Assembly (NCBI RefSeq): GCF_023913515.1
Contig: NZ_CP099391.1
Span: 3,472,001-3,536,000, forward strand
Length of the DNA: 64,000 nt
Origin: Natronococcus sp. CG52
Lineage (GTDB): Archaea > Halobacteriota > Halobacteria > Halobacteriales > Natrialbaceae
Direction of reading: 5' to 3'
Both the position numbers and the translations under genes were made by a program. A model generated the notes under the pieces. The model was not told where the DNA came from. It searched no databases and was given only the letters and a program-made list of their open reading frames with translations. This document shows positions 1 through 64,000 of this stretch, piece by piece; the first letter of the stretch is position 1, and every line of letters starts with the position of its first letter.

Positions 1-1405
1 CCTCGTGTTCGAACTCCGCGAACAGCGTCTGGCGGTAGAGCGTCGAGCGGACGCGTTCGAGGAACTCGTTGAGAACGTGCTTTCGGAACTCGGGGTCCTC
101 GACCGTCCCGAGCAAGTGGTTCGTCAGCAGCGCCTCGTTGACGGTGCTGGCGACCTCGGCCACGAAGATCTCGTAGTCCGAGTAGACGTAGGGCTGTTCC
201 TCCTTCGTGAGTTCGGAGTGCATCGAGTGGCCGAGTTCGTGGGCCAGGGTGTACATCGAGGCGATGTCGTCCTGGTAGTTCATCAGGATGAACGGCTGCG
301 TGTCGTAGGTGCCACCCGAATACGCACCCGACTGTTTGCCCTCGTTCTCGTAGACGTCGACCCACCGGGACTCGAGGCCCTCGGCGACGCTCGACTGGTA
401 CTCCTCGCCGAGCGGCTCGAGCGCGTCGACGATGTACTCGGTCGCCCGGTCGTACTCGACGTCCGGCCCCTCGTCGGCCGTCAGGGGCATGTAGAGGTCC
501 CACATCTGCAGCTCGTCGACCTCGAGCGCCTCGCGTTTGAGTTCGGCGTGGCGGTGTAGTTTGTCGAGATTGTCGTTGACGCTGTCGACGAGATTGTCGT
601 AGACGTCGACGGGAACGTTCGGCCCGTCGAGGGCGGCCTCGCGTGCGGTGTCGTAGTTGCGAGCCTGGGCCATCTTGACGTCGGCCTTGACGCTGTTCTT
701 GTAGGAGGCGGCGACCGTGTTGCGGACGTCGCTCCACTCGTCGAAGTAGCCCTCGTAGACCTCCCGGCGGAACTCGCGGTCGGATCGCTTGAGCAGGTTC
801 GTAACGTTGCTCTGGGTGATCTCGACGGGCTCACCGTCGGGATCCTCGACCGTCGGGAACGACATGTCCGCGTTCGAGAGCATGTTGTACACCTCGCCCG
901 TTGCCCCCGTTACTTCGCTCAGATCGGCGAGCAGCGCCTCGACCTCCGCGGAACGCGTGTGGAGTTTCATCCGCAACACGTCGTCGACGTAGTGTTCGTA
1001 GGTCTCGAGTTCGGGTTCCTCGTCGACCATCGCCTCGAACTCCTCGCGGGTCAACTCCTGGAGTTCGGGCTCGATAAAGGAAGCTGCCGACTGGGCGTCC
1101 GCCGCGAGCGACTGTGCGCGGGCGGACATGGCCTGGTACTCCTGGTCGGTCGTGTCCTCGTCGCTTCGCATCCGGGCGTAGGAGAAGACGGTCGACACCT
1201 CGCGCATGATCTCGTCGCGAAGTTCGAGGACGGTCTGCAGCGTCTCGGCGTCGTGGGTCGCCTGCCCCTCGTACGCTTCGAGTTCGGCGACGCGCTCGGC
1301 GACCGCCTCGTAGGCTGCCTCCCAGTCGTCGTCGGTCGCGTAGATGCTCTCGAGATCCCAGGTGTATTCCTCGTCGATCTCGGAGCGCTCTGGAACGGAA
1401 CTCAT
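1..1405 (-). CDS. pepF: Oligoendopeptidase F (partial, C-terminus beyond window)
   Basis: Translating the minus strand from the ATG at 1405 gives an open frame to the window edge (about 468 codons). It is an M3B-family zinc metallopeptidase that cleaves short cytosolic peptides. The thermolysin-like zinc motif HELGHSMHSEL is visible at about residue 387 (near positions 215-250), after the long alpha-helical N-terminal half typical of PepF. The family is usually near 600 residues, so roughly the last quarter is missing. A divergent M28 peptidase starts 95 bp away, so the intergenic gap probably carries both promoters. The family call is secure; substrate range is not shown. Confidence 0.93.
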   Translation of the reverse strand, partial: MSSVPERSEIDEEYTWDLESIYATDDDWEAAYEAVAERVAELEAYEGQATHDAETLQTVLELRDEIMREVSTVFSYARMRSDEDTTDQEYQAMSARAQSLAADAQSAASFIEPELQELTREEFEAMVDEEPELETYEHYVDDVLRMKLHTRSAEVEALLADLSEVTGATGEVYNMLSNADMSFPTVEDPDGEPVEITQSNVTNLLKRSDREFRREVYEGYFDEWSDVRNTVAASYKNSVKADVKMAQARNYDTAREAALDGPNVPVDVYDNLVDSVNDNLDKLHRHAELKREALEVDELQMWDLYMPLTADEGPDVEYDRATEYIVDALEPLGEEYQSSVAEGLESRWVDVYENEGKQSGAYSGGTYDTQPFILMNYQDDIASMYTLAHELGHSMHSELTKEEQPYVYSDYEIFVAEVASTVNEALLTNHLLGTVEDPEFRKHVLNEFLERVRSTLYRQTLFAEFEHE

Positions 1406-1500
1406 AGCCAGGAGTTGCGAACGAAGGTGGTAAAGGGTATCGAAGCACACGTCGACGGCCGGCCCGACGGCTTTTGCCAGTCGAGACGAAACGAAGAATC

Positions 1501-2895
1501 ATGAACGAGAACGGGGCGGCGGAGCGCAGTTCGACGCTCGAGTCCGCGCTCGGTCGGGCGTGGTCGGACGATCGCTCGTGGAACTTGCTGACGCGACTGA
1601 CCGAACTTCCCGACCGGATGGGCGGCTCGGCGGGCGAACGGGAAGGCGCCGAAATCGTCCGCGATAGCCTTTCGGCGGCGGGAGTCGCGGACGTTCGGAT
1701 CGACGAGTTCCCTATGCAGCACTGGCAACGAGGGCAGACCGAGTTCGCCGTCGTCGGGAGCGAGACGGCGGCCGACGACGACATCGACGAGGCGAGCGGA
1801 GTCGACCGCTCGTTCGACGCGATCGCGCTCCCCTACTCGCCGGCGGGCAACGTCGAAGGCCCGCTGGTCGACGTCGGCTACGGGACCCCCGAAGAGATCG
1901 ACGAGGCCGACCTGCGAGGTGGAATCGCGGTCGCGAGTACGACGACGCCTCCGGGACAGCGATTCGTCCACCGAATGGAGAAGTTCGGTCACGCGGTCGC
2001 CGCGGGCGCGGAAGCGTTCGTCTTCGCCAACCACGTCCCCGGCCAGCTGCCGCCGACGGGTGCGTTGAAGTTCAACGCCGAAGCCGCGGTGCCGGGCGCG
2101 GGCGTGAGCGCCGAAACGCACGACTGGCTCACGGAGTACGCCGAACGCGGCGCTCGAGGGCGCCTTCGCGTGGACGCCTCGACGGAGGACGGCTCGAGCC
2201 AGAACGTCCACGGCGCAGTAGGGCCAGAGACGAACGAGGAAGTGATCGTCCTCGCCCACTACGACGCCCACGACATCGCGGAGGGAGCGCTCGATAACGG
2301 CTGCGGCATCGCGACCGCGGTCGGTGCGGCGTCGATCCTCGCGGCGATCGAGGACGACCTCGAGTGCCAGGTGCGAATCGCCGGCGTCGGCTGCGAAGAG
2401 ATCGGACTGCTCGGCGCCGAGGCGATGGCGGAGGAGACGAATCTCGAGTCAGTTCGCGCGGTCGTCAACGTCGACGGCGCCGGCCGGTTCCGCAACCTGA
2501 AGGCGCTCTCGCACGCCTCGGAGCCGCTCGCGGAGCTAACCGACGAGGTGGCTGAGGCGTTCGGACAGCCGGTCGTCCACGATCCGGATCCGCACCCGTT
2601 CAGCGATCACTGGCCGTTCCTGCGCGCCGGCGTCCCCTCGCTTCAGCTTCACAGCGAGCCGGCCGACGGCGGCGAGCGGGGGCGCGGCTGGGGACACACG
2701 GCGGCGGACACTCGCGACAAGGTCGAGCCGCGGAACCTGCGCGAACACGCCATGCTGACGGCGCTGCTGGTCCGCGAACTGACGCGGACGTCCGCGGCGC
2801 GCGTTTCGACGGAGGAACTCCGCGAGCGGTTCGAGGAGCAGGATTACGTGCCGGGGATGCGCGCGGCCGAAGTCTGGCCGACGGCGTGGGAGTAG
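1501..2895 (+). CDS. M28-family zinc aminopeptidase with PA domain
   Basis: This 464-residue protein belongs to the M28 di-zinc peptidases, which remove N-terminal residues from peptides. The middle (about residues 110-180) looks like the protease-associated insert. The catalytic half carries the expected ligands: AHYDAH followed by LDNGCG, then CEEIGLLGAE, VNVDGAG, and a late DHWPF with a final LQLHSE histidine. I start it at the ATG at 1501; an upstream in-frame TTG at 1474 would add nine residues without support. No signal peptide or twin-arginine motif is visible, so it is probably cytosolic. It is divergent from pepF, and the pair fits peptide recycling. Confidence 0.9.
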   Translation: MNENGAAERSSTLESALGRAWSDDRSWNLLTRLTELPDRMGGSAGEREGAEIVRDSLSAAGVADVRIDEFPMQHWQRGQTEFAVVGSETAADDDIDEASGVDRSFDAIALPYSPAGNVEGPLVDVGYGTPEEIDEADLRGGIAVASTTTPPGQRFVHRMEKFGHAVAAGAEAFVFANHVPGQLPPTGALKFNAEAAVPGAGVSAETHDWLTEYAERGARGRLRVDASTEDGSSQNVHGAVGPETNEEVIVLAHYDAHDIAEGALDNGCGIATAVGAASILAAIEDDLECQVRIAGVGCEEIGLLGAEAMAEETNLESVRAVVNVDGAGRFRNLKALSHASEPLAELTDEVAEAFGQPVVHDPDPHPFSDHWPFLRAGVPSLQLHSEPADGGERGRGWGHTAADTRDKVEPRNLREHAMLTALLVRELTRTSAARVSTEELRERFEEQDYVPGMRAAEVWPTAWE

Positions 2896-2974
2896 GTCCT
2901 CGGCGGCACCGCGCGACCGAGCACACGCAAGGTGTAGCGGTTTGCCTTCGGTAGGCGAACCTTACCGTCATAAC

Positions 2975-3136
2975 ATGACATTCGATCCGCCAGTCACGTG
3001 TCCGGTTTGCCGGGAGACCCTGGAGCCGGACCGGGGGCTCGAGGATCACCTCGTCGGAAAACACACGCAGCGGGAGGTGGTTCGGTACGTTATTTCGAAT
3101 CAGGAGCGAGCCGGGATCGGCTCGCTCGCCGACTGA
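2975..3136 (+). CDS. Small C2H2-like zinc-finger protein
   Basis: This is a 53-residue protein with CPVC near the N-terminus followed by a histidine pair (DHLVGKH), a C-x2-C-x12-H-x4-H pattern that could bind one zinc. Such mini zinc-finger proteins are very common in haloarchaea and mostly uncharacterised. I chose the ATG at 2975; an in-frame TTG at 2942 adds only eleven residues that do not look conserved. It follows the M28 peptidase by 79 bp and converges on a small membrane protein. Function unknown; DNA, RNA or protein binding are all possible. Confidence 0.65.
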   Translation: MTFDPPVTCPVCRETLEPDRGLEDHLVGKHTQREVVRYVISNQERAGIGSLAD

Positions 3137-3160
3137 ACGGTTCTTCGAGGAGTGCTCTTT

Positions 3161-3406
3161 TCAGCCGCGCGTCTCGGCGTCGACCGCAGTTCGGACGACG
3201 CGAGCGACGCCGAGCATCACGAGGAACGCTCCCGCGAAGGTGAGCGTGGCGAACAGGAAGAGGCCGATCGCGATCGGGCCGGCCTCGGACTGTGAGAACA
3301 GCGTCGAGATGACGAACCGATAACTCAGGAAGACGAGAACTACCCCCGCAGCGACGCGAACCGAAGCGCGCCAGTAGGCGCCGTACTCCTCGGGCGAGAG
3401 CTTCAT
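3161..3406 (-). CDS. Small two-TM membrane protein
   Basis: An 81-residue protein starting MKLSPEEYGAYW, with two hydrophobic segments (about residues 17-37 and 48-70) joined by a short polar loop and ending in a charged tail. I use the ATG at 3406 rather than an in-frame GTG at 3433. Its start is 71 bp beyond the stop of truA on the same strand, so truA may be transcribed just ahead of it. No family is recognised and no catalytic residues can be proposed. Confidence 0.65.
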   Translation of the reverse strand: MKLSPEEYGAYWRASVRVAAGVVLVFLSYRFVISTLFSQSEAGPIAIGLFLFATLTFAGAFLVMLGVARVVRTAVDAETRG

Positions 3407-3476
3407 GCTCCGTCGATCGAACGCGGGGGGCAAAAACGCTCCCCCGCGCGGCGGGGAGCGGACCGATCGGCTCGCT

Positions 3477-4331
3477 TCACTCCATTCCGTCTCTCAACTG
3501 CCCGGCCACCCGCGCGCCCGTCCGTCGCTCGAGACGGCGCTCGTCGAACACCGACCGCGCGCTCGCCGCGGCCCGCTCGTCGATCTCGAACGCGAGAGCG
3601 GGGTAGTCGACGTCGGTCAGGACGAGCGGTTCGGGAGGAGCGGGTGCGATCCCCTCGTGACCGGGCAGCGGCTCGGGATCCAGCGCTCGCTCGAGTTTGT
3701 CGAACGATTCCGCACCGGCGCCGACCGCCAGCGCGAGCGAGACGAGTCGTCGGACGAGTTCGCGGGCGAAGCCGCCCGCCGTGACGGTGACGGCGAGGTA
3801 GTCCCCGTCGCGCGTCGCCTCGAGCGTCGGCGACCGCTCGGTGTTGTGGTCGTCGGGCGTGAGGTTGTGGAAGTCGTGTCTGCCGGAGAGGGCGTCGCAG
3901 GCGTCGCGGAACCGGTCGTCGTCGACGGTATCGCGAGTCGACGGCGTCTTCGTTCCATCGCGGCGTTTTGCAGGCGGCGCGTACAGGTGATACGTGTACT
4001 CGCGACGAGCCGCGTGGTGCGTCGCGTGGAACGACGCGGGCGCGTCGTCGGCCGCCCACGACCGGATTCCGGCGGGAAGTTCCCCGTTGAACGCCCGCGG
4101 CGTGAGCCAGTCGGGCGCCTCGAGTCCGATCGTCTGGGCGAGCGCGGAGACGCCGGCGTCGGTTCGGCCGGCCGCGGCGTAGCCGGCGGGTTTGTCCGCG
4201 TCGGGAGCGAGGACCTCGAGCGCCCGGAGCGCGTCGAAAATCGCGTCCTCGACGGTCGGGACGTCGGGCTGGCGCTGGAAGCCGCGGTAGTCGGTCCCGT
4301 CGTAGGCGATCCGGAACGCGCGCGTCGGCAT
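3477..4331 (-). CDS. truA: tRNA pseudouridine synthase TruA
   Basis: This 284-residue protein is a TruA-family enzyme, which isomerises uridines at positions 38-40 of the tRNA anticodon arm. The signature AGRTDAGVSA, containing the catalytic aspartate (Asp58), is intact. The second conserved block with the HDFHNLTP sequence and the late FARELVRRLV region also match the family. Length is typical for archaeal TruA. It acts in the cytosol and should be constitutive. The ATG at 4331 gives MPTRAFRIAYDGTDYRGFQ, the expected N-terminus. Confidence 0.95.
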   Translation of the reverse strand: MPTRAFRIAYDGTDYRGFQRQPDVPTVEDAIFDALRALEVLAPDADKPAGYAAAGRTDAGVSALAQTIGLEAPDWLTPRAFNGELPAGIRSWAADDAPASFHATHHAARREYTYHLYAPPAKRRDGTKTPSTRDTVDDDRFRDACDALSGRHDFHNLTPDDHNTERSPTLEATRDGDYLAVTVTAGGFARELVRRLVSLALAVGAGAESFDKLERALDPEPLPGHEGIAPAPPEPLVLTDVDYPALAFEIDERAAASARSVFDERRLERRTGARVAGQLRDGME

Positions 4332-4480
4332 ACGAGTGGACTGAGCGGGGCTCGCGTGTTAGACCCGTCGACCGACGCGAGCGGGCGGACGCCGTCGCTC
4401 GATTCGCGGTGAAACGCCGCCCTCGGCCTCCATGCTCCGGCTCAACGCTTACCGCGCTCGGTTTCGAACCCGATCGTACG

Positions 4481-4744
4481 ATGCTCGAACTGTACCAGGC
4501 CGAGAGCTGTCCGCACAGCACCGAGGTCCGCGAGAAGCTCACCGGACTCGGCTGCTCGTACGTCGTCCACAACCCGCGACTGCCCGGCGACGAGGGCGGC
4601 GACGTACTCAACGAGCAGACGCACCGTGCGCTGACCGACCTCGGCGGGGAGGACTCGATCCCGTTTCTCGTCGACACGGATCGGGAAGAACAGCTGTACG
4701 AGAGCGAGGATATCGTCGACTATCTCGAGGAACACTACGGCTGA
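4481..4744 (+). CDS. Glutaredoxin / GST N-terminal-domain-like protein
   Basis: This 87-residue single-domain thioredoxin-fold protein begins MLELYQAESCPHS. The CPHS motif has one catalytic cysteine (Cys10), as in monothiol glutaredoxins and GST N-terminal domains. The cis-proline loop (SIPFLVD) and the final ESEDIVDYLEEHY helix match the fold. Haloarchaea use gamma-glutamylcysteine rather than glutathione, so it may act with that thiol. The ATG at 4481 gives the family-like start; the longer frame from 4409 is unsupported. It converges on the creatininase gene, 18 bp away. Confidence 0.82.
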   Translation: MLELYQAESCPHSTEVREKLTGLGCSYVVHNPRLPGDEGGDVLNEQTHRALTDLGGEDSIPFLVDTDREEQLYESEDIVDYLEEHYG

Positions 4745-4762
4745 TCGACCGGGCCCGACCCC

Positions 4763-5566
4763 TCAGTCAGTGTCCTCGAGCGCGTCGACGAGCCGACGCA
4801 GCTCCGAGACCGCGGCGGCGACGAGCGCCTCGCCTTTCTCCGCGGTCGCGACGGTCGGATCGCCGACGTTCCCGGTGTGAGTCAGTTCGTCCATAGCCTC
4901 CGCGGTGAGCGCCCAGCCGACCTTGTTGTCGCCGAGCGCGTCGTAGTCGGTGAGCGGAAGCGATTCCTCGGGCGGATCCACCCGCTCGGCGCGGTCCATG
5001 TGGACGAGTTCCGGCAGCAGTTCGAGCATGATGCTGGTCTCGAACTCGGAGGCGTGAAAGGAGACGTCGCCGGTGCGGATCTCCTCGGCGACCTCCGCGA
5101 AGAGGTTCACGAGCGGCGCGTGGAACGCCTCGATGCCGTGTTCGGTCCGCAGTTTGCGGACGACGACCTCGAGTTCGGGATCCTGCGCGAGGTAGTGACC
5201 GTTGAGCAGGACGACGTTCTCGATCCCCCACCGGCCGGCGGACGCGCAGACGTCCGCGACGTAGCGCTGAAACGTCTCCGAGGAGAGCGTAAACGTCCCC
5301 GGTTTGAACGTGTGGTGGGGACTGACGCCGTACCAGATCGGCGGCGCGAGCAGCGCGGGACTGCGCTCGGCGACGCGCTCGGCGAGCGCGTCGGGCATGT
5401 AGACGTCGACGCCGAGCGGGAGGTGGTGGCCGTGCTGTTCGGTGTTGCCGACCGGGACGAGCAGCGTCGAGGTGCGCTCGAGGGCCGCCTCGATCTCCTG
5501 CCAGGTCATCTCCGCGACGCGGTACGGCTCGTCGGGCGTCGCACCGTCGATCGAGTCGTCGGTCAT
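4763..5566 (-). CDS. Creatininase-family amidohydrolase
   Basis: This 267-residue protein has the family hallmark PVGNTEQHGHHLPLGVD near residue 40, which supplies glutamate, histidine and aspartate metal ligands, plus the NGHYL element further in. The family includes creatinine amidohydrolase and the archaeal enzyme ArfB, which deformylates an intermediate of riboflavin/F420 synthesis. In a haloarchaeon an ArfB-like role is more likely than creatinine use, but the sequence alone does not decide. I use the ATG at 5566; the open frame extends upstream without a good start. Confidence 0.85.
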   Translation of the reverse strand: MTDDSIDGATPDEPYRVAEMTWQEIEAALERTSTLLVPVGNTEQHGHHLPLGVDVYMPDALAERVAERSPALLAPPIWYGVSPHHTFKPGTFTLSSETFQRYVADVCASAGRWGIENVVLLNGHYLAQDPELEVVVRKLRTEHGIEAFHAPLVNLFAEVAEEIRTGDVSFHASEFETSIMLELLPELVHMDRAERVDPPEESLPLTDYDALGDNKVGWALTAEAMDELTHTGNVGDPTVATAEKGEALVAAAVSELRRLVDALEDTD

Positions 5567-5651
5567 ACGATCGCTTCGCCGCCCGACGACTAAACCGGTA
5601 CGGGAGTGGCCGACGCGCCGAGTCGATACCGATCCACAGACGTCGGCAACC

Positions 5652-7022
5652 CTAGTCGCGATCGGCGCCCATCCGCGGGTAAATCTCCTCCCAGTCGCTG
5701 GGGACGACGGGACCCTCGAGCAGCGGATCGTCCGTTTCGAGCATCCACTCCACGAGGTCGTCCCGTAGCCGGGTCCGGATCGCGTCGTGGTCGGGGTCGT
5801 CGGCGAGGTTCTCACGCTCGTCGGGATCGTTCTCGAGATCGTACAGTTCCTCGTACGGTCGCTGCTCGCAGTAGTACTCCTCGCGGACCTCGCGACCGGC
5901 GTCGCTCTCGTAGATGTCCCGCGTCAGGTAGATCTCGGGCAGGTGCCAGAAGTTTCGAATGTACTTGTAGCGATCGGTCCGGACCACCCGTATCGGGTTG
6001 TACCGATCGTGCCAGGTCATCCCGGCGAACACTCGCTCTCGAGGCGCGTACTCGCCGCGGTCGTCGGAGGCGACCGTGGTCTCGTGGGTCAGGAGGGGAC
6101 CGAGACTTCGTCCGGCGAGGTTCTCGGGAATTTCGGCGCCCGCGAACTCGAGCAGCGTCGGGAAGACGTCGACGTTGCTCACCAGGTCGTCGACGACGCG
6201 GCCGTTCTCGAGGACGTTCGGATAGCGCATCAGCAGGGCGGCCTCGATACCGGGATCGTAACAGCACCCCTTCGCCCGCGGGAACGCTACCCCGTGTTCG
6301 GTCGTGAAGACGACGAGCGTCTCGTCGGCGATTCCGGCGGTCTCGAGCGCATCGAGGATCGTCCCGACGGCGTCGTCGAGCGCCTCGAGCATCCCCTGAG
6401 CTTCGGCGATGTCGCTGCGAATGCCGGGACGATCGGGGAGAAATGGGAGGGGTTCGACCGTGTCCGGATCGGGCGGATCGTAGCGGTCGGGTTCGAACCC
6501 GAAGCCGTCCCCGTCCTCGACCCGGTGAAGTTCGAAGAAGCCGACGGACGCGAAGAACGGATCGTCGTAGTCGCCCGCGGAGAGCACCGTCGAGACGTCG
6601 TCGGCCACCGCTCGAGCGCGGGCCGTCTCGTGGACCGACGGCGGCGTGTTCACCCGCAGGGACTCTTCGACGTGTTCCCGGTCGTAGCCGAGCCTGTCGG
6701 GGTGCTCCGTAACGTGCTGGAGCCCGAACCGGTGGGTCTCGTAGCCGGCCTCGCCGAGGCACACCGGAAGCAGCGACTCGTCCGGTCCGATCTCCCAGTT
6801 GCCGTGTGCGAGTCCCAGCATCCCGTTCTGGTGGGGGTGACGCCCGGTCACGAGACTCGAACGGCTGGGCGAGCACTGGGGCGCCGTGACGAAGTGGCGG
6901 TCGAACCGAACGCCATCTCCGGCGAGTTCGTCGATCCGGGGTGTGTCAACGGCCGCGCCGTAACAGCCCAGATACTGCCCCAGATCGTGGCAGTGAACGA
7001 GAACCACGTTTGGCGATGCCAT
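5652..7022 (-). CDS. Sulfatase (N-sulfoglucosamine sulfohydrolase-like)
   Basis: This 456-residue enzyme belongs to the alkaline-phosphatase/sulfatase superfamily. The complete signature CSPSRSSLVTGRHPHQNG is present, with Cys50 as the residue normally converted to formylglycine and Arg54 next to it. A C-terminal EELYDLENDPDERENL block is typical of arylsulfatase/heparan-N-sulfatase relatives. It should hydrolyse a sulfate ester or sulfamate. No signal sequence is visible, suggesting cytosolic action on imported substrate. The start at 7022 (MASPNVVLVHCHDLG) is preferred because metal-binding residues follow directly. It is divergent from a second, non-canonical sulfatase homologue. Confidence 0.9.
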   Translation of the reverse strand: MASPNVVLVHCHDLGQYLGCYGAAVDTPRIDELAGDGVRFDRHFVTAPQCSPSRSSLVTGRHPHQNGMLGLAHGNWEIGPDESLLPVCLGEAGYETHRFGLQHVTEHPDRLGYDREHVEESLRVNTPPSVHETARARAVADDVSTVLSAGDYDDPFFASVGFFELHRVEDGDGFGFEPDRYDPPDPDTVEPLPFLPDRPGIRSDIAEAQGMLEALDDAVGTILDALETAGIADETLVVFTTEHGVAFPRAKGCCYDPGIEAALLMRYPNVLENGRVVDDLVSNVDVFPTLLEFAGAEIPENLAGRSLGPLLTHETTVASDDRGEYAPRERVFAGMTWHDRYNPIRVVRTDRYKYIRNFWHLPEIYLTRDIYESDAGREVREEYYCEQRPYEELYDLENDPDERENLADDPDHDAIRTRLRDDLVEWMLETDDPLLEGPVVPSDWEEIYPRMGADRD

Positions 7023-7186
7023 GACCACGACCGACGAGAACGGCGAGGGTAAGCGTTCGGCTGGAATCAACAGGCGCGTTCTCTCGAGAAGAAAAGTATT
7101 CGACTCGGAACGGTCGTTGATACCGTGACCACCCTGCATTCTCCGGGCTTGTGGCCTTGCCTACGAGAGACGGAGGTGAGTCAACC
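7023..7186. promoter_or_regulatory. Divergent promoter region between the two sulfatase-like genes
   Basis: This 164-bp gap separates two outward-facing genes. It contains the AT-richer stretch around 7085-7105 and the strong Shine-Dalgarno GGAGGTGA at 7172-7179, which fixes the start of the rightward gene. I cannot point to a certain TATA box for either side. Confidence 0.4.
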
Positions 7187-8674
7187 ATGGACGAATCCAA
7201 CGGGCGTGATGACGAATCACACACTTCTGTGCGGAACGTCGTTTTCGTGGTCTTCGACACGGCTCGAGCGAAAAGTGCGAGTGACGAAACGACGCCGGCG
7301 TTGACGGCGCTCGCTGACGAGGGGACGGTTTTCGAGAACGCGTTCGCGACCGCGCCGTGGACGTTGCCCTCGCACGCCTCGTTGTTCACCGGGCTGTACC
7401 CATCCGAGCACGGCGCCCACGGCGGACACACGTATCTGGACGAAAATCTCCGAACGCTCTCGGAATCCTTCGCGGACTCGGGATACGAGACGATCGGCAT
7501 CTCGAACAACACCTGGATCACCGAGGAGTTCGGCTTCGACCGCGGATTCGACGACCTCCGGAAGGGGTGGCAGTACATTCAGTCCGACGCCGACATGGGT
7601 GCGGTCGTCCGGGGCGAGGACTTGAACGAGAAGCTCCAGGCCACCCGCAACCGGCTCTTCGACGGCAATCCGCTCGTCAACGCCGCGAACATCCTCTACA
7701 GCGAGGTGTTCCAGCCGGCCGGCGACGACGGCGCCGATCGCTCGACCACGTGGATTCGGAACTGGCTCGAGAGCCGGAGCGACGACCGACCGTTCTTCCT
7801 GTTCTGTAACTTCATCGAACCCCACGTCGAGTACGATCCGCCGCGGGAGTACGCGGAGCGGTTCCTGCCCGACGACGCGAGCTACGAGGACGCGACCGCG
7901 GTCAGGCAGGACCCGCGGGCCTACGACTGCGAGGACTACGACATCACCGAACGGGAGTTCCGCCTCCTCCGCGGCCTCTACCGGGCCGAACTCGCGTACG
8001 TCGACGACCAGCTCGCACAGCTCCGGGAGGCGCTGACGGCGGCCGGCGAGTGGGAGGACACGCTACTGGTCGTCTGCGGCGACCACGGCGAGAACATCGG
8101 CGAACACGGCTTCTTCGGCCACCAGTACAACCTCTACGACACGCTAACCAACGTTCCCCTGGTGCTTCACGGCGGCCCCTTCACCGACGGCGGGCGTCGG
8201 CAGGATCTCGTGCAACTGCTCGATATCCCTGCGACGCTGCTCGAGACGGTCGGCATCGACGATCCGAAACTGATCGAGCAGGGACACGGCCGATCGATGC
8301 ACCCCGACAGCGACGCTGCCGAGCGGGACGCCGTCTTCTCCGAGTACGTCGCACCGCAGCCCTCGATCGAGCGGCTCGAGGCCCGCTTCGGCGAGATTCC
8401 CGACCGAGTCCGCGCGTTCGACCGTCGCCTCCGGGCCGTCCGCACGAGCGACTACAAGTACGTCCGCGGCGACGACGGCTTCGAACGGCTGCACGACGTC
8501 GAACGCGATCCGTCCGAGCGAAACGACGTCACGGCCGAGCGGCCGGAGCAGGTTCGAACCCTGCGCGAGCGACTCGAGGAGCAGTTCGATCCGCTCGCGG
8601 AGGCCGACGCGGGCGAGAAGGTCGCGATGCGCGAGGGAACGAAGGATCGTCTGGCGGACCTCGGTTACCTCTGA
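7187..8674 (+). CDS. Sulfatase-superfamily protein with Thr/His in place of catalytic Cys/Arg
   Basis: This 495-residue protein shares the sulfatase fold: FVVFDTARA near the N-terminus, the nucleophile loop, VVCGDHGENIGEHG for metal binding, and a late DYKYVRGDDGFERLHD block. The nucleophile loop reads APWTLPSHASLFTG, so threonine (Thr59) and histidine (His63) replace the Cys and Arg of true sulfatases. It therefore cannot form formylglycine there, and may be a phosphodiesterase or a phospho- or glycerol-phosphotransferase-like enzyme. The ATG at 7187 is supported by GGAGGTGA at 7172-7179, seven bases upstream; an earlier in-frame GTG (7151) lacks this. Confidence 0.87.
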   Translation: MDESNGRDDESHTSVRNVVFVVFDTARAKSASDETTPALTALADEGTVFENAFATAPWTLPSHASLFTGLYPSEHGAHGGHTYLDENLRTLSESFADSGYETIGISNNTWITEEFGFDRGFDDLRKGWQYIQSDADMGAVVRGEDLNEKLQATRNRLFDGNPLVNAANILYSEVFQPAGDDGADRSTTWIRNWLESRSDDRPFFLFCNFIEPHVEYDPPREYAERFLPDDASYEDATAVRQDPRAYDCEDYDITEREFRLLRGLYRAELAYVDDQLAQLREALTAAGEWEDTLLVVCGDHGENIGEHGFFGHQYNLYDTLTNVPLVLHGGPFTDGGRRQDLVQLLDIPATLLETVGIDDPKLIEQGHGRSMHPDSDAAERDAVFSEYVAPQPSIERLEARFGEIPDRVRAFDRRLRAVRTSDYKYVRGDDGFERLHDVERDPSERNDVTAERPEQVRTLRERLEEQFDPLAEADAGEKVAMREGTKDRLADLGYL

Positions 8675-8777
8675 GGGGGAAATCGAGGGCGACGCGGACG
8701 GACGAGAAGGGGCCGGCCGAGAGCCGGCTCCGGCGCCACGGAGACCGTTATTGTGTTCGGGCGTGTAGGAGCAGGAC

Positions 8778-11333
8778 GTGAGTGACCCTCACGCAGCGGA
8801 AGGTCGGTGTCGGCTCTGCGGGGCACCACTCTCCGAGACCGCCGTCACTGCGTTCGGCGACGCGTTCTGCTCGAGCGGCTGTCGAGACGTTCACGACGCC
8901 CTCGGGGAACCGGCTGATAGCGACCGAGAGAGAGCGGACGACGGAACCGATCGGCAGCGTTCGAACGGTGAGCGCGCACGGAACGGTCCGAACGATGAGA
9001 CCGAGACCGAACCCAGCAGCGCGTTCTTCCGTATCGACGGGATGCACTCCGCCCTGTGTGAGTCGTACCTGGAGGCGGTCGCCGGCGCACGCGACGGCGT
9101 CGTCGACGCCACGGCGAGCTACGTGACGGAAACCGTTCGGGTCGACTACGAACCGGAGCGCGTCTCGACGGACGAGCTTCGAGACGCGCTCAGCACGGTC
9201 GGCTACACCGCGTACCGCCGCGACGAGGCCGATGCGGACGAAGAGACGACGGGCGGAACCCAGCGATCGCGCGAGATGACCGGACTCCGGAAGCGGCGGA
9301 CGGACGACGTCCTCGAGCTTCGGTACATCGTCGGCGTCGTCTTCGGATCCTTTCTGCTGGTTCCGTACGTCACGGTCTTCTACCCGGTCTATCTCTCGTC
9401 GTTTCTCCAGTGGGAGTTCTTCCGGCGTTACGAGGAAGTGTTCGCGACGTTCGACGCGGTGCTGTTTCTGCCGCTGTTTCTCACCCTGGCGGGCGCCGTC
9501 CTCTATCTGACCGGGATGCCGCTCCTGCGCGGCGCGTACGTCGGGCTGAAACTGCGACGGGCGAACACGCACCTGCTGGCCACCCTCACGATCGTCAGCG
9601 CCTACGCCTACGGCACGCTCGCGTTCGTCCTCGAGCGAAACGACGTCTACTACGACCTGACGATCGTCGTCGCGGCGACCGTGATGGCCGCGGTCTTCTA
9701 CGAGGCGACGATCAAGCGGCGCGCGCTCGACCGGCTCACCGAACTCACGGTGTCGCAGGTCGACGAGGCCCGTCGGCTGGGAGCAGACGGGACGACGAGC
9801 GACGTACCGGTCGAGGAGCTGACGGCCGGCGACCGCGTTCTCGTCCGGCAGGGCGAGCGGATTCCGGTCGACGGCGTCCTCGCGGAGAGCACGTGTACCG
9901 TCGACGAGGCGGTCGTCACCGGCGAGTCGCTCCCGGTCTCGAAGCGGGCGGGAGACGACGTCGTCGGCGGCTCGCTCGTCACCGGCGGCGCCGCGATCGT
10001 CGAGACCGGGACCGAGACGAGAAGCAGTATCGAGCAACTCACCGAGAGCGTCTGGAACCTGCAGAGCGCGACGCACGGCGTCCAGCGGCGGGCGGACCGG
10101 TTCGCCGCGGCGCTCGTGCCGCTCGTCGTCGTCGCCGCCGTCGCCGTCGGCGCCGTCCGGTTCGCGCTCGAGGGAGACGCGACCAGCACCGCGATGGCCG
10201 TCCTCCTGACCGTGATCGTCGCGAGTCCGTGGGCGCTCGGCCTCGCCGCTCCGGTGTCGGTCGCCTCGAGCGTCCGGGACGCGATGGCCCACGGAGTCGT
10301 CGTCTTCGACGAGACCGTCTTCGAACGGCTCCGCGGCGTCGACGTGGTCGTCTTCGACAAGACCGGGACGCTGACGACGGGCGAGATGCGCGTCCTCGAG
10401 GCCGACGCGCCCGCGGCGCTGATTCGGGCCGCGAGCGCGCTCGAAGCGCACGCGTCACATCCCGCGGCGACGGCCATCGCGAACGCGAACACGAACGCGG
10501 CCGCTCGCGAGGATGACGGTCACGAAGGTGACGACCGCGGTCGATCACGGACGGACGGCGGCTCCGTCAGCGGCGTCTCCGACGACCCGCCGAACGTTCG
10601 CGAGTTCCGGAGTCACGCGACCGGTGCGGAGGGCGTCGTCGACGGCCAGCGACTCCTCGTCGGCCACCCCGATCTCTTCCGGGAGCGCGGCTGGACGCTC
10701 GAGCCGTCCCTCGAATCGCGGGTCGCGGAGGCGCGAAGTCGCGGTCGGCTTCCCGTCGTCGTCGGGCGAGACGGGCGCGCGGCCGGCGCGATCGTCGTCG
10801 GCGACGAGCCACGGAGGGAGTGGACGGAAACCGTCTCGGGACTGCGCGACGCCGGGATGGACGTCGTCGTGCTCACCGGCGACCACGCGGCGGCGAGCGA
10901 GTTCGTCGAGCGCCACACCGACGTCACGCACGTCTTCGCCGACGTGCCACCGACGGGGAAGACCGCGGCGATCCGCCGGCTGGCCGCCGACCAGCGGGTG
11001 GCGATGGTCGGCGACGGAACGAACGACGCGCCGGCGCTCGCCGCGGCGGACCTGGGAATCTCGCTCGGCGGCGGAACCGCGCTGGCCGCCGACGCGGCCG
11101 ACCTCGCGATCCTCGAGGACGATCTCGCCGCCGTCGAGCGCGCGTTCGCATTATCGACCGCCGCCGACCGGCGCGTCACGCAGAACCTCGGGCTGGCGTT
11201 CGTCTACAACGCGATCGCGATTCCGGTCGCACTGCTGGGGATTCTGAACCCGCTGGTCACGGCCGCGGGCCTCGCCGTGACCGTGTTACTGATCGTCGCG
11301 AACGTCTCGCGGCCACTGATCGGGAACCGCTGA
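8778..11333 (+). CDS. P1B-type heavy-metal ATPase with TRASH-like N-terminus and altered CPC motif
   Basis: This 851-residue pump has, in order: a four-cysteine TRASH/YHS-like zinc or copper site (Cys11, 14, 31, 35); an acidic linker; a heavy-metal-associated domain (about 82-150) reading GMHSALC, so the first cysteine of CxxC is Ser91; eight predicted membrane helices; the TGES actuator loop; the phosphorylation motif DKTGTLTTG (Asp527); an HP-type nucleotide domain (ASHP); and GDGTNDAPALAAADLG. The transmembrane CPC motif is SPW (483-485, codons at 10224-10232). ATP-driven metal export is the family role, but the metal is uncertain. It starts at GTG, about 25 bases after a TTATTG box. Confidence 0.88.
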   Translation: MSDPHAAEGRCRLCGAPLSETAVTAFGDAFCSSGCRDVHDALGEPADSDRERADDGTDRQRSNGERARNGPNDETETEPSSAFFRIDGMHSALCESYLEAVAGARDGVVDATASYVTETVRVDYEPERVSTDELRDALSTVGYTAYRRDEADADEETTGGTQRSREMTGLRKRRTDDVLELRYIVGVVFGSFLLVPYVTVFYPVYLSSFLQWEFFRRYEEVFATFDAVLFLPLFLTLAGAVLYLTGMPLLRGAYVGLKLRRANTHLLATLTIVSAYAYGTLAFVLERNDVYYDLTIVVAATVMAAVFYEATIKRRALDRLTELTVSQVDEARRLGADGTTSDVPVEELTAGDRVLVRQGERIPVDGVLAESTCTVDEAVVTGESLPVSKRAGDDVVGGSLVTGGAAIVETGTETRSSIEQLTESVWNLQSATHGVQRRADRFAAALVPLVVVAAVAVGAVRFALEGDATSTAMAVLLTVIVASPWALGLAAPVSVASSVRDAMAHGVVVFDETVFERLRGVDVVVFDKTGTLTTGEMRVLEADAPAALIRAASALEAHASHPAATAIANANTNAAAREDDGHEGDDRGRSRTDGGSVSGVSDDPPNVREFRSHATGAEGVVDGQRLLVGHPDLFRERGWTLEPSLESRVAEARSRGRLPVVVGRDGRAAGAIVVGDEPRREWTETVSGLRDAGMDVVVLTGDHAAASEFVERHTDVTHVFADVPPTGKTAAIRRLAADQRVAMVGDGTNDAPALAAADLGISLGGGTALAADAADLAILEDDLAAVERAFALSTAADRRVTQNLGLAFVYNAIAIPVALLGILNPLVTAAGLAVTVLLIVANVSRPLIGNR

Positions 11334-11421
11334 GGCCGCGCTCGTAGAGATCAGGGACCGTCGACCGGGCTCGAGAGCGGACAGCAACCTACTCGGAGCT
11401 TCGGCGGCATCTCACGGACGA

Positions 11422-12669
11422 ATGCGTAGACGTGTCGCCGAGCGAAAAAAGGCGTACGGGCTGGTCACCGTCGCGACGCTCAGCTACACCTGTCTGATGT
11501 TCGTCTGGTTCTCGCTGCCGGCATACCTCTCGACGATCATCGCGGAACTCGGCCTGTCGGGGACGCAGGCCGGCGTGGTCGCGGGGGCGGTGCCGCTGAC
11601 CTACATCCCGCTCGCGCTGTTCTCGGGGCTCGCAGTGGATCGGATCGGCCCCGGTCGGAGCCTCGCGATCGGCGTAGTGGTGTACGGCCTCGCGCAGGTC
11701 GGTCGGAGCGTCGCGACCGGATTTCCGTCGCTGCTCGCGTTCACGCTCCTGATCGGCGTCGGCGCGACCGCCGTCACGTTCGGGCTACCGAAGCTCGTCT
11801 CGGTGCTCTTTTCGGCGGATCGGACCGGGCTCCCGTCCTCGATCTACCTGGTCGGCGCGTCGGCCGGAACGGCGGCCGTCTTCACGATCGGCAGACCGAC
11901 GCTCGGTCCGTGGCTCGGCGGCTGGCGGCCGCTCTTCCTCTGGAGCGGAGTCGTCGCGGTCGGCTACGGCCTCGCCTGGCTTCTCGTCGCACTGCGGCTG
12001 GGGATAGACGAGCGGGCCGCAGCAAACGACGAGGAGGAGAGAGTGGGCGAGGACGAGTCTGAATCAGCGCTCGAGTCGGTTCGACGGGATCTTCGGCTGA
12101 TCCTTACCCACCGAGAGCTCCAGTTCGTGGTCGTCGTCGGCACGATGTACCTGCTGGCGAGCCACGGGATCCAGGGCTGGCTTCCGACGGTGCTCGAGTC
12201 GCGCGGGTTCTCGTCCGACCGCGCGGGCCAGACGACGGGGCTATTCGTCGCCGCCTACGCCGTCGGCATCTTCGTCGTCCCCGCGCTCGCCGACCGGTAC
12301 GGGGCGCGACCGACCGCCCTGATGATCTGCGGCGGCGTGTTCTGCGTCGGGGTGACGGGAATGCTGGCCGCGGAGACGCTCGGGGTCGTGCTGTTCGGGA
12401 GCGTCGTCGTCGCCGGAATCGGCGTCGGCGGACTCTCGCCGCTGATCCGGGCGATTCCGCCCGCACTCGAGGGGATCGGCGCGCGGCTGACCGGGACCGC
12501 CGTCGGGTTCATTTTCGCGGTCGGCGAGATCGGCGGCTTTCTCGGTCCGGTCCTCGTCGGGACCCTGCACGACGCGACGGGGTCGTACGTTCCGGGAATG
12601 GGACTGATCGCGACGGCGGGAATCGTCGTGGTACTCGCCGGCGGTGCGCTGCGTCGGATCGCCGCGTAA
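11422..12669 (+). CDS. MFS transporter (CynX/NimT-like)
   Basis: This 415-residue protein has about twelve hydrophobic helices split by a charged central loop (about residues 190-215), the usual MFS plan. The GLAVDRIGPGRSLAIG stretch after helix 2 corresponds to the conserved loop 2-3 motif. It most resembles the cyanate/nitroimidazole permease-like branch, but no substrate can be read from the sequence. It follows the P-type ATPase by 88 bp on the same strand, and co-transcription is possible. The ATG at 11422 is followed by a basic, cytosolic N-terminus. Confidence 0.85.
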   Translation: MRRRVAERKKAYGLVTVATLSYTCLMFVWFSLPAYLSTIIAELGLSGTQAGVVAGAVPLTYIPLALFSGLAVDRIGPGRSLAIGVVVYGLAQVGRSVATGFPSLLAFTLLIGVGATAVTFGLPKLVSVLFSADRTGLPSSIYLVGASAGTAAVFTIGRPTLGPWLGGWRPLFLWSGVVAVGYGLAWLLVALRLGIDERAAANDEEERVGEDESESALESVRRDLRLILTHRELQFVVVVGTMYLLASHGIQGWLPTVLESRGFSSDRAGQTTGLFVAAYAVGIFVVPALADRYGARPTALMICGGVFCVGVTGMLAAETLGVVLFGSVVVAGIGVGGLSPLIRAIPPALEGIGARLTGTAVGFIFAVGEIGGFLGPVLVGTLHDATGSYVPGMGLIATAGIVVVLAGGALRRIAA

Positions 12670-12696
12670 CTGCCGTCGCCGGACTCGGCGTCGCGC

Positions 12697-13185
12697 TCAC
12701 TCGACTTCCAGCGTCGCATCGCACACCTGACAGACCAGACCCGATCGTCCGTCGGTCGGAATCCGCATGCTGTCGCGTTCGCACTCCGGGCACGAGACGT
12801 TCCTGTCGTCGAGTACCGGAATCCGGTCGATCCGGATATCGTCGGTCTCGCGGGGCGCACCCAGCGCCAGGGCGACGAGCGTCTCGTCGGCGGCGTTTCG
12901 CCCGGACTGGAACTCGCCGGGGGCGAACCTGATAACCTCGTCCTCCTCGACGGCGACCTCTCCCGCCCTCGTCTCGAACGTCGCCTCCCCCTCGAGGACG
13001 ACGAACACTTCCTCCTGATCCGCGTGCGCGTGAACGGAGCCGCTGAATCGTTCGCCCGGTTCGAGCGCGTAGCGCGTGACCGCGAGGTGGGCCGTGTTCA
13101 GGGCGTCCGACAGCACGCGCCGATCCGACTGGTACGCCTCGTCGTACGGTTCGGACTCGAGGTCGTCGATCGAGACTCGCTCCAT
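12697..13185 (-). CDS. Cupin-domain protein with C-terminal zinc ribbon
   Basis: This 162-residue protein has a single cupin barrel (about residues 35-105) with the two cupin motifs: the first around HAHADQEEVFVVLEGE and the second around FAPGEFQSGRN. The second motif lacks the usual histidine, so metal binding may be partial. After the barrel a CPEC...CQVC pair (about residues 132-155) forms a four-cysteine zinc ribbon. Haloarchaea have many cupin proteins of unknown function; a ribbon tail is less usual and suggests nucleic-acid or protein contacts. It overlaps no neighbour and converges on the MFS gene, 27 bp away. Confidence 0.8.
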   Translation of the reverse strand: MERVSIDDLESEPYDEAYQSDRRVLSDALNTAHLAVTRYALEPGERFSGSVHAHADQEEVFVVLEGEATFETRAGEVAVEEDEVIRFAPGEFQSGRNAADETLVALALGAPRETDDIRIDRIPVLDDRNVSCPECERDSMRIPTDGRSGLVCQVCDATLEVE

Positions 13186-13280
13186 GCGGCCGGGTTCGCG
13201 GGTTCGGACCAAAGTTCTACTTCCGGTTCGGGGCCGGGTTCCGCCAAGGTTTATCCCGCCGCTGCTGGTGGAGGAACGCC

Positions 13281-14072
13281 ATGTCTTCGTCACCGCGATC
13301 GAACGCGCTTCGCCGAACGCTCGAGACCGACGACGTCGCGCTGGGCGTCCTCGAGAGCACCTACAGTCCCGCGCTCGTCGAACTCTACGGCGACCTCGGG
13401 CTGGACTTCGTCTGGATCGACCTCGAGCACGCCGGCCCGAGTCCGTGGGACGGCGACCGCACGGAGAACCTCCTCCGTGCGGCGGACGTGACCGACACGG
13501 AACTGCTCGTTCGACTGCCGGAACCCGATCCGGGCATGGTTCGGAAGGCGCTCGACGCGGGCGTCCGGAACCTGTTCGTCTCCCGGATCGAGACGGGAGA
13601 ACAGGCTCGACGGGCGGTCGAAGCGTCGCGGTTCCGGTACGACGGAGCGGCCGGAAAGCGCGGGTTCGCCAACCCCCGCGCGAGTCGGTGGGGGACGGCC
13701 GAGGAGTACGTCAAGACGGAGGACGAGGAGGTCGTCGTCGGGGTGACGATCGAGAACGAGACGGCGATCGACAACCTCGAGGAGATCCTCGCGGTGCCCG
13801 AACTGGGGTTCGTCTTCGCCGGACCGCTCGATCTCGCGGTCGCTCTCGACCACCCCGGCGAACCGACTCACGAGGACGTTCAGGCGGCAGTCGAGACGAT
13901 TCGGGAGGCGGCTCTCGAGGCCGACGTTCCCCTCGGCGGACTGGGATTCGGGATGGACGACGTCAACGAGAAAGCCGACGCGGGATACCAGATACTGAAC
14001 CTCGGAAGTACTACCGGTGCGTTACAGAGCGCGGTCACGTCGTGGTTCGACGACTACGGCGGGGAGCGGTAG
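13281..14072 (+). CDS. HpcH/HpaI-family aldolase
   Basis: This 263-residue protein is a class II pyruvate aldolase of the HpcH/HpaI family, a TIM barrel that cleaves or forms 2-keto-acid aldols. Visible family features are DFVWIDLEHAGPSP, RKALDAGVRNLFVSRIE, the KRGFANPRAS region and VGVTIENETA, where the glutamate and later aspartate (FAGPLDLAVAL) bind the divalent metal. Substrate is not evident; 2-keto-3-deoxy sugar acids and 4-hydroxy-2-oxoheptanedioate are typical. It is divergent from the cupin gene. The ATG at 13281 gives the normal start. Confidence 0.87.
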   Translation: MSSSPRSNALRRTLETDDVALGVLESTYSPALVELYGDLGLDFVWIDLEHAGPSPWDGDRTENLLRAADVTDTELLVRLPEPDPGMVRKALDAGVRNLFVSRIETGEQARRAVEASRFRYDGAAGKRGFANPRASRWGTAEEYVKTEDEEVVVGVTIENETAIDNLEEILAVPELGFVFAGPLDLAVALDHPGEPTHEDVQAAVETIREAALEADVPLGGLGFGMDDVNEKADAGYQILNLGSTTGALQSAVTSWFDDYGGER

Positions 14073-14567
14073 TTATCGAACGTCGCCGTACGCTCGTTCG
14101 CGACCGTTCGGACCTCAGAGGGGGATCGGAGGCGACTCTCGCAGACGAGTTCAGGGCTACCGACGATCGGTGACCGTCGACCCCGGTCACAACGCGGTAC
14201 TCTACAACTGTCACGAATGCACTCCGTAGCCAGGACGGGCACCTGTTTTACTGTATAAAAGTATCCTGCGTAAGCAATGGCCAGGGTAAACCGTCTGAAA
14301 CAGCTGTGATATACCGATGGAAGATGGACTCGAGAACGCCACCGTCGGAACCACCGGTGTAACCCGACGGTCGAACGGAGAGCGGCAGTCGCGTTTACCG
14401 GACGAAGAAGTAAGGAGTGAAGCGGCGTTTTACGAGCTATTTTCGAGGAGTTCGAACGAGGGGACTCGAGAAGGTCACCGGAGATCGTTTCGACACGGCG
14501 TCGGTGAGGGAGCGGTCTGGAGTGAGAGAACGGGCGAACGCGGACCGCAACCGAATCGGTGCCCTCG
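14073..14567. other. 495-bp mostly non-coding gap with a promoter
   Basis: This stretch separates the aldolase from a response regulator. A clear TATA-like element, TGTATAAAAGTA, lies at about 14253-14264 and faces rightward, predicting a transcript starting near 14280-14290. A weak frame from 14317 (ATG) to 14571 would encode 84 polar residues. Its third-base composition is not as GC-rich as real genes here and nothing in it is recognised, so it may be a leader rather than a gene. Confidence 0.45.
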
Positions 14568-15014
14568 ATGACGGCCTCGGGTGACGTGGTACTCGTCGAG
14601 GATAATCCCGGTGACGTCCGCCTCATTCAGGAAGCGTTCGGCGAGTCCGAGGGCGACCACACGCTTCACGTCGCGACGACCGCCGACGACGCGCTGGAGT
14701 TGTTGAACGAGCGAGCGCGGGATCCGGATAAGTCCGCGCCGGATCTCGTCCTCCTGGACCTGAATCTGCCCGGTAAGGACGGCTACGACGTGCTCGAGAC
14801 GATCAGAGACGACGCGGCGCTCCGGCGGCTGCCGGTCATCGTCCTCACGAGTTCGAAGGCCACCGACGACATCGTGCGGTGTTATCGCGCGCAGGCCAAC
14901 GCCTACCTGACGAAACCGATCGAGACCAGCAAACTCGTCTCCATGGTGCACGCGATCGAACGCTTCTGGTTCGACCACGCGAGCCTGCCGCCGGAGTCCG
15001 CGGAGCCGTCGTAG
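14568..15014 (+). CDS. Single-domain response regulator (Rcp1-like)
   Basis: This 148-residue receiver domain has the acidic pair (EDN, residues 11-13), the phospho-acceptor Asp64 in VLLDLNLPGKDGYDVL, the conserved threonine/serine (VLTSS) and lysine (LTKPIE). No DNA-binding output follows, as in the Rcp1/CheY-like regulators common in haloarchaea, which relay phosphate from histidine kinases to partner proteins. No kinase gene is adjacent. I favour the ATG at 14568; a GTG at 14559 is an alternative. Confidence 0.9.
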   Translation: MTASGDVVLVEDNPGDVRLIQEAFGESEGDHTLHVATTADDALELLNERARDPDKSAPDLVLLDLNLPGKDGYDVLETIRDDAALRRLPVIVLTSSKATDDIVRCYRAQANAYLTKPIETSKLVSMVHAIERFWFDHASLPPESAEPS

Positions 15015-15097
15015 CCGAGCGACGATCGGTCGGTTCGCCGGCGACCCGAGCACACGTCGGCGACATCCTTTCGTCGGTCACGAACCCACGAGAACGT

Positions 15098-16561
15098 ATG
15101 TGGCACGGCGAGGAGTTCTGGCTCGTTCGCTTCTTCTTCCAGCGGGGGCTCGCCCTGCTGTATTTGCTCGCGTTTCTCGTCGCCGCCTTCCAGTTCCGAC
15201 CGCTGGCCGGCGAGGACGGGCTATTGCCGCTCGAGTGGTACGTCGACGGCGCCTCGTTCAGGGAGCGGCCGAGTCTGTTCTATCTGTTCCCGAGCGATCG
15301 GCTGATCGGGATCGCGGCCTGGACCGGCGTCGGACTCTCCGCGCTGGCGTTGCTGGCGGTTCCGTACCAGCTTCCGGACGCCTCCGCGACGCCGGCGTCG
15401 ATGGCGCTCTGGGCCGCGCTCTGGCTGCTCTACCTCTCGTTCGTGAACGCCGGACAGCTCTTCTACGGCTACGGATGGGAGTCGATGCTGCTCGAGACGG
15501 GCTTTCTGGCGATCTTCCTCGGCGCCGGCAGCGTCTCCCCGCCGGTCGTCGTCCTCCTGTTGCTCCAGTGGCTGCTCTTCCGGAACATGTTCGGTGCGGG
15601 GCTGATCAAGATCCGCGGCGACGAGTGCTGGCGCGACCTGCGCTGTATGGACTACCACTACGAGACCCAGCCGATCCCGAACCCGGTGAGCTGGTTCGCC
15701 CACCACCGCTCGAATCGGTTCCACCGGACCGAGACGCTCGGCAACCACGTTTTCGAACTCGCGAGTCCGTTTCTCTACTTCGCCCCCCAGCCCGCGTCGG
15801 CGCTGGCCGGCCTCGCGACGATCGGGTTCCAGGGCTGGCTGATGGTCACCGGGAACTTCGCCTGGCTGAACGCGCTGACCATCGTGCTGGCGGTCGCCAC
15901 GTTCAGCGACGGCGTTCTCGAGGCCGCCCTGCCGATCACCGCCCCGGCGACCACTGCGACGCCGATCTACCTCGAGGCCGCGGCGATCCTCGTCGCCGTC
16001 CTCGTCCTCGCGTTGAGCATCCGGCCGGTCCGAAACATGCTCTCCGAACGGCAGCTGATGAACACCGCCTTCGACCCGCTGCACCTCGTCAACACCTACG
16101 GCGCGTTCGGCTCGGTGACCAGGGATCGCTACGAGATCGTGATCCAGGGGACGAGCGACGAGCGAGTCACCGACGAGACGGAGTGGAAACCGTACCGGTT
16201 CGAGGGGAAGCCGACGGATCCGGAGCGGCGACCGCCCCAGGTCGCCCCCTACCACCTGCGGCTGGACTGGCAGCTGTGGTTCGCCGCCATGTCGCCGACG
16301 CCGCGCCGTCACCCGTGGTTCCTGCGACTGTTACGACGGCTGCTCGAGGAAGACGAGGCCACGCGCTCGCTGCTGGCCGAGGACCCCTTCGCGGGGACCG
16401 ACGAGTCGCCCGAACACGTCCGTGCGGTCCGCTACCGGTACCGGTTTACGACACCCGAGGAACGCGCGGAGACGGGTGACTGGTGGGACAGGGAACGCGT
16501 CGGCACGTACGTCAGTCCGGCGTCCCTCGAGGAGATGCGCCTCCGCGAGCCTCGAGCGTAA
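15098..16561 (+). CDS. Lipase-maturation-factor-family membrane protein
   Basis: This 487-residue protein matches the LMF1/LMF2 family: an N-terminal multi-helix membrane region (about 8-10 segments to residue 315) with GQLFYGYGWESMLLE and FRNMFGAGLIKIRGD...W, then a soluble C-terminal half with YEIVIQGT, EWKPYRFEGKP and LRLDWQLWFAA. These blocks are the family signature. In animals LMF1 helps lipases fold; the archaeal role is unknown. A DCC-family thiol-disulfide protein lies 1.3 kb downstream on the other strand, a partnership often seen with such membrane proteins. Start ATG 15098. Confidence 0.88.
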   Translation: MWHGEEFWLVRFFFQRGLALLYLLAFLVAAFQFRPLAGEDGLLPLEWYVDGASFRERPSLFYLFPSDRLIGIAAWTGVGLSALALLAVPYQLPDASATPASMALWAALWLLYLSFVNAGQLFYGYGWESMLLETGFLAIFLGAGSVSPPVVVLLLLQWLLFRNMFGAGLIKIRGDECWRDLRCMDYHYETQPIPNPVSWFAHHRSNRFHRTETLGNHVFELASPFLYFAPQPASALAGLATIGFQGWLMVTGNFAWLNALTIVLAVATFSDGVLEAALPITAPATTATPIYLEAAAILVAVLVLALSIRPVRNMLSERQLMNTAFDPLHLVNTYGAFGSVTRDRYEIVIQGTSDERVTDETEWKPYRFEGKPTDPERRPPQVAPYHLRLDWQLWFAAMSPTPRRHPWFLRLLRRLLEEDEATRSLLAEDPFAGTDESPEHVRAVRYRYRFTTPEERAETGDWWDRERVGTYVSPASLEEMRLREPRA

Positions 16562-16778
16562 CCTCGGACGAGCCGGGACGTACAGAATTCGAGCGTCCGA
16601 CCGGGCGTTCTACCGAGGCTAAACGTCGTCGGAAGCGCAACGCGACGCGCGTCTCTCTCACTCGAGCCGTCGTTATTCGAGTCGTTCCGGCCTCCATCTC
16701 GGTTTCGTGCTGGAAGCCGCTATCCGCCGGTTCGGCGCCGGTCGCCGTCGGTTTCCAGACGGTCGAAACTGATCCGAG

Positions 16779-17546
16779 TTAGGTGATCCTCGCCCGTCGC
16801 GTTCCCGCCTCCTCGGGTTCCGTCCTCGAACTCTCGGACCGTGCCAGTCCGGCACCGAACCAGAAGGTCCAGAGGCTCATTACGATCGCGGAGGCGAGCC
16901 AGATCGGCCCGCCGATGGCTACTCCGAGCACCAGTCCCAGGACGACGTAGCCGATAAAGGCCGCGACTGCCGCTACGGCCCCGATCCACGCCGCCCACGC
17001 GGGCGTGATCGAAAGCGCACTCCGCGCCTCGTTGACGGCGATCACGGCAACCGCTGCGGCCAAGAACCCGAATCCGACCGCCTTTCCCTCTGCAAAGATC
17101 TGCCAGGCTTCGAACGTCGCGGTGTCTCCGGCCACGGTGGCCTCTGCGACGGCGGTCGTCGTTACCCACAGCGCGCCGACGACGAGCACGGCCCACGCGG
17201 ACATCGTCCACCAGGCCCGCGTGAGACGCGATCCGGCCGTCAGCATGAGTAGCCCCGCGATCGCGAGCACGGTGAGAGCGAGTGCAGCCGCCCAGTGAAC
17301 CGCCACCCACAGAGTGGAGCTCTCGGCGATACTCGCCATGAACTCACCCAGGTCCGGGGAGGGCGGTGGATGGAGGGCGAGGCTCACCGCGAGAAGAAGC
17401 GATCCGAGGGCGAGCCAGGCTCCCGCTACCTGTACACCCGTCTCTGCGTCCGACACCCCTCCGCTGATGATCGCCTCGTCCGTTTTGTCAGCGTCTTCTA
17501 CGCTACTCGTGGTTCCTCGGTGAAGGTACGCCTTCGAATGATACAA
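16779..17546 (-). CDS. Seven-TM membrane protein of unknown function
   Basis: This 255-residue protein has about seven hydrophobic segments after a 40-residue polar N-terminus, and a charged C-terminal tail. I recognise no family with confidence. The only start that keeps the first membrane segment is a TTG at 17546, since no ATG occurs in frame before residue 70 and a TAA lies upstream. A TATATA box at 17574-17579 sits about 28 bases before that TTG, which fits a leaderless transcript. It lies between the LMF-like and DCC genes and may belong with them. Confidence 0.7.
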   Translation of the reverse strand: MYHSKAYLHRGTTSSVEDADKTDEAIISGGVSDAETGVQVAGAWLALGSLLLAVSLALHPPPSPDLGEFMASIAESSTLWVAVHWAAALALTVLAIAGLLMLTAGSRLTRAWWTMSAWAVLVVGALWVTTTAVAEATVAGDTATFEAWQIFAEGKAVGFGFLAAAVAVIAVNEARSALSITPAWAAWIGAVAAVAAFIGYVVLGLVLGVAIGGPIWLASAIVMSLWTFWFGAGLARSESSRTEPEEAGTRRARIT

Positions 17547-17848
17547 GCTAGCAATTAGCAGCTTCGGCTGTTCTATATACCCGAGAGCATCGATCTGTGA
17601 TTATGGGCCTCGGAACGGCGGCTAATCCCTCGTAGCGGGGTGGATTGCTTCCCCAGCGATCCACCGTTCGGCTACCCGTAGCGACCGTTTCGGGAGCGGT
17701 CGCGAGTACCGACTCACACTATTCCCGACCGAGGAGGATCCGCCACCGGATCGAGATCAGCGGTCGTGATCCGACTCCCGTCGCGCTCGTAAGATGAACG
17801 AAGCGAGTCGAACGGGCGCGACGGAGTTCGCGAACGCGTTGTCTTCGC
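17547..17848. other. 302-bp intergenic gap with hairpin and tRNA-like scrap
   Basis: No gene is seen here. The leaderless promoter of the leftward membrane-protein gene lies at 17574-17579. A strong hairpin at about 17639-17664 pairs GGTGGATTGC with GCGATCCACC (one G-T pair) around TTCCCCA. At 17803-17824 there are 22 bases identical to 32776-32797, beside the tRNA-Arg relic; the shared part begins GCGAGTCGAACGGG. Confidence 0.45.
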
Positions 17849-18226
17849 TCACTCCCGCCGAACCGGCGGCGTCTTCGAGAGGAACTGCCCCCAGAAGTCG
17901 CGGTTGTCCGCGACCCAGCGGTAGCCGTGCTCGCGGAGTCGCTCGTAGTCCTCGAAGTTCCGAAAGAAGTCGACCGTCTCTCGAGTCACGCCCCCGTCGC
18001 CCTCGAGCCGGGTGAGCCCCTCCTCGATCGACGCGCCACAGGAGTAGACCGCCTCGTCGGTCACCAGGTGCGAGCACTCCTCGTAGTGCTCGGGCAGTCG
18101 CTCGCGCAGTTCGGGCGTGAGGTCGCTGAAGCCGACGATGCGGACGTCCGTCCGGTCGTCGAAGAACTCGGCCCACCACGTACAGAAGCCGCAGTCGTCG
18201 TCGAAGACGAGCGTCGGTTCGGACAT
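17849..18226 (-). CDS. DCC-family thiol-disulfide oxidoreductase (DUF393)
   Basis: This 125-residue protein starts MSEPTLVFDDDCGFC, carrying the DxxCxxC signature of the DUF393/DCC family (Cys12 and Cys15). Members are thioredoxin-like and often sit beside or are fused to HTTM/LMF-type membrane proteins, as here with the gene at 15098-16561. The YRWVADNRDFW region near the end is also conserved in the family. A redox role at the membrane is inferred. The ATG at 18226 gives the standard short N-terminus. Confidence 0.87.
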   Translation of the reverse strand: MSEPTLVFDDDCGFCTWWAEFFDDRTDVRIVGFSDLTPELRERLPEHYEECSHLVTDEAVYSCGASIEEGLTRLEGDGGVTRETVDFFRNFEDYERLREHGYRWVADNRDFWGQFLSKTPPVRRE

Positions 18227-18394
18227 CTCTCGTCAGAGAGCGTCGACGCGCGAGTACTTATACTGTCGGCCGGGAGGCAGGAGTAAGTGGCGCCCGGAGA
18301 TCTCTGCGAATCCGATACTCGGTCGCGGCCGACGAGATCGTACCCCGGACGTTCCAACCCGAGATACTTGTTTTCGGCCCCGAAATCGGTCAGC

Positions 18395-18574
18395 ATGGAG
18401 CGATTCGTCCGATTGATCGTCGCCGGCGGCGTCGTCCTCGTCGGCGGCCTCTGGCTCGTCGCGCTCTTTGAGCGGGCGTCGCCGCCCTGGCTGCTCGGTC
18501 TCGCGCTCGCACTGCTCGGAACGGTGAGTCTCGTCGCGGGAATGGTGAGCGAACTCGAGATCGGATCGCGATAA
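18395..18574 (+). CDS. Small two-TM membrane protein (59 aa)
   Basis: The protein starts MERFVRLIVAGGVVLVGG and is almost wholly two hydrophobic helices (about residues 5-24 and 31-52) with a short polar end. I place the start at the ATG at 18395; the longer frame from 18287 adds a basic, unsupported leader. It converges on the aminotransferase gene, ending 20 bp from it. No function can be assigned. Confidence 0.65.
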   Translation: MERFVRLIVAGGVVLVGGLWLVALFERASPPWLLGLALALLGTVSLVAGMVSELEIGSR

Positions 18575-18594
18575 CGAGCGCGATCGATCCGAGA

Positions 18595-19914
18595 CTACTC
18601 GTCTTCGAAGACGGCTTCGATCGACGCCTCGAGCGCGTCGATCGCCTCGTCGATCTCCTCACGGGTGACGCACAGCGGCGGTGCCACGATGATCTGGACG
18701 TCGGGCCGACCGCTGCCGAAGAGCGCGCCGCGGTCCTGGGCTTCGGAGCGAACGTCGGCGACGGGGTTGTCCGCCTTGTCGTCCACCCACGGGTGGACGA
18801 ACGGTTCGCCCGTCTTCGGATCGGCGAAGACGACGCTCCACAGGAGGCCGCGTCCGCGGGCGGTGTCGACGACGTCGAACCGCTCCTCGAGGTCTCGCAG
18901 CCGCGATTCCAGGTGTGGGGCGACCTGCCGCCCCTGGTCGATGAGGTCGTCCCGATAGACGTCGATCGCGGCCTCGCCCGCGGCGCACGCGACCGGGTGG
19001 CCGGCGAACGTCTGCCCGAGGTCGTAGGAGCCGCCGCGGATCTCCTCGCCGATCCAGGCGTCCGCGATCACGCCGGCGAGCGGGGCGTACGCGCTCGTCA
19101 CGCCCTTGGCGAAGGTCAGCAGATCGGGCTGGACGTCCTCGGTCTCGATGCCGAACCACTCGCCGCACCGACCGAAGCCGGTGATCACCTCGTCGGAGAT
19201 CAACAGCACGTCGTACTCGTCGCAGATCTCGCGGATCCGCTCGAAGTAGCCCGGCGGGGCGGGGTACGCGCCGCTGGTCCCGCCGATCGGTTCGGTCACG
19301 ATGGCGGCCACGGAGTCGGGACCCTCGTTCCGGAGGACGAACTCCACGTGGTTCGCGGCCTGCTCCGCGAGTTCCTCCGGCGTCTCGGCGTCGAAGGCAC
19401 CCGGGAGCGGCGGGAGGAACTTCCCGACGCCGGTCGTCGCCGCGCGTCGCTCGAGCGTCTTTCGCGTCCCCGGATCGCCGGTGAGCGCGCCCGAGCCGTA
19501 CGTCCCGCCGTGGTACGACTGCCAGCGGGTGAGTATCGTCGGGGCGTCCTGCACCGTCCGCGCGATCTGGACTGCCGTCTCGTTGGCTTCGCTGCCGGAG
19601 ATGGCGAAGAACACGTCGGAGAGCGAGCCCGGCGCGATCTCCGCGAGATCGGCGGCGAGTCGAGAACGGGTATCGTTGTGCTTCGCGGAGGAGACGTACG
19701 GGATGCGATCCGCCTGCTCCGCGATAGCCGAGACGATGTGCCGGTTGCTGTGGCCGGCGTTACAGCAGTACAGTTGCGAGAGGAAGTCGAGATACGCGGT
19801 CTCTTCGTCGTCGTAGACTGTCGCGTCGTCGCCCTCCACGATCGTGATCGGATCGGCGGCGGCGGCGTACCAGTGCTGGATGACCCCACCCGCATCCAAT
19901 CGGTCGTTTGCCAT
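18595..19914 (-). CDS. Class III (omega) aminotransferase
   Basis: This 439-residue PLP enzyme has the class III hallmarks: SGSEANE for phosphate binding, SYHGGTYGS, the LLISDEVITGFGR block whose aspartate contacts the PLP ring nitrogen, and FAKGVTSAYAPL with the Schiff-base lysine. The family transfers amino groups from omega-amino acids such as beta-alanine, taurine or GABA to pyruvate or 2-oxoglutarate. The donor cannot be told from sequence. Start ATG 19914, short N-terminus as in relatives. It is divergent from the PD-(D/E)xK-like gene. Confidence 0.92.
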   Translation of the reverse strand: MANDRLDAGGVIQHWYAAAADPITIVEGDDATVYDDEETAYLDFLSQLYCCNAGHSNRHIVSAIAEQADRIPYVSSAKHNDTRSRLAADLAEIAPGSLSDVFFAISGSEANETAVQIARTVQDAPTILTRWQSYHGGTYGSGALTGDPGTRKTLERRAATTGVGKFLPPLPGAFDAETPEELAEQAANHVEFVLRNEGPDSVAAIVTEPIGGTSGAYPAPPGYFERIREICDEYDVLLISDEVITGFGRCGEWFGIETEDVQPDLLTFAKGVTSAYAPLAGVIADAWIGEEIRGGSYDLGQTFAGHPVACAAGEAAIDVYRDDLIDQGRQVAPHLESRLRDLEERFDVVDTARGRGLLWSVVFADPKTGEPFVHPWVDDKADNPVADVRSEAQDRGALFGSGRPDVQIIVAPPLCVTREEIDEAIDALEASIEAVFEDE

Positions 19915-20027
19915 GTCGTCTCATCTCGCACTGCTGATCCTTAGCGTCTGGGATCATCCGGCGAGAAGCGTCGCGGCATCCGTCGGATCGTCGAAACATT
20001 AGTAGTGGCGGTGGCGAATGCGGACCC

Positions 20028-21272
20028 ATGAGCAGTACGGTCCGGTCGCTCACCGAACCGCAGGTCCTCGCCCACACGAAGCGCCGGCTCTTTCCGGACG
20101 ATGATCCCGAGCGCGCCTACGCGGTCGCCGACACCCAGTTCTCGCGGGAGGAGTGGCTCCCCGGTCGTCCCGTCGATCCCGACGTCCGCGAGCGTCTGTC
20201 GCCGTTCAACCACGTCCGGATCGGCGGCGGCTATCCGGACCTCGTCGGCGTCCGCGCGCTCGAGGCGGAGCTACTGGCCGTCGAACGCTTCGGCGACGAA
20301 CCGCCGCTGATTGCCGTCGAGGCGAAGGGTCACACGAGCGGCGGCGTCGATACGCACCTCGGGATCGTCCGGGCCTACGACCGGCTCCACGAGGCGAACG
20401 CGGCCTACTTCGCCGCGCCCGCGGCGGTTATTTCGGAGACCGACCGAACGCTCGCACGAGAGCTGAACGTCGGCGTTCTCGGCGTCGAACCCGACGGTTC
20501 GGTGACGGCGCTCGAGGTGCCGCGAATCGTCGGTAACCGGACGACCACCGAGGCGACGGCGCTGCGGTTTCAAGCGAGCACACAGGGCGTCGCGGAGAAG
20601 TCCTTCGGACTGAACCACCCGAAGAACTACCTCGGCTATCCGCTGGCTCACCACGCCGACGGCGACACCGAGACGCTGCTCTCGGAGTACGAGGTCGTCG
20701 GCGCGACGACGGAGGCGCGACGCGGTGCCGCGTTCCTGGGATTGATCGACGACGGACCGCGAGAGCCCACGCTGACCTCGCTCGGGAAGGAGGTGGTGCG
20801 GTTCGCGCTGGCCCGCCGTGGCTCCGTCGAGGCGGCCCTCGCGGAGTTCGAGGAGTGGTACCGCTCGCGAAAGCGGTTCGTCGACCTGGCGCCGGCGTGG
20901 GGCCAGCTCGCCCGCCGGGTCGTGTTCGCGTACCCGGCGACGGAGCTGCTCGTAACCGAGCTGCAGCGGCTCCACGAGGACGGAACCCGAGAACCGTCGC
21001 TCGTGGAGTTCGTCGAGTACCTTCACGAGTTGCACCCCTCGTTCACCGTGGAACTGTTCGTCCGCGGCGACGAGGCCGTCCGGCGGCGCGTCCTGACCGC
21101 GGACGGCGAACTTCGGCGGGCGGCGCTCGAGGACGGATCGATCTACCACTCGCCGACGGTCTTTCAGCTGAAGGCGATGCTGTACCACACCGGGATCCTC
21201 ACCGAGCGCGGGTGTGAGCCGCACCGACTCGAGCCGACCGCCGACGTCTGGGCGCTCCGCGACGCGGTCTGA
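20028..21272 (+). CDS. PD-(D/E)xK-like protein with C-terminal helical/winged-helix region
   Basis: In this 414-residue protein the N-terminal third contains YPDLVGV (Asp71) followed by PPLIAVEAKGHTSGG (Glu98, Lys100), which is the core of the PD-(D/E)xK nuclease fold. The remainder (about 190-414) is mostly helical with a LTSLGKEVVRFAL segment like a winged helix and a final VFQLKAMLYHTGILTERG helix pair. It could be a stand-alone endonuclease, a restriction-like effector or a structural homologue. No methylase or toxin partner lies nearby. I recognise no named family. Start ATG 20028. Confidence 0.72.
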   Translation: MSSTVRSLTEPQVLAHTKRRLFPDDDPERAYAVADTQFSREEWLPGRPVDPDVRERLSPFNHVRIGGGYPDLVGVRALEAELLAVERFGDEPPLIAVEAKGHTSGGVDTHLGIVRAYDRLHEANAAYFAAPAAVISETDRTLARELNVGVLGVEPDGSVTALEVPRIVGNRTTTEATALRFQASTQGVAEKSFGLNHPKNYLGYPLAHHADGDTETLLSEYEVVGATTEARRGAAFLGLIDDGPREPTLTSLGKEVVRFALARRGSVEAALAEFEEWYRSRKRFVDLAPAWGQLARRVVFAYPATELLVTELQRLHEDGTREPSLVEFVEYLHELHPSFTVELFVRGDEAVRRRVLTADGELRRAALEDGSIYHSPTVFQLKAMLYHTGILTERGCEPHRLEPTADVWALRDAV

Positions 21273-21695
21273 TGGTGGGGCCCGATTCGGTGGGCGGTAG
21301 CAGCGGAACTTATCGGTAAGCCTTCCATAGCACGGCTCAGCGAGGCCCTGTCGAGCGCTGGATTCGAGCCCTCGTCGCGGCGCGTCGGGTTTCGACAACT
21401 GTTCTCGTCCCCCCGAACTGAGCAGCGATCGGCGGCGGTAGGCGCCCGTTTCCGAACGATCGATCTCGACACAATCGGTCGGTACCGCTGACGTTCACTC
21501 GAGAAACAGTACGCTATCGAACGTTTCGCGGCGGATACTTATGATACCGAGAGTGACAGGTCGGGGTATGCGATCAGCCAGGCGCAACGGTGGGCGGCTG
21601 CGCGGTGAAGGGCTCTCGATTCAGCCGTCGAGGGTCACCACATCGAATAGTACTGCATCGAACTCTCGAGTACGCGGCGACACGGGCGAACGAGC
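21273..21695. other. 423-bp intergenic region without a recognisable gene
   Basis: No convincing frame exists on either strand. An AT-richer stretch with a TATA-like GATACTTATGATACC at about 21534-21548 faces the DegT gene, predicting a leader of over 100 bases. Nothing resembling a structured RNA was found by eye. Confidence 0.35.
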
Positions 21696-22853
21696 ATGAC
21701 TGCGGAGTACCCGATCGCGACGGGCGGCACGTTCCCCGAAAAGGAGTGGGTGCTGACGGAGATCGAGCGGATGCTCGACGGCGACGCGCGGCTGACGATG
21801 GGCGATCACTGCTCGGCGTTCGAGCGAGAGTTCGCCGCGTACGTCGGCCGAGAGCACGGCATCGTGACGAACTCGTGTACGTCGGCTCTCGAGACGGTCT
21901 TCCGGACGCTCGACGTCCGCGGCGAGGAGGTGATCGTCCCGCCCCAGACGTTCGCCGCGAACGCCTCGTCGGTGCTGTCGACGGGCGGCGAACTTCGGTT
22001 CGCGGACATCGAGCCCTCCGATCACAACATCTCGCTCGAGTCGGTCGAGGAGCTGATCAGCGACGACACGGCCGCCGTCGTCGTCGTTCACTTCGCCGGC
22101 AACGTCTGCGAGCGAACGCCGGAACTGCGGGCGCTCTGCGAGGAACGCGACGCCCTCCTGATCGAGGACTGTTCGCACGCCCACGGCGCCTCGATCGACG
22201 GCAAACCGGCCGGAAGCATGGGTCACGTGGCGTGTTTCTCGTTCTACGCGACCAAGGTCATGACGGCGGGAGAGGGCGGGATGATACTGACCGACGACGA
22301 GGCGTTCGCCAGGGAGGCGGCGGCGATCCGGAACCGAGGGCTCGACCCGGAAACCGACGATTCGCGGTTCGAGTTCCTCGGCAGCAACTACCGGCTCTCC
22401 GAGTTCGCGGCCGTGCTCGGCCGCAGCCAGCTCGAGCACGTCGACGCCTTCGTCGACCACCGCAACGAGATCGCCCGAGTCTACGACGACGCCCTCTCGG
22501 AGCTCGCCGATCAGGGGATCGCCCGTCCCGTCTCGCCGCCGTCGGCCGTCCGCTCGAGTTACTGGCGGTACCCCGTCGCGCTCGAACCGGACCGAGACCG
22601 AACCCGAATTCGGGAGTTCCTCGAGCGGGACGGGATCACGATCGACTGGGCCTACCATCCGCCCCTGCACCGTCAGCCGTTCGTGACCGAGCGGTACGAC
22701 ACCGACGGCATCGTTCCGAACGCGGAGGCGGCGATGAATCGGCACATCTGCCTGCCCATCCACAGAGACCTGTCGGTCGAGGACGCGGAGTACGTCGGCG
22801 AGCGGGCCGTCCGCGCGATCCGCACGGCGGAGTCCGCGACGGTGAACCGGTAA
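21696..22853 (+). CDS. DegT/DnrJ/EryC1/StrS aminotransferase
   Basis: This 385-residue PLP enzyme is of the sugar-aminotransferase family. It contains TNSCTSALE, VIVPPQTFAANASS, LLIEDCSHAHGA (aspartate to the PLP nitrogen) and FSFYATKVMTAGEGGM, with the Schiff-base lysine. Members aminate nucleotide-bound keto-sugars for surface glycans or antibiotics. No glycosyltransferase or nucleotide-sugar gene is adjacent, so it is isolated from its likely pathway. Start ATG 21696 after a long leader. Confidence 0.9.
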   Translation: MTAEYPIATGGTFPEKEWVLTEIERMLDGDARLTMGDHCSAFEREFAAYVGREHGIVTNSCTSALETVFRTLDVRGEEVIVPPQTFAANASSVLSTGGELRFADIEPSDHNISLESVEELISDDTAAVVVVHFAGNVCERTPELRALCEERDALLIEDCSHAHGASIDGKPAGSMGHVACFSFYATKVMTAGEGGMILTDDEAFAREAAAIRNRGLDPETDDSRFEFLGSNYRLSEFAAVLGRSQLEHVDAFVDHRNEIARVYDDALSELADQGIARPVSPPSAVRSSYWRYPVALEPDRDRTRIREFLERDGITIDWAYHPPLHRQPFVTERYDTDGIVPNAEAAMNRHICLPIHRDLSVEDAEYVGERAVRAIRTAESATVNR

Positions 22854-22928
22854 CGAGGTTACGAAAGCGGCGAAGACACGCCTCGTGCGGCCGAACGACG
22901 ACGTTCCGAACTCAGACGCTTTCGGCGA

Positions 22929-23357
22929 TCACTGCTTCTCCATAACGGCGACGACCGGTCTGTCCGCCTCGAGGAGCACCGACTGCGTGACGCTTCCGAA
23001 CAGCGCCTTTCCGACCGGCGACCGGGAGCGACCGCCGATAACCACGTACCGAGCGTCGACCTGGTCCGCGTACTCGAGGATCTCTTCTGCAGGTTCGCCT
23101 CGACGGCCGACCACCTCGTACTCGTCGGTGACGGGTTCGGCCGCCTCGTCGATCACGTCGTGAGCGATCTTCTCTACCTGAACCTCCGAGTCGGGTTCTC
23201 GCTCCTCGAGGTGCTGATACGCGAGGTGACTGTGCTCCGATCGTTCGTACACGAACACGGCGTGAAGCGGCTCGTCGAAGCGATTCGCGAGCGTTGCCGC
23301 CTCGTCAAGTACGGCCGTCGATCCCGCAGAACCGTCGACCGCTGCAACGATAGCCAT
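22929..23357 (-). CDS. Universal stress protein (UspA family)
   Basis: This 142-residue Usp domain starts MAIVAAVDGSAGSTAVL and contains VIGGRSRSPVGKALFGSVTQSVL, the G-2x-G-9x-GS ATP-binding pattern. The ATG at 23357 is preceded about 25 bases upstream by a T-rich box (TTTTTTAC, about 23383-23390 on the minus strand), consistent with a leaderless transcript. It is divergent from the GntP permease, with 139 bp between them. Confidence 0.9.
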   Translation of the reverse strand: MAIVAAVDGSAGSTAVLDEAATLANRFDEPLHAVFVYERSEHSHLAYQHLEEREPDSEVQVEKIAHDVIDEAAEPVTDEYEVVGRRGEPAEEILEYADQVDARYVVIGGRSRSPVGKALFGSVTQSVLLEADRPVVAVMEKQ

Positions 23358-23496
23358 AGCGTTACGTATCACAAATGTAGGTAAAAAAGTTCTCGCTACT
23401 GACCGAACCCGCTCGAACGTCGCCGTGCGCCCGAGTGCGTGCTCGAGATTTTCCGCCAAAACTGCTAATAAGTATTGACATAGTGGGTAATCACGC

Positions 23497-24864
23497 ATGG
23501 TATTCACTAACCCACTCGTTCCGTTTCTGATCGGCGTAATAGCGGTCGTGGCGCTACTGGTGTGGCTGCGGCTTCCGGCGTTCGTCGGCCTCGTTATCGC
23601 CGCGATGGTGATCGGGGTCGTCACGCCGGAGATCCCCTTCGAGGAGGTCCCCGCGGCGGTGGCGGAATCCTTCGGCGACGTGATGGTGTCGATCGGGATT
23701 CCGATCCTGATGGCGGCGATCATCGGGAAAACGCTGATGGACAGCGGCGCCGCGGAGCGTATCGTTCGCGGCTTTCGGTCCCTGACCGGCGAAGGGCAGT
23801 CGGAGTGGGCGCTGATGGGAAGCAGCTACGTGCTGTCGATCCCGGTGTTCTTCGACAACGTGTTCTACCTCCTGGCGCCCCTCGGGCGATCGATGAAGGC
23901 GAAAACGGGGATCAAGTTCTCGCTGTACGTCTCCGTCCTCTGTGCGGGTGCGCTGGCGACCCACATGCTCGTCCCGCCGACGCCCGGTCCGCTGGCGATG
24001 TCCGAGGAACTCGGCGTCGACGTCGGACTCGCGCTGATCGTCGGCGCCGCGCTCGCGCTTCCGACGTCGCTGCTCGGCGGAATCGTCTACGGACGGTTCC
24101 TGAACAGGCGGGAGGACTTCCCGCTCCGCGAGGCGATGGGATCGACCCCCGAGAGCCTCGAGGAGAAGGCGGAGACGCCGGTCGACGAACTGCCGGGACT
24201 GTTCGAATCCTCGCTGCCGATCGCCGTTCCGGTCGTGTTCATCGCGTCGGCGACGATCACCGGCGTCCTGCTCGCGGAAGGTGCCCTGCTCCAGCGGATC
24301 GCGACCTTCATCGGCGATCCGAACTTCGCGCTTACCGCGGCCGCGATGGTCTCGGCGTTCACCTACTTCCGCATGGAGATGGGCGGCGACCGGTCGCTGT
24401 TCAGCGAGGAACTGACGGAGGCGATCAAGTCCGGCGGGAACATCATCGCGATCACCGCGGCCGGCGGGACCTTCGGCGCGATGCTGGCCGAGGCGGGCGT
24501 CGGCGAGTACATCGCGGACGGACTCGTCGAGTTCGGACTGCCGCTCATCTTCGCCGGTTGGCTCGTGGCGGCCGTCATCCGCGTCGCTCAGGGGTCGGGA
24601 ACCGTCGCGATCCTCACCGGCGCCGCCATGATGGCCCCGCTGACGGGCGACCTGGGGCCCCACCCGGTCTACATGATGATGGCGGTCGGCTTCGGCGGGA
24701 TGATCGCCCCCTGGTACAACGACAGCGGGTTCTGGGTCGTCAGCGAGGTTGCCGGCATCAACCAGATGGAGACGTTCAAGTCATACTCCGCGGTGGCGAC
24801 GGTGATGTCCGTCTCCGGACTGGTGCTCGTGCTCGCGATGTCGCTGATCGCGCCGATGGGGTGA
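23497..24864 (+). CDS. GntP-family sugar-acid permease
   Basis: This 455-residue protein with about twelve membrane segments matches the gluconate:proton symporter (GntP) family: GIPILMAAIIGKTLMDSGAA, PVFFDNVFYLLAP, HMLVPPTPGPLA, VAQGSGTVA and a final PWYNDSGFWVV. It imports aldonate-type acids. Its convergent neighbours are a LarA-like protein, a PdxA2-like dehydrogenase and a DUF1537 kinase, so a four-carbon sugar acid such as threonate or erythronate is the likely cargo. A TAATAAGTA box at 23466-23474 lies about 25 bases before the ATG, suggesting a near-leaderless mRNA. Confidence 0.93.
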   Translation: MVFTNPLVPFLIGVIAVVALLVWLRLPAFVGLVIAAMVIGVVTPEIPFEEVPAAVAESFGDVMVSIGIPILMAAIIGKTLMDSGAAERIVRGFRSLTGEGQSEWALMGSSYVLSIPVFFDNVFYLLAPLGRSMKAKTGIKFSLYVSVLCAGALATHMLVPPTPGPLAMSEELGVDVGLALIVGAALALPTSLLGGIVYGRFLNRREDFPLREAMGSTPESLEEKAETPVDELPGLFESSLPIAVPVVFIASATITGVLLAEGALLQRIATFIGDPNFALTAAAMVSAFTYFRMEMGGDRSLFSEELTEAIKSGGNIIAITAAGGTFGAMLAEAGVGEYIADGLVEFGLPLIFAGWLVAAVIRVAQGSGTVAILTGAAMMAPLTGDLGPHPVYMMMAVGFGGMIAPWYNDSGFWVVSEVAGINQMETFKSYSAVATVMSVSGLVLVLAMSLIAPMG

Positions 24865-24954
24865 TCCCCTCTCGAGCGACTGCTCGAGGATTTCGTACAC
24901 CGTACCCGACCACCGGCTGCGTCGAACCCGACGCTCCGCCGGCTCGAACGCTCG

Positions 24955-26265
24955 TCAGTACGGATCGGCCGGAAGTTCGCCGTCGTCGAACGCGAGCGGT
25001 TCCAGCGGGCCGACCGTGACGTCCTCGCGTTCGCGGAGCTCCGCCGCGACGGGCCCGGATACCACGAGTTCGTCCGGGTTCATCGTGCTCGGGATCCGGG
25101 CGACGCGCAGGTCGTCGGGCTCGGCGACCCCGGTCATCGAACACGAGAGCAACAGCGCCGTGGCGTCGTCGGGGACGACGAACGGGAGCTTCGCTCGCCG
25201 GGGTTCGCCGCTGGTGACGATGTTGACGTAGGTGTCCTCGAAGTCGATGTCGGCGACGAACTCCCGGTGGACGAAGTCGGCGAGTCCGACGCCGAGCGCG
25301 TTGCCGTGCGAGGGATCGGTCAGCGACCGGGCGTACACCCTGGTGACCGACGGCGACTCGGGTTCGGCCTCGCCGTGGAAGTAGTACCTGCCGAGGACGT
25401 TGGTGTCCATCCCGGTTCCGGACTTCTCCTTTCCAGCTTCGTCGACGACGAGCAGGTCGAGGTCGTCGACCGGAAGCGAGGGAAACTCCTCGGCGGCCAG
25501 CTCCAGCAGTTCGGGTTCGCGCTCCGGGATGTCGGCGGCGTTCACACCTTCGACGTGGGCGGCCCGCTCGTCGGCGTTCTCGACGACCGCGATGCCGCCG
25601 ACGATCGGTGTTTCCTCGAGCAGGACGCCCGCTCGGTCCTGGATGACGTCGGCGAAATCGGTGGCGATCGCGGCGTTGTGCAGCGACTCGGCGCCGCGAT
25701 GTTTGCCGAGGCCGATCACCGCCATCTTCGAGAGGCCGCTCTCGACCGCGCCCCGGAAGTCCGTGTGGAGCTTCACGCGGTTGGCGAGGAGGACGGCGTC
25801 GGCCTCGAGCGCGTCCGCGGCGGCGTACACCGGACGGCCGAGGTCGTCGGTCCCGACCGACTCGACCGCCATCGACGATCGGATCTCGCAGCCCATCGAC
25901 TCCTCGGTGATGCCGAGCGCGGCGAGCGTCTCGACCTGTCCTTCGGCGGTCGCGCCGCCGTGGCTTCCCATCGCGGGGAGGACGAACGGCTCGTATCCGC
26001 GCCCGGCGAGTTCGTCGACGGCCGCCGAAAGCACCGCGGGCATGTCGTGGATGCCGCGGCTGCCGGCCGTGATCGCGATCTCGGCGCCCTCGGGGAGCGT
26101 CTCGAACGCGTCAACGTCGGCGACGGCGCTCCGGGCGACGGCCTCGACGTCCTCGATCGAGGAGACGTCCCGCTCGCGGCGCGCGACGGCGAACGTCGGG
26201 AGGTCGTCGATCGCGTGATCGTTGGTCTCCCGCAGCGTCTCGGCGTCGGGTAGTTCCAGTTTCAT
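24955..26265 (-). CDS. LarA-like racemase/epimerase (DUF2088 family)
   Basis: This 436-residue protein shows conserved features of the nickel-dependent lactate-racemase family: GSHGGA (His102), KLHTDF (His167), SGLSKM (Lys180) and KHRGAESLH (His196), which match the positions of the catalytic histidines, pincer-cofactor lysine and nickel-binding histidine. LarA homologues racemise or epimerise 2-hydroxy acids. Its ATG overlaps the stop of the pdxA-like gene (ATGA), so it is the third gene of a kinase-dehydrogenase-racemase operon. A role in interconverting a four-carbon sugar acid is inferred. No larB/C/E cofactor genes are in the window. Confidence 0.85.
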   Translation of the reverse strand: MKLELPDAETLRETNDHAIDDLPTFAVARRERDVSSIEDVEAVARSAVADVDAFETLPEGAEIAITAGSRGIHDMPAVLSAAVDELAGRGYEPFVLPAMGSHGGATAEGQVETLAALGITEESMGCEIRSSMAVESVGTDDLGRPVYAAADALEADAVLLANRVKLHTDFRGAVESGLSKMAVIGLGKHRGAESLHNAAIATDFADVIQDRAGVLLEETPIVGGIAVVENADERAAHVEGVNAADIPEREPELLELAAEEFPSLPVDDLDLLVVDEAGKEKSGTGMDTNVLGRYYFHGEAEPESPSVTRVYARSLTDPSHGNALGVGLADFVHREFVADIDFEDTYVNIVTSGEPRRAKLPFVVPDDATALLLSCSMTGVAEPDDLRVARIPSTMNPDELVVSGPVAAELREREDVTVGPLEPLAFDDGELPADPY

Positions 26266-27293
26266 GGCTCCGTGGGCGGGGCTTCGTTCGCGCGACGGGT
26301 CGCCATCTCGGCGGCGACCTCGACGGCGTCGACCAGACTCGTTTCCGACGCGATGCCGTCGCCGGCGATGTCGAAGGCCGTCCCGTGATCGACGCTCGTG
26401 CGGACGATCGGAAGCCCGATCGTCACGTTGACGCCGGAGACCTCCTCGCCGCTCGAGAAACCGAACATCTTGATCGGGATGTGTCCCTGATCGTGGTACA
26501 TCGACACGACGCAGTCGGAGGCGCCCGACGCGGCCTGGACGTAGACGGTGTCCGGCGACTCGGGCCCGACCGCGTCGATCCCCTCCTCGCGAGCGCGCTC
26601 GACGGCCGGTTCGATCTCCTCGGCCTCGGCGTCGCCGAGCAGTCCGCCGTCGCTGGCGTGCGGGTTGAGTCCCGCGACCGCGACGGTCGGCTCCTCGAGG
26701 CCGAGTTCGCGTAACGCCTCGTCGGTGACCCGAACGGTGTCGAGAACGCTCTCCGTCGTGACGCGCTCGCAGGCCTCCGGCAGCGGAACGTGCGTGCTGA
26801 CGTGCGTGACCCGAAGTTCGTCCTCGACGAGCATCATCGAGTAGTTCTCCGTGTCGGTGTAGTCCGCGAGCATCCCGGTGTGGCCGGCGTACTCGCTGCC
26901 CGCCAGGCGGGTCGCCTGCTTGTTGATAGGGGCGGTCGCGATAGCGTCGACGCGTCCGTCCGTAGCGAGTTCGATCGCTCGCTCGACGTACTCGAGGCTC
27001 GCCGCGCCGAACTCCTCGCGGACGACGCCGTACTCGAGGTCGTCGACGTTGTCGAGGTCGAGCACCGGAACGGTCTCGGGGTCGAACTCGGCCTCAGGTA
27101 TCTCGTCGACGGCGGCAACCTCGAGGGCGCTCTCGCGGACGTCGAGCGCCGCTCGCATCGCGCTCGCGTCGCCGACGACGATCGGCCGCGCGACCGATAG
27201 CAGTCGCGGATAGCCGGCGAGAACGACTTCGCTGCCGATGCCGGCCGGATCGCCCATCGTCACCGCGACGACGGGACGGTCTGCATCACTCAT
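26262..27293 (-). CDS. 4-hydroxythreonine-4-phosphate dehydrogenase family (PdxA2-like)
   Basis: This 343-residue protein begins VAVTMGDPAGIGSE, the PdxA signature, and has APINKQA, AGHTGML, and YHDQGHIPIKMFGF with the zinc-binding histidines. Classic PdxA makes vitamin B6; PdxA2 oxidises and decarboxylates phosphorylated threonate or erythronate. Direct coupling to a DUF1537 kinase (8-bp overlap upstream) and the absence of other pdx genes favour the PdxA2 role, giving dihydroxyacetone phosphate. Start ATG 27293; the longer open frame upstream lies inside the kinase gene. Confidence 0.9.
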   Translation of the reverse strand: MSDADRPVVAVTMGDPAGIGSEVVLAGYPRLLSVARPIVVGDASAMRAALDVRESALEVAAVDEIPEAEFDPETVPVLDLDNVDDLEYGVVREEFGAASLEYVERAIELATDGRVDAIATAPINKQATRLAGSEYAGHTGMLADYTDTENYSMMLVEDELRVTHVSTHVPLPEACERVTTESVLDTVRVTDEALRELGLEEPTVAVAGLNPHASDGGLLGDAEAEEIEPAVERAREEGIDAVGPESPDTVYVQAASGASDCVVSMYHDQGHIPIKMFGFSSGEEVSGVNVTIGLPIVRTSVDHGTAFDIAGDGIASETSLVDAVEVAAEMATRRANEAPPTEP

Positions 27294-28539
27294 TGCTCGC
27301 GTGTATCCGATCCAGACAGTTAACGATAGCTCCCGTTCCGCCGAATCCGCCGGCCTTGGTGACGACGCGCGTTCCCGGGGCCCGGCCGTCGACGAGCCGT
27401 CCTTCGGGGATGCCCTCGGCGACCGCGGCACCGGTGAGTTCGATCTCCCCGACGGACAACTCGTCCAGGCAGGCGCGGGCGACGTCGCCGCCCGTGAGAA
27501 ACAGCCCGGCGGGATCGGCGTCTGTTACCGCGTCGCCCGTCGCACGCGCGAGCGCTCTCGAGATTCGATCGCCGGCCGATGGTTCGCTTTCGAGCGCCGC
27601 AGCGGCATCTCTCGCGCGGGTTACGTCCGACTCGTCGGTCGCGGCCGTCAGGACCACCCGACCCCGTTCGTCGATGCGATCGACGAGCTCGGGAGCCACC
27701 TCTCGAGCCGCCGTCTCGGGGTCCCGAACCGCGGTCGACGGATCTACCCGCACGACGTCGCGATCGGGGACTGCAGCCAGCTGTGACAGCGTCCGGTCGT
27801 TGACGCTGCCGACGACCGCGAGCACGCCGTCGCCGCGTCGCTCCGGTGTCGGGGAACGCCGGGGGGTTCCGGGAACGGCGACGTGTTCGGCGAGCCCGCC
27901 GCTACCGACGTACAGGATCTCGGCCCCGGTCGTCGCGCTTCCGTCGGCGACGGCGGCGAGGTGCGCCGGCTCGACGGCGTCACAGAGGACGACGCTCGAA
28001 CCGGCCGTCTCGAGTCGATCCAGGAGCGCGTCCTCGACGGCGTCGCTTCCGGCCGAGACCACCTCGAGTTCGAGGGAGTCGACGTCGTACCGAGAGTCCG
28101 CGAAGCGCTCGAGCAGCGACGACTCGTCGACCCCGTAGTCGGCGTCGGCGAGCGGAACCCCTTCGACGAAATGGACCCCGTCGCGCGTCGTTCGTCCCGT
28201 CGCCGGAAACGCCGGCGCGACGACCGCGAGGTCGGCGTCGGTCGCGTCGATCGCGGCGTCTACCTCCGGGACGACGTTCCCGCGGAGCGTCGAGTCGACC
28301 TTCTTGTACGCCAGCGGCGGCGATGCCTCGAGTGCGGTCCGAACCGCGGCGGCGGCCGTGTCGGCATCGACGTCGCGGCTGTCGGTGTCGATTACGAGCA
28401 CGTCGGCGTCGGCCGAGCGAGACCGTTCGGCGTGCGGTCCGGAGAGGACGATCCGAACGCCGCGTCCTCGCCTCGCGAACCCGTGGCCGGTGTCGATCGC
28501 CCCCGTGAGATCGTCGGCGACGACCAGCGCGTTGGTCAT
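27286..28539 (-). CDS. Four-carbon acid sugar kinase (DUF1537, DtnK/OtnK-like)
   Basis: This 417-residue protein has the two DUF1537 domains: an N-terminal substrate domain starting ALVVADDLTGAIDTG with YKKVDSTLRGN, and a C-terminal nucleotide domain with LFLTGGDVAR and TKAGGFGG. The family phosphorylates D-threonate, D-erythronate or 3-oxo-tetronates at C4. It is the first gene of the operon. On the minus strand a TTTTGTATC box at about 28558-28567 lies some 25 bases ahead of the ATG, indicating a leaderless operon promoter. The stop overlaps the PdxA2-like start. Confidence 0.92.
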   Translation of the reverse strand: MTNALVVADDLTGAIDTGHGFARRGRGVRIVLSGPHAERSRSADADVLVIDTDSRDVDADTAAAAVRTALEASPPLAYKKVDSTLRGNVVPEVDAAIDATDADLAVVAPAFPATGRTTRDGVHFVEGVPLADADYGVDESSLLERFADSRYDVDSLELEVVSAGSDAVEDALLDRLETAGSSVVLCDAVEPAHLAAVADGSATTGAEILYVGSGGLAEHVAVPGTPRRSPTPERRGDGVLAVVGSVNDRTLSQLAAVPDRDVVRVDPSTAVRDPETAAREVAPELVDRIDERGRVVLTAATDESDVTRARDAAAALESEPSAGDRISRALARATGDAVTDADPAGLFLTGGDVARACLDELSVGEIELTGAAVAEGIPEGRLVDGRAPGTRVVTKAGGFGGTGAIVNCLDRIHASNE

Positions 28540-28557
28540 GGCTCACCCATCCCGGCG

Positions 28558-28567
28558 AAGATACAAA
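28558..28567 (-). promoter_or_regulatory. TATA-like box of the sugar-acid operon
   Basis: The minus strand reads TTTTGTATC here, about 20-28 bases before the kinase ATG at 28539. That distance matches a leaderless haloarchaeal promoter. Confidence 0.5.
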
Positions 28568-28747
28568 ACGACTCGGCGGTGACGAACGGTTCCCTCGCCC
28601 CGCCGGATCGAACGGCTGCGCCCTCCGCGCGACGGCCGCGTACGACGGGTTCGGCTCGCGGCGAACTGATCGACCGAAAATCACCCGGCGGAAGTGGGAT
28701 CGACGTTCGAGCCGCTCGAGCCAGCCCCTCGCGTTCGTCGCCCCGTC

Positions 28748-28888
28748 CTACGTCTCGTCCGAGGACTCGTCGTCGGCATCGTCGTCCGATGGTTCTGCGT
28801 CAGGATCGGTTTCGTCCTGGCGCATCTCGTCTTCGGAAATGGTTTCGTTATTCTCCTGTTCGTCCTCCTCGTCGTCGTTTTCGGTCAT
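28748..28888 (-). CDS. 46-residue highly acidic protein
   Basis: A short frame from ATG (28888) to TAG (28748) encodes 46 residues beginning MTENDDEEDEQENNET, of which about half are Asp or Glu. A textbook Shine-Dalgarno, GGAGGTG, lies eight bases before the ATG on the minus strand, which is the main evidence that it is translated. Plus-strand frames over the same bases look hydrophobic, but that is the expected mirror of acidic codons. No family is recognised. It sits between the kinase operon and the NhaC gene. Confidence 0.6.
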   Translation of the reverse strand: MTENDDEEDEQENNETISEDEMRQDETDPDAEPSDDDADDESSDET

Positions 28889-29211
28889 TTCGACACCTCC
28901 GTCCGAACGTCGCTCGTGTCGGTCGGCCGGTCGCTACTTCCCGATAGCGGGGCTGTTTCGGTGCCACCGTTTCGGGCGTCTCGTCTCCGATCGGCGGTCA
29001 GCCGCCCGGTGCGAGCGGGCCGATCGCTACCGATTTCGCACATGGCAGCCGAAACACACCCTCGAGCGGATTGAACCTTTGCCCGTCATTCGACGATCAC
29101 GGACTCGAGAAGGCGAGAACGACCACGGACAGCGGACATCTCGACCCCTCAACTCGAAAACAGATGTCTCATAGGAAGTTTAAAAATGGATAGTTCAGAA
29201 ATTGTGAGGGT
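28889..29211. other. 323-bp intergenic gap with NhaC promoter
   Basis: No gene is seen. A TATA-like GTTTAAAAATGG lies at about 29178-29189 and GTGAGGG directly precedes the ATG at 29212, giving a short-leader promoter for the antiporter. The rest shows no repeats or clear structure. Confidence 0.45.
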
Positions 29212-30984
29212 ATGTCATACGAATCACTCCCGGTTGGTGTCCTGGCGCTGGCGCCGCCGCTTCTCGCGATCGTTCTCGCGATGTACACGCGGCAGGTGCT
29301 GGTATCACTGTTCGCTGGTATCTGGATCGGCGCGCTGATGATCGCCGACTGGAGCCCCGTCGCGGCGACGGCACTTTCGATGGATTGGATCGTCGAAGTA
29401 GTCCGATCACCGTTCAACACCCGGTTCCTCCTTCTGATCATGTTTATGGGGGCCGGCGCCGCGTTTATCTACAAATCGGGCGGGATCATCGCGCTTCAGA
29501 ACTGGATCGGACACCGGGTGAACACGGCCCGGGACTCCCAGATTCTGACCTGGCTCATCGGCGTGTTCATTTTCTTCGACTCGTATACGAGTACGATCGT
29601 CACGGGAAACGCGACTCGGGAGCTCTCCGAGGAGAACGATAGCTCGCGCGAGATGCACGCCTACGTGCTGGACTCGACGACCTCGCCGGTTACGACCTTC
29701 GGCCCGGTCTCGAACTGGATCGGGTATCAGGTGTCGATGATCATCGTCGGCTTCGAAGCCGCTCGATTCACCGCCGACGAGGTGGGAATTACCGCGTTCG
29801 GACTCTTTCTCCAGAGTATCCCGTGGAACATCTACTGCTTCATGGCGTTCTTCATGGTCGGCTTCATTTCGATTACCCAGCGGTTCTACGGTCCGATGCT
29901 CGACGCCGAGTGGCGCTCGCGCAAGGAGAAGCAATCGCTCCGCGAGGACGCAACGCCGCTCTCGGACATCACCACCGACGTCGGCGAACCGAGCGAAAAG
30001 AATCCGACGCTGTTCAATTTCTTCGCTCCGATCCTGACGCTACTGATCGTCGGACTCGTTTCGATGTGGTGGCTCGGCGGCGGATACGAACCCGGCGTCG
30101 ACATCGCGACGGCGTTCCAGGAGACCGACGTCGCTCTCGGCCTACTCTACGGGGCGTTCGCGTTCATGATCGTCGGGATGGTCGGCGCACTCGGTTTCGG
30201 AACGATGGATCTCGACGAGGCGAGCGACGTCGTTATCAACGGGTTCAAGACGATGATGATCGCGGCCGCGATCATCGTCCTCGCCTGGGGTATCGGCCAC
30301 GCCGCCGAACAGGTCGGGACCGCCGAGTTCATCGTCGACGTGATGGTCGGCAGCGGCGTCCCGGGATCGTTCCTCCCACTCATCATCTTCGCCGCTGCGA
30401 TGTTTATCGCGTTCACGACCGGAACGTCGTGGGGAACCATGGCGATCGTGACGCCGCTGGCGATCCCGCTGGGCTACGAACTGGTCGGCCTCTCGATTCT
30501 CCCCGTTCTCATGGGTGCGCTGTTCGGTGGGGCCATCTGGGGCGACCACGTGTCACCGATCAGCGATACGACCGTCATGTCCTCGATCTTCGCCGGATCG
30601 GATCACATCGACCACGTGAACACGCAGATCCCGTTCGCGATGACCGCAGCCGGCGTCACCGTCGTCGCGCTGCTCCTGTACGCCGCCGGAATCACCTCGG
30701 CCGGAATCCTGCTTCCGCTCTCGTTCGTGCTCACCGTCGTTGCAGTCATCGCACTGAACAAAATCGATGCCCGCCGCAAGAATCTCCCCGAAGTCATGCC
30801 GAGCGCTCGAGCGATCGATAACGGTGACGTCGACGTCAACGCGATCGAACGAGACGACGTCCAGACCGGAACGACGGCCGTCAACGGAGCCTACGATCAC
30901 TTCGAGGTCGTTCCCGTAACCGCCGTCATCATCGTTCTCGGATATCTCGCGCTCGTCTTCGGATTCGCGATGCTCGCCACCTGA
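29212..30984 (+). CDS. NhaC-family Na+/H+ antiporter
   Basis: This 590-residue protein has about 12-13 membrane segments and NhaC-family landmarks: GIWIGALM, FFDSYTSTIVTGNATR, TTFGPVSNWIGYQ, FTTGTSWGTMAIV and GGAIWGDHVSPISDTT, where the Asp/Thr residues line the ion path. The family exchanges sodium for protons; some relatives exchange organic acids. A cytosolic loop (about residues 225-265) and a polar segment near the end are halophile-type acidic insertions. Upstream regulation is by a single promoter (see 28889-29211). Confidence 0.9.
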   Translation: MSYESLPVGVLALAPPLLAIVLAMYTRQVLVSLFAGIWIGALMIADWSPVAATALSMDWIVEVVRSPFNTRFLLLIMFMGAGAAFIYKSGGIIALQNWIGHRVNTARDSQILTWLIGVFIFFDSYTSTIVTGNATRELSEENDSSREMHAYVLDSTTSPVTTFGPVSNWIGYQVSMIIVGFEAARFTADEVGITAFGLFLQSIPWNIYCFMAFFMVGFISITQRFYGPMLDAEWRSRKEKQSLREDATPLSDITTDVGEPSEKNPTLFNFFAPILTLLIVGLVSMWWLGGGYEPGVDIATAFQETDVALGLLYGAFAFMIVGMVGALGFGTMDLDEASDVVINGFKTMMIAAAIIVLAWGIGHAAEQVGTAEFIVDVMVGSGVPGSFLPLIIFAAAMFIAFTTGTSWGTMAIVTPLAIPLGYELVGLSILPVLMGALFGGAIWGDHVSPISDTTVMSSIFAGSDHIDHVNTQIPFAMTAAGVTVVALLLYAAGITSAGILLPLSFVLTVVAVIALNKIDARRKNLPEVMPSARAIDNGDVDVNAIERDDVQTGTTAVNGAYDHFEVVPVTAVIIVLGYLALVFGFAMLAT

Positions 30985-31101
30985 ATGGGTTCTTGTAAGC
31001 GATTCAAAACAAAATCAGGGGATCAACGCACGGTCAGCGTGATCGAGTGGGTCCGGAACCGGTCACTCGTCCGGATCAGACGCGTTCCGTCAGTTCTTTT
31101 T

Positions 31102-31188
31102 CTACTCCTCGTACTCGCGTTTCTTTCGTTCGTCGGCGCGCTTGTTCTTCTCTTCGACCTCGTGAGTCGTCGTCTCGACCTGGGACGT
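31102..31188 (-). other. Possible 28-codon mini-ORF with ACG in the start position
   Basis: On the minus strand a GGAGGA motif (about 31195-31200) is followed six bases later by ACG and then 27 codons of charged, heptad-like sequence (ending NKRADERKKREYEE) before TAG at 31102. The composition looks like a real coiled-coil peptide, but no standard start codon is present in the frame. It may be a point-mutated gene, a non-canonical start or chance. Confidence 0.25.
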
Positions 31189-31225
31189 AGCTACTCCTCC
31201 CGCTCGCGGTCAGTGTCCGCGTGCG

Positions 31226-31453
31226 ATGACCGACCGACACGATATCTTTGTGATTGCAGGGAGAGCGCTCCTTGTCGCGCCTCTCGACTCTTCCAGAAGG
31301 TGCATTCACACGGAAAAGCGCCCCGTCTGTGGTGAGGAACTCCACGAGGGCGAGGAAGAACGGATCGGAACTCTGTCTCAAGGGAAAAATCATCACTTCT
31401 GTTCGACCGATCATCGGGACGAGTTCGAAGAACAGCCCGGGACGTACATGTAA
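31226..31453 (+). CDS. YHS/TRASH-like metal-binding small protein
   Basis: This is a 75-residue protein. Its second half reads PVCGEEL, a charged spacer, then HHFCSTDHRDEFEEQPGTYM, the YHS pattern seen in small metal-binding domains of copper-handling proteins. The first ~30 residues (from ATG 31226) are unlike the family, so the true start may be further in. It converges on a frameshifted gene at 31538. A heavy-metal chaperone or sensor role is plausible but unproven. Confidence 0.55.
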   Translation: MTDRHDIFVIAGRALLVAPLDSSRRCIHTEKRPVCGEELHEGEEERIGTLSQGKNHHFCSTDHRDEFEEQPGTYM

Positions 31454-31537
31454 CCGATCGAGTACGGAATACTCCTCCCCAGCTGGTAGCCGGATACCGA
31501 ACCAGTCGCTCAGTACCGTTCGCAGACGTGCTGTCGT

Positions 31538-31827
31538 TCACGCCGACTCACCTCCGGCCTCAGGTAGACCCGAGAGCACCGCTACCGGATTCCACCGTGT
31601 CGCACCCTCTCGCGGGCGGACGTGCTCGAGCGACGTGAGATCCGGCGCCTCGAGCGTCGTTGAATTGACGCCCGGGTTCTGGTCGTGTTCCTCGAAATTC
31701 GCACGGTTGACTCGGATCCGCCACAGCTCACGCAGATCGCTTCGACGAGGATTTCGGCCTGACCGGCGGCCGGACTCGCGAGTTCACGCTCGAGGTCGCG
31801 ATCATCCCACTCGGTGTTGGCGCTCAT
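31538..31827 (-). pseudogene. Frameshifted small hypothetical gene
   Basis: From ATG 31827, preceded by GGAGGG about five bases away, the minus strand encodes MSANTEWDDRDLERELAS and continues through ICVSCGGSES in one frame. After about position 31700 the gene-like sequence continues one frame off (NFEEHDQNPGVN ... LTSLEHVRPREGATRWNPV) to TGA at 31538. Joining the two requires one added base. An intact product would be about 95 residues. The family is not recognised. It may be a real mutation or a base-calling error. Confidence 0.55.
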
Positions 31828-31879
31828 CACGACCCTCCGTCCTGACTGGGAGTGCGCCCGGCTCCGGAACGTTCGTCTG

Positions 31880-31897
31880 TTGTTACTGTTGTAACAA
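31880..31897. promoter_or_regulatory. Perfect palindromic operator candidate
   Basis: TTGTTACTGTTGTAACAA is a 7-bp perfect inverted repeat with a 4-base spacer. It lies between the divergent genes starting at 31827 and 31961. A TTTAACAA box at about 31933-31940 follows it, so a regulator bound here could control one or both promoters. Confidence 0.45.
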
Positions 31898-31960
31898 GCA
31901 GACTGTTACTCCTGCCGTACTCACGACAGTTTCTTTAACAATCTCTCTACTTTCCGAACG

Positions 31961-32164
31961 ATGGGAGATAGGAGCGGAGAGTCCAATCTAATGGCAGCCT
32001 GCAAAGAGTGCGGTTCGGTGTACGCGGCTATGAAGCTATCAAAGGAGCGAATAGTTCCGATTGGAAGTCGAGACGGGTGTGGTTCCTGCGGGAGTACGGA
32101 ATTTAAGCCCCTCTCGAAATTGGCCGATACTCCCGACTCTATTGAAGAGGATACTGGGGACTGA
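31961..32164 (+). CDS. Small zinc-ribbon protein
   Basis: This 67-residue protein has CKECG near residue 14 and CGSCG near residue 40, a four-cysteine zinc ribbon, followed by an acidic tail. An alternative ATG at 31991 would start right before the first cysteines (MAACKECG). I prefer 31961 because a TTTAACAA box lies about 25 bases upstream, fitting a leaderless mRNA. Function unknown; such ribbons often bind nucleic acids or assist regulators. Confidence 0.65.
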   Translation: MGDRSGESNLMAACKECGSVYAAMKLSKERIVPIGSRDGCGSCGSTEFKPLSKLADTPDSIEEDTGD

Positions 32165-32217
32165 CAGTACCGTTCTCCGTGATAGTATTCTCGTCGCCTA
32201 CGCCGATCCGCTCCTAC

Positions 32218-32297
32218 AGTACCAACTGAAACGATTTACACACCGATCACAGGACGGCTGTGCGATGGGGTGTGCACAGATTTTCAGTGGCTACGAT
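32218..32297 (+). repeat. Interspersed hairpin repeat, copy A
   Basis: This roughly 80-bp element begins AGTACCAACTGAAACG, contains CACACCGATC and GGGTGTGCAC arms around a short ACAGGACGGCTGT apex, and ends TCAGTGGCTAC. Copy B (55214-55291) is the reverse complement with an inverted apex, and copy C (63345-63380) matches only the left part. The right end overlaps the stop of the zinc-ribbon pseudogene at 32284. Confidence 0.7.
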
Positions 32298-32569
32298 AGT
32301 TCTCGAGCGCACGGCGAACCCGCTCGTCGGTCGCCTGCTCCTCACCTCCGTGACGGTCGGGCGACGTCTCCGGATCCGGGATCGGGACGTCGACGCCAGC
32401 GGCGGAGCCGCGGGTCGGACGCACGTACGTATCGCACTCACCGCAGCGGTGGACGCGATCGGCGCGTTACCGAAAGCGCGACGAAACCGGTCCGAAACGC
32501 GGGCACCGCAGTTGCGACAGGTCGAGTGATCGACCGACGGCCAGGGGGGCGATCGTCACCGTCTCTCAC
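32284..32569 (-). pseudogene. Frameshifted zinc-ribbon protein gene
   Basis: The minus strand encodes a ribbon: STCRNCGARVSDRFRRAFGN in one frame, then DRVHRCGECDTYVRPTRG and an acidic tail ending RVRRALENYRSH in a frame one base off. The two CxxC pairs belong together, so one base is missing near 32460. No start codon lies in frame before the first pair. A GTG at 32569 would fit only with a second shift at the six-G run at 32544-32549. The intact protein would resemble small two-CxxC haloarchaeal proteins. Confidence 0.6.
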
Positions 32570-32902
32570 TTCCGTTTGCGCAGACGATCGCCGGACGTGG
32601 CGGGGCCGCAGTCCGATCCGTGTTGATAGCGGGTTTCGACCCTCGTCGATTGGATGTTGAATCTGCCGGAATCGGACAGATGAATCGATCTACGGAACGG
32701 TCTGTATGAACGTGAAACGAGACGATTACGAACGCAGCGCGTTCGCGAGCTGCGTCGCGTTCGTGAGACGAGCGGAGCGAGTCGAACGGGCGCGACGGGA
32801 TTGTGAACTACGCCCGAGAACCTGCGCGAAGCGCAGAACCTCGGTCTAATTCAAATCCCGCGCGGTTCGCTATTCGTGTTCGCTGTCACTCGCACAGAAT
32901 AG
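32570..32902. other. Non-coding stretch upstream of tRNA-Arg with tRNA relics
   Basis: No gene is seen in these 333 bases. They contain inverted CGAACGC/GCGTTCG arms near 32728-32763, a collapsed tRNA copy at 32787-32816, and a TTCAAATCCCG T-arm-like string near 32848 in the opposite orientation to the tRNA. Confidence 0.4.
32787..32816 (-). repeat. Collapsed tRNA-Arg relic
   Basis: The plus strand reads GGGCGCGACGGGATT, identical to the tRNA 3' end at 32904-32918, followed after a few bases by CTACGCCCGAG, which resembles the tRNA 5' end and flank. The centre of the tRNA is deleted. Such scraps are left when elements integrate into and leave tRNA genes. Confidence 0.45.
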
Positions 32903-32975
32903 CGGGCGCGACGGGATTTGAACCCGCGACATCTTGGTCCGGAACCAAGAACTCTGTCCACTGAGCTACACGCCC
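32903..32975 (-). tRNA. tRNA-Arg (anticodon CCG)
   Basis: Read on the minus strand the 73 bases fold as a complete tRNA. Acceptor GGGCGTG pairs with CGCGCCC (one G-T pair), the D-arm contains AGCTCAGTGG, and the anticodon stem CTTGG/CCAAG encloses loop TTCCGGA, whose anticodon is CCG. The T-arm CGGGTTCAAATCCCG is canonical. The CCA end is not encoded and no intron is present. It decodes CGG arginine codons, common in this GC-rich genome. Confidence 0.95.
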
Positions 32976-33067
32976 TCGAGGGCGAAGCTAGTCTGAGCGA
33001 CCGTATAATGGTTCCCTTTCATCACCGCACCGCCACCACCGTTCAATAGTACCCGGTGATAGACGAG

Positions 33068-33382
33068 TTATAGCGAGGATTCGATATCGGCGGTTTCGGC
33101 GGATTCGGTGCCCGGATACTCCGCGTCTGCGAGCGATATCTCGAGGCCCTCTTCGAACGTTTCGACGGTGACTGTCCGTCCTTCGTAGGAGAACGAGAGC
33201 TGCTGGAATCCGGAACTCGAGTCACAGATCGAATCGAGTTTATCGGGATCGATCGCGTTGTAGAGCGGCTCGAGAGCGATCGGGTCGACGCCGTCGACGC
33301 GAGCGACCAGATCGATAATCGCCGTACTCGGTCGTCGATTCTCCGCGTCGGTCACTCTTGCCGTCGGTCGTTGAGAGTTCAC
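33068..33382 (-). CDS. HalOD1 output-domain protein
   Basis: This 104-residue protein matches the haloarchaeal HalOD1 output domain: IIDLVARVDGVDPIALEPLYNAIDPDKLDSI followed by beta-rich FSYEGRTVTVE. These domains occur alone or on response regulators, and a signalling output role is inferred for the family. It starts at GTG (33382); a TTATTTTC box on the minus strand at about 33408-33416 lies about 27 bases ahead, so it is probably leaderless. Confidence 0.85.
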   Translation of the reverse strand: MNSQRPTARVTDAENRRPSTAIIDLVARVDGVDPIALEPLYNAIDPDKLDSICDSSSGFQQLSFSYEGRTVTVETFEEGLEISLADAEYPGTESAETADIESSL

Positions 33383-33570
33383 TATTAGTGGTGTGCAGGG
33401 CAGGAGTAAAGAAAATAACCCAATATTTCGGCCCGAAGTCGATGGAGGAAATGAGTGTCACTCGCAGGGTTCAATCGAGCGTGACGTGCGGAGCGCGACC
33501 GGAGTCAGGTATTCCGGAGACCCTAACACGCGTTATGATGTGCGGTGTACGCCGGCGGCGGAGACGAGCG

Positions 33571-34473
33571 CTATTCCTCCCGGCGCGGTACCTCGTGGCG
33601 TCCGAAGCCGTACCGGAGACGGTTCGCCAGTCGTCGCGAGAAGCGGCCGTCGTCGGCCCGCGAGCCGAACCGTTCGGAGAGCGCGGTGTAAATCAGCGGC
33701 AGGGGGACCTCCTGCTCGAGCGCCTCCTGGACCGTCCAGGTTCCCGTCGAGCCGCCCTCGATGCGGTCCGCGACGGTGCCCAGATCCGTGCCCTCCTCGC
33801 GGAACGCCTCCTCGCAGAGTTCGAGCAGCCACGAGCGGATCACCGCGCCGTTGTTCCAGACCGACGCCACGTTCTCGAGGTCGAGATCGTACCGCCCCTC
33901 GTGGAGCAACTCGAAGCCCTCGCCGTAGGTCTGCATCAGCGCGTACTCGACGCCGTTGTGGACCATCTTGACGTAGTGACCCGAACCCGCGTCACCCATG
34001 CGTTCGTGTCCGTCGGGGCCGGTCGCGACGGCGTCGAAGACGGGCGTCAGTTCGTCGTAGGCCCACTCGGGACCGCCGACCATGAGCGAGAAGCCGAGCT
34101 TCGCACCCGCCGGGCCGCCCGAGGTCCCGCAGTCGAGGTACGCCGCGGAACAGGCCTCGGCCCGGCGCACGGAGTCCTCGAAGTAGGAGTTGCCGCCGTC
34201 GACGACGACGTCGTTCGAATCGAGATGCGGATCGAGGTCCTCGAGCGTCGCGTCGACCGCGTCACCCGCGGGGACCATCAACCAGATGCGCTTCCCGTCG
34301 CCGAGTCGGTCCGCGAGATCGGAAACCGATTCGGCGGGTTCGGCCCCCGCGTCGGCGGCGGTCGCGACCGCTTCCGGATCGAGGTCGAAGGCGACGACCT
34401 CGTGGCCCGCCTCGAGCACCCGATCGACGACGATCTGTCCCATGCGTCCGAGTCCGATTACGCCCAGTTGCAT
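33571..34473 (-). CDS. gnd: 6-phosphogluconate dehydrogenase, decarboxylating (short GndA type)
   Basis: This 300-residue enzyme has the NAD(P)-binding GVIGLGRMG at the N-terminus, VVDGGNSYF and LDCGTSGGPAGA for substrate binding, and the catalytic lysine/asparagine in GHYVKMVHNGVEYALMQ. It is the short form that lacks the C-terminal helical extension. It converts 6-phosphogluconate to ribulose 5-phosphate, CO2 and a reduced nicotinamide. In haloarchaea the oxidative pentose phosphate pathway supplies ribose. Start ATG 34473. Confidence 0.93.
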   Translation of the reverse strand: MQLGVIGLGRMGQIVVDRVLEAGHEVVAFDLDPEAVATAADAGAEPAESVSDLADRLGDGKRIWLMVPAGDAVDATLEDLDPHLDSNDVVVDGGNSYFEDSVRRAEACSAAYLDCGTSGGPAGAKLGFSLMVGGPEWAYDELTPVFDAVATGPDGHERMGDAGSGHYVKMVHNGVEYALMQTYGEGFELLHEGRYDLDLENVASVWNNGAVIRSWLLELCEEAFREEGTDLGTVADRIEGGSTGTWTVQEALEQEVPLPLIYTALSERFGSRADDGRFSRRLANRLRYGFGRHEVPRREE

Positions 34474-34611
34474 GAGCGTGGATGGGCGGGGCTGTGAGGT
34501 AGTGGTTGTGATTCGTCGTGGAGTCCACCGACCGTCGAAACGGGAAAACGAGAGCGTATCCGCCCGCGACGCCTGGGAGAGGGCGAGGGCGTACGAAGTT
34601 CGCCGCCGAGA

Positions 34612-35043
34612 TTACTGGATGGGCTCCTCGAGTCGCGCCCAGCCGATCGCGTCGAGGACGATGACGCGGTCGTCGTATCGGACGTAGACGCCGTTGTACT
34701 CGCCCCGGTCGGCGTCGTAGTACGGCAGCGAGTCGCGGATCGCGTCGACGATCGACCACGCACCGTCGCGCTCGAGCGTCACGTGTTCCCACTCGTCGCG
34801 CGCGTTGTTGTGGATCGCACGCTCCAGTGCCGTTCGAGCGCCCGGGATCTCGGCCAGTCGACGCGTCGAGGCGTCGATAACGGTCGCACCGTCGGGAACC
34901 TCCCCGACGATTCTGGCGCCGAGATTCGCCTTCGAGCGCGCCGTGCCGTTCCGTGAGCGTTCAGACTGGAGGACGTAGCCGGCGGCCGCAGCCGTTCCCA
35001 CCGCGAGTAGCGACAGGGCCATTCCCTTGCCCCTGAACATCAT
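34612..35043 (-). CDS. Membrane-anchored protein of unknown function
   Basis: This 143-residue protein has an N-terminal hydrophobic segment (about residues 8-25, MALSLLAVGTAAAAGYVL) and a soluble remainder with charged helices and a final YVRYDDRVIVLDAIGW strand. It begins with two methionines (ATG 35043 or 35040). It looks like an anchored extracytoplasmic or cytosolic domain. No family recognised. It follows gnd in the same direction with a 138-bp gap. Confidence 0.65.
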   Translation of the reverse strand: MMFRGKGMALSLLAVGTAAAAGYVLQSERSRNGTARSKANLGARIVGEVPDGATVIDASTRRLAEIPGARTALERAIHNNARDEWEHVTLERDGAWSIVDAIRDSLPYYDADRGEYNGVYVRYDDRVIVLDAIGWARLEEPIQ

Positions 35044-35130
35044 GAGAGTACCTTACAGTAACTGACTAAGTATCTTTCGTAACAATCTTGTTTTCTGAAA
35101 TGTATCGGAACAAAACAGAGTCGTGGCGAG

Positions 35131-35595
35131 CTAGATAATCGCAGTCACGTCGGTCGTGATCGCGCCGGCGACGACGAGCAACAGGATGCCGACGACCGCC
35201 CCAGCGCGGTACAGCGGCAACGCGTCGGCCGCGGGTTCGCGGAGTTTTTTGCCGTTGAGACCGGTCTCGAAGCGCTTCGCGCCGACCTCGACGAGGCCGG
35301 CCAGCGCGAGCCAGAGCGCGACCATCGCCAGGACCAGTTGCCCGTTCGTCGTCTCGACGAGTCCGTCCGCGGTGTATCGCGTCCCCGCGAGGTGACCGCC
35401 GGTGAGCAGCAAGACGAGCGCGCTCACGCGCGATATCGTCGTGAGTCGGCCGGAGATCGCCTCGAGCGGTTTCGTCGTGTTGAACGCACCGTCTCGAGCG
35501 AGCGGCAGGACGACGAACGCGACGTAAAAGACGCTGCCGGCCCAGAGCGCGGCGAAGACGAGATGGGCCGTCCGAGCGAGAAACGTATCAACCAT
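35131..35595 (-). CDS. CopD-like/DUF2269-type four-TM membrane protein
   Basis: This 154-residue protein has four hydrophobic helices, starting ARTAHLVFAALWAGSVFYVAFVVLP. The histidine in helix 1 and the TGGHLAGTRY histidine in helix 2 resemble the CopD-related family, members of which are linked to copper handling or haem-associated membrane complexes. Function here is unproven. Start ATG 35595. Confidence 0.7.
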   Translation of the reverse strand: MVDTFLARTAHLVFAALWAGSVFYVAFVVLPLARDGAFNTTKPLEAISGRLTTISRVSALVLLLTGGHLAGTRYTADGLVETTNGQLVLAMVALWLALAGLVEVGAKRFETGLNGKKLREPAADALPLYRAGAVVGILLLVVAGAITTDVTAII

Positions 35596-35730
35596 ACCGA
35601 AGGGCTTCGTGAGGGATGGTATCAGCGTTCCGACTTTCCGCCGAGTCCAGTCCCTCGGAGCGTGTCACTCGTTCGGACGTGGACTCGCCGAACGTCGTAA
35701 AACCCGTCGAGGGTGCTCGCCCCCGCCCGC

Positions 35731-36285
35731 TCACTCGAGCCACTCCGGCAACCACGCGACCAGCCGGCGACGAAGGAGGACGTAGACGATCGAGACGGCG
35801 ATGCCTCCGACGACCAGCGCAGCGATCCACCCCTCGAAGACCAGGAGTGGCGGCACTGCGAGGACGACCGCAGCGACGCCGTCCTCGGGTGCGCCGTCGT
35901 AGCGGATCCACCGCCGGGGGCGAATCCACCGGCTGCGGGCGTGGTCGTAAACCGCACGGTCGCCGCGGCTGGTCCAGGGATCCATCTCGGGCCCGTCACC
36001 GAGCGCATCGCTCGCCGCGTGAAGCCACGCGACGACGGCGACGGCGGCGAACGTAACGGTCGCGCTCGAGGTCGCGAAGACGGCGAGTCCGACCGCGAGG
36101 ACAGCCACCGGGAGACCGACGACCGGAAAGTGAAAGCTCCGACGGTGCTCGAACGGGAGGTCGAGATCGGGCGCGAGACCGCCGACGATCGCGCCGACGG
36201 CGAGCGGAGCGGCGAACTCCGGGGAGACGTAGGCGACGGGAGCGACGACTGCGAGGCCGGCGAACACGTGAGTCGTCGCCATCAT
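35731..36285 (-). CDS. Membrane-bound metal-dependent hydrolase (YdjM/DUF457-like)
   Basis: This 184-residue protein begins MMATTHVFAGLAVVAP, with GLAPDLDLPFEHRRSFHFP and AWLHAASDALGDGPE. The His and Asp residues at the membrane face (TTH, PDLDLP, HRRSFHF, HAASD) are the family's proposed metal site. Five or so membrane helices are present. Such proteins act on lipids or phosphoesters in bacteria, but no substrate is established. Start ATG 36285. Confidence 0.8.
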   Translation of the reverse strand: MMATTHVFAGLAVVAPVAYVSPEFAAPLAVGAIVGGLAPDLDLPFEHRRSFHFPVVGLPVAVLAVGLAVFATSSATVTFAAVAVVAWLHAASDALGDGPEMDPWTSRGDRAVYDHARSRWIRPRRWIRYDGAPEDGVAAVVLAVPPLLVFEGWIAALVVGGIAVSIVYVLLRRRLVAWLPEWLE

Positions 36286-36430
36286 ACTCCGCTATAGATG
36301 GGCGAGCGAGAAAACGGTAGGCGAATCGTCACGGCGGACAGCCTTCCCGTTCCACGACCGCGTGCGCTCGGGCGAACGACTGCGCGAGTGCTGGCTGGCG
36401 GCTTATCCGCGTCGATAGCCAACGGCACGC

Positions 36431-36970
36431 ATGGATCAGGACGACCCTCGGCGACGGCGCATCCTTCGGGTCGCAGCCGTAACGGTGACAGGGTCGACGG
36501 CCGCGGTTGCAGGTTGTACCGACCAAGAAGATGCCGAGGACGAGCCGGAGGCCGAAGAAGGAACCGGAAACGGACAGGAACAGGACGGCGAAGAACCGGA
36601 GGAGGTCGAAGACGACGACGGCCTCGGCGAAGCCGAGGGGGCCGAACAGAACGGAGAGGGCGGCGAGCAAATTCTGCTCGCGGCCGACGAGGACGAGGTC
36701 TGGATCGGAGAGGAACCGTCGGAGATCGAGGGCGAGGAGAACCCCACCCTCGAACTCGTCGCGGGCTGGCAGTACGAGATCGGTTACGTGAACCGCGGCG
36801 GCGACAGTCACAACCTCGCGCTCTGGGCGGACGACGAGGAGCGCGACGCGACGGACGTCAACGAGGAGGAGGAACAGTGGCTCACCGTCGAGGCGAGCGA
36901 CGACCTGACGTCGTACCGCTGTGAGGTCCACCCCGAGACGATGGAAGGAGATATCGAGGTCGACGAGTAG
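36431..36970 (+). CDS. Tat-exported cupredoxin lipoprotein
   Basis: This 179-residue protein has an N-terminal RRRRILRVAAVTVTGS with an AGC lipobox (Cys29), a Tat lipoprotein signal. A strongly acidic linker (about 30-80) follows, and then a cupredoxin domain carrying all four type 1 copper ligands: His127 in SHNLALW, Cys164 and His167 in YRCEVHPETM, and Met171. It should be a blue copper electron carrier anchored outside the membrane, like halocyanin. The partner oxidase is not in the window. Start ATG 36431. Confidence 0.88.
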   Translation: MDQDDPRRRRILRVAAVTVTGSTAAVAGCTDQEDAEDEPEAEEGTGNGQEQDGEEPEEVEDDDGLGEAEGAEQNGEGGEQILLAADEDEVWIGEEPSEIEGEENPTLELVAGWQYEIGYVNRGGDSHNLALWADDEERDATDVNEEEEQWLTVEASDDLTSYRCEVHPETMEGDIEVDE

Positions 36971-36979
36971 CCCGCCGCT

Positions 36980-37480
36980 TCAGTCCTCGTCGCCGCTCGC
37001 CGCGCGATCCGGAGCGAGTCCCTTCCCGGCGAGTTCGGAGAGCGCCTCCTCGGTCTTCTCGAGTCCGTCGAGCCCCATCCCCTCGAGCACGTGGTCGGCC
37101 TTCGTGAACTGAATCTCAGAGTACTCGACGAGCTGGACGCGGTTGCCCCAGGGATCGTGAAATTCGAGACCCGGCACGTCGAGTCGGTCGACGCCGACCG
37201 CGTCCAGTCGCCGCGAAGCGGCATCGGTATCGTCGACGACGAGTCCGAAGTGGCGCTGCTCGTCGCGGTCGCGCTCCCCGCTCTCCGCGAGCGCGATGAA
37301 CTGATCTCCCACGTCGACGAACGCCTTCGACTCCGATCGGCTCCGGAGTTCGAATTCGAAGAGGTCGCCGTAGAACTCGAGCGCGTCGTCGATGTCGCCG
37401 ACCTCGAGCGCGACGTGGTTGATTCCGACCAGCGTCGCTCGGGTGGTTTCGGCGGCGGTGCCGTCGTTTCGTCCGGACAT
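36980..37480 (-). CDS. VOC-superfamily (glyoxalase-like) protein
   Basis: This 166-residue protein has two betaalphabetabetabeta units: GINHVALEVGDIDDALEFYGDLF, then QRHFGLVVDD and EFHDPWGNRVQLVEYSE. The paired His/Glu positions could hold a metal as in glyoxalase I or dioxygenases. A C-terminal helix (about 130-166) is extra. Reaction unknown. I use the ATG at 37480 rather than the GTG at 37495. It converges on the cupredoxin gene, only 9 bp apart. Confidence 0.85.
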   Translation of the reverse strand: MSGRNDGTAAETTRATLVGINHVALEVGDIDDALEFYGDLFEFELRSRSESKAFVDVGDQFIALAESGERDRDEQRHFGLVVDDTDAASRRLDAVGVDRLDVPGLEFHDPWGNRVQLVEYSEIQFTKADHVLEGMGLDGLEKTEEALSELAGKGLAPDRAASGDED

Positions 37481-37592
37481 ACGGTCACGTACCACGCTGG
37501 GAGCCGTGAAAGGCGGGCCGGCGACCGCGGCTGCGTTTCTCGCCGGGTGCTCGACGCCGCCTCTGGATCGACTCTACGTTTCCGCTCGGGGA

Positions 37593-37814
37593 TCAGCACC
37601 GCTCGCCGAAATCCCGCCACTCGTGGGAATCGCGAACGGTGATTTCGAGCTCGTATCCACACCCCGCACAGTAGAACGGAACCGTCTGGTACCCCGGTTC
37701 GAACACCTCGAACTCACCGTGTTCGTCACACTCGACACGGATCCCTCGTTCCGGTGCGTCGGGAAGCTCGACGGTGAAGGCGGTCAGCGGCGCGTTCGCT
37801 CGCTCGCGATCCAT
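37593..37814 (-). CDS. Small zinc-finger-like protein (73 aa)
   Basis: From the ATG at 37814 the protein contains CDEHGEFEVFEPGYQTVPFYCAGCG, a C-x2-H and C-x2-C arrangement that can bind zinc, followed by a short charged tail. The open frame extends upstream without a good start. It lies between the VOC and dUTPase genes, all leftward, and could share a transcript. Function unknown. Confidence 0.62.
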   Translation of the reverse strand: MDRERANAPLTAFTVELPDAPERGIRVECDEHGEFEVFEPGYQTVPFYCAGCGYELEITVRDSHEWRDFGERC

Positions 37815-37881
37815 AACCGGTGTTTGCACGACCGACCCCGTAAGTGTACGCACCCGGCCGCCTGCTAAAACGAGTTCGTCG

Positions 37882-38364
37882 TCAATCGAGGTTCTCGCCC
37901 TGGTAGCTGCCGTCGTAGACGTCCTCGTGGTCGGCTTCCGCGAACACGAGCTGGGCGATGCGAGCGCCGCGGGCGATTTCGACGTCGTGGTGGACCTGCA
38001 ACAGCCCCTCGCCGCGACCTTCGTAGCCCGCATCCCAGACGGCGGTGTTGAGCATACACGAGTTGCGCATCAGCGACGAGCGCGGGTAGACGAATCCGAT
38101 GTGGCCGTCGGGGATCTCGATGCGTTCGCTGTAGCGGGCGACGTAGACGCCCTGGGGCAGGTAGTACGTGTCGGGAGCCTTCTGCTCGAGTTCCTCGAGC
38201 GGGCGGGCAACGCGGTCACCGATCTGTTTGCCGTCCCGACCGATACGACCCGGCTCCAGTTGTTCGAAGACGACGTCGAGGGTGAGGTCGACGCCGTTGG
38301 GCTGGATCTGGTCGTCGGTCGTCGGGGAGACGTGGTCGGCGACGAATGCGCCGGAACGGAACAT
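37882..38364 (-). CDS. dut: dUTPase of the dCTP-deaminase family
   Basis: This 160-residue protein has the dUTPase/Dcd motifs: QIQPNGVDLTLD, GFVYPRSSLMRNSCMLNTAVWDAGYEGRGEG, ARIAQLVFAEAD and a C-terminal YDGSYQGENL tail that closes over the nucleotide. Haloarchaea carry this short paralogue, normally annotated dUTP diphosphatase, beside a separate Dcd. It keeps uracil out of DNA. I prefer ATG 38364 (MFRSGAFVADH) to the GTG at 38385. Confidence 0.88.
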   Translation of the reverse strand: MFRSGAFVADHVSPTTDDQIQPNGVDLTLDVVFEQLEPGRIGRDGKQIGDRVARPLEELEQKAPDTYYLPQGVYVARYSERIEIPDGHIGFVYPRSSLMRNSCMLNTAVWDAGYEGRGEGLLQVHHDVEIARGARIAQLVFAEADHEDVYDGSYQGENLD

Positions 38365-38573
38365 GAACTCGATACGTGTCGGCACCGAGAAAAACGTGTT
38401 CGTTCACACCGATCGTGAGAGGCCGTCTCGGCATACCCCCGGGGCCGCCGTAACGAGTCGACGAGTCGAGTCGACGCGCGAACTCACGAACGTCCACTCG
38501 AACGGCAATACTTACGCGAAACACCACCGAGTGTGCGGAAATGACACGGTCGATCCCGATAGAAACACGCTGG

Positions 38574-38580
38574 ATTTATC
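38574..38580 (+). promoter_or_regulatory. TATA-like box of the aconitase gene
   Basis: ATTTATC lies about 28 bases before the aconitase ATG at 38608, a spacing that predicts a leaderless transcript. Confidence 0.5.
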
Positions 38581-38607
38581 AGGACGGACGGCCGAGATTC
38601 GAATGCT

Positions 38608-40575
38608 ATGGGACAAACTCTCACCGAAAAGATTCTCGACGATCACCTCGTCGAGGGTGAACTCGAGACCGGCGAGGAGATCGGGATCGAGATCGATCAG
38701 GTCCTTACCCAGGACACCACCGGAACGATGGTCTGGCTCCAGTTCGAAGCGATGGGACTGGACGAAGTCCAGACCGAGATTGCAGCCCAGTACTGTGATC
38801 ACCAGACCTACCAGTTCGACTTTAAGAACACCGACGATCACCGTTTCCTCCGCTCTGCGGCCGGCACATATGGCGCTCACTTCTCTCGCCCCGGTAACGG
38901 TATCTGTCACAACGTTCACCGCGAGAACTTCGCAGCACCCGGCAAGACGCTGCTCGGCTCCGACAGCCACACGCCGACGCCCGGCGGGCTCGGCGAGCTC
39001 GCCATCGGCGCTGGCGGGATCGACGTCACCGTCGCGATGGGTGGCGCACCGTACTACATCGAGATGCCCGAGATCGTCAGCGTACGCCTCGAAGGCGAGC
39101 TCCCCGAGTGGGCCACCGCGAAGGACGTCATCCTCGAGATGCTGCGTCGCCTCTCCGTGAAGGGCGGCGTCGGCAAGATCCTCGAGTACACCGGCCCCGG
39201 CGTCGAGACGCTCACCGCACCCGAGCGCATGACCATCACCAACATGGGTACCGAGCTCGGCGCGACGACGTCGATCTTCCCGACCGACGAGCAGACCGAG
39301 GACTACCTCGAGCGCGTCAACCGCGGCGACGAGTACGTCGAACTCCAGCCCGACGACGACGCCGAGTACGACGACGAGATCGTCGTCGACCTCTCCGACC
39401 TCGAGCCGCTGATCGCCACGCCCTCGATGCCGGACAACGTCGTTCCCGTCAGCGAAGTCGAAGGCGAATCCGTCGAGCAGGTCATCGTCGGCTCCTGTAC
39501 GAACGGTGGCTACGAGGACATCCTCCCCGTCGCCAAGATGCTCGAGGGTCGCGAGACCTCGATGGAAACCGAGACGATCGTCGCACCCGGCTCCAAGCAG
39601 GCCTCCGAGATGCTCGCCCGCGAGGGCTGGGTCGCGGAGATGATGGCCGCCGGCGTCAATTTCTCCGAGGCGACGTGCGGTGCCTGTATCGGCATCGGTC
39701 ACGTTCCGTCTTCGGACTCCGTCTCCCTGCGAACCTTCAACCGCAACTTCGAGGGTCGCTCGGGTATCGAAGACGACAACGTCTACCTCTGTTCGCCGGA
39801 GGTCGCCGCCGCCGCGGCGCTCAAAGGCGAGATCGTCGACCCGCGCAACCTCGCCGACGAACTCGGCGACCTCGAGGCACCCGGCGTCGAACTCCCCGAC
39901 GAGTACGACGGCTCCAAGACGGACCTCATCGCACCCGACGAGGCCGTCGACGACGAACTCATCAAGGGCCCGAACATCGGCGACGTCCCGCTGAAGGACC
40001 AGCTCGGCTCCGAGATCGAGGGCGAGGCCCTGCTCAAGATGGAGGACAACATCACGACCGACCACATCATCCCTGCGACGCAGGACATCCTGATGTACCG
40101 GTCGAACGTCCCCAAGCTCTCCGAGTTCACGCTCTCGCGCGTCGACGACACGTTCGCTCAGCGCGCACTGGACGCCGACGGCGGCTTCCTCGTCGCCGGT
40201 GAGAACTACGGTCAGGGCTCCTCGCGCGAGCACGCCGCCCTCTGTCCGATGTACCTCGGTATCGAGGGCGTTCTCGCACAGAGCTTCGCCCGGATCCACC
40301 GCGCGAACCTCTTCAACTTCGGGATCGTCCCGCTGACGATCGACGAGGACACCTACGAGGACATCGACCAGGGCGACGAGATCGAGATCGTCGACGACGT
40401 CTACGACGCCGTCACCAGCGGACAGGAGGAGTTCACCGTCCGCGTCAACGGCGACGAGTACACGGCGACGCTGGACGCCTCCGAACGCGAGCGCGCAATC
40501 CTCGCGGCCGGCGGCAAACTCTCCTGGACGAAAGATCAGGCTGAAGAGAGCGGCGCCGCGACGGCCGACGACTGA
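38608..40575 (+). CDS. acn: Aconitate hydratase
   Basis: This 655-residue enzyme interconverts citrate and isocitrate in the TCA cycle. The three 4Fe-4S cysteines are Cys297 (GSCTNGG), Cys357 and Cys360 (CGACIG). Substrate-binding motifs GSDSHTPTPGGLG, GENYGQGSSREHAA and ARIHRANLFNFG are intact, and the swivel domain follows the linker normally. Codon use is more biased to C-ending codons than in its neighbours, as expected for a highly expressed gene. Start ATG 38608. Confidence 0.96.
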   Translation: MGQTLTEKILDDHLVEGELETGEEIGIEIDQVLTQDTTGTMVWLQFEAMGLDEVQTEIAAQYCDHQTYQFDFKNTDDHRFLRSAAGTYGAHFSRPGNGICHNVHRENFAAPGKTLLGSDSHTPTPGGLGELAIGAGGIDVTVAMGGAPYYIEMPEIVSVRLEGELPEWATAKDVILEMLRRLSVKGGVGKILEYTGPGVETLTAPERMTITNMGTELGATTSIFPTDEQTEDYLERVNRGDEYVELQPDDDAEYDDEIVVDLSDLEPLIATPSMPDNVVPVSEVEGESVEQVIVGSCTNGGYEDILPVAKMLEGRETSMETETIVAPGSKQASEMLAREGWVAEMMAAGVNFSEATCGACIGIGHVPSSDSVSLRTFNRNFEGRSGIEDDNVYLCSPEVAAAAALKGEIVDPRNLADELGDLEAPGVELPDEYDGSKTDLIAPDEAVDDELIKGPNIGDVPLKDQLGSEIEGEALLKMEDNITTDHIIPATQDILMYRSNVPKLSEFTLSRVDDTFAQRALDADGGFLVAGENYGQGSSREHAALCPMYLGIEGVLAQSFARIHRANLFNFGIVPLTIDEDTYEDIDQGDEIEIVDDVYDAVTSGQEEFTVRVNGDEYTATLDASERERAILAAGGKLSWTKDQAEESGAATADD

Positions 40576-40582
40576 TCGAGAC

Positions 40583-40608
40583 GCGACGCGTCGATACTCC
40601 GTTTTTTT
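40583..40608 (+). terminator. Terminator after aconitase
   Basis: A short CGACGCGTCG palindrome is followed by seven T residues (40602-40608), the usual archaeal termination signal, 27-33 bases after the acn stop. Confidence 0.6.
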
Positions 40609-40620
40609 GCGGCGTCGAAA

Positions 40621-40720
40621 CCGGTAGCGGACTGTATCCTACCGAGAGCGGGTGAAGCGTGTTACGGAGAGTCAAAGCTAAAGCCGTGGGCTTTAGCCTT
40701 GGGGGAGAAGCCACCGGACA
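40621..40720 (+). mobile_element. Possible IS200/IS605 right-end / omega-RNA-like relic
   Basis: GCTAAAGCCGTGGGCTTTAGC at 40677-40697 is a 9-bp perfect stem with a three-base loop, followed by CTTGGGGGAG. From memory, this resembles the right-end hairpins of haloarchaeal IS200/IS605 and IS1341-type elements, whose 3' end also forms the TnpB guide RNA scaffold. No tnpA or tnpB reading frame is nearby, so only the end is left. I could not align it to a reference. Confidence 0.4.
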
Positions 40721-40766
40721 GAAACGCAACGTGATAACGGGAGTATCGAGCGACCGCGACTCGGAT

Positions 40767-41099
40767 TCACTCCTCGAGAACGCCTTCGATCTGATCGCGT
40801 ATCGGGGCTAACAGCGGACGGACCTCCTCGAACTGCGGACCTCGTTGGACCTCGTTCGTCGCTCGGTCCCACTCGATGAGTCCCGCTTCTTCGAGTTTCG
40901 GGAGGTGCACGTGGTGCATCCGCACGTCGAGGGATTCCAGTTGCTCCTCCTCGAGCGCGATGTCATCGGGGAGTTGCAGACTCGGACGGTCCTGAGAGTT
41001 GCGCTCCAGTAGCGCGACGAGCAGTCTGCGTCGGTCCCCATCCGTCAAGACGTCGAGAATCGCGTCCAGCGACGATTTCGAGGACTGTCGCTGTCTCAT
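40767..41099 (-). CDS. Winged-helix regulator (DUF7344 type)
   Basis: This 110-residue protein has LDAILDVLTDGDRRRLLVALL, then MHHVHLPKLEEAGLIEWDRATNEVQRGPQF, the helix-turn-helix and wing of the small haloarchaeal DUF7344 regulators. It is likely a DNA-binding transcription factor. The neighbouring leftward gene upstream is the large PAS/GAF regulator, so a shared response is possible. Start ATG 41099. Confidence 0.82.
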   Translation of the reverse strand: MRQRQSSKSSLDAILDVLTDGDRRRLLVALLERNSQDRPSLQLPDDIALEEEQLESLDVRMHHVHLPKLEEAGLIEWDRATNEVQRGPQFEEVRPLLAPIRDQIEGVLEE

Positions 41100-41399
41100 G
41101 CACGCCCACCCGCTACGCTCCGTTCCGAGTTCTGCCTGTCGAAATCCGAAATCACACCTGTAGCTTCAGCGGCGGTGAGGGAAAGAATGATTACGAATAT
41201 GTCGGAGGTAGACGACGGAGGCCCCGAACTATCTAGAGTGTGCACCCGCGTTGTCGACACGAGAGAGTGACGTTCGTGCCCAATTCCGGCGTGTAACCCG
41301 TCGATTTCGATGCAACGGAGATCATCCGAACGAGCGACCGAGAACAGTCCTCGAACGGAATAGTTAGACGAGCGTATGGACACGACGGATGTCACACGA
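41100..41399. other. 300-bp gap with no convincing gene
   Basis: A 99-codon leftward frame spans it (41096-41395), but its composition is random-like and it has no recognised motif. The region probably carries the promoter of the DUF7344 gene. No repeats are visible. Confidence 0.4.
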
Positions 41400-44300
41400 T
41401 CAGGGATGGTCGAACGTTAGCTCACAGAGTTTCCGTTCTGCTTCCCGGAGGTGATGGGAGAACGTCGACTGAGAGATGTCTAGCGCGTCGGAGAGTTCAC
41501 TGCCCGTTTGGGCGCGAGGCGACTCGAAAAATCCGCTCCGATAGGCCGTGTGGAGGACTTCCTCCTGCCGGGGTGTGAGACGATCCACGCAGGCCGTCCG
41601 GAACGTGTGCTGCGTCTCGAGCGGCCGGCTACGGGTGTGGCGTGCGAGCAGTTCCAGGTCAGTGACGGTTTCTCGAAGACGCTCGATGAACTCCCGGACC
41701 TCTGCAGTCTGGTGAAGTTCGACGACGGCGGTCGCGACTTCCTCCTCGATGGTGAGCGAGCGAACCACTACGTCCTGCTCCAGAAACTGCGATGCGAGCG
41801 TCGGGTCGGTCAGCTGTGCCTTGATCAGCGTGCCTTCCTCGTGTTCGGAGAGACAGGTCAGCTCCTCGATAGCGATGGACTGCTCGCCGACGGTCGAGAG
41901 CTCGTCCGGCGAGACGCCCGCCGCGATAAAGAAGATGGCTGCGACGTCACCCTCCGATTGGAGAACGAATCCCTCGAACTCGATCGTACATCCCGCCTGC
42001 CGTGCGAACCGACACAGCGGCGTGTCCGCCTGCCGGGACCGGACCGTGAGTTCGACGACGCTGTCCGCCTGGAGCGTCTCTCTGGTTTCGACGGCGTTGA
42101 TCGCGTGGGCGATCGTGCTGCCGAGTTCCGCCAGCACCTCGTGATCGCGCTCGTCGGGTTGTGGGGTCCTGCCATAGACGGTCACGACGCCGTACAGTGA
42201 CTCCTCGTAAACCAGCGGGATGCTGATACACGAGCGGGCACCCCGCTTGAGGGTGGCCTCTCGCCACGAGCCGGCTCGCGGGTCGGTGGCGATATCCGCG
42301 ACGACGTGGGTTTCCCGCGTCCGAACCGCGGCAGCGATGGGATCCTCGCCGTTCGAACTCCCGTCCGTCGTGATCGTGAGCCCGTCCACGTAGCTGCCGT
42401 CGATACCGGCCCACTCTCGCGGTTCGATCGCGTCGGTGACCGCGTCGTACTCGCCGATCCAGGCGAACTCGAACCGGTCAGAGTCCGCCAATCGCTCGCA
42501 GACGGCCCGGTCGATCGCCTCGAGCGTGTCGGCCTGCACTAGCGCCTGGTCGATGTCCCGAATGAGGCCGTTGAGTCGGTCGAGACGCGTCAGTTCCTCG
42601 TTTTGCTGCTCCAGTCGCCGTTCGCCTTCGGCGCAGTCCAGCGCCGTTTCGATGGTTCCGACCATGGTCCCCGCGATGTCGACGATCGTCTCGTCGAACA
42701 TCCCGGTGCGAGTCGAGGCGAGACAGATAACACCGTGTCTGCCGAGCGGAATGAGTACGCTACTCCGGAGCAGCGACGCCGACGGCCGACTCTCGGACGT
42801 CGGGATATCGTTGTCGACGGCGATATCGTGGCTGATGAACGTTTGCCAGATCCGATCCGAGAGTCCGTCCGGGAGGCGAATCGAATCGACGTTTGCTTCC
42901 GGATCGATCCGACTGATGCCCTGCTGGAGTTCTCCGGACGTCTCATCGTACCGCCACAGCGCGGCGTACTCGACGCCGAGTACGTCCCGGGCGATGTCGG
43001 CGACCCGGTCGCGGATCTCCAGTGCCTCAGCTTCCATCAACTCCCGACTCACCTCGTTGAGCCGTTCGATGGCGTTCTGGGTCCGCTTGCGGTCGGTGAT
43101 ATCCTGGAAGATCACCCCGACTTGCTCCTTCGACCCGTCCTCGACCCGAAACGCGTACAGTTCGAGGATCCGTCCCTGCGCCTCGAGTTCGTGTTCGAAT
43201 CTGACCGGCTCTCCGGTCCGAAGAACGGTATCGTACGGCTCGAACCACTCCTCGGACGCTCCCGGAATCGCTTCTCGAATGGTCTTCCCGACCGCGTCGT
43301 CGAACCCGGAGTGCGCTTCGAACGCGGGATTCGTCTCCACGTACCGGTAGTCGGTCGGCTCCCCCGGATCGGTGTCGAGCCTTTCGAGGACGCAAAAGCC
43401 CTCGTCGATCGATTCGAACAGCGTCCGGTAGCGCTCCTCGCTCTCGCGCAGTCGTTCGTACGCTCGCTCTTTCATCCGGTGTAACTCCTGTCCGCGTAGG
43501 ATGACGTCCGTCGTGAGGTGTGAGTTATCGACGTCGAGACCTCGAAGTGCGTCTTCCCTGTCGTCTTTTCGGAGTTGCTGAACGACCGGGGTGACGTCCT
43601 CGACGCGGTGAATGATGTAGTCGATCTCGTTCGTGGCGCTGAACACGGGCGAGTTGACGGGACTCCACCACCGATCCTCGAATCCGCCGCCTTCGGATTC
43701 GGGCTGCGGAATCGGATAGTACGTTACCGGAATCATGTCGGCCTGTCGCTCGGCTTCGACCCTGGCGAGCGACTCCCGTAATCTGGAAACGCCCACGGAG
43801 TCCGCATCGTCGGGATCGGGCGGGAAGACCTCGAACAGCGTCTTTCCGATGATCTCCTCCCGTTCCGTCATCGTCGCCTCCAGGTACGCGTCGCTCACCG
43901 CCACGATCTCGTAGTTTTCCGGCGTCACGACGAGGTAGAGGCCGGGCGCCTTTTCGAACAACTGGCGGAAGGTCGATTCGGCGGCGTTCGCTTCCGCCCG
44001 CCTTCGCTCGGTGGTGTCGCGGGAGATGCCGGCGACGAACTCGACGCTGCCGTCCTGGCTGCAGATCGGGCTGAAGATGTAATCGTAGTAGCCGCTCGTC
44101 CCGGACGGATCGGTGTGGGAAATCTCGCCGGACGTGGATTCCCCGCTCTCGAGAACCCGCTCGAAGCGATCGCACAGTTCGGGCGGAAGTCCCAGTTCTC
44201 GATTGGTTTTCCCGACGTATTCGTCGCGACTCATCCCCCAAAACGCTTCCAGACGCTCGTTCGCGTAGACGTACTCCTTCTCGCTGTTCCAGACGTAGAC

Positions 44301-44670
44301 GTAATCGTCGACGTTGGAGAGTATCGCGTCGAGAAAACTCGCCCGGCGTTCGAACGCAACGCGGTTCTCGTTCGCGTCTCCGCTCGCTCGCTCGCTCGCG
44401 CTGCGCGATACCGTCGTCCTCGGCTATCGGTTCTGACGCGCCGGCATAGTCGCGCGGCCGAACCGGCTTCCACCAGACGCGTCCGCGAGCGCCGACCTTC
44501 TTGGTCTCGAGTACCCCGTCGTCGACGAGCGCGTCCAGTTTGTTGTAGACGGTCCGGGGCGTACAGTCGAATTCGGCGGCAACCTCGGGCGTCGTCAACG
44601 GCGTTCCGGGCGGAGCGAGATCGTCGACCACCTCGAGGACCGCAGTCGGTGACGGTGCGGACGAACCCAT
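41400..44670 (-). CDS. Bacterio-opsin-activator-like HTH-PAS-GAF sensor regulator, split in frame at a GAGC repeat
   Basis: The N-terminal frame (ATG 44670) gives a winged helix: TPLTTPEVAAEFDCTPRTVYNKLDALVDDGVLETKKVGARGRVWW. The downstream frame, with no start codon after the TAG at 44424-44426 until an internal ATG at 44234, encodes three PAS domains (first ending DTTERRRAEAN, then FRQLFEKAPG, then RYRTLFESIDEGFC), two GAF domains (VLGVEYAALWRYDE and RFEFAWIGEYD), a BAT-type domain and a C-terminal HTH (LTPRQEEVLHTAY...STFSHHLREAERK). The frames differ by one base and meet in a GAGC tetranucleotide repeat at 44381-44399. With four units the product is cut; three or six units would give one protein of about 1,090 residues. 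Only the 944-residue part from 44234 is a free frame with a standard start. Confidence 0.85.
44381..44399 (-). repeat. GAGC tetranucleotide tract inside a coding region
   Basis: The plus strand has 19 bases of exact period four, four GCTC units plus three bases. It lies between the HTH and first PAS domain of the sensor and coincides with the change of reading frame. Confidence 0.9.
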
Positions 44671-44848
44671 ACCTCCGGATAGAGACGAACGAGTAAAAGA
44701 ATTCTGTCGACGGAAAATCGAATCGAGCGGCTCCGCCCTGGCAATCGACGACGGCGGCGTTCGGTTCGAACCCGCAGACGAGCGCGAGGGTCCGGATGAC
44801 GGTCCGGAACGAACAGCGTCATGTAGACGGAACCGATAGCTCGAGCGA

Positions 44849-45769
44849 ATGCCCTCCGGACACGCAAACGCGGGCTATCGGCGGTTATTCGATCAGGACG
44901 GACTGACCTTCGGCGCCGGCTTTCCGTTGACGGGAACGAACCGTTCGACTCCGGACCCCACCGCGGAGATCCGGCTCGCGAAACGCGCCGAGTCGGTCGG
45001 CTTCGACGGCCTCTGGGCGCGAGACGTCCCTACCTACTGGCCGAAGTTCGGCGACGCCGGCCAGACGTTCGACACCTGGCCGTGGCTCTCGCACGTCGCC
45101 GCCCACACCGACGACGTCGCGCTCGGCACCTCGAGCGTCGTTCTCCCGCTTCGCCACCCGTTACACGTCGCGAAGTCGGCCGCGACCGTCGACCGACTCT
45201 CCGACGGTCGGCTCGTCCTCGGGGTCGCCTCGGGCGACCGCGATCCGGAGTACCCCGCTTTCGACGTCGATGCCGAGAATCGGGGCGAACTGTTCCGCGA
45301 GAGCGTCGAGACCCTGCGGACCGTCTGGCGCGAGGACTATCCCGAACTCGAGGGCCGATGGGGCCGTCTCAAGGGCGACCTCGACGTGGTTCCGACGCCG
45401 ACCGAAGAGACGATACCGTTGCTGCCGACGGGGAACGCCCGTCAGTCCGACGACTGGATCGCCGAGCACGGCGACGGCTGGCTGTTCTACCACCTTCCGG
45501 AGCCCACGCTCGAGTCCTACATCGGGCAGTGGCGCGAGGCGACGAACGACAAACCGTTCGCGATCGCGATCCGTGTCGAACTCGCCGACGATCCGGCGGC
45601 CGAACCGGAGCCGCTGCACCTCGGCTTCCGCGCCGGCGTCGAGTGGTACCGCGACTACTTCCGGCGACTCGAGGGGTACGGACTCGACCACGCGATCGTC
45701 GGCCTGCAGAACGACGACCGGGAGCGGGCGCTGTCGGCGTTCGCCGAGGAGATCATCGACCAGGTGTAG
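44849..45769 (+). CDS. LLM-class oxidoreductase
   Basis: This 306-residue TIM-barrel protein of the luciferase-like monooxygenase class has FGAGFPLTGT at the start, FDGLWARDVPTYWP, and RLVLGVASGDRDPEYPAFDVD. The family uses FMN or F420. The short length and TWPWLSHVAAHTDDVALGTSSVVLPLRHP match the TIGR03571-type branch. Substrate unknown. It is divergent from the sensor gene and converges on the sarcosine-oxidase gene. Start ATG 44849. Confidence 0.87.
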   Translation: MPSGHANAGYRRLFDQDGLTFGAGFPLTGTNRSTPDPTAEIRLAKRAESVGFDGLWARDVPTYWPKFGDAGQTFDTWPWLSHVAAHTDDVALGTSSVVLPLRHPLHVAKSAATVDRLSDGRLVLGVASGDRDPEYPAFDVDAENRGELFRESVETLRTVWREDYPELEGRWGRLKGDLDVVPTPTEETIPLLPTGNARQSDDWIAEHGDGWLFYHLPEPTLESYIGQWREATNDKPFAIAIRVELADDPAAEPEPLHLGFRAGVEWYRDYFRRLEGYGLDHAIVGLQNDDRERALSAFAEEIIDQV

Positions 45770-45794
45770 CCGGACTCGCCGGCTCGAAGGTTCG

Positions 45795-46925
45795 TCAGAA
45801 GCGATCCAGCGAGAACATCTCGGTCGGGTGGTCGGTCTCGCCGTCGAGGGCGAGGTCCGCGAGAATCTCGCCGATCACGCTCGCGAACTTGAAGCCGTGG
45901 CCGGAGAAACCGGCGCCGACCGCCACCTGCGGATGCTCGGGCAGCGTGTCGAGAACGAAGCGGTCGTCCGGCGTGTTCGTGAACAGGCAGGTCTTCAGCC
46001 GCATCGTCGGCCCGGCGCCGTCCGGGAAGTACTGCTCGGCGAACGAGCGGAGAATGCGCTCGTCCTCCTGGGTCGGTTCGCGCTCGAACGCGTCGGGATC
46101 GACGGTCTCCTCCCGGTGGTTGTAGCGACCGAACTTGAACCCCGGCACGCCGTGGATCGGGAAACCGTAGAACCGCCCCTCCGGGACATGCAGGTTCCAG
46201 ACCGGGAACCGGTCGGGCGCGAAGTAGTCCGGTTCCGCGGGCTGGAGCCAGGCGAGCACCTGCCGCTCGGGAACGGCGACGCTCTCGAGTTCGTCGACGA
46301 ACCGCGCGGCCCACGCGCCGGCCGTGACGACGAGCCGATCGGCCTCGTACGTGTCGTAGTCGGTCTCGACGCGGACGCCACCGTCGGCGGTCGGCTGCCA
46401 GTCGACGACGCGCTCTCGGGCGCGGATCGTCGCGCCCGCACGGTGGGCCCGGTCGACGTGTGCGACGATGCACTGCTCGGGAACGAGGTAGCCGCCGTCG
46501 GGCTGGTAAACCGCCTCGTAGTCGTCGGGCAGCCGGTAGCCGGGGTAGCGGTCCGTGAGCTCCGCACTCGAGAGCAGTTCGTACTCGAGGTCGTGTTCCT
46601 CACAGGAGCGCCTCGAGCCCTCGACCAGCGGGTGGCCGGCCGGCCCGGCGTCGATCGAGCCGGTCTGGTACAGCAGCTGTTCGTCGTGCTCGGCCTCGAG
46701 ATCCCGCCACAGGTCGTACGCCCGCCGCAGGAGCGGGACGTAGGCGGGGTGCTCGCAGTAGGCGAGTCGAATAATTCGGGTGATTCCGTGCGAGGAGCCG
46801 TAGCCGTGCGGGATATCGTAGCGCTCGAGGCCGAGCACGTCGGCGCCGCGCTCAGCGAGGTGGGCGGTCGCGGCGCTCCCCATTCCGCCGACGCCGATGA
46901 CGATGGCGTCGTACCGATCACTCAT
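45795..46925 (-). CDS. FAD-dependent amine oxidase, monomeric sarcosine oxidase / N-methyltryptophan oxidase family
   Basis: This 376-residue flavoenzyme has the dinucleotide motif AIVIGVGGMGSAATAHLAERG, then LGLERYDIPHGYGSSHG. Near the C-terminus LKTCLFTNTPDDRFVLD contains Cys313, aligned with the cysteine that binds FAD covalently in monomeric sarcosine oxidase. GAGFSGHGFKFAS closes the active site. It should oxidise a secondary amine, giving formaldehyde and hydrogen peroxide. The substrate is not set by sequence. Start ATG 46925. Confidence 0.9.
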   Translation of the reverse strand: MSDRYDAIVIGVGGMGSAATAHLAERGADVLGLERYDIPHGYGSSHGITRIIRLAYCEHPAYVPLLRRAYDLWRDLEAEHDEQLLYQTGSIDAGPAGHPLVEGSRRSCEEHDLEYELLSSAELTDRYPGYRLPDDYEAVYQPDGGYLVPEQCIVAHVDRAHRAGATIRARERVVDWQPTADGGVRVETDYDTYEADRLVVTAGAWAARFVDELESVAVPERQVLAWLQPAEPDYFAPDRFPVWNLHVPEGRFYGFPIHGVPGFKFGRYNHREETVDPDAFEREPTQEDERILRSFAEQYFPDGAGPTMRLKTCLFTNTPDDRFVLDTLPEHPQVAVGAGFSGHGFKFASVIGEILADLALDGETDHPTEMFSLDRF

Positions 46926-46960
46926 GGGCGAGCGTACGGTGCGGGGTTCGAAAACGCTTT

Positions 46961-47362
46961 TCAGTCGTCGCGTCGCGCGCGGTCGCGCAACTGCCGTTTC
47001 TGTCGTCGCTCGGTAACGTGTTCGATCCCGTCCGCGAGTTCGTCTCTGACCTCGTCTTCGAACTCGTCGACCTCCTCGAGAAACGCCGTCGAGAACTCCT
47101 CGACGAGTTCGAACGTCCACTGGTCGCTGACCGCTCCCGCGGGGAGGTGGTCGTCCCGGAGCTGGTTCGCCCACTCCTCGTGACCGGCCTCGCGCAACTC
47201 GTCCTCGGCGTTGCCCATCCGATCCATCGCGTGGCCGAGTTCGTGGTGGAACTGGAGCAGGGTTCCGTAGGCCCGGTGGACGTACTCGATGCCGAGCTGG
47301 AGTTCGTGCAGGGCGTCCTCTTCGACATCGGTGAGCTCGAGATCGTCATGGTCAGCGGTCAT
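46961..47362 (-). CDS. Conserved acidic helical protein of unknown function
   Basis: This 133-residue protein is mostly helical, with LTDVEEDALHELQLGIEYVHRAYGTLLQFHHELGHAMDRM and a lysine/arginine-rich end. Its HHELGH resembles a zinc-protease motif, but the protein is too short and lacks the other elements. I use ATG 47362, which is directly preceded by an inverted repeat (47364-47382). It lies 35 bp upstream of the flavoenzyme on the same strand and could be cotranscribed. Confidence 0.65.
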   Translation of the reverse strand: MTADHDDLELTDVEEDALHELQLGIEYVHRAYGTLLQFHHELGHAMDRMGNAEDELREAGHEEWANQLRDDHLPAGAVSDQWTFELVEEFSTAFLEEVDEFEDEVRDELADGIEHVTERRQKRQLRDRARRDD

Positions 47363-47363
47363 A

Positions 47364-47382
47364 CGTCCTCGTTCCGAGGACG
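47364..47382. promoter_or_regulatory. Inverted repeat abutting a start codon
   Basis: CGTCCTCGTTCCGAGGACG has 8-bp perfect arms and a three-base spacer, one base upstream of the start at 47362. It could be an operator or a hairpin at the mRNA 5' end. Confidence 0.4.
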
Positions 47383-47495
47383 AACGCCTCAAAAGAGGTT
47401 TCAGGGCCGGCAACCGGTGCCGGTTCTCGCAGGCGGGCTCGGTTACGAACGGTTATCGGAGGTCCGCCTCGCAAGAGTCGGCAGTCGCGACGGTG

Positions 47496-48097
47496 CTACA
47501 CGTTCGGCTGTAACTGGTTGTGGGAGTCGCCGCGACAGTCCGGCGACTTCCACCACACAGAGGTCCAGTCGAACGTGTACTCGACGGAATCGTCCCGTAG
47601 AAGCCGCCGCGGTTCTGTCCGAGCTGGACGAGCCGCTGTCAGACCTCGTCGGGCGGTGCGTCGATCTCGATCGCGTGGGTGACCCGGCTCGCAGGCTCCT
47701 GGACGAACTCGTCGCCCGGCAGCGAGCCGACGACCTCCCGCGGGGTCGTCACCCACCGACGGTGCCACGGCCGGACGCGGGTGTGGTACACCGCGGTCAT
47801 CGAGAGGGCAGCGATGATCCACCACCGCGGTCGGCGCGGCCCGACGGCCGACTCCCGGTCCGATTCGCCGTCCGCGTCGTCCGCCGACCCGTCTCGATCA
47901 CGACGACGGTGTAGCGCGTGTATGAGCGGTCCGAGCACAGCCGACCGGTCTACGACAGCGAACCGTACAGAGGAGCGGGTCCCTCGAGTCCTCGTCAGCC
48001 CGATGAGTGCGCACGAGACACGGGCGTCGCCCATCCGCTCGGCGATCGTCGCCGTCTGTCCCTCGCTCGTCCCGTAGCAGAGCAGGACCCGCGCCAT
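47496..48097 (-). pseudogene. Decayed flavodoxin and SRPBCC-family remnants
   Basis: From ATG 48097 the minus strand reads MARVLLCYGTSEGQTATIAERMGDA, the FMN-binding start of a flavodoxin/HemG-like protein, which then loses similarity. The same frame continues into RPRWWIIAALSMTAVYHTRVRP and WVTTPREVVGSLPGDEF ... AIEIDAPPDEV, the start of an SRPBCC-family protein. There it hits TGA (47639-47641) where relatives have tryptophan, then QRLVQLGQNRGGFY continues briefly. A further frame ends WWKSPDCRGDSHNQLQPNV at 47496. Two or three gene fragments appear fused by deletions. Confidence 0.6.
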
Positions 48098-48170
48098 CAG
48101 CGGCCACCCCGCGGGGCAGGCTGCGGACCGTCGTAGGGGAGTTTGTCGCGCACGGCTATCAAGGGACGCC

Positions 48171-48230
48171 CGTCGAGGAGGGATGAGAATCTCGTCGAGG
48201 AGGGATGAGAATCCCGTCGAGGAGAGATGA
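48171..48230. repeat. Three tandem 22-bp repeats
   Basis: A 22-bp unit starting CGTCGAGGAGGGATGAGAAT begins at 48171, 48193 and 48215; the third is degenerate after about ten bases. It lies between the flavodoxin remnant and the end of the beta-CASP gene. Confidence 0.8.
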
Positions 48231-48249
48231 TGGTCGGCGAAGCCCCGCG

Positions 48250-49488
48250 TCAGACCGTCCGCCGATCGCCGAGCGGCGGCGCACTGGCGTCGAACCCGTC
48301 CGCCCGGAGTTCCGCCGCGAACGCCTCGCAGCGGTCGCCGTGATTGACGAGGATGGAGGCGTCCGCGTAGGACTCGAGGAACGCGCGGACCCCCTCGCGA
48401 TCCGCGTGTGCGGAGAAGTCGTACTGTTCGACCTGGGCGCTGACCCGCATCGCCCGTCCGTCGATCACCGCGCTGCCGCTCTCGTACAGTTCGTGGCCGG
48501 GCGTCCCCTCGACCTGGTAGCCCGTCATGGCGATCTTGTTCGTCGGGTGCGTGCGAATCGCCGGCACGTACGTCATCGCGGGGCCGCCGTGGAGCATCCC
48601 GCTGGTGGTGACGATTACCGTGTTCTGTTCGGCGATTCGCTCCCGTTGCCCGTCGCGGCCGTCGACGAACCGGGCGTTGCCCTTCGCTCGGCGGAGGAGG
48701 TCGGGATCGCGCAGGAACTCGCGGTTTCGATCGCGAAGGAACAGGTCCGTAACGCGCTTGCCCATTCCGTCGACGTAGCACTCGAGGTCGTGCTCCTCGC
48801 AGATGCAGAGCACCTCCTGGGTACGACCGATGGCGAACGCGGGGACGACGACGGTGCCGCCCTCCCAGAGGGTCGTCTCGAGGCTGTCGACGAACGACGC
48901 TTCGATCTCGGCTCGCGGCGGCCGGGTGGTGTCGGAGTAGGTGCTCTCGCAGATCACGGCGTCGGCGTCGGGGCGAGCCGTCGTTCCGGAGAGCAGCTGC
49001 TGGTTCTCCGCGTGGAAGTCGCCGGTGTAGAGCAGTCGCGTCTCCCCATCGCTGACGAGGACGTGCGCGCTGCCGGGAACGTGGCCGGCGTCGAAGAAGG
49101 TGATCTCGTATCCCGCGGCGCGGAAGGGCTCGCGGTAGCCGTGGGTCTCCGAAACCTGGGTGACGCGAGCCACTTCGGCCTCGGTGAACGGGCAGTCGTA
49201 CGTTCCCCCGTGAAGCTCGATGGTATCTCGTGCGAGCACCATCGTGAGGTCGTAGGTCGGCGGCGTCCAGTGAATCGTCGGGCGGGTGTCGCCCGACAGC
49301 AGGGTGGGGACTGAGCCGACGTGGTCGAGGTGGCCGTGGCTGACGACGACCGCGTCGGGGTCGACGTCGTCGATCGGAAACGACGGCGGGTTCCCCGAGT
49401 CCATGCCGAAATCCAGCAGCAGCGAGTCGTCGATCAGCACCGCGCTCCGACCGATCTCGCGGGCCCCACCCAGGAACTGAACGTCCAT
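48250..49488 (-). CDS. Metallo-beta-lactamase/beta-CASP ribonuclease (archaeal CPSF-like, no KH domain)
   Basis: This 412-residue nuclease has SHGHLDHVG (His51, His53, Asp55, His56), a TGDFHAEN motif, the CESTYSD region and the beta-CASP motifs: VVVPAFAIGRTQEV, TTSGMLHGGPA and FSAHADREG, ending with NHGD. The N-terminal KH domains of aCPSF1 are absent, so it belongs with the shorter aCPSF2 or RNase J-like group. It processes or degrades RNA in the cytosol. Start ATG 49488. Confidence 0.9.
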   Translation of the reverse strand: MDVQFLGGAREIGRSAVLIDDSLLLDFGMDSGNPPSFPIDDVDPDAVVVSHGHLDHVGSVPTLLSGDTRPTIHWTPPTYDLTMVLARDTIELHGGTYDCPFTEAEVARVTQVSETHGYREPFRAAGYEITFFDAGHVPGSAHVLVSDGETRLLYTGDFHAENQQLLSGTTARPDADAVICESTYSDTTRPPRAEIEASFVDSLETTLWEGGTVVVPAFAIGRTQEVLCICEEHDLECYVDGMGKRVTDLFLRDRNREFLRDPDLLRRAKGNARFVDGRDGQRERIAEQNTVIVTTSGMLHGGPAMTYVPAIRTHPTNKIAMTGYQVEGTPGHELYESGSAVIDGRAMRVSAQVEQYDFSAHADREGVRAFLESYADASILVNHGDRCEAFAAELRADGFDASAPPLGDRRTV

Positions 49489-49668
49489 GGCGGCTCGTTC
49501 TCGCTCGAGCGGTTTGCCTCCGTTGGTTCACCGCCTCCGCGCGGTTCCGACTGCACCCGTCAGCCTCTGACGAACAGTGTACTGTCCGACCGACGGCCCG
49601 ACACGCCCGAGCGGCGGCCGGGAAGAGACTGCCGCACGCTTAGGTGGATCTATGCTAACGGGACACTC

Positions 49669-50604
49669 ATGACGGCTGATCAAGACGCAACGGGCGACCG
49701 CAGCGAGGAATTCGACCGCGACGTCGAGACGGCGATCGTCACGGGGGCGATCGGCGGCGTCGGCTCGTGGATCGTCGATCGACTCGCGGACCAGGGCGTC
49801 GAGGTCGTCGGGATCGACCTCGAGCGACCCGAGGGGACGCGAGCGAACGCGACGTTCCGCGCCGTCGACCTGCGCGAACAGGCGCCGACCTGGGAGTCGA
49901 TCCACGAGATCGACCCGGACGCGATCGTCCACTGTGCCGGCATCGCCGACCCGTTCGAGAACCCGTCGACGCGGATCTTCGAGAACAACACGATGAGTAC
50001 GTACAACGTGCTGGTCGCTGCCGGCCGCCTCGGCGTCGACGTCGTCTGGACCTCCTCGCAGGCGAGCTACGGTGCCCTCTTCGGCGAGGAGTGGATCCCG
50101 GACGCCCTGCCGATCGACGAGGACCACGAGCGGCGGCCGGCCGACGCCTACGGCCTCTCGAAACGGTGCGGTGAGGAGATCGCGAAATCCGTCGCCCGCC
50201 GGGACGGCGCGTCGGTGACGACGATCCAGCCCGCCACGATCTTCGCCCCGGACAGCCACCGGACCCGACCGCCCCAGGAGACCGACGAGCTCTCGGCCGA
50301 CGACGTCGGCGGCAACTTCGGCTCGTACGTCGATGTGCGGGACGTGAGTCGGCTGGTCGAGGCGGCACTCGCGACCGGCGTCGAGGGCCACGAGACCGTT
50401 CTCTGCGTCGCCGACGAGAACTACCTCGGCCGACCGACGACCGAACTCGTCGAGACCGTCTGCGGCGAGGTTCCGGAACGGTGCGACCTCGAGGGACGGC
50501 AGGCTGCGCTCTCGAACGCGAAGGCCGAGCGGCTCTTCGACTGGACTCCTGCGTACGAGTGGCACGATATCGAGGAGGAGGCCGCGGCTCCGGACTGGAC
50601 CTGA
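49669..50604 (+). CDS. NAD-dependent epimerase/dehydratase (extended SDR)
   Basis: This 311-residue extended SDR has the Rossmann motif TAIVTGAIGGVGSWIVDRL, HCAGIADP, and the catalytic YGLSKRCGE (YxxxK) after TSSQASYGALFG. Overall it is closest to nucleotide-sugar epimerases or uronate dehydrogenases. Reaction not determined. ATG 49669 is chosen; the frame extends upstream through the beta-CASP gene's promoter region without a good start. Confidence 0.87.
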   Translation: MTADQDATGDRSEEFDRDVETAIVTGAIGGVGSWIVDRLADQGVEVVGIDLERPEGTRANATFRAVDLREQAPTWESIHEIDPDAIVHCAGIADPFENPSTRIFENNTMSTYNVLVAAGRLGVDVVWTSSQASYGALFGEEWIPDALPIDEDHERRPADAYGLSKRCGEEIAKSVARRDGASVTTIQPATIFAPDSHRTRPPQETDELSADDVGGNFGSYVDVRDVSRLVEAALATGVEGHETVLCVADENYLGRPTTELVETVCGEVPERCDLEGRQAALSNAKAERLFDWTPAYEWHDIEEEAAAPDWT

Positions 50605-50613
50605 CGATCGCGG

Positions 50614-50964
50614 TCAGGACGGGCCGTTCGAACGGGGCTCGCCCGTCGGCGGATCGCTCGATGCGCCCGCCCGACGCGTGAGTCCGATGAGATAGATATC
50701 GAGCAGACAGACGATCAGCACCGCGAGCGGAACGGCGACGTCGGTGTAGCTGACCGTCTCGAACTGGAGGGCGGCGAGGACGAACGGCTCGCCCGGCTCG
50801 AGCGCTCCCGACACCGTCCGCGCGCTGAGAAACGCGAGCGCGAGCGCGTAGAGCGCGAACCAGGCCACGCCGCGTTTCCACTGGCCGAGATACCAGTGGC
50901 CGAGGCCGGCGACGAGAGCGGACAGCGGGTACGCCGGCCAGAGTGATCGAGTTCGATCGGTCAT
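50614..50964 (-). CDS. Small membrane protein, three to four TM
   Basis: A 116-residue protein with segments around residues 10-28 (YPLSALVAGLGHWYLGQW), 33-50 and 72-95, and a proline/serine tail. The GLGHWYLGQWKRG stretch recalls small TM2-like domains of unknown function in haloarchaea. It converges on the epimerase gene, nine bases apart. No function can be assigned. Confidence 0.7.
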   Translation of the reverse strand: MTDRTRSLWPAYPLSALVAGLGHWYLGQWKRGVAWFALYALALAFLSARTVSGALEPGEPFVLAALQFETVSYTDVAVPLAVLIVCLLDIYLIGLTRRAGASSDPPTGEPRSNGPS

Positions 50965-51059
50965 GGCCGTGCGTTCACCGCGGAAGACAATCCGTGTTTT
51001 CCTCGAACCGATCTCGGCGTGCCGGGAGCCGGGAATCCGGATGACCCGTACTCGAGCGT

Positions 51060-52547
51060 TCAGTCACCCGGTTCCGGCGTCGGGCCGGCCGGTTCGTCGC
51101 TCACGACGTTCTCGGTCCAGGTGCCGCGCAGGAACCACGCCGCGGTGACAATCGCCGAGAGGACGTACGAGATCGCGACGGCGTACCAGACGCCGACGAC
51201 GCCCATGTTGAAGACGACGATCGCGACCGCCGCGATCGGAATGCGGTACAGCCAGAGCTCCTGGATCGATAACAGCATGGCTGCACGGGTCGAGCCGCTG
51301 CCGCGAAGCCCGCCGAGCAGGATCTGGAAGACCCCGAGGAACAGATAGGAGGGGCCGGCGATCACGATGTAGGCGGCGCCGTACTCGATCACCTGCGCGG
51401 ACTCCTCGCCCTCGATAAAGACCGCCGTGATGGGTTCGGCGAGCGGGTACGCGATCGCAACGACGACGGCGAAGATCGAGACGATCACTACCGAACTGAG
51501 TTTCACCGCTCGCCTGGCCCGGTCGATCTGCTCGGCGCCGAGGTTCTGGCCGACGACGGTCTCGGTCCCGCGGGCGAGCCCGAGCGCGGGCAGGAACATC
51601 AGCGACGAGAGCCGGTTGATGATCCCGTAAGCGGCGACCGCGTCCGTTCCGGCGAGCGCGATCACCGCCGTGAGCACGGTGATACCGAAGGCGCGAAAGC
51701 CCTGCTCGGTCGCCGTCGGCGCGCCGATGTCGAGGATCTTTCGGACCGTTTCTCCCTTGAGCCACAGATCCGACAGCGACGGCTCGAGCCCCACCCGACC
51801 CGAAAAGAGCAGGTAGAGGCCGATGCTGGCGGCGATACCCCGGGAGAACACCGTCGCAACCGCGGCGCCCGCGACGCCGTACCCCTCGAAGCCGGTGGCG
51901 CCGTAGAGGGCGGTCTCGAGTCCGGTCGCCCCGATCCAAGCGAACATCGGGTTCTCGGTGAAGCCGAGGATGAGGAGCGGATCGATGACGACGTTGATGA
52001 CGACGCTGACCAGCATCAGGTACAGCGGCGTACGCGTGTCACCCCAGCCGCGGGAGAGGGCGTCGAAGATGAAGAACCAGAACATGAAACAGACCCCGAC
52101 GAAGATGATCCGGGTGTAGGTAACGGCGTAGACGTACGCGTCGCTGCCCGGCTCCGCCCCGATCAGCCGCATCATCCACGGCGAGAGCGCGTAGCCGACG
52201 ATCGCGAACGCGATCGCGACGAGCGTGACGAAAGAGAGCGTCTGGCCGGCGACGTGCGAGGACTGCGTGAAGTTGCCCGCGCCCTTGTGCTGGGAGACGA
52301 GGACGGTCCCCGCGACGGTCAGCCCGCCGCCGACGCTGACCATCAGGAAGACGATCGCCCACGAGTACGAGAGGGCGGCGACGGCGTCGCCGCCGAGTCG
52401 CCCGACCCAGAAGGTGTCCGCGAGATTGTATCCCACGTGCAGAAGCTGACCGGCCACGATCGGCGCCGAGAGGACCACCAGCGGTTTGAACAGCGCGCCG
52501 TCGGTGACGTTGACCGAGCGATCGGTCCCACCGTCTGCGTCGCTCAC
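51060..52547 (-). CDS. MATE-family efflux transporter
   Basis: This 495-residue protein has twelve hydrophobic helices in two related halves: PLVVLSAPIVAGQLLHVGYNLADTFWVGRLGG at the start and GAPTATEQGFRAFGITVL with RGTETVVGQNLGAEQ in the second. This is the MATE plan of a sodium- or proton-driven drug/organic cation exporter. Its start overlaps the stop of the TetR gene by four bases (ATGA), so the pair is an operon and the pump is probably induced when the repressor is released. Confidence 0.93.
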   Translation of the reverse strand: MSDADGGTDRSVNVTDGALFKPLVVLSAPIVAGQLLHVGYNLADTFWVGRLGGDAVAALSYSWAIVFLMVSVGGGLTVAGTVLVSQHKGAGNFTQSSHVAGQTLSFVTLVAIAFAIVGYALSPWMMRLIGAEPGSDAYVYAVTYTRIIFVGVCFMFWFFIFDALSRGWGDTRTPLYLMLVSVVINVVIDPLLILGFTENPMFAWIGATGLETALYGATGFEGYGVAGAAVATVFSRGIAASIGLYLLFSGRVGLEPSLSDLWLKGETVRKILDIGAPTATEQGFRAFGITVLTAVIALAGTDAVAAYGIINRLSSLMFLPALGLARGTETVVGQNLGAEQIDRARRAVKLSSVVIVSIFAVVVAIAYPLAEPITAVFIEGEESAQVIEYGAAYIVIAGPSYLFLGVFQILLGGLRGSGSTRAAMLLSIQELWLYRIPIAAVAIVVFNMGVVGVWYAVAISYVLSAIVTAAWFLRGTWTENVVSDEPAGPTPEPGD

Positions 52548-53266
52548 TCTCGGTCACCCGTGTTGCCGGCGTCGGGGCCGTCGCCGTCAGCCTCGTTGTT
52601 GGTAGTCTCGCCGGCGGCGACTCGGTTCTCCCCGTTGCCCTCGGGAAGCGTTCTCGGGTGTCGCTCCGCCGGGAACGACGCGTCCTCGGCGAGCAGGTCG
52701 TCGAACACCCACGTTACGGTCGCCGACCGGACCTGCTCTAAGTACTCGTCGCGGTCGAGGGTTAGCTGGCGGATGCGCGCCCCGTCGAAGGTCGCGATCA
52801 ACAGCGACGCCGTCTCCTCGGGATCGTGTTCCGTGAACTCGCCCGACTCGAGCCCCTCGCGGAGGATCTCCTCAAGCGTATCGCAAAGCTGGTCGTCGCT
52901 CTTGCGGAGCTTCTCGCGGTACTGTTCGTTGTACGGCGCCTGCGTTCGAAGTTCGAGCATCGCGACGTGGAACGACTGGCGGTCGTCCTCGCCCGGTCCG
53001 TAGAGGAACCAGTCGACGAACGTCGCCAGCCGCTCGACCGGCGGCAGGTCGCGGGTTTCCTCGACGCGGTCGTCGAACCGCTCGAGGAGGAACTCGACGA
53101 AGTCGGCGAGCAGATCCTCCTTGGAGTCGTAGTGGTAGAACAGCAGCGACTTGCTCTTGTCCGTCCTGTCAGCGATATCCTGTGCCGTCAGCTCTGTGTA
53201 TCCGTGCTCGCAGAGGGCCTCGTAGGTTGCGCGCATAATCGACGCGCGAACGTCCGGATCGGTCAC
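52544..53266 (-). CDS. TetR/AcrR-family repressor
   Basis: This 240-residue protein has an N-terminal TetR HTH (about residues 8-55: ATYEALCEHGYTELTAQDIADRTDKSKSLLFYHYDSKEDLL), then an all-helical ligand domain and a disordered acidic tail. It probably represses itself and the downstream MATE pump. It starts at GTG (53266), which lies inside a palindromic operator candidate (53265-53284), so it likely has a leaderless mRNA. Confidence 0.93.
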   Translation of the reverse strand: MTDPDVRASIMRATYEALCEHGYTELTAQDIADRTDKSKSLLFYHYDSKEDLLADFVEFLLERFDDRVEETRDLPPVERLATFVDWFLYGPGEDDRQSFHVAMLELRTQAPYNEQYREKLRKSDDQLCDTLEEILREGLESGEFTEHDPEETASLLIATFDGARIRQLTLDRDEYLEQVRSATVTWVFDDLLAEDASFPAERHPRTLPEGNGENRVAAGETTNNEADGDGPDAGNTGDRE

Positions 53267-53284
53267 TAACTGACTAGTTAGTCA
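53265..53284. promoter_or_regulatory. Palindromic TetR operator candidate at the tetR start
   Basis: ACTAACTGACTAGTTAGT pairs ACTAAC with GTTAGT, and TGACTAGTTAGTCA (53271-53284) pairs TGACTA with TAGTCA. The two nested palindromes overlap the GTG start of tetR. A TTTATC box on the minus strand at 53290-53295 lies about 27 bases before the start, so a bound repressor would block initiation. Confidence 0.65.
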
Positions 53285-53334
53285 GGGGCGATAAAGGGTA
53301 TTTCGGTTCGAAAGGGTGCGCGAGAGTACCACGC

Positions 53335-53613
53335 TCACTCCCGGTACCGGCGAACGGCGAACTCCTCGTAGCCGCCGAAGGCGATCTCGAGCGAGCCGAT
53401 CCACCAGTTCCACCGCTCCGGCGGCCCGCCGTCGGGCGCATCTTCGAGCTCCTCGATCACGACCTCGACGGCAAGCTCGGCGCCGATGTCCGCCTCGTAC
53501 TGCCCGGCGTCAGCGAGGTCGGCGGCCTGGCGGGCGACGACGCGGGCTGGGCCGCCCGTTCCGCCGAACTCCTCGCGCAGCCGGCTCTCGAGTCGGTCGC
53601 GATCGATGGACAC
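53335..53613 (-). CDS. Small conserved haloarchaeal protein, unknown function
   Basis: A 92-residue protein, helical in the first half (RDRLESRLREEFGGTGG) and with WNWWIGSLEIAFGGYEEFAVRRY near the end. No metal or catalytic motif is seen. It is divergent from the S6e gene, 117 bp away. Start ATG 53613. Confidence 0.68.
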   Translation of the reverse strand: MSIDRDRLESRLREEFGGTGGPARVVARQAADLADAGQYEADIGAELAVEVVIEELEDAPDGGPPERWNWWIGSLEIAFGGYEEFAVRRYRE

Positions 53614-53730
53614 GGGCAGTGATACGCTCCGAAGGCGCTAAACGGCAACGACCGAGAGGGCGGTGGGCTCCTCGCTCTGGTCTGCTCACGTTTCGATGTG
53701 TTTTTGAGCGCTCGCCGTTTTTTGCCGGGC

Positions 53731-54123
53731 ATGGCAAGTTTCACAGTCGTCGTTGGCGACCCGGACTCCGGGTCGACCTACCAGCTCGAGGCGGAGGAAC
53801 AGGACGCGAACCGGTTCATCGGCAAGTCGATCGGCGAGGAAGTCGACGGCGGCGCCGTCGGTCTCGACGGCTACACGCTCGAGATCACCGGTGGCTCCGA
53901 CGACGCCGGCCGACCGCTCAACCCCGACATCGGCGGCTCGGGCCTGGAGGAAGTCCTGATGAACGAACAGCAGGTCGGCTACCGACCGAACCGAGACGGC
54001 GAGCGACGCCGAATCACGGTTCGCGGCCGCGAGCTCTCCGACGCCGTCGCCCAGGTTAACGCCTCGATCGTCGAGCACGGCAGCACCGGCGTCGACGAAC
54101 TCCTGAGCAGCGACGACGAGTAA
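53731..54123 (+). CDS. rps6e: 30S ribosomal protein S6e
   Basis: This 130-residue protein starts [17 protein letters not shown] and contains [37 protein letters not shown] and [22 protein letters not shown], the archaeal/eukaryotic S6e signature. It belongs to the small ribosomal subunit. The C-terminus is acidic rather than the phosphorylated basic tail of eukaryotic S6. I use ATG 53731; the frame continues upstream to 53698. The next gene follows by 23 bp and may share its transcript. Confidence 0.95.
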
Positions 54124-54146
54124 CGACCCCGTTCTTTCTACTCACG

Positions 54147-54581
54147 ATGGCAGACAGAGTTTCGAGCGACCACCCGTCAGTTCGGACCGTCCGCTCGACG
54201 TGTGCCGAGACCGCGACAGGCAGTAAACTCGAGATCCCCGCAGACGACCGCGACGCGTTCGCCACCGGCGAGGTCGTCCGAATCGTCCTCAACGGAACGG
54301 AACGGTTCGCGACGGTCGAACGAGCGCTGACGGGCGAGGAGCTGTCGGTTCCCGGCATCTACGATACGCCCGACCAGGTCCGAAATCCCGGAGACGGTCC
54401 CGATAGGCTCCGGGAGTGGATCGACGACCAGAACGTCCGTACCGGCGGCTCGGTGTTGATCGACGTCGTCGAACCGGAGTTCCTCTACGGGCTTCGATCC
54501 CCCGGTGAAACGGTCTACTACGACGCTCGCGAGCCGCCAAACAGCAGTCTGAGCGATATCGCGAAAAATCTCGAGGAGTAG
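54147..54581 (+). CDS. DUF7112-type conserved haloarchaeal protein
   Basis: This 144-residue protein has HPSVRTVRSTCAETATGSKLEIPADDRDAF, followed by beta-strand-rich segments and GIYDTPDQVRNPG. It lies directly after S6e in the same direction, and I recall this arrangement as common in haloarchaea. The function is unknown. Start ATG 54147. Confidence 0.75.
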   Translation: MADRVSSDHPSVRTVRSTCAETATGSKLEIPADDRDAFATGEVVRIVLNGTERFATVERALTGEELSVPGIYDTPDQVRNPGDGPDRLREWIDDQNVRTGGSVLIDVVEPEFLYGLRSPGETVYYDAREPPNSSLSDIAKNLEE

Positions 54582-54624
54582 GTGACCAAACCCCGCCGCG
54601 GTTCCCCGTCCAGAGTCGGGGCCG

Positions 54625-55139
54625 TTACTGGTCGTCCGCCCGGAGCTGCGGCAGGAACTCGTACAGCAGCAGCCCGAACGCCAGATGCTGCACCATCGCT
54701 CGTTCGACGGTCGTGCGAACGTACTCCTCGTCTTCGATGGAGTACTCTCTCGTCTGGACTTTCGCGTGCATCGCCAGGACGTCTCGTTCCTCCAGGTCGT
54801 GGAGACGGGGGGAACCGTTCCGGGGCTCAGTTGCGTTTCGAAGATCCGAGAGAGGTCGGAGAGGAGTTCCGTGCCGCGTGTCCCGTCGTGAAGCGCGACG
54901 AACAGGAGGAGAATCTCCTCGAGGAGATTCTCCTTGACGAGCGCCTCGTCGAACCGGACACCGCCGACCGACAGCGCATCGTCTAGCCGTTTCCACAGTT
55001 CGTCGAACGTCTGGTCGACATCGTCGGTCGACTCGAGATCGGCGTCGAACCGCCTATCGTGTGACACCCGTTTTGCGTCCGCCAGTGTTTCTGATAGCGC
55101 TCCGAATACCGATTCGGGGTCAGGGGGAGTCTTGCGCAT
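54625..55139 (-). pseudogene. Frameshifted PadR-like transcription regulator gene
   Basis: From ATG 55139 the minus strand encodes MRKTPPDPESVFGALSETL through FDEALVKENLLEEILLLFVALHDGTRGTELLSDLSRIFETQLSPGTV, then loses sense. In the next frame RLHDLEERDVLAMHAKVQTREYSIEDEEY ... FLPQLRADDQ follows to TAA at 54625. The two join naturally as a PadR-like winged helix (LSPGTV-x-P-RLHDLEERDVL) if one base is added at the six-G run, 54807-54812. The intact protein would be about 171 residues. The break could be a mutation or an error in the homopolymer. Confidence 0.65.
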
Positions 55140-55561
55140 TAGTGGTCAGTAGTACGGCTGTGTTTACGCGTCGCCTCTCAGAGGCATCCATCGTGCGTCG
55201 ACCGTTGGTAGATAGTAGCCACTGAGAATCAGTGCACACCCGATCGCAGGACGGCTGTGAGATCGGTGTGGAAACCGTTTCAGTTGGTACTATAGAGCGA
55301 ATCCCGCGTCACTGTTACATTCTCGAACTGGCGGATAACAAACATCATCTACAGACGCATTCGCAAGTCACGTTCACGAGTTCGTTAACCGCGTCCTGAA
55401 AGTAGCGAAGAAATGGCGTCAGAAGGGGCGCGTGATACTCGCCGCGTCCGATCTCGAGCTTCGAGCCGGGTTGCGTGGACCTTCCTGGCACGACGTTCGG
55501 CGGCCCGTCCGCGCCGACGAATGACGCGCCCTTTTTCCCACTCGAGCGACGAACAGGGCCC
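55140..55561. other. 422-bp intergenic region with repeat copy B
   Basis: Apart from the hairpin repeat at 55214-55291 no gene is seen. A short rightward frame near 55370-55420 (VHEFVNRVLKVAKKWRQKG) looks protein-like but has no start and stays unassigned; it may be an old transposase scrap. Confidence 0.4.
55214..55291 (-). repeat. Interspersed hairpin repeat, copy B
   Basis: The reverse complement begins GTACCAACTGAAACGG and ends CTCAGTGGCTACT, matching copy A (32218-32297) at both ends and in the CACACCGATC and GGGTGTGCAC arms. The apex reads in the opposite direction to that of copy A. Confidence 0.7.
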
Positions 55562-55990
55562 ATGAGCAATCCACGTGCGGAGTTTCTCGCCGGCGAACGG
55601 CCGGACGACGTCGCGCTGTTCCTGGCCGACTCCTACGTCTCCGACGAGCGCTTCGAGAAGTTCGGCGATCCAGTCGAGAACGGCATCGTGATGGTCGTCG
55701 ACGGTGAGAGCGGCCGGAACGCGTTCGAGGCCGCGACCGGCACCGACGCGATGGGCTTCGCGAAGACCGCGATGCAACGGGAGGGAGCGATCGTCGAGGA
55801 CCTCACCGATGGCACCTGTCCTAACGCGGACGACGACGAGAGACACGAGCCACAGTTCATCTTCGCCTTCGCGGAGGAACAGAACGAGGACGTCGGCGGC
55901 ATCTACGCCGAAGGCGCCGTCGTCCACGCCTACGCGCAGTGCACCTGTGAGACGGCGTACTCCGACCGCTGGAACGCCACCGACGAGTGA
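55562..55990 (+). CDS. DUF5807-type conserved haloarchaeal protein
   Basis: This 142-residue protein starts MSNPRAEFLAGERPDDVALFL and ends HAYAQCTCETAYSDRW. It has VMVVDGESGRNAFEAATGTDAMGFAKTAM and FAEEQNEDVGGIYAEG. It resembles DUF5807; function unknown. Start ATG 55562; an in-frame extension upstream (55475) is unsupported. Confidence 0.78.
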   Translation: MSNPRAEFLAGERPDDVALFLADSYVSDERFEKFGDPVENGIVMVVDGESGRNAFEAATGTDAMGFAKTAMQREGAIVEDLTDGTCPNADDDERHEPQFIFAFAEEQNEDVGGIYAEGAVVHAYAQCTCETAYSDRWNATDE

Positions 55991-56087
55991 GCTCCGAGTC
56001 GGCCGCAATCGAGCGCGATCGGCTCCGAGCGAGCGTGAGCAACCGTAAGGAGCAGCCTTTTCCTGTCAGCCCGGATAGTAACGGACA

Positions 56088-56786
56088 ATGAGTTCCTTCG
56101 AAACTCCACACGAGACCGAGCGCGGCTTCGGGCTCTCGAGTCGCGAGGTGCAGGTGATCGGCGGTGCGAGCGGGCTGATGGCGATCACCGTCGCGCTGAT
56201 GTACGTCTTCGCGATGACGCCGCTCGCGGTCGTCAACAGCTACCTGTTCGCGGCCCCGATCGTCGGCGTCCTCGTCTACGGTGCCGCGATCATGGGCGGC
56301 GAGATCGTCGCCGAACGCGGCGTCACGAACGGCGACATGGGAATCGCGTTCATCGGAATGGTGATTCTCCAGCTCGCCTTCGGGATCTTCGGTGCGGGAG
56401 TCATCTCGTTCGCACCGCCGGACGCTCGACTCACGATCCTCGGCGTGACGGCGATCGTCACCGCGATCCTGACCGCCCTGATCTCGGGCTACGTCTACGC
56501 GCGCTCGACGACGTTCGAGCACTGGGGGAAGTTCGCGAACTTCGCGTTCCTCGGCGGGATCGGCGTGATCCTCGTCGGAACGTTCATCCTTCAGGAGCTG
56601 TTGCTGGTCGGCTTCGTCCTGATCTTCCTCGGCTTCATGCTCCGGCTCGGGTACGAGATCTGGCAGGTCCGGGACAAGCGCGACGCCTCGGTCGCCCTGC
56701 AGACGATCGGCGTCTACATCGCCGTCGCCGGTGTGTTCGTCCACGTCCTGCAGCTGGTGATGCGGTACTTCCTCTCGCAGAATTGA
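56088..56786 (+). CDS. Seven-TM membrane protein (possible Bax-inhibitor-like)
   Basis: A 232-residue protein with about seven membrane segments beginning near residue 22 and a short cytosolic N-terminus (SSREVQVIGG). The arrangement and a late DKRDASVALQTIGVYIAVAGVFVHVLQL resemble the Bax-inhibitor-1/YccA type, but the motif is not decisive. Start ATG 56088, shortly after an AT-rich AGGAGCAG leader at 56049. Confidence 0.72.
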   Translation: MSSFETPHETERGFGLSSREVQVIGGASGLMAITVALMYVFAMTPLAVVNSYLFAAPIVGVLVYGAAIMGGEIVAERGVTNGDMGIAFIGMVILQLAFGIFGAGVISFAPPDARLTILGVTAIVTAILTALISGYVYARSTTFEHWGKFANFAFLGGIGVILVGTFILQELLLVGFVLIFLGFMLRLGYEIWQVRDKRDASVALQTIGVYIAVAGVFVHVLQLVMRYFLSQN

Positions 56787-56829
56787 TCCCGAAGGCGTCT
56801 CGAGACGCCCCCTGGCGACGAACGCGGCG

Positions 56830-58131
56830 TTACGCCGACTCCGACTCTTCGTCCGCCGCGGACGCTTCACCGGACTCCGACCGCTCGTCCCGTTCGTCCG
56901 CCGCCTCTTCTGCTTCCTCCGCTTCGGCGACGTCCCGGAACGCGTCGAGCAGGACCTGCTTCGCGACCGCGCCGCGGGAGGTCCAGTGCATCGCGTAGTC
57001 GAGCATGTCGTCGTAGATGTCGGGCTTGCAGCCCGCGGCCTTCGGGTGGCCGCCGCCGTTGACCTGCCCCGCGACGTCGTGGCAGCGCTGGAACGCCTCG
57101 GTTCCGCGGATCGAGGCCGAGCCGGCGGGTTTGACGATGATCGAAGCGTCGGCACCGCGCTCGCGCATCGCCTCGGCGACCTCGTTCTGCGAACAGCGGC
57201 CGTAGGTGATACCGACGGTGTAGCCGCCGATCTCGCGGAACTCCGAGCGGCCCACGGCCTGTTCGATGAGCGCCTCCTTCTCGACGCGCCGGTCGCCGAG
57301 GAACTCCTGGACCCACTCGGGCAGGTCGACGCCGTACTCGCGGACGACCTCGACGTACTCGGCGGGGTCGGTCCAGTAGGCGTAGTCGGCGAGGTCGTCG
57401 CTGCGCGGATCCTGGCGCAGCCAGAGGTCGTGATCCCGCGTCACGGCGGCCAGTTCCTCGTACATCGGGGAGAACTCGTACTCGAGCGAGCGGTAGACGA
57501 CGTCGGCCGTACACTCCTCGTCGGAGTCGCCGACGACGAGGTCGACGCCGGCCTCCCGGACCGCCTCGGCGACGTCGTCGCCCCACTGGTGGTGGTCGTA
57601 CCACGAAACCCGGTCCGCGGTCTCGACGGCCGCGTCGAGTTCGTCCTCGACGTACTCGTACCGGTCCGGGCAGAGGTCACAGACGAAGAGATCGATGCCG
57701 TCGTCGCCGTACTCGGCGACCCGCGCCAGGGCGTCCTCGACGTCGTGGGGGCTCGCCGGGATGAGCGCGACGCCGTGTGGCGTCGGTTCGGGCTCCTCGA
57801 GCGGGTCGTCGGCGCTTCCGGCGGCGAGGACGACGTTCTCCTCGTCGGCGTCGTTCGCCGCGTCGGTCACGCCGTCCGACTCGTCGCCGTCGTCTGCCGG
57901 TTCCGGGACGTTCCGAACGTCGTCGTACGCCTCGCGGAGCAGCGCGACGCAGGCCAGTCCGTCCGCGTCCGGATCGGCGACGACCGCGACCTCGGCACCC
58001 TCGAGGGCCGCTTCGGTCTGCTCGTCCTCGAGATCCTCCTCGACGTCGTCGGGAAGGAAGAAGCCGGTTCCCGGGAGCACCGATTTCCGGGCGAGCGGGA
58101 GGTCGCCGCTGTCGATGAGTTCGTCGTACAT
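56830..58131 (-). CDS. DHH/DHHA1-family phosphoesterase
   Basis: This 433-residue enzyme has VADPDADGLAC (first metal motif), CDLCPD, SWYDHHQWG (the DHH triad variant), a long helical spacer and the DHHA1 end GQVNGGGHPKAAGC. It is related to RecJ-like exonucleases and oligoribonuclease/cyclic-dinucleotide phosphodiesterases. Which of these it is cannot be read from the sequence. A 30-residue acidic insert (about 88-118) and an acidic C-tail are halophile additions. Start ATG 58131. Confidence 0.9.
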   Translation of the reverse strand: MYDELIDSGDLPLARKSVLPGTGFFLPDDVEEDLEDEQTEAALEGAEVAVVADPDADGLACVALLREAYDDVRNVPEPADDGDESDGVTDAANDADEENVVLAAGSADDPLEEPEPTPHGVALIPASPHDVEDALARVAEYGDDGIDLFVCDLCPDRYEYVEDELDAAVETADRVSWYDHHQWGDDVAEAVREAGVDLVVGDSDEECTADVVYRSLEYEFSPMYEELAAVTRDHDLWLRQDPRSDDLADYAYWTDPAEYVEVVREYGVDLPEWVQEFLGDRRVEKEALIEQAVGRSEFREIGGYTVGITYGRCSQNEVAEAMRERGADASIIVKPAGSASIRGTEAFQRCHDVAGQVNGGGHPKAAGCKPDIYDDMLDYAMHWTSRGAVAKQVLLDAFRDVAEAEEAEEAADERDERSESGEASAADEESESA

Positions 58132-58201
58132 GTCCCGGAATGAGGGATCCGGTGGGAAGTAACCGCCGGTCTCGGCCCCGAAAGGGTCCGAGTCGTGGTT
58201 C

Positions 58202-58651
58202 TCAGGCGTCCGCGGCGGCGTCGTCGGTCGTCTCGAGCTGTCTGACTGTCAGTACGGGGACGGGCGAACGGCGGACGACGCGCTCGGCGACGCTGCCCAG
58301 CAGCAGGCGATTCTCTCCGTGGCGGCCGCGGGTCCCGGTCGCGAGGACGTCGGCGTCGACTTCGCGCGCGTACTCGCAGATCTCGGCGGCGGGGCGTCCC
58401 TCGCGGACGGCGGTCGTCACCTCGGCGTTCGTCCGGCTTGCGACGGTGGCGATGGCGGCGTCGGCGGTCGTCTCGAGAGCGGTGCGCAGTTCCTCGCGGA
58501 GCTGTTCCGGCGAGGCGTCGACCTCGCTCGCGTCGATCACCGAGAGGGCGTGAACGTCGGCGTCGAACCGGTCCGCGAGATCGAGAGCGACGTCGACGGC
58601 GCGGTTCACGCTGTCGGAGCCGTCAGTCGCGACGACGACCGTGTCGAACAT
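58202..58651 (-). CDS. Universal stress protein (UspA family)
   Basis: This 149-residue Usp domain starts MFDTVVVATDGSDSVNRAV and contains ATGTRGRHGENRLLLGSVAERVV, a full G-2x-G-9x-GS ATP-binding motif. It is divergent from a second Usp gene 100 bp away. Start ATG 58651. Confidence 0.93.
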   Translation of the reverse strand: MFDTVVVATDGSDSVNRAVDVALDLADRFDADVHALSVIDASEVDASPEQLREELRTALETTADAAIATVASRTNAEVTTAVREGRPAAEICEYAREVDADVLATGTRGRHGENRLLLGSVAERVVRRSPVPVLTVRQLETTDDAAADA

Positions 58652-58751
58652 ACCTCAATCTACGAGCGAGGCGGCTTAAACACTCACCATCGCACCCGAC
58701 CGTCGGCGACGGTGGGGAGTCTTTTTGACGCCGGGCCACACACTGCCGCGT

Positions 58752-59210
58752 ATGGACGACAGCGAGCCGTTTACCGTCGACACGGTTCTCGCCCCGGTCG
58801 ACGGCAGCGAGGAATCCGCGACTGCCGTCGAGTACGCCGTCGCCGTCGCCGACCGATACGACGCATCCGTTCACGCGCTGTTCGTGCTCGGACGTGGCGT
58901 CGTCCGCGGGTTGGACGCCGGAACGGTCGAGGAGGCCGCCGTCGCCGACAGCACGCAGGGATTTCTCGACGATATCGGCCGCATCGCCGCCGACAACGGC
59001 GTCTCACTATCGACGTCGGTCGATCACGGGTTCTCGACGACGCAAAAGACTCGCCATCCCGGTAACGTCATCCTCGACATCGCCGATACCGTCGACGCCG
59101 ACTGCATCGTTCTGCCGCGAGAGCCCGTGACCGGGACGTCCGCGGAGGTCCTCGAAAAGGCCGCCGAGTACGTTCTCTCGTACGCGAGCCAGCCCGTCCT
59201 GTCGGTGTAG
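58752..59210 (+). CDS. Universal stress protein (UspA family), atypical
   Basis: This 152-residue protein starts VDTVLAPVDGSEESATAVEYAVAVADRYDASVHALFVLG, the Usp fold. The nucleotide loop is altered: VLPREPVTGTSAEVLEKAAEYVLSYAS lacks the usual GxxG pattern, so it may not bind ATP. ATG 58752 is used; an earlier in-frame TTG (58725) is unlikely. It converges on a GNAT gene, six bases apart. Confidence 0.88.
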   Translation: MDDSEPFTVDTVLAPVDGSEESATAVEYAVAVADRYDASVHALFVLGRGVVRGLDAGTVEEAAVADSTQGFLDDIGRIAADNGVSLSTSVDHGFSTTQKTRHPGNVILDIADTVDADCIVLPREPVTGTSAEVLEKAAEYVLSYASQPVLSV

Positions 59211-59216
59211 CCGCGC

Positions 59217-59780
59217 TCACTCGAGTCGGATCCCCATCTCCTGCTCGAAGCTCTCGGTCCCGGTCGGCTCGAAGCCGACGCGCTCGTAAAGTGCGATCGC
59301 CGGCGTGTTCCAGCGTTCGACCGTCAGCCACACGTGTTCGATGCCGCGCTCGCTCGCGTGCCCGAGCAGGTGGTTCAGAAGCGTCGTACCGATCCCCGCG
59401 CGCTGGTAGTCCTGCAGGACGAAGATCGCGAGTTCCCACTCGGTGTCGCCCGCTTCGGCGATCGTCGACGGATCGTCGACGTCGGGAACGAGCACCGCGT
59501 GGGCGACGACGTTCTCGCCGTGATAGGCGACGACGTTGACGCTGTTCTCCGCGATCGTCTCGAGCCAGTCACGGATCCGTTCCTCGCCGGTCGGCGGGAT
59601 CCCCTGGGCCCGGTCGGCGGGGTCGAACTCCGCGTACATCTCGACGGTATCGTCGAGGGCCTCCCCCTCGATGCCGTCGACGGATCGAATCTCGATCTGC
59701 CGGCCGGACTGATCCTCGGCGGTCCTCGGCGGGGCGGGAAACGGACCGGATCGTTCGTCCGGGTACACTCGTTCGACCAT
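59217..59780 (-). CDS. GNAT-family N-acetyltransferase
   Basis: This 187-residue protein has a GNAT core at about 85-180: WELAIFVLQDYQRAGIGTTLLNHLLGHASERGIEHVWLTVERWNTPAIALYERVGFEPTG, with the acetyl-CoA pyrophosphate loop QRAGIG. The first 35 residues are basic and probably flexible. It may acetylate a protein, as in Pat-like enzymes with Usp partners, but the target is unknown. Two bases separate it from the next gene upstream, a Usp, so they form an operon. Start ATG 59780. Confidence 0.9.
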   Translation of the reverse strand: MVERVYPDERSGPFPAPPRTAEDQSGRQIEIRSVDGIEGEALDDTVEMYAEFDPADRAQGIPPTGEERIRDWLETIAENSVNVVAYHGENVVAHAVLVPDVDDPSTIAEAGDTEWELAIFVLQDYQRAGIGTTLLNHLLGHASERGIEHVWLTVERWNTPAIALYERVGFEPTGTESFEQEMGIRLE

Positions 59781-59782
59781 CG

Positions 59783-60151
59783 TTATCGCACCAGTTTGAC
59801 CGTCGTCGGCGCGTTCAGCAGGACGAACTCGGTGACCGAGCCGAGCTGGATCTTCCCCATCGGGCTCTGGGTGCCGCCGCCGATCACCAGCTGATCGAAC
59901 TCGCCCTGTTCGGCGTAATCGACCAGCGAGCTTCCCGGATCGCCCTCGAGCCGTTCGATGGGTGCGTCGAGACCGGCTTCCGACAGGAGTTTCTCGGCCT
60001 GGCGGTACATCTCCTCCTGTGTCCGATCCGTTTCGGATTTCTCGACGACCGCAACGGTGAGTTCGTCGCCGGTCTGACCGGTTCGCTCGATCGTCCGGCG
60101 CAGCGCCTTGACCGACTCGTCGCTTCCCGCGAGACCCAGCAGCACGTTCAT
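59783..60151 (-). CDS. Universal stress protein (UspA family), short
   Basis: This 122-residue Usp protein starts MNVLLGLAGSDESVKALRRT, with VIGGGTQSPMGKIQLGSVTEFVLL giving the G-2x-G-9x-GS pattern. It is the first gene of a two-gene operon with the GNAT enzyme, and it is divergent from the AAA ATPase. Start ATG 60151. Confidence 0.9.
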   Translation of the reverse strand: MNVLLGLAGSDESVKALRRTIERTGQTGDELTVAVVEKSETDRTQEEMYRQAEKLLSEAGLDAPIERLEGDPGSSLVDYAEQGEFDQLVIGGGTQSPMGKIQLGSVTEFVLLNAPTTVKLVR

Positions 60152-60303
60152 GCGTACGTGTGTGAGCCGGTGGACGAAAACCGTTGTGCCGATCGACCGG
60201 TTGCAAGGGAGTTGATGGAAGCGGAAACTGAACGCTCCAGTGGCTGTCGCAGATGACGCGGATGACGACGACGTTAAGAGTGCGTGGAGAATACGTTGAC
60301 CGA

Positions 60304-61701
60304 ATGAGTGACGCAGCGCTCGATGTCGTCGAGTTCGTGCTCACGACGAGCGTGTATTCGGACGACAGGACGCTGGACGAGAACGATCTCCCGCCGTCGT
60401 ATCGTCGGGTCTTCTGGACCGGCGGGAGCGAAGGCAGCGACGACGACGACGACCGGACGCGCACCGGAATTAGCCGTCCGCTCTCGGCGACGAACAGCAC
60501 CGCGCGCGAGGCGACCGGCGTCGACCGCCCCTGGGAAGCCATCTCGGGCCTGATGTTCACCGACCGCGACGAGTTCTCGGGGACGATCACGCTCACGCAG
60601 GAGGAGATGGCCGAGCAGTGGTACGTGGATCGAGTCGACACCGAGCGCATGCTCGAGAACCCGACGCTCGCGAAGTACTTCGCGGCACACGACGAGTACG
60701 ACGTCGACGTGAGCCACGAGGAAGCCCGCGAACAGAACCGCCCGATCCAGGCGGATCGAGTCTGGATCGACGGCCTGCTCGAGGAGTACTTCGACGAGGA
60801 GGACGACGAGGAGATGCTCGATCTCGTCGACGTTCGCGCGCCCGAAGAGCTCGACGTTACGCTCGACGATCTCGTCCTCACGGAGGGCCAGGAGGCCGAG
60901 ATCGACAAGATCGCGAAGGCGATCGAACACCGCGACTACCTCGCGAATATCGGGCTGCGCGAGATCGGCAAGCTCCTGTTCGTCGGTCCGCCGGGGACCG
61001 GGAAGACCTCCACGGCGCAGGCGCTAGCCCAGGACATGGACCTGCCGTTCGTCGAGGTCAAACTCTCGATGATCACGAGCCAATACCTCGGGGAGACGGC
61101 AAAGAACGTCGACAAGACCTTCGAGGTCGCAAAGCGGCTCTCGCCGTGTATCCTCTTCATCGACGAGTTCGACTTCGTCGCCAAGACCCGCCGCAGCGAC
61201 GAGCACGCCGCGCTCAAGCGAGCCGTCAACACCCTGCTCAAGAGCATCGACAACATCTCGCTCATCCAGGACGACGTCCTGCTCATTGGCGCGACGAACC
61301 ACCCCGATCAGCTCGACGCCGCCGCCTGGCGGCGGTTCGACGAGATCGTCAACTTCCCCAAGCCCGACTACAACATGCGGGCGGACATCCTGCGGGTGAT
61401 CACCCGACAGATGCGGATCGACGAGTTCGATCCGGAACTCATCGCCGAGGCTACCGAGGGGCTGACCGGCAGCGACCTCCGGATGGTCCTTCGCGAGGCC
61501 GTCCTCGAGGCGCTGACCGAGGACCGGACGATGCTGACCCAGGACGACCTGTTAAACGCCGTCGAGGAGTTCGAGGAGCGGGACAACCTGAAAAACATGG
61601 ACATGATCGAGGGCGATCACGACGCGCTCGTCGCCGGCGGCGACGTCGGAAAGGCGAGCGACGGGAGCGGCCACTCCCACGACCACGACCACGATCACTG
61701 A
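60304..61701 (+). CDS. AAA-family ATPase with acidic N-terminus and His-rich tail
   Basis: A 465-residue protein. Residues 1-215 are an acidic N-domain of unknown fold. The AAA core has Walker A GPPGTGKT (228-235), Walker B ILFIDEFD (283-290), sensor 1 in LLIGATNHPDQLD, and arginine finger region AAWRRFDEI, followed by the C-lid with GLTGSDLRMVLREAV. It ends with an HSHDHDHDH metal-binding tail. It resembles 26S-protease-regulator-type AAA proteins and probably remodels a protein partner. A GTTAAGA box at 60271-60277, about 27-33 bases before the ATG, suggests a leaderless mRNA. Confidence 0.88.
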   Translation: MSDAALDVVEFVLTTSVYSDDRTLDENDLPPSYRRVFWTGGSEGSDDDDDRTRTGISRPLSATNSTAREATGVDRPWEAISGLMFTDRDEFSGTITLTQEEMAEQWYVDRVDTERMLENPTLAKYFAAHDEYDVDVSHEEAREQNRPIQADRVWIDGLLEEYFDEEDDEEMLDLVDVRAPEELDVTLDDLVLTEGQEAEIDKIAKAIEHRDYLANIGLREIGKLLFVGPPGTGKTSTAQALAQDMDLPFVEVKLSMITSQYLGETAKNVDKTFEVAKRLSPCILFIDEFDFVAKTRRSDEHAALKRAVNTLLKSIDNISLIQDDVLLIGATNHPDQLDAAAWRRFDEIVNFPKPDYNMRADILRVITRQMRIDEFDPELIAEATEGLTGSDLRMVLREAVLEALTEDRTMLTQDDLLNAVEEFEERDNLKNMDMIEGDHDALVAGGDVGKASDGSGHSHDHDHDH

Positions 61702-61757
61702 GCGGTCGAGCGAGCGCAACGATCAACTGGTCGGCCGGTGTCGAGCGCACATAACGC

Positions 61758-62534
61758 ATGTACGACTTCCACGCGCACACGAGCTACTCCGACGGGACGT
61801 TTCTCCCCAGCATGGTTCGAGCGGCCGAGTCAGCGGGTCTCGAGGGAATCGGCTTCACGGATCACTGTTCGATCAGCGCGCGTACGGAGGCTAACGCCGT
61901 CCGTAACCGATACGGCTTCAATCTCGACATCACCTACGAGCGGCGTCTAGATGCCATCGAACAGGTCCGCGAGGGGACCGAGATCGACGTCTACGACGCC
62001 GTCGAGATGGACTACGACCCCCGCGACGCGGCCGAGATAGAGGCCTTTCTCGAGGAGGCCGACTTCGACTACACGATCGGGAGCGTTCACTCCGTCGAGG
62101 ACGAGAACGTCCAAGTCGTCTCGAACTTCGAGGAGCTGACCGAGTCGGACCGCGATGCGGTCGTCGACGACTACGTCGAACAGCTGATCGCGCTCGTCGA
62201 ATCGGAACTGTTCGACGTCGCGGCCCACCTCGACCTGATCGAGCGGACGCCCCCGTTGCGCGGGCTGGCAACGGTGGACCACTACGAGGAGGTCGCGCGA
62301 GCGTTCGCCGACTCGCGGACGATCCCCGAGATCAACGCCGGGCGGGCGACGACGGCGGCCGAGATCGTCCACCCCGACGAGGAGTTTCTCGAGGCGTTGC
62401 GCGAGTACGACGTCCCGATCACGCTCGGCACGGACTCCCATCGGCCCGGCGAGATCGGCGAACGGGCGACGTTTCTCGAGGAATTCGTCGCGACCCACGA
62501 CCTCGAGCCGGTCGAACCGCCGGCTCTCCAGTAA
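61758..62534 (+). CDS. PHP-domain phosphoesterase
   Basis: This 258-residue protein begins MYDFHAHTSYSDGT with the HxH of the PHP metal site, then GFTDHCS, GSVHSVED and TLGTDSHRPGE. It resembles histidinol-phosphatase-like PHP enzymes. In archaea many have unknown substrates. It follows the AAA ATPase by 56 bp on the same strand. Start ATG 61758. Confidence 0.9.
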   Translation: MYDFHAHTSYSDGTFLPSMVRAAESAGLEGIGFTDHCSISARTEANAVRNRYGFNLDITYERRLDAIEQVREGTEIDVYDAVEMDYDPRDAAEIEAFLEEADFDYTIGSVHSVEDENVQVVSNFEELTESDRDAVVDDYVEQLIALVESELFDVAAHLDLIERTPPLRGLATVDHYEEVARAFADSRTIPEINAGRATTAAEIVHPDEEFLEALREYDVPITLGTDSHRPGEIGERATFLEEFVATHDLEPVEPPALQ

Positions 62535-62596
62535 CCGCGTGAGCGGGCGGACGTCGGCGACGCCATCCTTTTCCGCTCCCCGTCCGACGTCCCGGT

Positions 62597-63022
62597 ATGA
62601 CCACCGATCGGAACGTCTTCGGGGGCGAACTCGAGCCCTGTAGCACCGACCCGACGACCGGCTTCCTGCGGGACGGTTGCTGTCGCCGCGTCGAGTCGGA
62701 CCGCGGCCGTCACGAGCTCTGTGCCGTCCTCACCGAGGAGTTCCTCCAGTTCAGCGCGGCCCAGGGGAACGATCTCACGACGTCCCGACCCGAACTCGAG
62801 TTCCCCGGTCTCGAGCCGGGCGACCGCTGGTGTCTCTGTCTCGCGCGCTGGCTCGAGGCCGAGGAAGAGGGCTGTGCGCCGCCGGTGGTGCTCGAGTCGA
62901 CCCACGAGGCCGTCCTCCGGGACGTGGAGCCGGACCTCCTCCGCGAACACGAGTACGACCGGCGAGCGAGCGACGATCGAACGGGGACGGACTCCGACTC
63001 CGGGATGAAGTCGTCGAAGTGA
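62597..63022 (+). CDS. DUF2237-family protein
   Basis: This 141-residue protein has the conserved DUF2237 sequence: NVFGGELEPCSTDPTTGFLRDGCC, LCAVLTEEFLQFSAAQGNDLTTSRPELEFPGLEPGDRWCLCLARW and APPVVLESTHEAVL. Cysteines Cys15, Cys28, Cys29 and two later (WCLC) could bind metal. Function unknown in all organisms that I know of. It follows the PHP gene by 62 bp. The C-terminus is disordered and halophile-acidic. Confidence 0.9.
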   Translation: MTTDRNVFGGELEPCSTDPTTGFLRDGCCRRVESDRGRHELCAVLTEEFLQFSAAQGNDLTTSRPELEFPGLEPGDRWCLCLARWLEAEEEGCAPPVVLESTHEAVLRDVEPDLLREHEYDRRASDDRTGTDSDSGMKSSK

Positions 63023-63473
63023 ATCGACGAGACGGCCTCGCGGACGACGTCTTCGGAGCGTATCGGACGAACGGCCGTTACGCGTCGGGTGACCACAAAG
63101 TATATTCTACCTACCACTGACCGTCCTGGTAGAAGGGTGGACAGCGGGTAGGGGTACTCGAAATTTCTGTCCACCGATTTATCGACCGCTGAGAGACGTC
63201 TCTCCCTCCGTCCAGTCCGTCATACGAGTCTTCCGACGTCGCCACCGTCGCTCACGGAGCGGATCGGCGCAGCGGTTCGTTCGGACTCCGTATTCGGGAC
63301 CGTGGTCTCGACGGCTATCGGTGAACTCGAGCGAGAAGCGCGGACGATGCGATCGGTGTGGAACTCGTTTCAGTTGGTACGAGAGCACTGCCAACGGATG
63401 ACAGGAGTCGATACCACCGATCCCGGAGCGAGCGGGGAACACCCTTTATACGACGGCTCCGAATGATCGCCCA
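63023..63473. other. 451-bp intergenic region with repeat copy C
   Basis: No gene is seen. It contains a partial copy of the hairpin repeat (63345-63380). A TTTATA box at 63444-63449 lies about 25-30 bases before the ATG at 63474 and marks a leaderless or short-leader promoter. A second TATA-like GTATATTC lies at about 63099-63106. Confidence 0.45.
63345..63380 (-). repeat. Interspersed hairpin repeat, partial copy C
   Basis: The reverse complement reads GTACCAACTGAAACGAG then TCCACACCGATCGCATC, matching the left half of copies A and B. The right arm is diverged or lost. Confidence 0.6.
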
Positions 63474-63797
63474 ATGAGCGATGGAACGGAACAGACGGAC
63501 GCCCCGGCGGCGTTCGCCGAGCGAGCGCAGGCGGAACACGGCGAGTCGATCCGTCACCTCGTCGCGTTCGGGAGCGCCGTTCGCGGCGACGACCGCGGCG
63601 TCCACGCCGAGGTGGAGATCCTGCTGGTGCTCGAGGAGACCGACTGCGAGCGCGAACTCGAGGCGCTCGCCCGCGACGTCGGGCTCGAGCACGGCGTCGT
63701 GTTCTCGGTTCACGTCCTGCCGGTCGAACGGTACGAGGCCCGCGAGGAGCACTCGTTCATCCGAACGGCCTTCGAGGAAGGGCAGGTGTATGTGTAG
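63474..63797 (+). CDS. Degenerate nucleotidyltransferase (MNT-like) domain protein
   Basis: This 107-residue protein has HLVAFGSAVRGDD, the nucleotidyltransferase GSxxRG motif, followed by HAEVEILLVLEE, where the second catalytic motif usually reads DxD. Here the pair is Glu-x-Glu, so activity may be altered or lost. Such MNT domains are often antitoxins or toxin modifiers paired with HEPN proteins, but no HEPN gene lies next to it in the window. Start ATG 63474. Confidence 0.7.
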   Translation: MSDGTEQTDAPAAFAERAQAEHGESIRHLVAFGSAVRGDDRGVHAEVEILLVLEETDCERELEALARDVGLEHGVVFSVHVLPVERYEAREEHSFIRTAFEEGQVYV

Positions 63798-63869
63798 CCG
63801 CCGGCGGTTCGACGACGTATCCGAGCCGACGCGTGAGCGCGATGCGACAGGCGACGAGGACGAGTAGCG

Positions 63870-64000
63870 ATGTCGATGCGCGTCACCCTGCTCGGAACCG
63901 GCGACACGACCGGGACGCCGACGGTCGGCTGTGACTGCGAGACCTGTCGACTCGCTCGCGATCGCGACGTCGAACGCACCCGGTTCTCGGTTCACGTCGA
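63870..64000 (+). CDS. MBL-fold metallo-hydrolase (partial, PhnP-like N-terminus)
   Basis: A rightward frame from ATG 63870 runs off the window. It begins MSMRVTLLGTGDTTGTPTVGCDCETCRLARDRD. The TGTPTVGCDCETC pattern is the start of PhnP/YcbJ-type MBL phosphodiesterases, whose cysteines bind a structural zinc. The HxHxDH metal motif lies beyond the edge. Confidence 0.8.
   Translation, partial: MSMRVTLLGTGDTTGTPTVGCDCETCRLARDRDVERTRFSVHV

Follow-up and report, generated by a model that had tools for sequence, protein, structure and literature searches.

A gene for a multi-domain sensor-regulator in Natronococcus sp. CG52 is divided between two reading frames that meet at a short tandem repeat of the GAGC family, and a recent, lineage-specific expansion of this repeat has probably put the regulator out of frame. 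The gene lies in a stretch of 64,000 nucleotides (the window, to which plain coordinates refer) of a 4.74-Mb genome in three contigs. By its Pfam matches (BAT, 5.8e-36; HTH_10, 1e-18; PAS_4; GAF_2; three PAS domains in the sensor frame), it is assigned to the haloarchaeal BAT-family sensor-regulators, with an N-terminal HTH, three PAS domains, GAF, BAT and a C-terminal HTH_10. The orthologue of Natronococcus pandeyae has the order HTH_20-PAS-PAS-PAS-GAF-BAT-HTH_10 and the two frames of the window hold the same domains, but the window copy differs from other regulators of this type in being divided between them. A single continuous frame with the N-terminal HTH included, which characterises this orthologue group but not every BAT protein, is broken in the window and continuous in both orthologues, L004 and L005. 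The same genome carries a related open gene (C1:2823076-2825715; HTH 80% identical, open frame of 927 aa), so that some redundancy is possible.

The HTH frame and the PAS/GAF/BAT/HTH_10 frame, which extends to 41400, are offset by one base. On the minus strand, positions 44399-44381 read GCGAGCGAGCGAGCGAGCG, that is 19 nt with 100% period four and 4.75 copies (GCGA x4 + GCG; GAGC family). From its ATG at 44670, the HTH frame remains open beyond the tract as far as 43525 (381 aa), though not in register with the sensor frame. Upstream of the tract, the PAS frame is closed by the TAG at 44426-44424; it is devoid of ATG, GTG and TTG until the ATG at 44234, and is then open to 41400; a start at this ATG would drop the HTH and the beginning of PAS 1. 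The tract is located inside the coding region, and changes in unit number shift the frame between open and closed: with one GAGC unit less, an uninterrupted protein of 1088 aa results, and with two units more one of 1092 aa, whereas the present number leads to a stop at 381 aa and one additional unit to a stop at 147 aa. An earlier, sequence-only reading of the window had described a 19-base repeat of period four at the frame break of an archaeal regulator, the one-base offset, the lack of a separate start for the PAS frame and the unit numbers at which the frame is restored; all of this was borne out. The features are listed in Table 1.

Table 1. Features of the frame-broken regulator gene and its repeat tract (window coordinates)
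Feature	Positions	Strand	Basis
N-terminal winged-HTH part (HTH_20), start ATG 44670, GGAGG just upstream	44424..44670	-	Pfam HTH_20, E 1.2e-6; N. pandeyae similar at the start and upstream of it
HTH frame as now read, 381-aa ORF, out of frame past the tract	43525..44670	-	ORF reading
TAG closing the PAS frame upstream of the tract	44424..44426	-	Frame reading
Interval that must hold the frame change	44381..44424	-	HTH frame matches orthologue up to EPIA, PAS frame from GDANENR on; L004 compared at DNA and protein level
Repeat tract GCGAGCGAGCGAGCGAGCG where the frame breaks (GAGC family, perfect period four, 4.75 units)	44381..44399	-	+16 nt vs N. pandeyae
PAS-PAS-PAS-GAF-BAT-HTH_10 part, +1 frame, internal stops absent	41400..44384	-	Intact full-length orthologues L004, L005
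First ATG of the PAS frame, within the first PAS domain	44232..44234	-	Frame reading

Two orthologues are intact in one frame, those of N. pandeyae LS1_42 (G001/L004, 1087 aa), the nearest genus mate in the genome set, and of the more distant Saliphagus infecundisoli (G034/L005). Within the genus, the orthologue is present in two of nine genomes (G000 and G001, the latter being N. pandeyae). The conserved anchors GAACCGATAGCC and GACGCG.ACGAGAACC are separated by 55 nt in the window and by 39 nt in N. pandeyae; the surplus of 16 nt corresponds to four tetranucleotide units and to a one-base shift. GAGC occurs at the linker as a single unit in N. pandeyae, and the tract is absent from the linker of S. 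infecundisoli in the orthologue comparison. With one unit less, the window protein would measure 1088 aa, as compared with the 1087 aa of N. pandeyae. Residues 1-97 of the N. pandeyae protein align with one window frame and residues 81-1087 with the second one, the two meeting at the tract: the HTH frame matches up to EPIA, and the sensor frame from SGDANENR on, which reads SEDADENR in N. pandeyae. Because the N. pandeyae protein follows the HTH frame before the tract and the PAS frame right after it, the break is located by the alignment to the tract or its border (44424-44381). Comparison with intact homologues, which the sequence-only reading had proposed as a check, has thereby put a one-unit linker, 16 nt shorter, next to the broken one. 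A break further downstream, at a CC pair near 44362, was considered, as removal of one C there yields a plausible RERERVAFERR linker; it was rejected, since SEDADENR of N. pandeyae matches the PAS-frame SGDANENR upstream of this position. The idea that the repeat is a family trait of HTH-PAS linkers was likewise dismissed for the parsed linkers: no period-four tract was found in the motif-parsed linkers of paralogues (about half of the 30 loci remained unparsed).

These observations are probably best accounted for in the following manner: The non-conserved linker that joins the HTH to the first PAS domain would have become longer by a net 16 bases as GAGC multiplied in tandem, most simply through replication slippage from a single unit such as N. 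pandeyae still has. Since 16 is not a multiple of three, ribosomes starting at 44670 would exit the frame within the tract, and their product would be an HTH with a tail of about 290 unrelated residues. A full protein that includes the sensor half would then not be made, presumably with loss of function; such a loss is likewise assumed for the HTH fragment or for a sensor half with an internal start. Loss of one unit would restore the 1088-aa protein, and the gene may in this sense be able to revert. The 16 nt could also have arisen differently, by an in-frame expansion of 15 nt together with a single extra base at another place in the 44-nt interval. The window gene resembles an ordinary recently frameshifted gene that was broken by a short tandem expansion, in that there is a single break, the orthologues are intact and further decay is lacking; it differs in that the change comprises a whole number of repeat units, such that reversion in one step is possible in principle.

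That the break should be recent follows from the undecayed state of the rest of the gene. When changes in the sensor part were polarised with Saliphagus, the window lineage had 61 nonsynonymous and 63 synonymous changes, and the N. pandeyae lineage 73 and 65, respectively; dN/dS of the sensor part is about 0.29. Over the 968 downstream codons, stops are absent and amino-acid changes are not in excess, and therefore the break is either recent or an error of the consensus sequence. An older, decayed pseudogene was ruled out by the same data (zero stops, and amino-acid change not faster in the window lineage).

The tract itself is uncommon. In the genome, GAGC-phase words of 11 nt number 35 (counted in one register) and words of 15 nt two, of which the one besides the window's sits in an open gene of 696 aa, and the 19-nt word occurs once. 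An order-3 Markov model built on 364 kb of the Natronococcus sp. CG52 genome predicts 0.04 GAGC-phase tracts of at least 19 nt per genome and, for any tetranucleotide, 0.17 tracts of at least 19 nt per strand. Among 119 related genomes, a search in two of the four registers retrieved seven GAGC-type tracts of 19 nt, the window's own included; in the other six, the frames are open across the tract, and four of these six are corresponding sites in one ABC-transporter ATPase gene (near position 1501 in L079, L081, L082 and L083). In the transporter gene, a conserved ALARSLA-like motif apparently gives rise to the tract through its codon usage. Because seven such tracts are seen across the related genomes, the GAGC tract by itself is not extraordinary and can come from codon usage; its coincidence with a frame break is the notable part. 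An 18-nt tract of GAGC type also occurs in N. pandeyae (G001:C41:14170-14187), within a frame that reads as a putative MoxR-like ATPase. In alignments of the compared region, neither this tract nor a 15-nt tract of the window's genome changes in length between the species.

Repeat tracts that switch reading frames are well known from bacteria, and the sequence-only reading had proposed a phase-variable switch. Slipped-strand mispairing at GAGC would then have to be frequent enough for cells to change back and forth from three or six units, with a full-length regulator, to four or five, with a broken one, which appears quite unlikely. Suggestive features are the position of the tract in the coding region, where each one-unit change shifts the frame, the preserved start region and downstream frame, and the fact that a tract of such length is found once in the genome. 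It comprises, however, four full units plus 3 nt and falls under the cut-off of phasome surveys, which is five or more units for tetranucleotides in Neisseria and Campylobacter (PMC5953494, PMC6321876); it is missing from both orthologues and from those related linkers that were read, and tracts at other sites of the region (18 and 15 nt) keep their length between species. In addition, low indel rates of 3.6-4.8e-11 per site per generation were measured in two haloarchaea, Halobacterium salinarum and Haloferax volcanii (PMC9997560), and the polyploidy of haloarchaea and their gene conversion, which equalises the chromosome copies in Haloferax volcanii (PMC4056108), would damp a change in one copy. 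With too few units, no tract in the orthologues and unchanged tracts of 15-18 nt elsewhere, the proposed switch is not supported, and a static recent frameshift or a consensus error accounts for the same data. The window gene shares with tetranucleotide contingency loci, e.g., the mod genes of Haemophilus influenzae, a tract inside the reading frame in which a one-unit change moves the frame; it differs in that the units are far fewer, below the survey cut-off, and not conserved, and in that it is a regulator in an archaeon and known from one genome sequence. We therefore do not class the locus as phase-variable, although it could work like one. A young archaeal tetranucleotide contingency locus, in which GAGC slippage toggles a multi-sensor regulator, perhaps heterogeneously among the chromosome copies of a polyploid cell, is decidedly improbable.

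An error in the consensus or assembly is a less remote possibility, albeit still an unlikely one: the true linker would be in frame, and the deposited GC-rich tract would contain an extra unit or a one-base error. The lack of decay in the gene and a second, single-base break 10 kb away beside a C6 run are consistent with this explanation. The species is represented by a single genome, as the collections contain one per species and exclude near-identical records, and megablast with the two other contigs of the genome retrieved no record of the same strain among plasmid records. An error of a whole unit in a 19-nt tract would nevertheless be unusual for any platform that spans the tract, and the compared region contains few clear frame breaks. 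Among the 191 N. pandeyae genes matched in ~340-364 kb of the window's genome, 11 were flagged as frame-split; nine of these flags were inspected by alignment (all but ORFs 1136 and 999), and in our judgement two are clear mid-gene breaks, namely this regulator and a PadR gene, while the other seven look like over-extended starts, intergenic joins and likely spurious antisense frames. With so few clear breaks among the compared genes, wholesale sequence error is unlikely, and a sequence full of frameshifts was discarded as an explanation. Last, the two frames might be used as they stand, either as a functional split into an HTH fragment and a sensor half started internally at 44234, or by a +1 ribosomal shift in the tract; this we hold to be very improbable. 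Relatives possess short HTH proteins with related HTH domains, and the sensor frame is under constraint, but this constraint may be older than the break. The sole ATG/GTG/TTG start falls inside PAS 1, the HTH frame is open for about 700 nt beyond the ATG at 44234, which excludes stop-restart coupling, a recognisable +1 shift signal is absent, and both orthologues are fused.

If a single culture were found to contain molecules of three as well as of four units, the gene would be a rare archaeal example of a repeat-controlled frame, and it would have to be asked how slippage plays out when a cell is polyploid and its gene copies undergo conversion. No case of archaeal tetranucleotide phase variation was found in the open-access papers searched, and a 2025 review names archaea only as a place for possible future surveys (PMC11868660). 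If they do not coexist, the gene represents an ordinary recent frameshift and a caution against taking short GC-rich repeats for switches, as codon usage alone can yield such repeats in these genomes.

Two further sites in the window bear on its sequence quality and on its tandem repeats. A PadR-family regulator on the minus strand (54628-55139), intact in N. pandeyae, is split over two frames by a one-base deletion beside the C6 run at 54807-54812. Runs such as C6 are places where sequencing errors are common, and the PadR break is either a real pseudogene or a sequence error; situated ~10 kb from the repeat-broken gene, it keeps an ordinary broken gene or a sequence error plausible there as well. 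A tandem repeat with a 22-bp unit (CCCGTCGAGGAGGGATGAGAAT, 2.8 copies) at 48169-48230, next to a gene for a beta-CASP metallo-hydrolase, lies in a stretch that is mostly missing from N. pandeyae, and this repeat would so represent another recent tandem expansion or contraction.
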